DNA of 36,007 nt from a bacterium (lineage in GTDB: Bacteria; Myxococcota_A; Bradymonadia; UBA7976; UBA1532), in assembly GCA_030426085.1 (NCBI GenBank), contig JAUHYW010000091.1:1-36007 (forward strand). The letters run 5' to 3'. A program made the translations under genes and the position numbers. The notes beneath the pieces were generated by a model. That model did not search any database and had not been told where the DNA came from. It worked only from the letters and a program-made list of their open reading frames with translations. Shown here one piece after another: positions 1 through 36,007 of this stretch (its first letter is position 1; every line of letters starts with the position of its first letter).

Positions 1-2
1 GC

Positions 3-2303
<2,301 letters not shown>

Positions 2304-2322
2304 CCGAGAACCGATTTCGGGC

Positions 2323-2362
2323 CTCGGATCGACCCCGGTCGGCCCATCGGGGCCGATCCGAG
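2323..2362 (+). terminator. Hairpin downstream of the TSP3 gene, candidate terminator
   Basis: The 15-nt arms CTCGGATCGACCCCG and CGGGGCCGATCCGAG pair with one mismatch around a 10-nt loop, starting 20 nt after the stop codon. There is no T-tract, so it may act as a transcription barrier or mRNA 3'-end stabiliser rather than a classical intrinsic terminator. Confidence 0.55.
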
Positions 2363-2372
2363 CCGCCTCGAT

Positions 2373-2706
2373 CCACTCGGATCACCCCTCGATGGGTATA
2401 TGACGGGCGTCGCCCCCCTCGGGCGCCCCCGGGCGGGCCCCCCGAGAGGCCGGCGCCCTGCCCGTCGCGCCGGGCGACGCCGATCTCGACCTGCGCGCCC
2501 ACCGGACATCGCCCCCTCGCCGGCCCCCTCTCCCGGGCCGGGGGTGGTGTCGACCCCCGGGCGGGGCCGTTCTTCGAAGCGTCGTCCACTCGACCCCGCC
2601 CCGCGGGGCGACATCTGCGCCGTCGCGGTCGGCGCGGACCCCCGGTCGATGCCGGGTTCGCGTGATGGAGTGGCCTGGGACCCCCGTCGAGGGGTGATCG
2701 GGGTGG
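2373..2706. repeat. Distant inverted repeat, 24-nt arms matching 21/24
   Basis: The arm at 2373-2396 (core GATCACCCCTCGA) and the arm at 2683-2706 (core TCGAGGGGTGATC) are reverse complements with three mismatches. They enclose about 286 bp of non-coding DNA. This could be the ends of a miniature element or two copies of a regulatory site. No target-site duplication is evident. Confidence 0.5.
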
Positions 2707-2722
2707 GCCGCGGGGAGCGGGA

Positions 2723-3190
2723 TCAGCCCGCGAGGCGGGGCGCGGCGGGCAGGGGGTGGACCCCGGCGAGGGCCACGTCGCGGTCGTCGAAGCGCAGCCG
2801 CAGGATGCGGGCGTCGTCTTCGCGCAGGGTCGCCGCGGCGCGTCCGATGGCCGGGGTGTCGTGGGCGTCGGCGGCCCAGGGGCTCAGCGACCACCGGCCC
2901 CGGCGCTGGTTCGCGAACGGCGCGGTGGGGTCAAACAGAGCGTCGAAGGCGGACAGGGCCTCTTCGAGCGGGTGGTCGTCGAGCGGGAGCACCGCCCCGG
3001 CCAGCCAGCCCGCCGGCGGCGCCGCCTGGGGCGGCTCGGGCATGAGCACGTCGAGCGCGTGGCGGGCGAAGTCGGTGACCCGATGCAGCGCGCGGCCGAG
3101 GCGGGCCGATTCGAGGGGGGTGTGCATGTTCATGGGGGATGTGTTCAGCAAGATGCGGGCCAGGCGCCCCGGGCGGCCGGCGAGCCGCAT
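2723..3190 (-). CDS. Hypothetical protein downstream of mutY
   Basis: I do not recognise a family for this 155-residue protein. It has no signal peptide, membrane segment or obvious catalytic motif. The C-terminal half is rich in Arg and Asp (an ILRLRFDDRD stretch) with a WSLSPWAAD segment. Its start lies 12 nt after the mutY stop, so it is probably translated from the same mRNA. No clear Shine-Dalgarno is seen before the ATG at 3190. An internal ATG at 3133 (MNMHTPLES) is an alternative start that would give about 136 residues. The frame is retained because it is co-oriented with mutY and shows protein-like composition. Confidence 0.55.
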   Translation of the reverse strand: MRLAGRPGRLARILLNTSPMNMHTPLESARLGRALHRVTDFARHALDVLMPEPPQAAPPAGWLAGAVLPLDDHPLEEALSAFDALFDPTAPFANQRRGRWSLSPWAADAHDTPAIGRAAATLREDDARILRLRFDDRDVALAGVHPLPAAPRLAG

Positions 3191-3202
3191 GCGGCCGTCG
3201 GA

Positions 3203-4282
3203 TCAGCGGCGGCCGGCGCCCCGGCGGTGGGGCAGATTCACCCCGCAGGCCCGCAGCGCCTTGAGAGATGGGCCACTCAGCCCCAGCCCGGGCAGCTCGC
3301 CCTCGGCGAACGCCCGCCAGACCTCGACCTCGCCGCCGGTCGGCGCGCCCCGGGCGGGCCAGGTGTGCACCCGCCAGACGAGGTGGGTGAAGCCGTGCTC
3401 GACGGTCACCGGCTCGGCGTCGAGGTCGGGCTCGAGGCCCAGCGTCCGCAGCGCCGGGCCGTCGGGGCCGGGCGCGTCGACCGCCGGCAGGCCCCACAGG
3501 CCGCCGAGCAGCCCGTCGGTGGGCCGCCGGCCGAGCCAGATGCGGCCCTCGCCGTCGCGGACCAGCGCCGCCACCCGGTGGGCCGTGCGCCGCTTCTTGC
3601 GCTTCGGCTTCACCGGCAGCGCCTGCTGCACCCCCGCCGCCCGGGCGAGGCAGCGGTCGGCCACCGGGCACAGCAGGCAGGCCGGCGACTTGGGGGAGCA
3701 GACGGTGGCCCCCAGCTCCATGATCGCCTGGTTGAGATCGCCCGGCCGGGGCCCGTCGACCAGGGCGGCCGCCCGGCGCCAGATGACCTCTTTGTTCCTG
3801 GGCGGGCGGGGGTCGTCGGTGAGGCGGTCCAGCCGGCAGATCACCCGCACCGCGTTGCCGTCGACCGCCGGCAGCCGGTGGCCGAACGCGATCGACATCA
3901 CCGCGCCCCGGGTGTAGCGCCCCACGCCTTTGAGCGCGCCGAACGCCTGGGGGTCGTCGGGCACCGCGCCGCCGTGGCGGGCGACGACCTGCTGCGCGGC
4001 GGCGTGCAGGTTGCGGGCCCGGGCGTAGTAGCCCAGGCCGGCCCACAGCCCCAGGATGCGGTCGAGCGGGGCCGCGGCCAGATCGGCCGGGGTGGGGAAG
4101 GCCGCCATGAAGCGGCGCCAGTAGGGGATGGCCGAGTCGACCCGGGTCTGCTGGCACATGACCTCGGAGAGCCACACCGGCCACGGGCGGGGGTCCCGGC
4201 GCCAGGGCAGGTCCCGCCGGTGGGCGTCGTACCACCCCAGCAGGCGGTCGCGGAGCAGGGCGACAGGGGCCGGCTCAGACAT
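3203..4282 (-). CDS. mutY: A/G-specific adenine DNA glycosylase MutY
   Basis: MutY removes adenine mispaired with 8-oxoguanine or guanine in base excision repair. This 359-residue protein has the expected parts. The catalytic Glu40 lies in SEVMCQQT. The helix-hairpin-helix is LKGVGRYTRGAV (117-128), followed by the catalytic Asp141 in VDGNAVRV. The [4Fe-4S] cluster ligands Cys195, Cys202, Cys205 and Cys211 have the canonical C-X6-C-X2-C-X5-C spacing. A linker rich in Lys and Arg leads to a C-terminal NUDIX-like domain (about 235-345) that recognises 8-oxoG. Length is typical of the family. Its ATG overlaps the end of the upstream zinc-ribbon membrane protein gene by 8 nt, indicating translational coupling. 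The small unknown gene follows after 12 nt. All catalytic and cluster residues are present, so the enzyme should be active. Confidence 0.96.
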   Translation of the reverse strand: MSEPAPVALLRDRLLGWYDAHRRDLPWRRDPRPWPVWLSEVMCQQTRVDSAIPYWRRFMAAFPTPADLAAAPLDRILGLWAGLGYYARARNLHAAAQQVVARHGGAVPDDPQAFGALKGVGRYTRGAVMSIAFGHRLPAVDGNAVRVICRLDRLTDDPRPPRNKEVIWRRAAALVDGPRPGDLNQAIMELGATVCSPKSPACLLCPVADRCLARAAGVQQALPVKPKRKKRRTAHRVAALVRDGEGRIWLGRRPTDGLLGGLWGLPAVDAPGPDGPALRTLGLEPDLDAEPVTVEHGFTHLVWRVHTWPARGAPTGGEVEVWRAFAEGELPGLGLSGPSLKALRACGVNLPHRRGAGRR

Positions 4283-4925
4283 CGGTCAGCCGGGGGGCGT
4301 CGAGGGTCGCCCCGCACGAGCGGCAGGTGGTCCGGCGGGCGGCGGGGGCCCGGCACAGGCGGTCGCCGCAGATCCGGCGGGTCACGGTGCGTTGCCAGAT
4401 GCGGCCGAGCACGACCCCCAGCCCGAAGACGAGCAGCGCCAGCACCGGATCGGCGGGGTACATCCGGCTGATGGCCAGCCCGCCGACGATGCCCAGGACC
4501 CCGCCCCCGACCAGCGCCTCGTTGCCCGGCCGGCGGCGCTCGACCGGCGCGGTGCGGCCCTGGTTCCAGTGGAGCTGCAGGTCGATCCCGTGCAGCTCGG
4601 CCCGGTCGACCAGCGCCCGCAGGAAGCCCACCCACCGCCGCTGGGGCAGCCAGTAGCCCACGACGTGCCCGAACCAGACGTTCCACCCCAGGCCGCTGCG
4701 CTGCCCCAGGCGCTCGCGCAGCGCGTCGGGCAGCACGTCCTCCAGCTCGCCCCGCAGCAGCCGGATGGCCTCGGCCGGCTCGGTATCGCTGAACTCCAGG
4801 TTGCCGTTCTCGAGCATGCGGAAGCGGCCCCGGACCAGCCACGGGGTCAGATCCTCCACCGCGCGCGCGATGCGCGTGATCTGGTCGGGGCCGATGACGA
4901 GGGTCGTGGGGGCGGTCGTGGGCAT
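4275..4925 (-). CDS. Membrane protein with C-terminal zinc ribbon, upstream of mutY
   Basis: The ATG at 4925 gives a 216-residue protein; the frame stays open further upstream but that part overlaps the divergent kinase gene. Residues 1-130 form a soluble domain I do not recognise (Trp-rich around 81-99, then an LHGIDLQLHWNQG stretch). Two hydrophobic segments at about 137-153 and 158-175 form a membrane hairpin. A short tail follows with Cys186, Cys191, Cys201 and Cys204, arranged as a zinc ribbon (C-X4-C...C-X2-C). Its stop lies inside the mutY start region (8-nt overlap), so the two are co-transcribed. No link to DNA repair is visible; the pairing with mutY may be only operonic. Confidence 0.75.
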   Translation of the reverse strand: MPTTAPTTLVIGPDQITRIARAVEDLTPWLVRGRFRMLENGNLEFSDTEPAEAIRLLRGELEDVLPDALRERLGQRSGLGWNVWFGHVVGYWLPQRRWVGFLRALVDRAELHGIDLQLHWNQGRTAPVERRRPGNEALVGGGVLGIVGGLAISRMYPADPVLALLVFGLGVVLGRIWQRTVTRRICGDRLCRAPAARRTTCRSCGATLDAPRLTDV

Positions 4926-4979
4926 GCGGGGGATAGACGCCGCAGGGCGGGGCGGGTTGCGCCGGTGCGCCGACACCTC

Positions 4980-5010
4980 TTGGACGTCCGCGGTGGGGAT
5001 GCGGTAGTCT
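4980..5010 (+). promoter_or_regulatory. Possible sigma-70-type promoter of the Ser/Thr kinase gene
   Basis: TTGGAC (4980-4985) and TAGTCT (5005-5010) are separated by 19 nt, which is longer than ideal. They are followed by an AGGAG ribosome binding site at 5029-5033, 10 nt before the ATG at 5044. This is a weak match. Confidence 0.3.
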
Positions 5011-5043
5011 CGGCCCGATCTGTCTGGCAGGAGCCTGTGCGGC

Positions 5044-6624
5044 ATGGCGCCCACACCCGGCGCATCACCATCCGACGACGACAAGCTCATCGGGCGCACG
5101 CTCGGCGGCAAGTACGTCGTCAAGGATCGCATCGGCCGCGGCGGCTTCGGCGCGGTGTATCGGGCGGTCCAGGAGCCGGTCGGCCGCGAGGTGGCGGTCA
5201 AGGTGATCCTGCCCGAGCGCGCCGCGGGGCCGGGGGACATCGTCGCCCGCTTCTTCCGCGAGGCGAAGGCGCTCGCCAAGCTCAAGGCCCGCAACGCCGT
5301 CACCCTCTACGACTACGGCGAGGAGGACGACGGGCTCCTCTTCATGGTGCAGGAGTTCATCGACGGGCGGACCCTGCGCACCTTGCTCAAGACCGAGAAC
5401 CGGGCCCTCGACCCCCGGCGGGCGATCGACCTCGCCTGTCAGGTGCTCGACGCGCTCGAAGAGGCCCACCAGCTCGAGATCGTGCACCGGGACATCACCC
5501 CGTCCAACATCATGATCACCGTCGATGCCCAGGGGCGGGAGGTGGTCAAGGTGCTCGACTTCGGGCTGGCCAAGCTGCGCGACCCGGGCAGCGACGAGGA
5601 GTCCCTGACCCGCTCGGGCATCGCCATGGGCACCCCCCACTACATGGCGCCGGAGCAGATCCTGCAGCGGGACATCGACCCCCGCACCGACCTCTACGGC
5701 CTGGGCATCGTGCTCTACCTCATGCTGATGGGCCGCCCGCCGTTCCGGGGCAAGATCGCCTACGAGGTGCTCAAGCAGCAGATCAAGACCCCGCCCCCGG
5801 CGATGACCGGCATCCCCGAGCCGATCGAGTCGGCGGTGATGCAGGCGCTGTCGAAGGACCCCGACACCCGCTCCCCCTCGGCGGCGGCGATGCGCGACGC
5901 GCTGCAGAACGCGCTCGACGCCTCCGATCTGGCCTTCGAGCCGCTGATGGGCCTGCCCCGACGCACCGGGGAGCACCTCGGCCTGCCCCGGCGCACCGGG
6001 GAGCACGTACAGATGCCCAGCGGGCGCTACGCCCGCACCGCCGCCGGCACCCCCGCGGCGATGGGTCGGGCGATCGATCTCGACGAGGGCCCCATCCGCG
6101 AGGAGGGGCTCTCGGCGGCGCCGACCCACGACTACACCCCGCTGGTGGGCGACCTCATGTCGATGAGCGCGGAGTACGTGGGCGACGCCTCCGACGTCGG
6201 CAGCCCCGGCGGCCGGCTGCCGGCCCCGCTGCACGACGAGGGCTACGCCGAGCCGGGCTACCGCGACGGCTACTCCGACCCGAGCTACTCCGACCCGGGC
6301 TACTCCGACCCGGGCTACGGACCGGGCTACGAGCGGGAGGAGGCCTACGACCACGGCAGCTACAACCAGCCGGGCTACGACGAGGTCTACGACCACGGCA
6401 GCTACAACCACCCCAGCTATGACCAGCCGGGCTACGGCGAGGGCTACGAGCAGGCGGGCTACGAGGACGGCTACGGGGGCTACGAGTTCGACCGCTCGCT
6501 CTCCGACCCGGTCGACATGGGCCCCCGGCCCGACCGGCGGGGCGGCATCGGGCCGATGATCTTCGGGCTGATCTTCGTCGCGGGCGTCGCCGCCGGGGTG
6601 GCCTATCTGCTGGGCGTGGTCTGA
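5044..6624 (+). CDS. Tail-anchored eukaryotic-type Ser/Thr protein kinase with Tyr-rich linker
   Basis: This 526-residue Hanks-type kinase has a catalytic domain at about 24-295. It shows the Gly-rich loop GRGGFG (31-36), the ATP-binding Lys53 in VAVKV, the alpha-C Glu73, the catalytic Asp150 in HRDITPSN, Asp172 of the DFG motif, and an APEQ segment. The usual catalytic-loop Lys (HRDLKPxN) is Thr152. After a duplicated LGLPRRTGEH motif (about 302-318) comes a low-complexity linker at about 400-482. It holds some 18 Tyr residues in GYxDP/SYNxP-type units. A single C-terminal hydrophobic helix (about 502-526) anchors the protein with its kinase domain in the cytoplasm. There is no PASTA or other extracytoplasmic sensor, so control is presumably cytoplasmic. 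An AGGAG site supports the start. The substrate is unknown; a PP2C phosphatase gene lies 10 kb downstream. Confidence 0.94.
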   Translation: MAPTPGASPSDDDKLIGRTLGGKYVVKDRIGRGGFGAVYRAVQEPVGREVAVKVILPERAAGPGDIVARFFREAKALAKLKARNAVTLYDYGEEDDGLLFMVQEFIDGRTLRTLLKTENRALDPRRAIDLACQVLDALEEAHQLEIVHRDITPSNIMITVDAQGREVVKVLDFGLAKLRDPGSDEESLTRSGIAMGTPHYMAPEQILQRDIDPRTDLYGLGIVLYLMLMGRPPFRGKIAYEVLKQQIKTPPPAMTGIPEPIESAVMQALSKDPDTRSPSAAAMRDALQNALDASDLAFEPLMGLPRRTGEHLGLPRRTGEHVQMPSGRYARTAAGTPAAMGRAIDLDEGPIREEGLSAAPTHDYTPLVGDLMSMSAEYVGDASDVGSPGGRLPAPLHDEGYAEPGYRDGYSDPSYSDPGYSDPGYGPGYEREEAYDHGSYNQPGYDEVYDHGSYNHPSYDQPGYGEGYEQAGYEDGYGGYEFDRSLSDPVDMGPRPDRRGGIGPMIFGLIFVAGVAAGVAYLLGVV

Positions 6625-6645
6625 TGTGACCCGCCGGAGCGCACC

Positions 6646-7143
6646 GTGATCCAGATCCGCTTCGCGACGCCGGACGACGCCGGGACGATCCACCGCTTCG
6701 TCTGCGAGCTCGCCGCCTACGAGAGAGAGCCCGACGCGGTCGAGGTCGACCCGCCGACGCTGGCCGCTCAGCTCGCCGCCGACCCGCCGCCCTTCGAATG
6801 CCTGCTCGCCGAGCACGGCCCCGAGCGGCGCCCGGTGGGCTTCGCGCTCTTCTTTCACAGCTACTCCACCTGGCGCGGCCGGCGGGGGCTGTACCTCGAA
6901 GACCTCTACGTGCCGCCCGCCCTGCGCGGTCGGGGCATCGGCAAGGCGCTGCTGGCGCGGCTGGCGGCGCTCGCCGTCGAGCGGGGCTGCGCCCGCATGG
7001 AGTGGTCGGTGCTCGACTGGAACACCCCGGCCCACGGCTTCTACCGGTCCATCGGGGCGCACCCGATGGACGGGTGGACCGTCTGGCGGCTGACCGGCGC
7101 CCCGCTCGCCGCGCTGGCCGGATCGGGCTCCGGCTCCCCCTGA
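6646..7143 (+). CDS. GNAT N-acetyltransferase, SSAT/diamine acetyltransferase-like
   Basis: This is a 165-residue GNAT-fold acetyl-CoA-dependent acetyltransferase starting at GTG, with a GGAG site 7 nt upstream. The acetyl-CoA pyrophosphate loop is RGRGIGKALL. The segments LYLEDLYVPPALRGRG, WSVLDWNTPAHGFY and a terminal GA...W..WRLTG match the spermidine/spermine (or thialysine) N-acetyltransferase pattern. The substrate is therefore likely a polyamine or other primary amine, though paralogues with other amine substrates exist. The gene sits 21 nt after the kinase and 10 nt before a response regulator gene, so it may be in one transcription unit with them. No functional link is evident. Confidence 0.88.
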   Translation: MIQIRFATPDDAGTIHRFVCELAAYEREPDAVEVDPPTLAAQLAADPPPFECLLAEHGPERRPVGFALFFHSYSTWRGRRGLYLEDLYVPPALRGRGIGKALLARLAALAVERGCARMEWSVLDWNTPAHGFYRSIGAHPMDGWTVWRLTGAPLAALAGSGSGSP

Positions 7144-7153
7144 GAGGCGCGCG

Positions 7154-7858
7154 ATGGCCGACATCCTGGTGGTCGACGACGACGGTCACATCCGGGAGGT
7201 GGTGCGCTTCGCGCTCGCCCGGGCGGGGCACACGGTGCACGAGGCGACCGATGGGGCCGCCGCGCTGGCCGCCATCGAGGCGGGGGGCATGCACGCGGTG
7301 GTGCTCGACATCGTGATGCCCGAGATCGACGGCCTGGAGGTCTGCCGCCGGGTGCGGGCCCTCGCGCCGCCGCAGGGCGCGGTGCCCATCCTCTTCCTGT
7401 CGAGCCGGGACGACGAGTTCGACCGGGTGCTGGGGCTCGAGATGGGCGGCGACGACTACCTGACCAAACCGTTCAGTCCTCGGGAGCTGGTCGCCCGCAT
7501 CAAGGCCATGCTGCGCCGGGTGCAGCGCCTCGCCGCGCCGGCTGGGGCCCAGCGGGACGAGGCCCTCGATCACGGGCCGTTGACCCTCGATCTTCAGCGG
7601 CACAAGGCGTTCTGGGACGGGCGGGAGCTGGTCTTCACCGTGACCGAGTTCAACCTGCTCGCCGCGCTGATGGGCCGCCCGGGCCGGGTCTACACCCGCG
7701 ACGCGCTCGTCGACCGGGTGTGGGGCCCGGGGCACGCGATCACCGACCGCACCATCGACAGCCACATCCGCCGCATCCGGCGCAAGCTGGGGCAGGCCGG
7801 GGCCGAGGCGATCGAGACGGTCTACGGGCTGGGCTACCGGCTCAAGGAAGACCTGTGA
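7154..7858 (+). CDS. OmpR/PhoB-family response regulator, CreB-like
   Basis: This 234-residue two-component response regulator has a receiver domain (1-120) with acidic residues Asp8-Asp10, phospho-acceptor Asp52 in VLDIVMP, and Lys105 in TKPFSP. A winged-helix DNA-binding domain follows (about 135-232), with VTEFNLLAAL and the recognition region TDRTIDSHIRRIRRKL. A GAGAGG ribosome binding site precedes the ATG. Its stop overlaps the GTG start of the histidine kinase gene (GTGA), so the pair is translationally coupled and almost certainly cognate. Overall similarity to CreB-type regulators is an impression only; the regulon cannot be deduced. Confidence 0.94.
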   Translation: MADILVVDDDGHIREVVRFALARAGHTVHEATDGAAALAAIEAGGMHAVVLDIVMPEIDGLEVCRRVRALAPPQGAVPILFLSSRDDEFDRVLGLEMGGDDYLTKPFSPRELVARIKAMLRRVQRLAAPAGAQRDEALDHGPLTLDLQRHKAFWDGRELVFTVTEFNLLAALMGRPGRVYTRDALVDRVWGPGHAITDRTIDSHIRRIRRKLGQAGAEAIETVYGLGYRLKEDL

Positions 7859-9441
7859 CCGAAAGGTCCGAGGTGCCCCGGCGGGGGGCCTCGATCGCCC
7901 GCATCCTGCTGCTGGTCAACGGCTTCGTGCTGCTGGTGCCGGTGCTGGCGATCGTGATGCTGCGCATCTACGAGGGCCACCTCGTCCTCCAGACCGAGTC
8001 CAGCCTCATCGCTCAGTCGGCGCTCATCGGCGAGGCGTGGCGCAGCGCGCTGTGGCAGGCGCAGGGCCACCCGCCGGGGCGCACCCCCCGCATCCAGCCG
8101 CCGGATGCGCCCGACGAGCGGTTCTTCCCCCAGACCCCGGCGCTGCCGCTCGACCCCGAGCTGCTGCCCCCGCTCGGCGACCGTCCGGTGCGGCTGGCCG
8201 CCGACCGCAGCGGGCCGGCGTGGGTCGCCGGGGCCGCCATCACCCCGCTGCTCGACCGGGCCAAGCTGGTCAACCTCAGCGGGGCCCGGGTGCTCGACCA
8301 CGCCGGCTGCGTGGTGGCCACCACCGGCACCCAGCTCGGTGAGTGCCTCGACGATCTGCCCGAGGTGCAGGCGGCCCTCGGCGGGCGGTACCACGCCGTC
8401 GCCCGGGCCCGGCTCAGCGACGAGCCGCCCCCGCCCCTGACCAGCATCAGCCGCCGGGGGCAGGTGCGGCTGTTCACCGCGATGCCGCTCTTCGACGACG
8501 GGCGGGTCATCGGGGTGGTGCGCATGTCGCGCACGAGCATGGATCCGATCAAGGCGCTGTGGGCCCACCGGGACACCCTGCAATGGGCCCTGCTCGGCTG
8601 CCTGCTGCTCACCGTCGCGGTCAGCGTCTTCTTCGCCCGCACGATCACCCGCCCGGTGCGGGCGATCACCGAGGCGGCCCAGGCCATCGCCCGGGGCGAG
8701 GGGCGCCGGCCGCTGCCCGCGGGGGGGGTCCTGCCGGCCGAGCTGCACGCGCTGTCGACGGCGCTCGACGAGATGACGACCCAGCTCCAGCAGCGGGCGG
8801 ACTACATCGCCGACTTCGCCGCCACCGCCAGCCACGAGCTGAAGACCCCGTTGACCGGCATCCGGGGGGCGGCCGAGCTGCTGCGCGACGCGTGGGGCGC
8901 GATGGACGACGCCCAGCGGCAGCGCTTCCTGGACAACATCGACGCCGGCGCGGCCCGCATGCAGCGGCTGGTCAGCCGGCTGTTGACCCTGGCCCGCATC
9001 GAGAACCGGCGGGCGCCGCTGCCCGAGGAGGACGTGCCGCTGCGCCCGCTGCTCGAGGGGCTGATCGAGGCCCACCCGGAGGCCGACATCGCGCTGGAGG
9101 TCGACCCGGGGGCCCCCGAGAGCGTGCGCATCGCGCCGGACCAGCTCGTCTCGGCGGTGGGCAATCTGGTGGACAACGCGGCGCGCCACGGGGCCGGGGC
9201 GCCGGTGCGGGTGACCGTGGCGCCCGCCGGGCCCCGGGTGGTGATCGCGGTCGCCGACCGGGGCCCGGGCATCAGCCCCGGCAACCGGGGGCGCATCTTC
9301 GAGCGCTTCTTCACCACCGCCCGCGACGACGGCGGCACCGGGCTGGGGCTGGCGATCACCCGGGCCATCGCCCGCAGCCGGGGCGGGGACGTGACCTTCG
9401 AGAGCGGGCCCGAAGGCACGGTCTTCCGGCTGGTGATCTGA
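7855..9441 (+). CDS. Sensor histidine kinase, CreC-like
   Basis: With the GTG at 7855 this is a 528-residue inner-membrane sensor kinase. It has a membrane helix at about 14-36, a periplasmic domain at about 40-240 (CreC-like LVLQTESSLIAQSALIGEA near its start, then a Cache-like segment with GQVRLFTAMPLFDDGRVIGVVRMS), a second helix at about 243-261, and a HAMP linker. The HisKA box ASHELKTPLTG follows with phospho-acceptor His327. The HATPase domain has an N box NLVDNAARH (437-445), G1 box DRGPGIS (Asp468) and G2 box GGTGLGLAI (493-501). All key residues are present. Start choice: an in-frame upstream extension exists but overlaps the response regulator; GTG with the 4-nt overlap is the natural start. 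The signal sensed is unknown. Confidence 0.93.
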   Translation: MTERSEVPRRGASIARILLLVNGFVLLVPVLAIVMLRIYEGHLVLQTESSLIAQSALIGEAWRSALWQAQGHPPGRTPRIQPPDAPDERFFPQTPALPLDPELLPPLGDRPVRLAADRSGPAWVAGAAITPLLDRAKLVNLSGARVLDHAGCVVATTGTQLGECLDDLPEVQAALGGRYHAVARARLSDEPPPPLTSISRRGQVRLFTAMPLFDDGRVIGVVRMSRTSMDPIKALWAHRDTLQWALLGCLLLTVAVSVFFARTITRPVRAITEAAQAIARGEGRRPLPAGGVLPAELHALSTALDEMTTQLQQRADYIADFAATASHELKTPLTGIRGAAELLRDAWGAMDDAQRQRFLDNIDAGAARMQRLVSRLLTLARIENRRAPLPEEDVPLRPLLEGLIEAHPEADIALEVDPGAPESVRIAPDQLVSAVGNLVDNAARHGAGAPVRVTVAPAGPRVVIAVADRGPGISPGNRGRIFERFFTTARDDGGTGLGLAITRAIARSRGGDVTFESGPEGTVFRLVI

Positions 9442-9444
9442 CCG

Positions 9445-9493
9445 GGCGTTCGAACGCCGAACGGCGCGACCGCCGGAGCGATCACGCCGTTCG
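9445..9493. terminator. Palindrome and hairpin in a convergent gene junction
   Basis: A perfect 14-bp palindrome, GGCGTTCGAACGCC (9445-9458), is followed by a stem CGAACGGCG (9458-9466) / CGCCGTTCG (9485-9493) with an 18-nt loop. The structures fill the 66-bp gap between the convergent histidine kinase and lipoprotein genes and could end transcription from both sides. There is no T-tract. Confidence 0.5.
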
Positions 9494-9507
9494 AGGGGCG
9501 GGCGGGC

Positions 9508-10251
9508 TCAGCCCTCTTCGCCGTCGGCCTCGTCCTCGGGGGCGGGGCGCTGGGGGCGGTCGCCGGCCTCGCCGTCCTCGGGGGCGGGGCGCTCGGGCCG
9601 CTCGGCGCCGTCCTCGGGGGCGGGGCGCTCGGGCCGCTCACCCTCGGGCCGCTCGCCCTCGGGCCGCTCCGGGCGGGCGTCGGGGCACGCCTCGTGGCAC
9701 GCCTCGGCGACGCCGACGGCCTCCTCGCGGCAGGCCGCGGGCTCGCCGCCGTCCTCGGCGCACATCTCGAACACCGCCCGGGCCTCGGGCCGGCACGCCT
9801 CGTGGCAGGCGGCGACCCGCCGGCGGATGGCCCGGGCGGCGTGGCGCAGGCAGGCCTCTTCGGCGACGATCTCGCAGCCGGGGAAGTCCTCGGGCACCGC
9901 CTCGGCCTCGGCCAGCCGGGTCTCGCAGCGGGCGACGAAGTCCTCGAGGTGCTCGGCGCAGAACGCGGCCGGGTCGATGCCCGGGGCCGGCCCCTCGCCG
10001 GCCTCGCCCTCTTCGCCCTCCGGCGGCATCGGCCGCTCGGGGCGCTCGGGGCGGGCCTCGTCGTCGCCGGCGTCCTCCGGCAGCCCGTTGCGGCGCATCG
10101 CCTCGGCGGCCGACTCGGCCTCCAGCTCGGACAGCGCGGTCTCGAGCGCCTCGTCCGTCGGCTGCTCGTAGTCGTCGCCGGTCTCGCAGGCGGTGAGCGC
10201 CAGGCCGGCGGCCAGGGTCAGGGACAGTCGGTTGATGGTGCGGCGGAACAT
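9508..10251 (-). CDS. Acidic Cys-rich lipoprotein with ERPERPAPEDG repeats
   Basis: The ATG at 10251, preceded by GAGGGAGG, gives a 247-residue protein. A lipoprotein signal peptide ends in LALTAC. Then comes an acidic, Pro/Glu-rich stretch and a central Cys-rich helical region with AACHEAC and EACHEAC motifs. The C-terminus consists of repeats of ERPxxPAPEDG. I recognise no enzymatic domain. The Cys-rich segment (C-x3-C pairs inside Ala/Glu-rich helices) resembles the modules of the large Cys-rich protein at 34453-36007, suggesting a shared family. An upstream in-frame ATG at 10275 would place extra residues before the signal peptide and is disfavoured. A near-consensus sigma-54 promoter lies about 75 nt upstream. 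The likely location is the inner face of the outer membrane or periplasm. Confidence 0.82.
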   Translation of the reverse strand: MFRRTINRLSLTLAAGLALTACETGDDYEQPTDEALETALSELEAESAAEAMRRNGLPEDAGDDEARPERPERPMPPEGEEGEAGEGPAPGIDPAAFCAEHLEDFVARCETRLAEAEAVPEDFPGCEIVAEEACLRHAARAIRRRVAACHEACRPEARAVFEMCAEDGGEPAACREEAVGVAEACHEACPDARPERPEGERPEGERPERPAPEDGAERPERPAPEDGEAGDRPQRPAPEDEADGEEG

Positions 10252-10325
10252 GGGGGCCTCCCTCGTTGCGGGCATCGGGTCTGCGGTGGTTCCGGCCGGT
10301 CGCCCCGGCCACGCTGGATTGGGAT

Positions 10326-10341
10326 TGCAGCCGCCGTGCCA
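10326..10341 (-). promoter_or_regulatory. Sigma-54 (RpoN) promoter of the Cys-rich lipoprotein gene
   Basis: On the minus strand the sequence TGGCACGGCGGCTGCA matches the RpoN consensus TGGCACGNNNNTTGCW at every defined position but one (C for the first T of TTGC). GG and GC have the correct -24/-12 spacing. It points at the lipoprotein gene and predicts a 5' leader of about 64 nt. Such promoters need an NtrC-type activator. Confidence 0.72.
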
Positions 10342-10625
10342 GCCTCGAAATGACGCGTCGGAGCGCCCGGAGGCCGGTTTCGGGGTCGATCGCTGTCAGG
10401 ATCGGCCGACACCTGTCGACCGCCGACGACAGCCGGGTGCCCGCGCCGCCAATCTCGCTTGGCGTGATCCGGGCGTCGGGGTGTCGGCGGGGCATGACAG
10501 CGGTTGATTTCGGGCGGGTGATGGGGCCACCATGCGCCCGTTCGAGGCGGGTCGCCGCGCAACTCCAGACGCCACGGGGTATCTCACCCGGTCGACCCCC
10601 GCTGCTGCACCGCCGAAGGAAGAGA

Positions 10626-10654
10626 TTGCGCTCGGTCGCAGTCCCCGCTACGGT
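10626..10654 (+). promoter_or_regulatory. Sigma-70-type promoter of the L,D-transpeptidase gene
   Basis: TTGCGC (10626-10631) and TACGGT (10649-10654) are separated by 17 nt. The -10 box ends 8 nt before the ATG and no Shine-Dalgarno is visible, so the mRNA may be almost leaderless. Confidence 0.45.
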
Positions 10655-10662
10655 CACCCATT

Positions 10663-12969
10663 ATGCGACATATACACACATGTATTCTCGGCGTCGCCCT
10701 CGCGCTGTCGGCCTCCGGTTGCGCCGGAGGTCCGAGCGACGAGACCCCCGACGCCCCCAAGTCCCCGCCCGCGGGGGACGAGGCCAGCCCCCGGTCCGAG
10801 GCGCCCACGCCGAAGGCCCCCGAGAAGGTCGAACCGCCGCCTCCGCCCGACCCGCTGCGCCATCGGGACGACCTGCCGCCCGAGAAGCGCATCGTGATCG
10901 TCGTCGACGGCGAGCCGCGCATCGCCGACCTCGACGCGGCCCGGGCCGCCGGCTACACCGCGGTCGACTTCAGCGATGACTGGACGCCCTACATCTTCGA
11001 GGAGCGGCTCGACGCCGAGGGCGAGGTGCTCGAGAACCGCTACCGTCAGATCTACCTCGGGCTGGCCAACGACCGCACCGACGGCGACGGGCGGGCCCTG
11101 CCGGACAACGAGCTGAACTTCCTCGAGGTGTTCGGGATCCCGCCGTCGATGGGCGTGGTGCAGCGGCGCTTCCTCGAAGACGAGGAGAAGGCGTGCCACG
11201 AAGAGATCGACTACGCCGCGATGGCGAAGGTCGACAGCATCCCCTTCCTGCGGGGCGGCCGGCTGCGCAGCTACAAGTCGCGGGTGGCCCGGGCCCGGCG
11301 GGCGGTGAAGAAGGCCATCGACAAGGCGAACAAGAAGGGGCGCAAGGCGGCCGACGCGGCCATCCGGGCGGCGAAGAAGGAGAACAAGGCCCGCCAGGCC
11401 GAGTTCGAGCGGCAGATGGCCGCCCACCGCAAGCGGGTCGCCGAGGGGCCCCGCGATCAGCCGCGCCCGGCCCCGCCCGCCGCGCCGGACACCGTGCCGG
11501 TGCCCCCGAAGTGGACCCCGATCGAAGACGCCGAGGGGCTCGTGGCCCGCGATCCGGAGGTCGCCGGCACCGTCGAGGAGTCGATGGCCCTCGCCGAGCT
11601 GGCCACGAACCGGGAGGTCGCGTTCGACCACGTCGAGCGGCGGCTGAAGTGCGACGAGCACGACCGGCCGCGCTACAAGCACAAGAAGGGGCGCTTCGAT
11701 CACGGGCTGCGCATGGGCGTGCGGCGGTTCCAGCGCAAGCACAAGATCTACGAGTACGCCAACATGAAGGGCGAGACGATGGAGATGCTCGCCACGCCGC
11801 CCCGGCAGAGCAACTACAAGGCCTTCGTCCGGGTGCTGACCGAGCGGGTGGTCGCCGCGACCCACATCCTGGAGGACGGCACCACCCAGACCGGTGAGGA
11901 TCCGCCGACCTACACCGGCTCCGACGGCGCGCAGCACCCCATCCGCAATCTGGTCGACGAGTTCGTCACCGCGGCGACGAGCCAGCTCATGCTCGACACC
12001 CCCGACCGGGTGCTGGCGTTCTTCAAGCGCCACTCGGCGGAGGACTTCCAGACCTGGATGCGGGTGGGGGTCAAGTTCCCCGCGCTGCCCGAGTACTACG
12101 ACGGCGACATGGACCTCGAGATCGTCATCGACCGGGGGGACGTGTGGTACGACCTGCCGTACAACGACGCGGGCAAGGAGATCCGCCAGCCCCGCAGCCG
12201 CATGCCCAAGCTGATGGTCTACCTGCGGTGGAACGACCAGACCATCCGGCTGGTGCGGTGGCCGACGACCATCGGCGGCTGGCGCACCGATCTGGCGCCC
12301 AACGGCTACGTCTACATGCGCTACAAGGGCTCCGACGTCGGCGACCGGGTGATCCGCAAGATCATCTCCGGGCCGACCTGGGTGCCGCCGGAGAGCACCC
12401 CGCTCAAGAGCCTCGCCAAGCGGCGCTGGATCAACGGCAAGGCCCAGGGCATCGTCAACTACGAGGAGATGGGGCCGGGCTACCTCTCGGCCTACGGGCT
12501 GGTGGCGGGCTACTTCGTCATCCCCCGCCCCGACGGCAACGACGTCGACCGGGGCATCCGGGCCCACGGCTCGTCGGACTACATGTCCATCCGCAGCTCG
12601 CGCCGGTTCAGCCACGGCTGCCACCGGCTGCTCAACCACCTCTCGGTGCGGCTGTACGGCTTCGTGCTCAACCACCGCCCGCACACGGTGGGCGGCGACC
12701 AGAAGATGAACGCCCAGCGGCAGTTCTACTACAAGGAGCAGGTCTACCAGATGCGCATGCCCTCCCGGGGCTTCGCCTACTTCCTCGACCCGCCGATGCC
12801 GGTGCGGGTGCTCGAGGGGCGCATCCGGGGCAAGCGCAAGCGGCCCTACGAGGGCTACGTGAAGATCCCCGGCGAGACCTACCCCGATACGCTGCCCGGC
12901 GAGGCGCCGGCCGGTGAGGACGACCGGGCCGGGGGCGGCGCGGTGGCCGACGAGGACGACGACGCATGA
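10663..12969 (+). CDS. Large lipoprotein with L,D-transpeptidase (YkuD) active site
   Basis: This 768-residue lipoprotein (lipobox ASGC, Cys20) starts with a Pro/Glu-rich linker. A long middle region includes a Lys/Ala-rich helical stretch (about 205-265) and a segment like a peptidoglycan-binding motif (LRMGVRRFQRKHKI, about 350-363). The C-terminal part carries His635 in RAHGSS and SHGC (650-653) with Cys653. That is the HG...SHGC arrangement of YkuD L,D-transpeptidases, which cross-link peptidoglycan or attach proteins to it via a Cys acyl-enzyme. The motif continues CHRLLNH instead of the common CxRL/M. The protein is two to three times the length of typical members. It lies in the periplasm, probably outer-membrane anchored. 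The next gene overlaps by 4 nt (ATGA), suggesting a functional pair. The active-site assignment is strong; the role of the N-terminal 400 residues is unknown. Confidence 0.86.
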   Translation: MRHIHTCILGVALALSASGCAGGPSDETPDAPKSPPAGDEASPRSEAPTPKAPEKVEPPPPPDPLRHRDDLPPEKRIVIVVDGEPRIADLDAARAAGYTAVDFSDDWTPYIFEERLDAEGEVLENRYRQIYLGLANDRTDGDGRALPDNELNFLEVFGIPPSMGVVQRRFLEDEEKACHEEIDYAAMAKVDSIPFLRGGRLRSYKSRVARARRAVKKAIDKANKKGRKAADAAIRAAKKENKARQAEFERQMAAHRKRVAEGPRDQPRPAPPAAPDTVPVPPKWTPIEDAEGLVARDPEVAGTVEESMALAELATNREVAFDHVERRLKCDEHDRPRYKHKKGRFDHGLRMGVRRFQRKHKIYEYANMKGETMEMLATPPRQSNYKAFVRVLTERVVAATHILEDGTTQTGEDPPTYTGSDGAQHPIRNLVDEFVTAATSQLMLDTPDRVLAFFKRHSAEDFQTWMRVGVKFPALPEYYDGDMDLEIVIDRGDVWYDLPYNDAGKEIRQPRSRMPKLMVYLRWNDQTIRLVRWPTTIGGWRTDLAPNGYVYMRYKGSDVGDRVIRKIISGPTWVPPESTPLKSLAKRRWINGKAQGIVNYEEMGPGYLSAYGLVAGYFVIPRPDGNDVDRGIRAHGSSDYMSIRSSRRFSHGCHRLLNHLSVRLYGFVLNHRPHTVGGDQKMNAQRQFYYKEQVYQMRMPSRGFAYFLDPPMPVRVLEGRIRGKRKRPYEGYVKIPGETYPDTLPGEAPAGEDDRAGGGAVADEDDDA

Positions 12970-13511
12970 TCAGGCTGATGTGGGCGATGGCCGCGCTGCT
13001 GCTGCCGGCCGGGGGCGCCATGGCCGCGCCGGGGGACGATAAGCCGGCGGTGGTCAAGGACTTCGAGGCGGGCGAGGCGGCCGACGCCGCGCCGGCGAAG
13101 GCCGAGGCGGCCGCCAAGAAGAAGAAGCCCCGCAAGAAGACCGTGAAGCTGAGCTTCACCACCTCGCCCCGGGTCAAAGCCCGGGTCTACTTCGGCCGCA
13201 AGCTGCTGGGCACGACCCCGTTCTCGGTCGACTGGCCCCGGGACTCGGGCCCGGTGGACGTGGTGGTGCGGGCCTACGGCTACCTGCCGGTCAATACCCG
13301 GGCCTACACCTTCCGCGACGACGACGTCAGCGTGCGGCTCACCCGGCCGGACGACGCCAGCCGGCTGCTGGGCTACAAGGCGCCGGTGGAGCCGCCGCCC
13401 GAAGAGGGCGCGGACGAAGAGGGTGGAGAGGGGGAGGGCGACGAGGGGGCGAGCCCCGGCGGGGCCGCGCCGACCCCGACGCCCGCCGCGCCGACGCCGG
13501 CCACCCCCTGA
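12966..13511 (+). CDS. Secreted PEGA-like domain protein
   Basis: This 181-residue protein has a signal peptide (about 1-21, ending GGAMAAP). Then comes an Ala/Lys-rich linker with KKKKPRKK, and a beta-rich domain at about 60-128 (KLSFTTSPRVKARVYFGRKLLGTTPFSVDWPRD). This matches the PEGA pattern of small surface beta-domains: P...V...G..LG.TP followed by a V.V.A.GY segment. The C-terminus is acidic and Pro/Ala-rich low complexity. The ATG overlaps the L,D-transpeptidase stop by 4 nt, so the two are co-translated. It may bind or position the transpeptidase in the periplasm; this is inference from gene order. Confidence 0.82.
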   Translation: MIRLMWAMAALLLPAGGAMAAPGDDKPAVVKDFEAGEAADAAPAKAEAAAKKKKPRKKTVKLSFTTSPRVKARVYFGRKLLGTTPFSVDWPRDSGPVDVVVRAYGYLPVNTRAYTFRDDDVSVRLTRPDDASRLLGYKAPVEPPPEEGADEEGGEGEGDEGASPGGAAPTPTPAAPTPATP

Positions 13512-13535
13512 CGGGCCGGCCGGCTCACCCCGCCG

Positions 13536-14000
13536 TCAGAGCGGGCGGGTCGGGATCGCGGTGCGGACCCAGAAGCCCACCATGTCGTCGACCTCGAAGA
13601 TGATCTCGAGCAGGTCGCCGTCTTCGCCGCAGAAGATCTGCTCCGACGTGTCGCTGTGGCGCCAGGTGTAGCGGGCGACGCACAGCCCGTCGGGCGCTTC
13701 GCACTCGAGCGGCTCGTTCGACTCGGGGTCGACGATCTCGTCCGGGCGGGGCTCGACCATCAGCGCCAGCGGGGTCGAGACCACCGTCGCCGTCGGCTCG
13801 TCGAGGTCGATCACCCCGTCGAGATCGGCGACCTCCACCGTGACCTGATCGAGCTTGTAGACCCCCTCGACCCGGCGGCAGACGCCCTCGGCCGAGAGCA
13901 CGAACGGCTTGTTGGGCGGCACCGGATCCTCACCGCAGCCGAAGCCGCCGAGGGTGGTGAGCGCGGTGAGCAGCGGCAGGGCGAGGCGGGTGGGCGACAT
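13536..14000 (-). CDS. Small lipoprotein of unknown function
   Basis: The ATG at 14000 with GGGAGAAG just upstream gives a 154-residue protein. The signal peptide ends in the lipobox GGFGC (Cys22). The mature part is acidic and beta-rich, with four further Cys (about 41, 118, 126 and 142 of the open frame's mature region, likely two disulfides), and ends in WVRTAIPTRPL. I recognise no family. It is transcribed alone, convergent with the PEGA gene (24-bp gap) and divergent from the next PEGA/barrel gene. A sigma-70-like promoter lies 25-54 nt upstream. The longer in-frame start at 14054 would bury the signal peptide and is rejected. Confidence 0.78.
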   Translation of the reverse strand: MSPTRLALPLLTALTTLGGFGCGEDPVPPNKPFVLSAEGVCRRVEGVYKLDQVTVEVADLDGVIDLDEPTATVVSTPLALMVEPRPDEIVDPESNEPLECEAPDGLCVARYTWRHSDTSEQIFCGEDGDLLEIIFEVDDMVGFWVRTAIPTRPL

Positions 14001-14024
14001 GGCTTCTCCCGAGTCAGGCGGGCG

Positions 14025-14054
14025 AGGATAGGCCACCGCCCGACGGCGAGGCAA
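14025..14054 (-). promoter_or_regulatory. Sigma-70-type promoter of the small lipoprotein gene
   Basis: On the minus strand, TTGCCT (14054-14049) and TATCCT (14030-14025) are spaced by 18 nt. A short leader with a GGGAGAAG ribosome binding site leads to the ATG at 14000. Confidence 0.5.
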
Positions 14055-14119
14055 GCGCCGCCGATCGCGCGTCGGGCGACCCCCGAGTACGGATGATTAC
14101 TGAACGTGAATGTATTCTG

Positions 14120-14149
14120 TTGTCCTACATGCTCTCTTCGGGCTAGAGT
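14120..14149 (+). promoter_or_regulatory. Promoter of the double-PEGA/barrel gene
   Basis: TTGTCC (14120-14125) and TAGAGT (14144-14149) have an 18-nt spacer in a locally AT-rich stretch. The -10 box ends 6 nt before the GTG start at 14156, so transcription would begin at or next to the start codon. Confidence 0.45.
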
Positions 14150-14155
14150 CCGGTC

Positions 14156-15589
14156 GTGCTGACGCTCATCACCACCGTGATCCTGGCCGCCAACCCGCCG
14201 CTCGACTGGCAGTTCCCCGGCGTGTCGGGGCCCGCTCTGCAAGCCGCGGTGCGCGCCGCCGCCGGCCCCGTACCCCGGGGTCACCTCTTCGACGAACCGG
14301 CCCGCGAGGCCCACCTCGCCGAGGTGCGCTGGCCCGAGAGCCTGGGCTGCCTGTCGGACGAGGCCGCCTGCGCCGACGCCCGGCGGGCGGTCTTCGCCGC
14401 CTTGCAGCTCGCCGGGCAGGTCGTCGCCACCGCCGAGGGCGCCGACGGCGGGCACCGGGTCGTGCTGACCCTGCACGGGCTGCAAGCGCCCGAGCCCCAG
14501 ATCTACACCGGCGAGGGCCCGACGCTCGAAGAGGCCGCCCGGGACGCCTACACCGCCTTGCAGGGGCGGGTGACGCTGGTGCTGACCCTCGACCCGCCCG
14601 ACACCTCCATCCGGCTGGACGGCGAGCCCTTCGGCCAGGGGTCGGGCACCTACACCGTGCCCCCCGGCGATCACGACCTGACCTTCGAGTCCCCCGGGCG
14701 GCGCACGGTCAAGCAGCCCATCCGGGGTGATGCGGGCGAGACGCTGACCATCGAGATGGCGCTGCCGGCGGCGGTGGGCCGGCTGAAGCTGGCCGTCGAG
14801 CCGGCGAGCGCGACCGTCTTCCTCGACGGGGCCAAGTGGCCCGACCCGGGCGCCGCCCGCGAGCTGTCGCCGGGGCCGCACGCGCTGCGCCTCGAGGCCG
14901 AGGGCTACGAGACCTTCACCGAGGAGATCACGATCAAGTCGGGCACGGCCCACGAGATGAGCCTCAAGCTGCGCCCCGATGAGCCCACCTGGCGCGAGGC
15001 GTTGGCCCGGCCGCACCCCGACACCCGGGCCCGCCCGTGGACTCTGCGGGCCGATCTGCGGCTGGCCTCGGCCCGGGACGGCGAGGTGGGGCTGGCGCTG
15101 CCCAACGGCGGCGAGCTGGCCTCTCAGGATCTGTCCATGGGCACCGTCGGCGTCGGCTTCTCGGTCGGCTGGCGCTCGGACCACCTGCTCATCGAGGGGC
15201 TGGGGCTGTCCTACGCCGCCGGCAGCGAGCAGACCGGGGCCACCTTCGAGAACGGCAGCACCAGCGGCGACATCGACGCGCTCAGCCAGCTCACCCTGCG
15301 CCCGCTGTGGGTCGGGGCCCGCTACCCGATGTGGCGCGTCGAGCCCTACGCCCTGGCGGGGGTCGGCTTCGTGTGGGAGACCTTCGACGTCGACCGGCCC
15401 AGCGGCGCGCAGCAGGTCAGCGACACCCGGTTCCTGCTGGGAGCCGAGCTGGGGCTGCGCTACGCGTTCGACGACGCGCTGTCGGCCGGGATCGGCGCGG
15501 CGTTCGACTTCTGGCCCGGCGAGCGGGCCTCGGCGGCCTTCCTGATCCAGGTGGGCTACGCCCTCGACCTGCCGGAGCCGTGGAAGTGA
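14156..15589 (+). CDS. Double PEGA-domain protein with C-terminal outer-membrane beta-barrel
   Basis: This 477-residue protein starts at GTG with a short hydrophobic N-terminus (LTLITTVILAA), probably a signal peptide. Residues about 20-135 form an alpha/beta periplasmic domain I do not recognise. Two PEGA domains follow at about 139-203 (DTSIRLDGEPFG) and 207-272 (ASATVFLDGAKW...GYETFTEEI). The last 180 residues show alternating amphipathic strands with aromatic residues (GFSVGWRSDHLLIEG, LRPLWVGARYPMW), typical of an outer-membrane beta-barrel. The likely role is an outer-membrane protein presenting PEGA domains to the periplasm. The next gene, a TPR protein, overlaps by 4 nt, pointing to a joint assembly. 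Confidence 0.84.
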   Translation: MLTLITTVILAANPPLDWQFPGVSGPALQAAVRAAAGPVPRGHLFDEPAREAHLAEVRWPESLGCLSDEAACADARRAVFAALQLAGQVVATAEGADGGHRVVLTLHGLQAPEPQIYTGEGPTLEEAARDAYTALQGRVTLVLTLDPPDTSIRLDGEPFGQGSGTYTVPPGDHDLTFESPGRRTVKQPIRGDAGETLTIEMALPAAVGRLKLAVEPASATVFLDGAKWPDPGAARELSPGPHALRLEAEGYETFTEEITIKSGTAHEMSLKLRPDEPTWREALARPHPDTRARPWTLRADLRLASARDGEVGLALPNGGELASQDLSMGTVGVGFSVGWRSDHLLIEGLGLSYAAGSEQTGATFENGSTSGDIDALSQLTLRPLWVGARYPMWRVEPYALAGVGFVWETFDVDRPSGAQQVSDTRFLLGAELGLRYAFDDALSAGIGAAFDFWPGERASAAFLIQVGYALDLPEPWK

Positions 15590-16584
15590 AGGCCGTCGCC
15601 CTGCTGCTGTTTGCGCTCGCCCCGTCGATCGCCTGGGCCCAGGCCGACGCCGACGACCTGCCCCCGCCGGTGGCCGAGGCCGAAGAGAACCCCGGCGCGC
15701 CGCTGCCCGACGACCCCGACGTGGCGGTCGGCCGCGAGGCGTACAACGCCGGCGACTTCGCCGCGGCGGTGACCGCCTTCCGCGCGGTGGCCCGGCGCCA
15801 CCCGGAGAACCCCGCGATCTATCGGGCCCTGGCCCGGGCGGCGAGCTGGGCCGACGCGCCGGAGACCGCCATCCGGGCCTATCGGCACTACCTCGCCCTG
15901 GCCCCGGGGGCCGCCGACGGGGACAAGGTGAAGGCCGAGCTGACCCTGGCTCTGCGCAAGACCGAGAGCCCGCCGGCCGAGGGCCCGCCGCCCGCGGTCG
16001 CCGAGGCGCTGGCGGCGGTGATCGAGCGGTCGAAGGCCGACGCGTTCGCCGGTGAGGCGGGGGCGCTGGCCGCCCTCGACGCCCTGCTCGCGATCGATTA
16101 CGTGGGCCCCGAGCTGGCCGAGGGCCGCCGGGCGGTGGACGAGACGCTGCGCCGGCGCACCGACGAGCTGATCGGGCGGTGGTGGGCTCCCGACGACCGG
16201 GCCTCGCCCGAGGCGCTGACGGCGATGGCCGCCGGCTGGGCCGCCCGGGCGAAGCGGGGCGCGCTGGATTACGAGGCGGAGCGCATGTCGGCCGCGGTCA
16301 CCGGGCTGGGTCAGCTCGCCGGGCAGAAGTGGTCCGAGGCGATCGAGACCCTGGGCCCGGTGGCCCCCGGCGACCCCCGGCTGCGCTACGCCCAGGCGGT
16401 CGCGCTCGCCCGGGCCGAGCGCCACGTCGAGGCCGAGCAGGTGCTCGCCGCGCTCGCCCGCGACGCCGACGACCCCCGGGTGGCGGCGCTGCTCGGCCTC
16501 GTGCGCCGGGCGCAGGGGCGCATCGACCACGCGCTCGACGCGTGGCGGATCGCGCTCGAGCCGCCGGCCGCCGGAGCGCGTTGA
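15586..16584 (+). CDS. Periplasmic TPR-repeat protein
   Basis: The GTG at 15586 overlaps the previous stop (GTGA) and gives 332 residues. The signal peptide is cleaved near AWAQA (about residue 20). TPR-like helical pairs occupy about 45-115 (AYNAGDFAAAVTAFRAVARR, IYRALARAASWADAPETAI). More degenerate TPR-like repeats sit towards the C-terminus (RYAQAVALARAERHVEAEQ, VRRAQGRIDHALDAWRIAL). There is no enzymatic motif. TPR proteins of this type act as scaffolds. Coupling to the PEGA/barrel gene suggests the two proteins interact at the outer membrane. The longer in-frame extension upstream is a shadow of the barrel gene. Confidence 0.83.
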   Translation: MKAVALLLFALAPSIAWAQADADDLPPPVAEAEENPGAPLPDDPDVAVGREAYNAGDFAAAVTAFRAVARRHPENPAIYRALARAASWADAPETAIRAYRHYLALAPGAADGDKVKAELTLALRKTESPPAEGPPPAVAEALAAVIERSKADAFAGEAGALAALDALLAIDYVGPELAEGRRAVDETLRRRTDELIGRWWAPDDRASPEALTAMAAGWAARAKRGALDYEAERMSAAVTGLGQLAGQKWSEAIETLGPVAPGDPRLRYAQAVALARAERHVEAEQVLAALARDADDPRVAALLGLVRRAQGRIDHALDAWRIALEPPAAGAR

Positions 16585-16597
16585 CATCCGGGTGTCA

Positions 16598-16626
16598 TTG
16601 CGCCGTATCGGGGGCCGGAGTATTCT
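16598..16626 (+). promoter_or_regulatory. Sigma-70-type promoter of the PP2C phosphatase gene
   Basis: TTGCGC (16598-16603) and TATTCT (16621-16626) are spaced by 17 nt. The same TTGCGC box is used before the L,D-transpeptidase gene. A perfect TTGACA also occurs at 16581-16586 but is too far from the -10 box. The leader to the ATG is about 47 nt. Confidence 0.55.
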
Positions 16627-16679
16627 GCCGACCTCGCGCCGGGCGCGGGGTCCAAAGTGCTTGTGAGGGACAGCCGGGG

Positions 16680-17513
16680 ATGAGCAAGACCAACCGACGC
16701 GACGTGCGCAGAAGTCTGCCCCGCCTCGAGACCGCCGTGCCCGACTTCCGGCTGGTGGCCCACGGGGCCACCGACGTCGGGCGTCGGCGCGAGGTCAACG
16801 AGGACTCGTTCCTCATCCTGCCCCGCAACCACGTCTGGATCGTCGCCGACGGCATGGGCGGGCACGCCGGGGGCCAGGTGGCGAGCACCCTGACCATCGG
16901 CACCGTAGGCGACGCGCTGGTGCGCCGGCTCTCCGACGCCGAAGAGAAAGCCGAGGGCCCCGACCCCATCAACGTGGCGATGGTCATGGAGGAGTCGGTG
17001 CTCGAGGCGTGCCACACCGTCTTCGACACCGCCCGCGAGCAGCCCGAGCTGACCGGCATGGGCAGCACCGTCACCGCGATGATGGTCTACGGCGCCGAGG
17101 CGTGGTTCGGCCACGTCGGCGACAGCCGGGCCTACCTGGTGCGCGAGGGCAAGATCCACCAGATCACCGAGGACCACTCGCTGGTGCAGGAGCACGTCGC
17201 CGCCGGGCTCATCACCCCCGAGCAGGCCCGGGTCTCGGTCATCCGCAACATCATCACCCGCAGCATCGGCTTCGAGCGCCACGTCAAGGTCGACGTCGGC
17301 GCGGTGCCGCTCGAGCGGGGCGACCTCTTCCTGCTGTGCTCCGACGGGCTGACCGGTCACGTCGAGGATCACGAGCTGCTCGAGATCATCGAGGGCAACA
17401 AGCGGGGCGCGGTGCCCAAGATCCTGATCGACCTGGCCAACAGCCGGGGCGGCGAGGACAACTGCACGGTGATCCTGGTGGCGGTCACCGCCCGCCGCGG
17501 GCGGCGCTCCTGA
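16680..17513 (+). CDS. PP2C-family Ser/Thr protein phosphatase
   Basis: This 277-residue phosphatase of the PPM/PP2C family (Stp-like) dephosphorylates phospho-Ser/Thr proteins using two metal ions. Metal-binding residues are present: Asp42 in REVNEDSF, Asp57-Gly58 in VADGMGGHAGG, Asp222 in CSDGLTGH and Asp260 in GGEDNCTV. GMGSTVTAM and GHVGDSRAY complete the signature. A 25-residue basic N-terminal extension precedes the domain, and there is no membrane segment, so it is cytosolic. A GAGGGA site ends 9 nt before the ATG. It is the natural counterpart of Hanks-type kinases such as the one at 5044-6624, though it is not adjacent. A GT2-TPR gene follows after 10 nt. Confidence 0.95.
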   Translation: MSKTNRRDVRRSLPRLETAVPDFRLVAHGATDVGRRREVNEDSFLILPRNHVWIVADGMGGHAGGQVASTLTIGTVGDALVRRLSDAEEKAEGPDPINVAMVMEESVLEACHTVFDTAREQPELTGMGSTVTAMMVYGAEAWFGHVGDSRAYLVREGKIHQITEDHSLVQEHVAAGLITPEQARVSVIRNIITRSIGFERHVKVDVGAVPLERGDLFLLCSDGLTGHVEDHELLEIIEGNKRGAVPKILIDLANSRGGEDNCTVILVAVTARRGRRS

Positions 17514-17523
17514 CGGCGCGCCG

Positions 17524-19041
17524 GTGACCCGCCCGACGCTGTCGGTCTGCCTCATCGTGCGGGACGAGGCCGACATGCTCGGCCCCTGCCTCGAGAGCGT
17601 CGCCCGGCTCGCCGACCAGCTCGTGGTGGTCGACACCGGCAGCACCGACGACACCGTCGCCATCGCCGAGGCCCACGGGGCCGAGGTGCATCACTTCGCC
17701 TGGGTCGACGACTTCGCCGCCGCCCGCAACGCCTCGCTCGACGCCGCCGCGGGGGACTTCGTGCTGGTGCTCGACGCCGACGAGCGCCTCGCGCCGGGCG
17801 CGGCCGACGCCATCCGGGCGGTGATGGCCGCCGAGCCGGCCGACGCGCCGCCCACCGTCTACCTGCCGCTGATCGACAACCGGGACGCCGCCGGGCAGGC
17901 GCTGGGCGCCGACTTCATGCCCCGCCTGTGGCGCAACCGGCCCGGGCTGCGCTTCACCGGGCGGGTGCACGAGCAGATCGGGCGGGGGGTGGACGGCCTG
18001 CGGCGGGCGTTCGACGACCGCATCCGCATCCGCCACCTGGGCTACGACCCGGCCCTGGCCGCCGCGCGCGGCAAGCGGGCCCGCAACCGGGCGCTGCTCG
18101 AGGCCGAGCGGGCCGAGCGCCCCGACGACCCCACGATCGGGTTCTACATCGCCAAGGAGGATTACGCCGAGGGCCTCGATGAGTCGGCGCTGGCCGGCTT
18201 CCGCCGGGCGATGCGCGGCTCGGCGGTCAACCTCGCCCTGTCGGCGACGCTCTTCGCCGTCGAGTGCCTGCGCAACCTGGAGCGCTTCGCCGAGGCGGTC
18301 GCGCTGGCCGAGGATCGGCTGGCCCGGGCGCCGAGCTACGGCGACCTGTGGTTCGTGGCGGGGCAGGCGGCGCTGGAGGGCGGCGACCCCGACCGGGCGC
18401 TGGCCCTGCTGGAGAACGCCCGCCGCCGCCCCGAGGGGCTGGCGGCCATCGCGTTCCGCGACCCGTCGGTGGCCGAGTGGCGGGCCGATCTGGTCACCGC
18501 CCGGGCCCTGGTCGCCCGGGGCCGGGCAGCAGGCGATGCGGGCGACCTGGGGCGGGCGGCGCAGCTCTTCGACCGCATCCGCCCCCGGCTGCCCGACGAC
18601 GCGCGGCTGGCGGCCGACCTGGACGCCGCCGAGCTGGCCGTCCTGCGCCGCCGGCCGGAGGACGCCTGGGCGCGCCTGGAGCCGACCCTGGGCCCGGCCC
18701 CGGTCGACGGGGCCGACATCCTGCTCGACCTGATCCAGCTCGCCGTCGAGGAGGCCGGCCTCGAGCCGGCCTACGGGCTGCTCGTCCGGGCCTTCTCGCT
18801 CCAACCGGCGCTGCTGCACCGCCTGCCGCTGGTGGGCGCCGCCGCCGAGCTGGCCGAGGCCCTCGGCGACGGGCGCGGCCGGGCGCAGTGGCTGCACATC
18901 TGCGCGCTGCTCGACAGCCCCCACCCCGAGCATTACGCGGCGCTGGCGCTGATCCGGGAGGCCGAGGGCGACGGCGAAGAGGCGGCCCGGCTGCGCGATC
19001 GGGCCCGGGCCCTGGGCCCGTCCGGCGCCGATGAGCGCTGA
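17524..19041 (+). CDS. GT2 glycosyltransferase fused to TPR repeats
   Basis: This 505-residue protein starts at GTG. The N-terminal 230 residues are a GT-A fold family 2 glycosyltransferase: SVCLIVRDEADML, VVVDTGSTDDT (34-44), DDFAAARNASLD, and the nucleotide-sugar/metal motif LDADE (Asp84, Asp86). A RFTGRVHEQI segment is typical of GT2-TPR enzymes. The rest (about 235-505) is alpha-helical with TPR-like repeats. Such fusions are known as protein or cell-wall glycosyltransferases, but the acceptor here is unknown. The enzyme has no membrane segments and would act in the cytoplasm. It follows the PP2C gene by 10 nt, so they are likely co-transcribed. It ends 6 nt before the convergent response regulator gene. 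Confidence 0.9.
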   Translation: MTRPTLSVCLIVRDEADMLGPCLESVARLADQLVVVDTGSTDDTVAIAEAHGAEVHHFAWVDDFAAARNASLDAAAGDFVLVLDADERLAPGAADAIRAVMAAEPADAPPTVYLPLIDNRDAAGQALGADFMPRLWRNRPGLRFTGRVHEQIGRGVDGLRRAFDDRIRIRHLGYDPALAAARGKRARNRALLEAERAERPDDPTIGFYIAKEDYAEGLDESALAGFRRAMRGSAVNLALSATLFAVECLRNLERFAEAVALAEDRLARAPSYGDLWFVAGQAALEGGDPDRALALLENARRRPEGLAAIAFRDPSVAEWRADLVTARALVARGRAAGDAGDLGRAAQLFDRIRPRLPDDARLAADLDAAELAVLRRRPEDAWARLEPTLGPAPVDGADILLDLIQLAVEEAGLEPAYGLLVRAFSLQPALLHRLPLVGAAAELAEALGDGRGRAQWLHICALLDSPHPEHYAALALIREAEGDGEEAARLRDRARALGPSGADER

Positions 19042-19047
19042 GCCGGG

Positions 19048-19713
19048 CTACTCGGCGAGCTTGTAGCCCACCCCGCGCACGGTCTCGATGGTCTCGGCCG
19101 GCAGCCCGGCGGCGACGAGCTTCTTGCGCAGCGTCTTGATGTGCACGTCGACGGTGCGCTCGGTCACCGCCACGTCGGGGCCCCAGGCCCGGTCGAGGAG
19201 CTGCCCCCGGGCGTAGACCCGCCCCGGCGCGCCCACGAAGACCGCCAGCAGGTCGAACTCGGTGCGCGACAGACCCAGCTCGGTGGTGCCGGCCCACGCC
19301 TGCCGCTTGGCGGGGTCGACGCGCAGCCGGGGCACGCCCTCGGCCGGGGTCGGGTTGACCCGCCGCAGGACCGCCCGGACCCGGGCCACCATCTCCCGGG
19401 GGGAGAACGGCTTGTCGACGTAGTCGTCGGCCCCCAGCTCGAGCCCCACGATGTGCTCCACCGGGTCGTCGTGGCTCGAGAGGATGATCACCGGCACCCG
19501 CGGGCCCTCGTCCCGGGCCCGCAGCCAGTCCAGGCCGTTGCCGTCGGGCAGCATCAGATCCAGGATCACCAGCGCCGGGGGGCCGGCGGCCAGCGCCGCG
19601 TCGGCCTCGGCCAGCGTGCGGGCGGTGGTCGTCTCGAAGCCGGCCCGGCCGAGCGCGTAGGCCAGGCTCTCGGTGATCGCCGGCTCGTCGTCCACGAGGA
19701 GGATGGTCTGCAC
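19048..19713 (-). CDS. Orphan PhoB/OmpR-family response regulator
   Basis: The GTG at 19713 gives 221 residues beginning directly with the receiver (QTILLVDDE). Key residues are Asp8/Asp9, phospho-acceptor Asp52 in ILDLMLPDG, and Lys101 in DKPFSP. A winged-helix domain follows, with LSRTEFDLLAVF and recognition helix region TERTVDVHIKTLRKKL. No histidine kinase is adjacent. The upstream gene on the same strand is a methyltransferase. A TTG 12 codons upstream (19749) is an alternative start. I favour GTG because a strong promoter (TTGACG, 17 nt, TATCGT) places the transcript start at about that codon and the TTG lies inside the -35 box. Confidence 0.92.
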   Translation of the reverse strand: MQTILLVDDEPAITESLAYALGRAGFETTTARTLAEADAALAAGPPALVILDLMLPDGNGLDWLRARDEGPRVPVIILSSHDDPVEHIVGLELGADDYVDKPFSPREMVARVRAVLRRVNPTPAEGVPRLRVDPAKRQAWAGTTELGLSRTEFDLLAVFVGAPGRVYARGQLLDRAWGPDVAVTERTVDVHIKTLRKKLVAAGLPAETIETVRGVGYKLAE

Positions 19714-19720
19714 GGCTGCG

Positions 19721-19749
19721 ACGATATGCGGCGCCCCGGGGCGCGTCAA
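19721..19749 (-). promoter_or_regulatory. Sigma-70 promoter of the orphan response regulator (leaderless)
   Basis: On the minus strand, TTGACG (19749-19744) and TATCGT (19726-19721) are spaced by exactly 17 nt. The -10 box ends 7 nt before the GTG at 19713, so the mRNA would start at the start codon. The -35 box contains the TGA stop codon of the upstream methyltransferase gene. Confidence 0.65.
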
Positions 19750-21290
19750 CGCTCCCCGGGCAGCGGCCCGTAGCGCCGGACCCGGGCCGGATCGAGGATG
19801 AGCGCCCGCTTCGCGATCTGGACCAGCTTCTTGTCGATCAGCTCGGCGATCAGCTCCGGATCACGCAGCGGGGCGTCGTCGATCGAGATCGTGTAGCGCC
19901 CGGCCTCGAGGTCTTCGAGCACCACCGCCGCCAGCTCGGCCTTCGAGCGCCCGTCCATCCGGGCGATGAGCGCCCGGTCGAGCGCGTCGAGCCCGATGGC
20001 CCGGTGCATCAGGTTGGTGCACGCCGGGGCCTGGGTCGCCTGGTGTCGGGCGAAGCCGGGGGCCACCGGGTGATCGTCGGGCGGGGCGCCGACCCACGGC
20101 CGGGGCCAGGTGCCGATCCGCAGCGCGTGGCTGGCGAGCAGCTCGAGCAGCGGCCCGCCGATGGTCTCCCGGTCGGCCGGCTCGGGGTCCTTGCCCTCGA
20201 CCAGCGCCGCGTGGTGGCACAGCGTCTCGAACGCCAGCCCCTGGGGGTGCCCGGTCAGCACCTTGAGCGCGGCCTTGACCAGCGGCTCGTGGGTGTCGAT
20301 GACCATGCCCTCGGGGCTCTTGAACTTGTCGGTGGACAAGAGCTCGAGCCGGGAGGCGATCCAGCGCCCGCGCAGCCGCTCGTGGCTCAGGGCCCGGTCG
20401 AGCCGCACCTCGCGCCGGCAGACCAGCGAGCGGCGGAAGAAGCGTACGTGCATGTAGTCGAGGTACTGCTCGGTCTGCACCAGCCCCGAGGCGAGCTGCC
20501 CGATGCGATCGGCCGCGTCGGGGCCCAGCCGGTCGGCGAACATCGAGTGGAACTCCGCATCGGCCACGTACTGCAAGCCGGCCTGCTTCGAGCGGTCGAC
20601 GAAGTCCTCGAACCACAGCGGGGTGTTGACCTCGACGAGGTGCTCGTAGAGCACGTAGGCGTCCGACAGGTCGCCGATGACCGAGACCTCGCCCTTCAGC
20701 CAGCGGGCCGCCGGGTTGCGGTCGCCGGGCAGCAGATCGGCCATCGTCGACAGCAGCGCCCGGGCCTGCTCGATGCGCTTGCGGGGGTCGGTGGCCGTCG
20801 CGTGCCGCCGCAGGATCTGCCGGATCATGCCCCGGACGTGCCACCCGGGGTAGGTGTTGTAGCTGATGTAGGCGATGCCGTGGGGCGCGAGGTGCACCCG
20901 GCAGATGGCCAGGATGCGGTCCTGCACCTCTTCGGGCACCCACGAGAACACCCCGTGGCACAGGATGTAGTCGAACTCACCCCACTCGGGGGTCAGGTCG
21001 AGGATGTCCATCGCCCGGAACTGCACGTTCGCGAGCCCCATCGAGCGGGCGTCGGCATCGGCGGCGGCGACCTGGGCCTTGGAGAGATCGATCCCCACGA
21101 ACGTGCTCTCGGGGAACAGCGCCGCCAGCGGCACCAGGTTGCCGCCCAGCCCGCAGCCCAGCTCGAGCACCCGGCAGCGCTCGATCGGGGACGGCTGCAT
21201 GCCGAACAGGGCCCCGAGCGTGTGCAGGTGGTCGGGGTGGGTCATCGAGAACGGGTTGTTGTCGTAGAGGATGTCTTCGTAGTCGGCCAT
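19746..21290 (-). CDS. SAM-dependent methyltransferase with regulatory domain, PKMT-like
   Basis: This 514-residue protein begins MADYEDILYDNNPFSMTHPDHL, the signature N-terminus of methyltransferases carrying the PF10119 methyltransferase regulatory domain. Motif I is VLELGCGLGGNL (41-52), followed by FVGIDLS and a YILCHGVFSWVP segment. The Rossmann core covers about 35-215. A middle domain (about 220-310, with YVLYEHLVEVNTPLWFEDFVD) and a C-terminal winged-helix-like domain (about 430-510) follow. This architecture is known from rickettsial protein-lysine methyltransferases that modify outer-membrane protein OmpB. An outer-membrane or surface protein is therefore a plausible, inferred substrate. 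The ATG at 21290 has GGGGGG just upstream; the longer in-frame start at 21341 is disfavoured. The orphan response regulator lies directly downstream. Confidence 0.85.
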   Translation of the reverse strand: MADYEDILYDNNPFSMTHPDHLHTLGALFGMQPSPIERCRVLELGCGLGGNLVPLAALFPESTFVGIDLSKAQVAAADADARSMGLANVQFRAMDILDLTPEWGEFDYILCHGVFSWVPEEVQDRILAICRVHLAPHGIAYISYNTYPGWHVRGMIRQILRRHATATDPRKRIEQARALLSTMADLLPGDRNPAARWLKGEVSVIGDLSDAYVLYEHLVEVNTPLWFEDFVDRSKQAGLQYVADAEFHSMFADRLGPDAADRIGQLASGLVQTEQYLDYMHVRFFRRSLVCRREVRLDRALSHERLRGRWIASRLELLSTDKFKSPEGMVIDTHEPLVKAALKVLTGHPQGLAFETLCHHAALVEGKDPEPADRETIGGPLLELLASHALRIGTWPRPWVGAPPDDHPVAPGFARHQATQAPACTNLMHRAIGLDALDRALIARMDGRSKAELAAVVLEDLEAGRYTISIDDAPLRDPELIAELIDKKLVQIAKRALILDPARVRRYGPLPGER

Positions 21291-21406
21291 CGACCCCCCG
21301 TCGGCGTGGCGCGGACCCCCGCGGATCCGGAAAGTCTGCATACACCCGAAACATCGTCGGCGCGACCCCGTAGGACAGGCCGAATCCCATTCGACAGGAG
21401 GCCCCG

Positions 21407-21985
21407 ATGAAGATCTGGATCCCGATCGCCCTGCTCGCGGCGTGCGTCATCGGCTACGCGGTCGTCGCCGGCGGCGCCCCGGCGGGCGAGAAGGCCCCCG
21501 CGGGGGCCGCCGATCCGGCGCCGGCGAAGCCCGCCGCCCACCCCGCGTATCACGCGCACAGCCCCCCGATCGGAGAGAAGCTGATGCTGAGCGAAGACGA
21601 GTGGAAGAAGAAGCTGAGCCCCCACCAGTACCGCATCCTGCGCGAGTCGGGCACCGAGTTCGCCGGCACCGGCAAGCTGCTGCACAACAAGGAGGACGGC
21701 ACCTACCGCTGCGGCGGCTGCGGCGCGCCGCTCTTCGACAGCGAGACCAAGTACACGTCGGGCAGCGGCTGGCCGAGCTTCTACGCCGCCCTCGAGGGGC
21801 GCATCGTCGAGAAGGTCGACACCAGCCACGGCATGGTGCGCACCGAGCTGCTCTGCGCCCGCTGCGGGGGCCACCTCGGCCACAAGTTCAGCGACGGGCC
21901 GAAGCCGACCGGGCAGCGCTACTGCATCAACTCGGCCTCGCTGGAGTTCCAGGGCGAGGACGGGCGGGTCATCTCGGGGGAATGA
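21407..21985 (+). CDS. msrB: Peptide-methionine (R)-S-oxide reductase MsrB, membrane-anchored
   Basis: MsrB reduces methionine-R-sulfoxide in proteins. The catalytic domain occupies about 62-190 of 192 residues. Structural zinc ligands are Cys102, Cys105, Cys150 and Cys153 (CGGC and CARC). The catalytic Cys173 lies in RYCINSASL. The GSGWPSFY and [12 protein letters not shown] motifs are intact. A hydrophobic N-terminus ([19 protein letters not shown]) followed by an Ala/Pro linker shows that this is an exported or membrane-anchored form acting in the periplasm. A strong AGGAGG ribosome binding site (21396-21401) precedes the ATG by 5 nt. It is divergent from the methyltransferase gene and convergent with the NTF2-like gene. 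Reductant supply (thioredoxin-like or DsbD-type) is not encoded here. Confidence 0.95.
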
Positions 21986-22002
21986 CCGGCGCCCGGCGGG
22001 CC

Positions 22003-22437
22003 TCAGCCCTTGGGCGTGAAGAGGACCGCGTCCTGCAACAGCCGCCAGCCCGAGGGCGTGCGGACCAGGGTCCACGTCGCCTCGAAGTCGGCCTTGGCGC
22101 CCGCCAGCCGCCCCTCGACCTCCGCCAGATCACCCCGCAGCCGCACCCGCTCGACGGTCAGCGCCCGCTGATCGCCCCCGATCCGCCCCGCCTTCGCCGC
22201 GTCGAGGTACGCCGCGCGGCTCATCATCGTCAGCCCGCCCTTGCCCTTCACCGTGAAGGCCACCCGGAACTCGGGGTGCAGCGCCGCCTCGAGCGCGGGC
22301 AGATCGCGAGCGTCGCCCGCCCGGGCGAACCCGGCGACCACCGCCCGCACCGCGGCCTCGTCGTCCACCGGGGCCGCCGAACCGGCGGGGGCGGCGAGCA
22401 GCACGTTGAGCACACCGAACATCATCACGCCCGTCAT
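22003..22437 (-). CDS. Secreted NTF2-like (SnoaL/DUF4440-type) protein
   Basis: The ATG at 22437, with a near-perfect GAAGGAGGTG site, gives 144 residues. A signal peptide (about 1-22) precedes a single NTF2-like fold domain: DEAAVRAVVAGFARAGDARDLPALEAALHPEF, then a beta-rich half ending GWRLLQDAVLFTP. NTF2-like proteins of this size serve as small-ligand binders, isomerases or immunity-type proteins; no catalytic residue set can be assigned. Two palindromic operators lie at 22456-22499, just upstream, and the MarR gene sits next to it on the same strand. Expression is therefore probably MarR-controlled. The longer frame to 22500 runs through the operators and is rejected as the start. Confidence 0.82.
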   Translation of the reverse strand: MTGVMMFGVLNVLLAAPAGSAAPVDDEAAVRAVVAGFARAGDARDLPALEAALHPEFRVAFTVKGKGGLTMMSRAAYLDAAKAGRIGGDQRALTVERVRLRGDLAEVEGRLAGAKADFEATWTLVRTPSGWRLLQDAVLFTPKG

Positions 22438-22455
22438 GGGCACCTCCTTCTTCGG

Positions 22456-22473
22456 TGGTTGCCGAGGCAACCA
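22456..22473. promoter_or_regulatory. Palindromic operator 1 (candidate MarR site)
   Basis: TGGTTGCCGAGGCAACCA consists of perfect 8-bp arms TGGTTGCC/GGCAACCA around GA. It lies 18 nt upstream of the NTF2-like start codon, between the ribosome binding site and the second copy. Confidence 0.7.
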
Positions 22474-22481
22474 CCTGAGTG

Positions 22482-22499
22482 TGGTTGCCGAGGCAACCA
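22482..22499. promoter_or_regulatory. Palindromic operator 2 (candidate MarR site)
   Basis: This is an exact second copy of TGGTTGCCGAGGCAACCA, 26 bp from operator 1 (about two and a half helical turns). Its right half overlaps a further perfect palindrome, CAACCAATTGGTTG (22494-22507). Confidence 0.7.
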
Positions 22500-22542
22500 A
22501 TTGGTTGCGCCGCCGGGGCGTCCCCCGCCCGGCGGCGCGGGA

Positions 22543-22995
22543 TCAGCCGCTGTCGGCGATCAGGTTGGCTTCGAGCTGGGCCAGCCCCCGCTCGAGGGCG
22601 GCGAGCGCCGCGTCGTCGAGGCCGGCGAAGACCGCGGCCCGGGTCCGGGGCACGATCGCGGCGAAGCGGTCGTGCAGCCGGACGCCGTCGAGGGTGAGGT
22701 GGATGCGCTGCCGGCGCCCGTCGTCGGGGTCGGGGCGGCGGGCGACGAGGCCCTTGCGCTCCAGAGCGCGCACCAGCCGGGTGATGTTGGGGCGGTCGGC
22801 GAAGATGTCGTCGGCCAGCTCGCTGGGGTTGCGCCCGTCCTGCTGGCGCAGCTTGTTGAGCACGAACCACTGCTCGGGGGTCAGGTCGATGCCGTTGCGC
22901 TCGGCGAGCCGCAGGAAGTGGCGCCGCTGGGCGCGGGCCGCCCGCCACAGCCGGTAGACGATGGAGTCGTCGATGCGCACGGGCCGATCGCTCAT
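22543..22995 (-). CDS. MarR-family transcriptional regulator
   Basis: This 150-residue winged-helix regulator of the MarR family usually acts as a dimeric, ligand- or oxidant-responsive repressor. The body shows LTPEQWFVLNKLRQQDGRNPSELADDIFADRPNITR (helix-turn-helix) and the wing RRPDPDDGRRQRIHLT, followed by helical dimerisation segments. There is no Cys in the sequence, so direct thiol-based sensing is unlikely; a small ligand is more probable. Its promoter carries a palindrome-like site similar to the two operators before the downstream NTF2-like gene, indicating autoregulation. The upstream genes (FadL-like porin, cytochrome c peroxidase) are on the same strand, 79 nt away. Confidence 0.93.
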   Translation of the reverse strand: MSDRPVRIDDSIVYRLWRAARAQRRHFLRLAERNGIDLTPEQWFVLNKLRQQDGRNPSELADDIFADRPNITRLVRALERKGLVARRPDPDDGRRQRIHLTLDGVRLHDRFAAIVPRTRAAVFAGLDDAALAALERGLAQLEANLIADSG

Positions 22996-23010
22996 CGGGA
23001 CCTCGCGTTT

Positions 23011-23026
23011 GATTGCGTGGGCAACT
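23011..23026. promoter_or_regulatory. MarR autoregulatory operator
   Basis: GATTGCGTGGGCAACT matches the two operators upstream of the NTF2-like gene at 11 of 16 positions, keeping TTGC and GGCAAC half-sites. It overlaps the -10 box of the marR promoter, as expected for an autorepressor site. Confidence 0.55.
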
Positions 23027-23053
23027 ATATGCGGCGGCCCGCCGCCCGGTCAA
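23024..23053 (-). promoter_or_regulatory. Sigma-70 promoter of the MarR gene
   Basis: On the minus strand, TTGACC (23053-23048) and TATAGT (23029-23024) are spaced by 18 nt. The predicted start lies near 23017, within the operator, with a leader of about 22 nt and a GAGG site before the ATG at 22995. Confidence 0.65.
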
Positions 23054-23074
23054 CCCCGGGTGCCGCGCCGCCGC

Positions 23075-24403
23075 TCAGAACAGCAGCGCCGATCCGATGT
23101 GCAGCGCGGCGGTGTGGTGCACCACGTCCACCTCGAACGTGGTGATGAGGTCGTCCGACAGGTAGTCCAGCCCCAGCCCGCCGGCCTGCCCGACGCCCAC
23201 CGCGTAGCGGGCCCCGATGGTGGTCTCGAAGACCAGCTCACCCCCGCCCTCGAGCGTCAGCGGGTCGCGCAGGCGCACGCCGCCGGTGATCCCGTAGAAG
23301 TCGACCCGGTCGTCGCCCAGGCCGTCGAGCTCGGCGACGTCGCTGTGGTCGGTGAACAGCCCCACGCCGACCGCCAACGTCTCGCTCAGCGGCATCAGCC
23401 CGCCGATCTGCACGTTCCACACCGCGGCGTACCGCTTCTCGGCGGCGGGGTCGTCGAGGGCGGTGCGGTACTCGGCGGCGACCCCCACGAAGCCCCCGCC
23501 GTCGAGCGCCAGCGCGAGCCCGCCGTGCACCGAGGGCGGCGCCATCAGGCCGAAGGGCTCGTCGTCGAAGGTGTCGGGGTCGTAGTCGCTCACCGGGTCC
23601 TCGCCGGTGGCGGCGAACTGCACCAGCGCGGCCCCCTCGGCGGTGCCCTTCACCCGCACGATGGGGGCCCGCACGGTCAGCCCGAGCTGCACCGCGTCGG
23701 TCGGGCTCCACTGCGCGCCCAGCGTCGGCTGGACCCCGAAGCGCGAGATCGACTCGTCGGCCAGGATGAGCAGGCTCGACAGCGGGGCCTCCTCGCCGTC
23801 GATCGAGATCCGGCTCCACAGGCGGGCCGAGAGGCTCTCGCTCTCGTAGATCCCGAACAGCGCCAGCCCCAGCCGCAGCCGGGGCGAGACGGCCCAGCCC
23901 ACCGCCGGACCGACGTGGTACCGCTGGGCGATGGCGGTGAACTCGCTGCGCTGCACGTAGCGCACCGGCGGCTCTTCGATGGGGGTGCTGACCGCGACCC
24001 GGTAGACGTCCTGCCGGGGCACGAACACGCCCAGGCCGATGGTGACGTCGTCGCTGATCCGGCGGCTGAAGACCAGCGAGCTGGGCACGGTGGACAGCTC
24101 GAGGCTGCTGGCGTCGCTGCTCGCCTCGAGGTCCTCGGCGATGCGGCCCTCGATGGCGCCCCGGGCGCTGCGCTCGCGCAGCACGAAGGCGTTGAGGCTG
24201 ACGTCGAGCTTGCCCCGGGCGTTGCCCCCCAGGCCGGCGGGGTTGTACCAGATGGCGCCTCCGCTGCGGATGGTGGCGACGACGACCCCGCCCGAGAGCG
24301 CGGCGCTGTTGTCGAGCGCGGCGTCCTCCCGGTTGGCGGCGAGGGCGGGGGCGGCGAGCGCAGGGACGGCGATCAGCAAGAGCCACTGCCAGCGGCGGTT
24401 CAT
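23075..24403 (-). CDS. OmpP1/FadL-family outer-membrane transport protein
   Basis: This 442-residue protein has a cleaved signal peptide (about 1-23, ending APALAA) and a FadL/TodX-type N-terminus: GGVVVATIRSGGAIWYNPAG, the hatch-domain signature. It continues with many amphipathic beta-strands (VSLNAFVLRE, LVFSRRISDDVTIGLGVFVP) and ends with a terminal aromatic (SALLF), all typical of an outer-membrane barrel. FadL-family channels import hydrophobic compounds such as long-chain fatty acids or aromatics. An AGGAGG site precedes the ATG, which overlaps the stop of the cytochrome c peroxidase gene (ATGA). The two are co-translated. A MarR regulator follows, often seen with genes for hydrophobic-compound uptake or resistance. 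Substrate unknown. Confidence 0.85.
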   Translation of the reverse strand: MNRRWQWLLLIAVPALAAPALAANREDAALDNSAALSGGVVVATIRSGGAIWYNPAGLGGNARGKLDVSLNAFVLRERSARGAIEGRIAEDLEASSDASSLELSTVPSSLVFSRRISDDVTIGLGVFVPRQDVYRVAVSTPIEEPPVRYVQRSEFTAIAQRYHVGPAVGWAVSPRLRLGLALFGIYESESLSARLWSRISIDGEEAPLSSLLILADESISRFGVQPTLGAQWSPTDAVQLGLTVRAPIVRVKGTAEGAALVQFAATGEDPVSDYDPDTFDDEPFGLMAPPSVHGGLALALDGGGFVGVAAEYRTALDDPAAEKRYAAVWNVQIGGLMPLSETLAVGVGLFTDHSDVAELDGLGDDRVDFYGITGGVRLRDPLTLEGGGELVFETTIGARYAVGVGQAGGLGLDYLSDDLITTFEVDVVHHTAALHIGSALLF

Positions 24404-25677
24404 GGGGCGTCCTCCTGGGGCGGGCCGAGCAGGGCGGGGTCGAGCGGGGCCCCGTTCAGGGCGTCGAGGAAGGCGAGCAGGTCGGCGATCTGCCCGTCGT
24501 CGAGCGCCCGGGGCACCAGCAGCGGGCTGCGCCGGCCGTCGGGCGGGTCGTCGGGGTCGAGCTTGTAGCGCACGATGGCCTCCAGCGTCTCGAAGCGGCC
24601 GTCGTGGCCGTAGGGCGCGGTGCGGGCCACCTCGCGCAGGGTCGGGGTGCGGAAGGCGAACCGGTCGTCGGGGTGGGGCGCCAGCCGGGCCAGCCGGGCG
24701 GCCCGGGGGCCCTGGGCGTCGTCGCTGAACGGGCCGGCGGCGTTGAACCGGTCGCCGAGCACCGCCGCCACCGCGCCGGCCCGCCCCTCGGGGTGGCCGT
24801 CGGCCGGGTCGGGGGTCAGCCCGATGTGATGGAAGCCGCCGTCGGAGAGGATCGGCCCGTTGTGGCAGCTCACGCAGCCCGCCGGGCCGATGAACAGCGC
24901 CACGCCCCGCCGGGCGGACGGGCTCAGGGTGGCCTCGGCGGCGGCGGCGTCGCCCGCGCGCAGGGCGGTGACGAAGCGGTCGAACGGGGCGTCGGTCGAG
25001 ATCAGCCGCCGCTGGTAGGCGGCCAGCGCCTTGCCCGCGTCGGCCAGGATCCGGTCGATCGCCTGCTGCGTCTCGAGGGGCAGCCCGTCCCAGGCGGCCG
25101 CCAGCGCGGGGTCTTCGCCCGGCCGGCCCCGGGGCGGCAGGTCGTCGAGGTCGGGCAGCGGGCCGAAGACCGCCTCGTAGCGGGCCCGCAGGCGGGGGGT
25201 GTCGCGGATGGCGTGGGCCAGATAGAGCCGGTCGCCGGCGACCTCCTGGGGGTCTTCGAGCGGGGTCCGGGCCTGGGCCCAGGCGCTGTCGGCCCGGCCG
25301 TCCCAGAAGAACCACCGCTGGTGGGCGCTGCCCATCAGCGACGGCGGGTTGCGCAGCCGCAGGCCGCCCTGGCCGTCGTAGGTGACCAGCCCCGAGAACG
25401 CCCGCCGGGGGTCGTGGCAGACCGGGCAGCCGACGAAGGTGGGGCCGATCTCGTCGGCGTAGAACAGCGCCTGCCCCAGCGCGGCGGCGGCGGGGTCGTC
25501 GGCGACGCGGTTGGTGGGGTCGGCCGGGACGCGCTCGGCGCCGGTCAGGGTGGCCAGCAGCGCGATCTGGTCGGGGTCGAAGCCCAGGACGGGGCGCGCG
25601 GGCAGCCCTTCGGGCACCGGCAGGGGGGCCTCGCAGGCGGCGACGGCCAGGGCCAGGATCGTCAGGAGGTGTCGCAC
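24400..25677 (-). CDS. Di-haem cytochrome c peroxidase/MauG-family lipoprotein
   Basis: From the GTG at 25677 this is a 425-residue lipoprotein (AVAAC, Cys15) with two c-type haem sites: CPVCH (84-88) and CVSCH (268-272). Surrounding motifs are those of the CCP/MauG family (GQALFYADEIGPT, PSLMGS, FFWDGRAD, FRTPTLREVARTAPYGHDGRF). Family members reduce H2O2 in the periplasm or oxidise protein and small-molecule substrates with high-valent haem. Which activity applies here is not decidable. An in-frame start 16 codons upstream would displace the signal peptide. A TATCCT -10-like box sits 6 nt before the GTG, so the mRNA may be leaderless. The FadL-like gene overlaps by 4 nt downstream. Confidence 0.9.
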   Translation of the reverse strand: MRHLLTILALAVAACEAPLPVPEGLPARPVLGFDPDQIALLATLTGAERVPADPTNRVADDPAAAALGQALFYADEIGPTFVGCPVCHDPRRAFSGLVTYDGQGGLRLRNPPSLMGSAHQRWFFWDGRADSAWAQARTPLEDPQEVAGDRLYLAHAIRDTPRLRARYEAVFGPLPDLDDLPPRGRPGEDPALAAAWDGLPLETQQAIDRILADAGKALAAYQRRLISTDAPFDRFVTALRAGDAAAAEATLSPSARRGVALFIGPAGCVSCHNGPILSDGGFHHIGLTPDPADGHPEGRAGAVAAVLGDRFNAAGPFSDDAQGPRAARLARLAPHPDDRFAFRTPTLREVARTAPYGHDGRFETLEAIVRYKLDPDDPPDGRRSPLLVPRALDDGQIADLLAFLDALNGAPLDPALLGPPQEDAP

Positions 25678-25683
25678 CGCCGG

Positions 25684-25689
25684 AGGATA
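25684..25689 (-). promoter_or_regulatory. -10 box before the cytochrome c peroxidase gene
   Basis: TATCCT on the minus strand ends 6 nt before the GTG at 25677, with no Shine-Dalgarno between. No clear -35 box is seen at 16-18 nt, so this call is weak and rests on similarity to other starts in the window. Confidence 0.3.
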
Positions 25690-25787
25690 CCCCAGCGCCC
25701 CGGCCGATGGCGCGCGCCGGGGCATGGGGCTGGCCTGCCCGGCGGCGTTGCGCTACAGAAGCGGCGATCGGAACGCGGAGGTGGCCC

Positions 25788-26333
25788 ATGGAGACCGCAG
25801 AGCAGCCGAACCACGACCCCCGGGACGGCTTCTGGATGCGCATCATCCTGATCGTCTCGGCCCTGATCGCCGGCGCGGTGGCCTTCCTCATCCTCGGCCC
25901 CCGGCCCGAGGGCATGCGGGGCGCGGTCGACGTGAGCGCGCTGCCGACGGTCAACGCCAGCCTCAACGGGCTGGCCGCGCTGCTGCTGCTGGTGGGCGGG
26001 CTGCTCGCGAAGCGGGGGCGCTTCGACGCCCACCGCAAGGTGATGCTGACCGCGTTCGCGGTCTCGGCCGCCTTCCTGGTCAGCTACGTGATCTATCACT
26101 GGTTCAAGGAGGCCCCGAAGCAGTACACCGGCGACCTCCGCGGCCTGTACCTGACCATCCTGCTGACCCACATCGTCCTGGCGGCGCTCATCGTGCCGCT
26201 GGCCCTGGTCACCCTCTACCGCGGCTGGCGCGACCAGCGGCGGGCCCACCGCAAGATCGCCCGGATCACCTGGCCCGTGTGGCTGTACGTCTCGGTGACC
26301 GGGGTCGTGATCTACGTGATGCTCTACACCTGA
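25788..26333 (+). CDS. DUF420-family membrane protein (YozB/CtaM-like)
   Basis: The ATG at 25788, with a GGAGG site 6 nt upstream, gives 181 residues. Hydrophobic helices are seen around 17-38 (IILIVSALIAGAVAFLIL), 55-74, 87-105, 121-145 and 159-180. Conserved His residues lie at helix ends (FDAHRKVM, YVIYHWF, ILLTHIVLAAL, RAHRKIARITWPVWLYVSVTGVVIY), the pattern of DUF420. Family members such as CtaM assist maturation of haem-copper oxidases in Gram-positives. A similar role in haem or oxidase assembly is possible, and it is divergent from a haem peroxidase gene. It is convergent with the VOC gene (7-bp gap). Confidence 0.86.
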   Translation: METAEQPNHDPRDGFWMRIILIVSALIAGAVAFLILGPRPEGMRGAVDVSALPTVNASLNGLAALLLLVGGLLAKRGRFDAHRKVMLTAFAVSAAFLVSYVIYHWFKEAPKQYTGDLRGLYLTILLTHIVLAALIVPLALVTLYRGWRDQRRAHRKIARITWPVWLYVSVTGVVIYVMLYT

Positions 26334-26340
26334 AGCCGGC

Positions 26341-26745
26341 TCAGCTCTTCGCCGGCTCGGCGTAGGGGCCGTAGCTGCCGAAGTACCAGTCGTGGCCCTC
26401 GAGGTCCTTGGCCGCGAAGCCGCGCCCGCCGTAGTCGTGGTCGATCACATCGCTCACCTCGGCCCCGGCCTCCGCCGCCCGGGCCTGAGCCGCGTCGGCG
26501 TCCGCCACCACCACGTAGATCGGGTGCGGCGGGCGGCCCTCGGCGGCGGCCTCGGGGTGCGAGCCCCCGCGGGAGCTGACCATGATCATGCCCCCGGGCA
26601 CGGTGAGCTGGCTGTGGGCGATGGTGTCGCCCTCGCCGGGCACGACGAGGTGTTTCTCGAAGCCGAACGCCGCGCACAGCCAGTCGATGGCCTTCGGCGC
26701 GTCGGCGTAGCTCAAGCAGGGGATGACGCTGGGGTGGGTGCTCAT
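26341..26745 (-). CDS. VOC-superfamily (glyoxalase-like) protein
   Basis: The ATG at 26745, with GAGGAG 8 nt upstream, gives 134 residues of one VOC fold made of two beta-alpha-beta-beta-beta units. The first contains VIPCLSYADAPKAIDWLCAAFGFEKHLV; the second contains PIYVVVADADAAQARAAEAGAEV and DLEGHDWYFGSY. The last motif (D-x-EGH-x-WxFG) is typical of PhnB/bleomycin-resistance-like members. VOC proteins are metal-dependent lyases, isomerases, dioxygenases or drug-binding proteins; the activity here is open. An upstream in-frame start (26838) overlaps the AraC gene by 44 bp and is disfavoured. The AraC-family gene lies 49 nt upstream on the same strand, so the pair is probably one operon. 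Confidence 0.86.
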   Translation of the reverse strand: MSTHPSVIPCLSYADAPKAIDWLCAAFGFEKHLVVPGEGDTIAHSQLTVPGGMIMVSSRGGSHPEAAAEGRPPHPIYVVVADADAAQARAAEAGAEVSDVIDHDYGGRGFAAKDLEGHDWYFGSYGPYAEPAKS

Positions 26746-26794
26746 GGGGCCGCTCCTCTTCGTTCGCGCGCCGCCCATCGGCGCGTCGAGGGGG

Positions 26795-27691
26795 TCATAG
26801 CCCATGGCCTCCGCGGCCGTCTTGAACGAATGAGACATCGGCCCCCCGCAGCCGGGCCAGCCCGGTGGGGGTCAGGCCGCTGAACCGGCGCACCTCGCGG
26901 GTCAGGTGGGCCTGGTCGGCGTAGCCCAGCCGGGCCGCCCGCTCGGCCCAGTCGAGCGGCGGGCCCCGATCGAGCAGGGCCACCAGCCGGTCGAAGCGCA
27001 CCAGAAGGGCGTAGCGCTTGGGGCTCACCCCCACCGCGGCCCGGAAGACCCGGGCGACGTGGCGCCCGCTGTAGCCCAGCTCGGCGGCCAGCCGGCCGAT
27101 GTCCGCCGCGCCGCCGCTGCCCAGGATGCGGCTCCAGGCCCACTCGACCCACGCCGGGGGCTCGGCGCCGTGGGACAGCCGCTCGAGCAGCCACCGCTCG
27201 ACCAGCGCCAGCCGGGCCGGCCAGTCGGTCAGCTCGGCCAGCCGGGCTCCGAGGCCCCGGGCCGCCGGGGGCAGGACGTCGTCGAGGGCCGCCACCCGCC
27301 CGGTGAGCTGCGTCGCGTCGTCGGCCAGCAGCCGGCTGGCGCCGAGCGGCGTCAGGTCGATCTGGACCCCCGCCTGCCACCCGCCGTGGGCGGTCACCAC
27401 CGGCCGCTCGTGCAGGCCGGCGAGGAAGCCCCCGTGGCGCACCCCGTCCACCGTGAGCGCCGGCCCGAACTCGACGATGCAGGTCAGCGTCGCCCCCGGC
27501 ATCTCGGGCCGCACCAGCAGGCGGGGGGTGCGCTCTTCGTAGCCCGCGACGCGCCGCACGACGCCCCGCAGCCCGGGGTGCAGCGGGCGGGTCGCCAGCA
27601 GCCAGCGGTGGCCGTGGGCCTCGCCGGTCTCCACGGTGGTCGGTCGGGCCTGCACCCGCCCGGCGTCGCACGAAGCGCCGCCGTGCCGCAA
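26795..27691 (-). CDS. AraC-family transcriptional regulator
   Basis: The protein has up to 298 residues. The N-terminal part (about 25-175) is a beta-rich sensor region of the DUF6597-type layout (RPLHPGLRGVVRRVAGYEERTP, FGPALTVDGVRHGGFLAGLHERP, IDLTPLGASRLL). The C-terminal 110 residues are the two helix-turn-helix units of AraC regulators: IGRLAAELGYSGRHVARVFRAAVGVSPKRY and WAERAARLGYADQAHLTREVRRFSGLTP. The 5' end is uncertain. The frame begins at TTG (27691); GTG at 27655 (VQARPTTV, about 286 residues) is a good alternative, and neither has a clear ribosome binding site. It is divergent from sfsA and co-oriented with the VOC gene it probably controls. Confidence 0.87.
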   Translation of the reverse strand: MRHGGASCDAGRVQARPTTVETGEAHGHRWLLATRPLHPGLRGVVRRVAGYEERTPRLLVRPEMPGATLTCIVEFGPALTVDGVRHGGFLAGLHERPVVTAHGGWQAGVQIDLTPLGASRLLADDATQLTGRVAALDDVLPPAARGLGARLAELTDWPARLALVERWLLERLSHGAEPPAWVEWAWSRILGSGGAADIGRLAAELGYSGRHVARVFRAAVGVSPKRYALLVRFDRLVALLDRGPPLDWAERAARLGYADQAHLTREVRRFSGLTPTGLARLRGADVSFVQDGRGGHGL

Positions 27692-27696
27692 GCGGG

Positions 27697-27725
27697 TTCC
27701 GACCGCCGCGCCCGTCGGCTACCCT
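27697..27725 (+). promoter_or_regulatory. Promoter of sfsA
   Basis: TTCCGA (27697-27702) and TACCCT (27720-27725) are separated by 17 nt. A leader of about 23 nt with a CGGGAG site precedes the ATG at 27755. Confidence 0.4.
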
Positions 27726-27754
27726 GCCCGCCCTTCGAACGCCCCGGGAGTCCC

Positions 27755-28498
27755 ATGCGCTTCGCCGAGCCGCTGATCGAGGTCACCTTCCTGCGCCGCT
27801 ACAAGCGCTTCCTGTGCGACGTGCGCCTGGCCGACGGCACCGAGATGACGGTGCACTGCGCCAACTCGGGCTCGATGAAGAGCTGCCAGCCCGAGGGCGG
27901 CCGGGCCTGGATCAGCGACTCGAAGAACCCCAAGCGCAAGCTGCGCTACAGCCTCGAGGCGGTGGAGGTCGACGGGGCCCGGGCGATGGTCAACACCGCC
28001 CGCCCGAACCACTTCGTCGAGGAGGCCATCGCCGACGGCACGATCGCCGAGCTGGCCGGCTACGACCGCATCCGGCGGGAGGTGCGCTACGGCAGCGAGC
28101 GGTCGCGCATCGACCTGCTGCTCGAGCGGGGGTCGGCCGAGGCGCCCGACGCGCGGTGCTACGTCGAGGTGAAGAACGTGACCCTGGGGGTCGGCGGGGG
28201 GGCGGCGCTGTTCCCCGACGCGGTCACCGCCCGGGGCACCAAGCACCTGCGGGAGCTGATGGGGGTCGTCGAGGCCGGCGACCGGGCGGCGCTGGTCTTC
28301 TGCGCCGGGCGCACCGACACCCGGTGGGTGGGGCCGGCGGACGACATCGACCCGCTCTACGGCGAGACGCTGCGGGCCGCCGCGGCGGCGGGGGTCGAGA
28401 TCCTGGCCTACCGGCTCGAGCTGGACCCCGAGCAGGCCCGGCTGGTGGCGCGGGTGCCGGTCCGGCTGGACGGGCTCAGCGGGTCAGCTTCGCCTTGA
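27755..28498 (+). CDS. sfsA: SfsA family DNA/RNA-binding nuclease-like protein
   Basis: This 247-residue protein matches SfsA along its length. The N-terminal OB-fold part has RRYKRFLCDVRLADGTEMTVHCANSGSMKSC. It is followed by KNPKRKLRYSLEAVEV and NTARPNHFVEEAI. The nuclease-like core has RIDLLLE and YVEVKNVTL, the D...E-x-K-type motif of restriction-like folds, then LFPDAVTARGTKHLRELMGVV. SfsA was named for sugar fermentation stimulation and related proteins bind or cut nucleic acid; its physiological role is unclear. The ATG has a GGGAG site. Its 3' end overlaps the 3' end of the convergent phosphatase gene by 23 bp. Confidence 0.94.
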   Translation: MRFAEPLIEVTFLRRYKRFLCDVRLADGTEMTVHCANSGSMKSCQPEGGRAWISDSKNPKRKLRYSLEAVEVDGARAMVNTARPNHFVEEAIADGTIAELAGYDRIRREVRYGSERSRIDLLLERGSAEAPDARCYVEVKNVTLGVGGGAALFPDAVTARGTKHLRELMGVVEAGDRAALVFCAGRTDTRWVGPADDIDPLYGETLRAAAAAGVEILAYRLELDPEQARLVARVPVRLDGLSGSASP

Positions 28499-28910
28499 CC
28501 ACCGGCTCGAGGCCGGTCAGCCCCCACGCGCGGCCGATGGCCAGCGCCTCGTCGGCGCCTTCGCCGTCGAGGTGGAACGCGCGCATCGCGGCCAGCGCGC
28601 CGATGCGGTTGCCGCTGCCGCAGTGCACCAGCAGCGGCCGGTCGGCGTTGTCGACCATGCTGGCGAAGACCTTGGCGTTCTCCACCGTGACCCCGCCCCC
28701 GCCGGCGACCGGCAGGTGGTGGTAGGTGAAGCCCATCTTCGACAGGCGCTCGGCCTGCTCGGCCACGCCCGGCTCGCCGATGTTCCGCAGGTTGATGACG
28801 GTGGCGTAGCCCGCCTCGCGGGCGGCGCGGAACTGCGCCTCGCTGGGCTGGCCGCCGGTGAGCACGCCGTCGGTCGGCACGCGGGCGTTGGGGATGTCGA
28901 TGGTCTTCAC
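28476..28910 (-). CDS. DUF442-type protein tyrosine phosphatase-like protein
   Basis: The GTG at 28910 gives 144 residues. The fold signature is that of DUF442/beta-lactamase-hydrolase-like phosphatases: TGGQPSEAQFRAAREAGYATVINLRN, then YHHLPVAGGGGVTVENAKVF, then the P-loop LLVHCGSGNRIGAL. The P-loop has a Cys and Arg separated by four residues (C-X4-R), as in DUF442, rather than C-X5-R of classical PTPs. A dual-specificity or small-molecule phosphatase, or a sulfur-related role, is possible. GTG overlaps the upstream lipoprotein gene stop (GTGA), so the two are coupled. It has no signal peptide and is cytoplasmic, unlike its upstream neighbour. Confidence 0.82.
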   Translation of the reverse strand: MKTIDIPNARVPTDGVLTGGQPSEAQFRAAREAGYATVINLRNIGEPGVAEQAERLSKMGFTYHHLPVAGGGGVTVENAKVFASMVDNADRPLLVHCGSGNRIGALAAMRAFHLDGEGADEALAIGRAWGLTGLEPVVKAKLTR

Positions 28911-30796
28911 TGGGGGTCTCCCGAGGGCTGGGCCGCCGCCCCGCCGGGCGGGTCGAGCAGCCGGTGCTGGTGGATCTTGATGAAGGCGCTGGTGAGATGC
29001 CAGACGTTGTCCATCCAGACCTTCTGGTTGATCAGATCGGTCTTGAAGCCGCCGGTCACACGCTTCTTGTCCCGCACCCACCAGGTGTTCTCCGGGGTGA
29101 ACTGCAGCCGCAGCAGGTAGGCGGTGATGTGGCGGATGGCGGCGCGGTAGCGGGCCGAGCGCTCGGCGTCGCCGGCCTCGTCGGCCACGATGGCCGCGTC
29201 GGCGAGCGCCTCGAGCGAGGCGGCGGTCACCGAGTTGTTGCCGTAGTAGCCCCGCTTGGGGGTCATCGCCCCGTCGTAGTCGTAGTGCCGCTGGTGGTCG
29301 GCGTTGTACCGGTGGTGGCGCACCACCCGGTCGTTGATGGCGAAGACGAGATCCTTCAGCCGGTCGCCGGGCGCCTGGAGGTAGCGGTGGGCGAACGGCT
29401 GGGTGTACCACGCCGGGGCGTAGGGCACCCACAGCGGCGGGGCGAGGGCCATCTGGCCCTCGAGGGCCGGGCCGTAGGCGGCGAGCAGCGAATCGAAGAA
29501 CTGCGTGTAGCGGGCATCGCCGGTCTTCGCCGCGGCGTACGACACGATCAGCATGAGCTGGCCCGGCATGAAGTACTGGCTGTTGGCGTACTGGGTCCAC
29601 ATCAGCCCGTCGGGGCGCTGCTTGCTCATCGCGTAGGTCATCAGCAGCTCGACGTCGGCGGCGTGGGCCTTCCAGTCGGCCCGCTCCATGATGGCCCCGG
29701 CGATGAAGCTGGCGACGGTGTAGCGGTTCTCGACGAGGTTGCCGTTGGGCAGCGGCTTGGGGGACGGCACGATGCGCCCCGCCGCGCGGGACTCCTCGAT
29801 CTGGAAGTAGCGGTCGAGGTAGGTCTCGATGCCCCGCCAGCCCAGCCGCTTCAGCTCGTCGTCGGCGAGGAACTCGCCCAGCCGGTTGAGGACCCACACC
29901 GACATCGTCGAGCGGACCATCGTGCGCTTGTGGTCGTACTCCTTGCGGTTCGACGGCGAGTACTCGTAGGTCACCTGCCCGTCGGGGCGGATGTTGTTGC
30001 GGTACCACTCGCCGATGAGCCGCAGCCGGGCCATCAGCAGGTCGTGGTCGACCTGATCGGGCGTCAGCCGGGCGAAGCCGCGGAAGTAGTCGGTGAACGC
30101 GTGGTCCCCGGGCCGCTCGGCGAAGTGGGCCACCTCGTAGAACTCGACGATCATCCGGTTCGCGGTGGACATCGAGGTCGCCTTGTCCCCGAGGTCCCCC
30201 ATCATCGCCCGGCGCACCGACTTGGGCCCGTGGTTGTACATGACCTGCTCGATGGGGTCGCGCTCGGTGCGCTTGCCGTTCAGCTCGAGGGCCACCCCCA
30301 TCACCTGGGGCTCGAAGACCTTGTTCGAGAACAGGCTCTTGAAGCCCATGTTGGGCAGCCGCACGGTGCGGGTGACCACCATCAGGTGGATCAGGTGGGC
30401 GTCGAGCCCCTCGGCGTCGAGGCCGGCGCAGACCGCGGGCATGACCCGGTCGAGCTTCTCGGTGAGGGGCCGCTCGCCGTCGACCCGCCGCCGCACCCGG
30501 CGGGCGCCGCTCTCGTGGAACAGCGTCACGATGATCGGCCGCCGGGCGTCGGCCAGCTCCGGCGGCGGGACCATCCGAGCCAGACCCCCGCCTCCGCCGC
30601 AGGCCTGGCGGGCGTACCACAGCAGGTAGCGGCGGGCGGTCTCGTCGAGCTCGAGCGGCTCTTCGACGAGCGGGGTGTAGCCGTCGTCGGGCACCGTCGT
30701 CACCTGGGGGGTCGACTCGGGGGCGGCGGCCGTGGGCGAGGGGCGGCAGGCGAGCAGCAGCAGAACGAGCAGCGGGGCGAGCGGGCGCAGGGGCAT
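28907..30796 (-). CDS. 629-residue lipoprotein of unknown function, alpha-helical toroid-like
   Basis: The ATG at 30796 starts a signal peptide with lipobox LLLAC (Cys17). Residues about 45-200 form an alpha/beta domain (RRYLLWYARQAC, PIIVTLFHESGARRVRRRVDGERPL, IHLMVVTRTVRLP). It has a faint AMMECR1-like look, which I cannot support further. Residues about 220-620 are helical and rich in aromatics and His: RPDGQVTYEYSPS, DGLMWTQYANSQYFMPG, HHRYNADHQRHYDYDGAM, GGFKTDLINQKVWMDNVWHL. This is the look of alpha/alpha-toroid glycosidases, epimerases or lyases (for example the D-glucuronyl C5-epimerase type), but I can name no catalytic residues. A polysaccharide-processing role in the periplasm is a guess. 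It is coupled to the downstream phosphatase gene and has its own promoter-like element. Confidence 0.78.
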   Translation of the reverse strand: MPLRPLAPLLVLLLLACRPSPTAAAPESTPQVTTVPDDGYTPLVEEPLELDETARRYLLWYARQACGGGGGLARMVPPPELADARRPIIVTLFHESGARRVRRRVDGERPLTEKLDRVMPAVCAGLDAEGLDAHLIHLMVVTRTVRLPNMGFKSLFSNKVFEPQVMGVALELNGKRTERDPIEQVMYNHGPKSVRRAMMGDLGDKATSMSTANRMIVEFYEVAHFAERPGDHAFTDYFRGFARLTPDQVDHDLLMARLRLIGEWYRNNIRPDGQVTYEYSPSNRKEYDHKRTMVRSTMSVWVLNRLGEFLADDELKRLGWRGIETYLDRYFQIEESRAAGRIVPSPKPLPNGNLVENRYTVASFIAGAIMERADWKAHAADVELLMTYAMSKQRPDGLMWTQYANSQYFMPGQLMLIVSYAAAKTGDARYTQFFDSLLAAYGPALEGQMALAPPLWVPYAPAWYTQPFAHRYLQAPGDRLKDLVFAINDRVVRHHRYNADHQRHYDYDGAMTPKRGYYGNNSVTAASLEALADAAIVADEAGDAERSARYRAAIRHITAYLLRLQFTPENTWWVRDKKRVTGGFKTDLINQKVWMDNVWHLTSAFIKIHQHRLLDPPGGAAAQPSGDPQ

Positions 30797-30824
30797 GAGG
30801 GGCCTCGGGTCGTGGAGTGGCCGG

Positions 30825-30853
30825 AGTGTACTGACCCGCCGCGTCGAGCGCAT
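30825..30853 (-). promoter_or_regulatory. Possible promoter of the 629-residue lipoprotein gene
   Basis: On the minus strand, ATGCGC (30853-30848) and TACACT (30830-30825) are spaced by 17 nt. The -35 box is one base from the TTGCGC seen at two other promoters in this window. A CGAGG site lies in the leader before the ATG at 30796. Confidence 0.4.
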
Positions 30854-30873
30854 CCCCGGCCGACGGGGGGCCG

Positions 30874-32955
30874 TCAGGGGTCGGTCGGCGTGGGCGGCTG
30901 GTCGGGGGGCAGCGCGGGGCCGGTGGGCGCGGGGGCCGCGTCGGGGGGCGGGCCCGCGTCGGCTCGCGCCGCGGCGGCCGGGCCGGCGTCGGCCTTCGCC
31001 GCGGGGGCCGCCTTCATCGTCGGGGTCGGCCGGGTCGGCGCCGGCGCGGGCGAGCCGGGCCAGACGACCTTCGCCTGCCGGCGATCGGTGAAGCCGACCC
31101 GATCCTCCACCTCGACCCGCACCGTGTGCGGCCCCGGCTTCGGCGGCTCGGGCGGCAGCCAGACGATGCGGCTCCAGCCCCGCTGACGCTCGAAGATCAC
31201 CGGCTCGCCGTCGACCATCAGCCGCACATGACGCACCCCGCTGCCCTCGTCGTGCACCGGCACGATCAGGCGGTGCCCGGCGGGGTGGGGCTCGACCCGG
31301 GGCGCGCCGATCGCCGGCGGCTCGGTGTCCCGCAGCACCGCGTACTCGCCGAAGTGCACCGTCCACCCGCGCAGGTAGCGCCCCCGGCGGGTGCGGCCCA
31401 TCCACCAGTAGCGGCCCCGCTCGTGGAAGTAGAGCGCGCTCTTCGGCGGCACCGGACCCACCGCCAGCCCCAGGGTGCTGCCGCCCTTCGTGGGCACCCA
31501 GCCGTTGGCCAGCCGGTACAGCGGGCTCACCGGCTCCAGCCCCGGCGCGCCGGCATGCTCGGCGGTGCCCAGGAACAGCGTCGGGTAGTCCCAGAAGCGG
31601 CTCTCCCGGCCCAGCTCGAACCAGATGGGGGCGTCCTCCACCGGGCGGTCCATCGGCCCGGCGATGGTCTGCGCCCGGCGCCAGCGGCGGCCGGCGGCGG
31701 CCTTCACCCCCACCTCGACCCGGACCGGCTCGTCCCCGGGCACCGTCAGCGCCAGGGCCGGGGTCTCGCCGAGGCGGGTGGGCACCGCCGACGACACCCG
31801 GTCGCCGTCGACCCGCACGTCGTATGGCCCGTCGCACAGCTCGGGCACCGGGATGGCCAGCATGCGGTCGCGCAGCAGCACCCCCTCGGCCTCGACGACT
31901 CCCCGGGGCTTGCCCAGACCCCGGCGCGTCGTCGCGCACGGCCGGGTCCGGGCCACCTCGATGCGGAAGCGGGCCTCGGCCTCGAGCCCGGCCGCGTCCC
32001 GGGCCACGATCCGGGCCGCGTGCTGCCCGTCGCGCAGGCGGCTCAGCGGGCGGCCCACCTTGCGGTGGGCCCGCACCCGGGGGCCCGGGCCGCCCACCAG
32101 CGTGTGGAACATGCCCTCGCCCTCGGCCCGCAGCCGGGGGTGATAATCCAGCTCGGTGTGACCCTTCTCGACGTAGGACGCCGCCTCGTAGACCGAGCGG
32201 TGCCACAGGCGGCCGTCGATGTGCAACTCGACCGCGTAGGGGGTCACCGCCCGGCTCATGCCGTCGATGAAGTCCACCGCCTCGACCATCAGCCGCACAT
32301 CGCCCCGCAGGATCACCGGCCCGTCGACCAGCGCCCCGTCCTCGAAGCGGTACATGCGCTCGTCGAGCCGCCCGTCGACGTGGGCGTCGGGGGCCCGGGG
32401 CACCGCGAGCAGGCGCCGGATCTGCGGCGGGTGGCGGTCGGGCAGGGGCATGCCGTTGGTCAGCGGGTTGACCGGCGCGCTCTGCTTGCGGGTCTCGAAG
32501 TGCAGGTGCACCAGATCGGTGCCGCTGGTCCCGATCCAGCCCAGCACCTGCCCCCGCTTCACCGGGATGGGGGGCCGCTGCCAGACCTTGAACGCGAAGC
32601 CGTCGCGCCCCTCGGCCGCCGCCCGCACCGCCGGCATCAGCGCCGGGGCGAAGCCCGACAGGTGAGCGTAGACCGTCACCCAGCCGTCGTCGTGGGCGAT
32701 GTAGACCGCCCGCCCGAAGCCCCGGTCGTTGCGCCGCAAGCGCACGATCTGCCCGTCGGCGGCGGCCCGCACCGCCACCGTCGAGTCGCCGTCGGTGGTC
32801 AGATCCATACCCGCGTGGTGATGCCCGATGCGGTAGGTGCCGAACGTCGAGCTGACCCGGGGCGGGTACGCCAGCGGGTAGAGGAAGCGGGCCCCCTCGG
32901 CGCGGGCCGGGGGGCCGAGCGCGGCCAGCGTGAGCAGCGCCGCGGCGAGCGGCAT
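30874..32955 (-). CDS. M23 (LytM/peptidoglycan hydrolase) family metallopeptidase with long C-terminal extension
   Basis: From the ATG at 32955 this is a 693-residue secreted protein (signal peptide about 1-19, ending PPARA). The M23 domain is at about 25-170. Zinc ligands His47 and Asp51 (HHHAGMDL) and His152 (HLHF) are present, as are the catalytic-site His98 (YAHLSG) and His150, so it should cleave peptidoglycan cross-bridges. Unusually, more than 500 residues follow: beta-rich, Ig-like segments (VRLMVEAVDFIDGMS, HAARIVARDAAGLEAEARFRI, VRHVRLMVDGEPVIF, HTVRVEVEDRVGFT) and a Pro/Ala-rich tail. It follows the acylphosphatase gene by 14 nt, in the same operon. An outer-membrane or cell-surface role is likely. 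Confidence 0.9.
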   Translation of the reverse strand: MPLAAALLTLAALGPPARAEGARFLYPLAYPPRVSSTFGTYRIGHHHAGMDLTTDGDSTVAVRAAADGQIVRLRRNDRGFGRAVYIAHDDGWVTVYAHLSGFAPALMPAVRAAAEGRDGFAFKVWQRPPIPVKRGQVLGWIGTSGTDLVHLHFETRKQSAPVNPLTNGMPLPDRHPPQIRRLLAVPRAPDAHVDGRLDERMYRFEDGALVDGPVILRGDVRLMVEAVDFIDGMSRAVTPYAVELHIDGRLWHRSVYEAASYVEKGHTELDYHPRLRAEGEGMFHTLVGGPGPRVRAHRKVGRPLSRLRDGQHAARIVARDAAGLEAEARFRIEVARTRPCATTRRGLGKPRGVVEAEGVLLRDRMLAIPVPELCDGPYDVRVDGDRVSSAVPTRLGETPALALTVPGDEPVRVEVGVKAAAGRRWRRAQTIAGPMDRPVEDAPIWFELGRESRFWDYPTLFLGTAEHAGAPGLEPVSPLYRLANGWVPTKGGSTLGLAVGPVPPKSALYFHERGRYWWMGRTRRGRYLRGWTVHFGEYAVLRDTEPPAIGAPRVEPHPAGHRLIVPVHDEGSGVRHVRLMVDGEPVIFERQRGWSRIVWLPPEPPKPGPHTVRVEVEDRVGFTDRRQAKVVWPGSPAPAPTRPTPTMKAAPAAKADAGPAAAARADAGPPPDAAPAPTGPALPPDQPPTPTDP

Positions 32956-32969
32956 GGCGGGGGTGAGCT

Positions 32970-33245
32970 TCAGCGCCGGATCTCGAACCCGTCGAACTCG
33001 CCGGTCGGCGGCAGCCACTCGGTGTCGACCAGATTCACCTGGGCCGCCGGCGGCCCTTGATGACACCACGCGATCAACCGCTCCAGCTTGGGCCGGGTGC
33101 CCTCGGCGATCAGCTCGACCGAGCCGTCCTGGCAGTTCTGCACGAAGCCGGTGAGCCCCAGCTTGCGCGCCTCCTCCCGGGCGCTGGCCCGGTACCACAC
33201 CCCCTGGACCCGGCCTCGGATCCGCAGTGAAATCCTCTCCCGCAT
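32970..33245 (-). CDS. acyP: Acylphosphatase
   Basis: This 91-residue protein is a complete acylphosphatase, hydrolysing the carboxyl-phosphate bond of acyl phosphates. The phosphate-binding loop GRVQGVWYR contains catalytic Arg19. GFVQNCQDGSVE contains Asn37, which orients the attacking water. Length and fold pattern (GRVQGV, DGSVE, FEIRR end) are typical. It lies between the FAG-repeat gene (13 nt upstream) and the M23 peptidase gene (14 nt downstream), all on the minus strand, probably one mRNA. Enzymes of this family are housekeeping and no link with its neighbours is evident. Confidence 0.95.
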   Translation of the reverse strand: MRERISLRIRGRVQGVWYRASAREEARKLGLTGFVQNCQDGSVELIAEGTRPKLERLIAWCHQGPPAAQVNLVDTEWLPPTGEFDGFEIRR

Positions 33246-33258
33246 CGCGCCCCCCGCG

Positions 33259-34338
33259 TCAGCTCGCCCGGGCCTCGACGATGAGCTCGTACTCCCGCTC
33301 GTAGAGCCGGAGCTGGTCGAGCACCACCGCCAGATTGTGCTGATTCGTCTCGTCCCCGCGCACCCGGTCGAGGTCGTCCATCTGGCGGGCCAGATCGTAC
33401 AGCGCGTCGCAGATCGTCGACAGCGCCTCGGGGTCGCGGGTCTTGCGGTCCTGCCCGGCGAACTGCTCGCGGTAGGCGGTGAACCCGGCGTTGGCCGCCT
33501 CGCCGAACGCGCTGACCAGCCGCGGCAGGGCGCTGCCCTGGCGGGTCTCCCGGACCTTGTCCAGCTCCTCGCGGTACATGCCCAGCCGGCCCTCGACGAT
33601 GCCGATGTTGCGCCGGTTGCCCTCGGCGTGCAGCCCCTGGGCCTCGAGGGCCCTCATGCGGTCGAGCGTCGCATCGAGGGTCGCGATCATGCGCTCCATG
33701 AGGGCCGGGCGGCGCGACAGCCGCGACTTGCCGGCGAAGTGGGCCTTGTAGAGCGCGAACTGCCCGTTGGCCACCGAGGCGAGGAAGTCGGCCTGCTCGT
33801 CGAGGGTGCCCGCGCCGCGGGCCTGCACGATCGCGGCCCGCTCGCTCAGGTAGAGCGCCCGGCTGTCCCGCACCTGCTTCAGCGTCGAATCGACGACCTC
33901 GGCCGGCGCGTCGAGCCGCCCGGCGATGCCGGCCAGCGCGCCCTCGATGCGGCCGAGCTCGTCGATCATCTCGCCGAGCAGGCCCAGGTCGCGGGTCGCT
34001 CGGGACTTGCCGGCGAAGTGGCGCCGGTAGCGGTTGAACGTCAGCCCGGCCCAGTTGGACAGCTCGTGGCCCGCGAGCACCTCCGGCGGGGCCGCCTGGG
34101 CCGACCGGATCGCGGCGGCCTCGTCGACGTACAGCCGGCGGTTCTTCTCGAGCGTGGCCACCAGCGCGGCCGCGTCGGCGGTCCGGGCCTGCCCCAGCAT
34201 CTCGTCGGTGCGGGCGATCATGTCGTCGAGCAGGCTCGCGTCGCGCGAGACGCGGGGCTGGCCGGCGAAGTGGGCGTCGTAGCGGGCGTGCACCTTCTCG
34301 GCGCGCGCCCGCAGGGCGTCGATGTCGATGTGTGTCAT
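33259..34338 (-). CDS. Four-fold helical repeat protein with FAG-x-x-R-x-[ST]-R motif
   Basis: I do not recognise a family for this 359-residue, all-helical, cytoplasmic-looking protein. It consists of four repeats of about 84-93 residues. Each begins Y-x-x-x-F-A-G-x-x-R-x-[ST]-R-[DR] at Tyr20 (YDAHFAGQPRVSRD), Tyr104 (YRRHFAGKSRATRD), Tyr197 (YKAHFAGKSRLSRR) and Tyr289 (YREQFAGQDRKTRD). A L-L-x-x-M-I-type helix follows. About 35 residues later comes a second motif of the form R-x-L-Y-x-x-E-x-x-x-I-x-x-A-R (RRLYVDEAAAIRSAQ, RALYLSERAAIVQAR, LGMYREELDKVRETR, LRLYEREYELIVEAR). It has no Cys, no signal peptide and no membrane segment. A TATACT box 7 nt before the ATG suggests a leaderless mRNA. 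It heads a run with acylphosphatase and M23 genes. Confidence 0.85.
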   Translation of the reverse strand: MTHIDIDALRARAEKVHARYDAHFAGQPRVSRDASLLDDMIARTDEMLGQARTADAAALVATLEKNRRLYVDEAAAIRSAQAAPPEVLAGHELSNWAGLTFNRYRRHFAGKSRATRDLGLLGEMIDELGRIEGALAGIAGRLDAPAEVVDSTLKQVRDSRALYLSERAAIVQARGAGTLDEQADFLASVANGQFALYKAHFAGKSRLSRRPALMERMIATLDATLDRMRALEAQGLHAEGNRRNIGIVEGRLGMYREELDKVRETRQGSALPRLVSAFGEAANAGFTAYREQFAGQDRKTRDPEALSTICDALYDLARQMDDLDRVRGDETNQHNLAVVLDQLRLYEREYELIVEARAS

Positions 34339-34345
34339 GCGGGGG

Positions 34346-34351
34346 AGTATA
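34346..34351 (-). promoter_or_regulatory. -10 box before the FAG-repeat gene
   Basis: TATACT on the minus strand ends 7 nt before the ATG at 34338, with only CCCCCGC between and no ribosome binding site. No good -35 hexamer is seen. It fits the leaderless pattern found elsewhere in the window. Confidence 0.45.
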
Positions 34352-34403
34352 CGAGCCCCGCACCGTCGGGGCGAGACCCGAAGCGCCGGACGGCGCCCCA
34401 GGA

Positions 34404-34440
34404 CCCCGCGGGGCGCCGGGGGAGACGGCGCCCCGCGGGG
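34404..34440 (-). terminator. Strong hairpin after the Cys-rich repeat gene
   Basis: Perfect 14-bp arms CCCCGCGGGGCGCC (34404-34417) and GGCGCCCCGCGGGG (34427-34440) flank a 9-nt loop. The structure begins 12 nt past the stop codon of the Cys-rich gene. It is all G/C and lacks a T-tract, so termination would be atypical. Confidence 0.6.
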
Positions 34441-34452
34441 TGGGCGGCGGGA

Positions 34453-36007
<1,555 letters not shown>

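Follow-up and report, generated by a model that had tools for sequence, protein, structure and literature searches.

The complementary strand of the window (the whole stretch of DNA analysed here, 36,007 bp, which is an entire contig of a 10.1 Mb genome) encodes a four-repeat, all-helical protein that represents a real but unnamed helical repeat family. Our preferred reading, held with modest confidence, is that this is a new family of soluble all-alpha repeat proteins in which two motifs clasp each repeat together, and that by analogy they may act in the cytosol as scaffolds for protein or peptide partners.

Family identity

The open reading frame begins with ATG and specifies a product of 359 aa (Table 1). 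Nothing above cut-off was found for this protein in Pfam, NCBIfam, PHROG, PADLOC or PDB sequences, and the use of 30 orthologues as queries returned no family from Pfam, NCBIfam or PDB sequences; catalytic families were likewise unmatched in Pfam and NCBIfam for the window protein and these orthologues. Several sub-threshold names (Calici_MSP, NFD4_C, Dad4 and Rad51) were rejected, as different members gave different names, of the kind that helical proteins typically match by chance. PADLOC gave 0 anti-phage defence families at E 0.1 for the window protein, viral contigs and plasmids contained no match to the family, and a narrow literature search revealed nothing on the four-repeat family or on bacterial 14-3-3 proteins. 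The first-pass annotation had described an unrecognised four-fold helical repeat family, and this description was borne out: none of the tested libraries names it, and Pfam gave neither an above-cut-off match for the window protein nor one that was consistent over 30 members.

Table 1. Location of the four-repeat gene, its repeats and loops, and its downstream neighbours in the window
Feature	Position	Strand	Basis or detail
Four-repeat all-alpha protein, no named family	33259..34338	-	ORF call, orthologues, AlphaFold2 model
Repeat 1 (residues 1-84)	34087..34338	-	helices 6-24, 34-53, 57-81
Repeat 2 (residues 85-178)	33805..34086	-	helices 85-107, 118-141, 147-175
Repeat 3 (residues 179-270)	33529..33804	-	helices 179-200, 211-233, 239-268
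Repeat 4 (residues 271-359 and stop)	33259..33528	-	helices 271-292, 303-326, 330-358
FAG loop 1 (residues 24-33)	34240..34269	-	helix A-B connector; R29 covaries with E73
FAG loop 2 (residues 108-117)	33988..34017	-	R113, R116 and D117 covary with E166
FAG loop 3 (residues 201-210)	33709..33738	-	R206 and R209 with E258
FAG loop 4 (residues 293-302)	33433..33462	-	R298 covaries with E349
Acylphosphatase, downstream neighbour	32970..33245	-	Pfam PF00708, E 9e-26
Secreted-looking peptidase M23 protein, next downstream	30874..32955	-	PF01551, E 8e-16; start inferred at 32955

Repeats and predicted structure

The four copies of the FAG motif begin at residues 24, 108, 201 and 293, with spacings of 84, 93 and 92 residues from one F to the next, in agreement with the four related repeats of 84-93 residues originally proposed. 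Five of the six repeat pairs scored higher than all 1000 shuffles (BLOSUM62 local scores of 62-94), and for repeats 1 and 4 (score 48) only 3 of 1000 shuffles were as high, so a chance origin of the repeats was dismissed. The loop signature F-A-G-x-x-R-x-[ST]-R, as first described, is exact in all four repeats. A second motif is also present in each, but the form given for it, R-x-L-Y-x-x-E, fits only repeats 1 and 2 exactly, the equivalents being R-L-G-M-Y-R-E-E in repeat 3 and L-R-L-Y-E-R-E in repeat 4, and its Arg is not conserved across 87 orthologues. Nor does this motif lie about 45 residues after the F throughout, since the F-to-Y distances in repeats 1-4 are 46, 55, 54 and 53 residues. 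Family-wide it is better written [LM]-Y-x-x-E, in which the Glu hardly varies.

An AlphaFold2 model built with 26 sequences (pLDDT 94.5, pTM 0.85) contains 12 helices, three per repeat, and the FAG loop connects helix A to helix B. Repeats 3-4 modelled alone gave the same helices with a pLDDT of 95.3, and the four-repeat, 12-helix architecture is well supported.

Comparison with known helical folds

Foldseek returned no match with E <0.001, either for the whole model against the PDB and viral models or for repeats 3-4 alone against the PDB, and no solved fold matched globally, the best TM being about 0.43 by query length. A second look with VIA produced rows for designed repeats, 14-3-3, retromer VPS35 and spectrin with Z values of 8-12, which were not accepted as homology because, according to the tool, such scores are common for helical proteins. 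Several of these rows seem to align helix B of one repeat with two helices of the following one, B and C, and to pass over the helices in between; these aligned ranges suggest that neighbouring B helices pack side by side in antiparallel fashion. Successive FAG loops would therefore lie on opposite edges of the protein.

The weak resemblances that Foldseek and VIA gave to TPR-like, spectrin and designed repeat proteins are what would favour an origin, with much divergence, within a helical repeat superfamily that already has a name, such as TPR or spectrin. We consider such an origin rather improbable given the E and TM values above, the lack of a Pfam match that is above cut-off for the window protein or consistent among members, and a null comparison with the TPR consensus. 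No TPR was among the Pfam matches listed for the window protein or 30 members; the TPR resembles the four-repeat protein as a helical repeat scaffold, which by analogy is a likely mode of action here, but it is 34 residues long with two helices, whereas the present repeat has about 90 residues (spacing 84-93) and three helices. Spectrin (e.g. 1cun) shares tandem three-helix units of about 90-110 residues, but there is no sequence match and the window repeats are separated by short breaks rather than joined by a shared helix. Its Foldseek superposition was poor (TM up to 0.40, E 0.53, rmsd near 19 A), VIA overlaid 90 residues locally at 2.6 A, and in Pfam the window protein had no spectrin match and one member had a spectrin-named match at E 0.028. 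Designed helical repeats (DHR64, DHF38 and toroids) overlay local helices at about 2 A, but they consist of two-helix repeats and do not match the four-repeat model globally.

The comparison with 14-3-3, a nine-helix fold, raised the question of a peptide- or phosphopeptide-binding adaptor working in a similar way in kinase-rich myxobacteria. Three helices of the model overlay 14-3-3 at 1.7-2.0 A over 65-72 residues (Z 8.1-8.7), and many protein kinases were found in 57 of 57 genomes searched. These Z values are, however, in the range of a common helical-bundle arrangement, the registers differ between rows, and hhalign against 14-3-3 zeta gave E 0.41 and a probability of 0.14%. Relatives of family f4 that do not have the gene also encode at least 36 kinases, so that kinase content does not track it; a kinase linkage was rejected on the same grounds, as counts of at least 36 occur in nearly all genomes, whether or not they have the family, and do not discriminate. 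A mapping of the zeta groove residues N173 and W228 onto N283 and Y346, taken from range ends, was also set aside given the differing register of the other rows and the null hhalign result. Only the three helices overlay (global TM about 0.2), Pfam gave no 14-3-3 match for the window protein, and four three-helix repeats make up the latter; the resemblance, at about 2 A, is local and without profile or other sequence support. An adaptor of this type is thus highly improbable, and it would be more far-fetched still to propose that conserved Asn and Tyr residues in repeats 3 and 4 read Ser/Thr-phosphorylated partners. If true, this would amount to a bacterial adaptor hub, similar in action to 14-3-3, in kinase-rich myxobacteria.

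Conservation and covariation of the two motifs

An alignment of 103 members, comprising 87 orthologues and 16 diverged copies, was used to examine the motifs. Whichever repeat is considered, 98-100% of the orthologues retain the first loop Arg, and in Y-x-x-E the Glu is conserved at 98-100% and the Tyr at 67-86%. N191 (99%), N244 (100%) and D117 (100%) are similarly constrained, position F+2 is mostly Gly, and in repeats 1, 2 and 4 Asp, Asn or Ser predominates at F+9. In the predicted structure helix A ends at the loop Gly, and the +9 Asp, Asn or Ser comes just before helix B; these are the usual helix-end and helix-start residues.

Covariation was scored as corrected mutual information, which ignores shared ancestry and here draws on few changes among related sequences. 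With all 103 sequences (about 61,000 pairs), N191-N244 ranked 1st, D117-E166 2nd, R298-E349 3rd, R113-E166 5th, N283-N335 6th and R29-E73 7th, and crossed pairs of the helix-A and helix-C asparagines ranked 129th or worse. With orthologues only, R29-E73 ranked 1st, R298-E349 2nd, N283-N335 3rd, R113-E166 8th and R206-E258 28th. With orthologues only, the same-repeat Arg-Glu pair exceeded the other-repeat pairs in every repeat, and with all sequences it did so in repeats 1, 2 and 4; R206-E258 was weak in the full set, where it ranked 131 and a cross-repeat pair 126. Among the 16 diverged copies, loss of the loop Arg from a repeat went with loss of the Glu from that repeat (odds ratio 16; p 4e-6 with no correction for relatedness), the odds ratios for other repeats being 4.6, 0.27 and 0.53.

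From this same-repeat covariation of Arg with Glu and Asn with Asn we infer that the two motifs of the first-pass annotation are two ends of one contact within a repeat, and at the level of sequence the FAG loop and Y-x-x-E look like one structural unit per repeat. Strong conservation of the loop had originally been taken to argue for four equivalent binding sites, for phosphate, nucleotide or protein; the helix-cap Gly and Asp together with the Arg-Glu covariation offer a structural account of the signature instead, and ligand sites are therefore disfavoured as the reason for the conservation. That the loops are equivalent sites for phosphate, nucleotide or a polyanion draws on the two arginines per loop that are 95-100% conserved in repeats 1-3, but it is unlikely in view of the pairing and joint loss of Arg and Glu, the cap positions of Gly and Asp, and the suggested side-by-side packing of B helices, which, judging from the aligned ranges, would set the loops alternately on opposite edges. 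A clasp role for the loop Arg is fairly well supported, and the loops may have a binding role on top of it.

A putative scaffold

In the arrangement that we favour, each repeat of about 90 residues would consist of three helices (A, B and C), and FAG-x-x-R-x-[ST]-R-D would form the A-to-B connector, in which Gly ends helix A and Asp, Asn or Ser starts helix B. A salt bridge is predicted between the loop Arg and the helix-C Glu of Y-x-x-E, so that the motifs would clasp one repeat together, and repeats 3 and 4 would have an extra pair between an Asn of helix A and one of helix C. Together the four repeats may then serve as a cytosolic scaffold for a protein or peptide partner, with specificity coming from R106, E123, Q193, R210, R216 and D311 and not from the shared loop. 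Each of these six residues is conserved in one repeat only, which by sequence makes them better functional candidates than the loop.

The points counted for the scaffold were that there is no membrane helix, no phylum-wide operon partner and no catalytic family match, and a cytosolic protein-binding scaffold is probably, as a reasoned guess from other helical repeat proteins, what the protein provides. The near-invariant Asn, Arg and Asp could also mark an enzymatic or ligand site. R106, E123, R210, R216 and D311 persist even in the diverged copies, and N191, N244, N283 and N335, which are 89-100% conserved in orthologues, are almost gone from them; one reading of these sequences is that the diverged copies changed partner and kept the scaffold.

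Genomic neighbourhood

The acylphosphatase gene begins 13 bp downstream of the four-repeat gene, and the M23 ORF follows about 14 bp after it, so the gene does head a run of the order initially described. This order is conserved only within the window's own family, however, and acylphosphatase and M23 genes are not recurrent neighbours in the other families that keep the four-repeat gene. A cell-envelope factor acting with these two products would account for the tight three-gene order in the window and its relatives of the same family, but is very unlikely given that restricted linkage and the absence from the window protein of any hydrophobic stretch of the signal-peptide or membrane type. 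In Bradymonadaceae (f6) a universal stress protein is found nearby in 11 loci. No operon partner conserved across the phylum was found, which fits a stand-alone gene.

Other ORFs were seen near family members. One genome of f27 has a PP2C phosphatase ORF (L096 3033-3800) just upstream of the family gene on the same strand, and ORFs of similar size occupy this position in L097 and L100. In the window, a cysteine-rich protein (34453-36007, complementary strand) consists in part of similar Cys modules joined by EPEPEP linkers, with a GDRPDGDRP run up to the contig end, its only Pfam match being a low-complexity one (PARP, below cut-off). Two lipoprotein-like ORFs of 768 and 255 aa (10663-12966, forward strand, and 9511-10275, complementary strand) had no Pfam match at 1e-5.

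Distribution of the family

The genome carries one copy of the gene. Of 57 genomes from its class, 42 have a full-length orthologue, 35-71% identical and also in one copy each. A profile search that covered 377 genomes sampled from the phylum detected the family in 120 of them (76 of 234 genera), mostly in single copy. A second, diverged copy is frequent in family f11; such copies (L130-L145 and L075-L078, from f11 and a few other genomes) retain the repeat 2 motif, the best retained of the four, have lost that of repeat 4, and have the helix-A and helix-C asparagines replaced. One diverged member (L139 3044-5011, complementary strand) has 309 extra C-terminal residues, for which no Pfam match was found.

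A scan of a named collection, which used one peptide pattern and so leaves presence in other phyla possible, identified relatives in Myxococcota, among them Lujinxingia vulgaris and a Nannocystis MAG, and in one cyanobacterium, Microseira wollei. Judged by contig coordinates, two oddly labelled matches, to a 'Klebsiella' MAG and to a 'proteobacterium', are equivalent to genomes assigned to the phylum of the window. The Microseira wollei homologue (L072 9881-10813) has three repeats, without repeat 1, and adjoins transposase-like ORFs and a radical-SAM-maturase-like ORF. It is the sole match among 244 cyanobacterial genomes. Since it has no repeat 1 and lies near transposase-like ORFs, it was likely acquired by lateral transfer; its place in a quick tree is unsure, as it sits on a long branch.

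The repeat is well defined, confidently predicted and soluble, and the protein is a good target for structural and pull-down work; a clean repeat model is available for adoption by Pfam. A gene that is full-length and mostly single copy in about one third of the sampled Myxococcota, with near-invariant residues maintained over a large divergence, is likely to be important to these bacteria.
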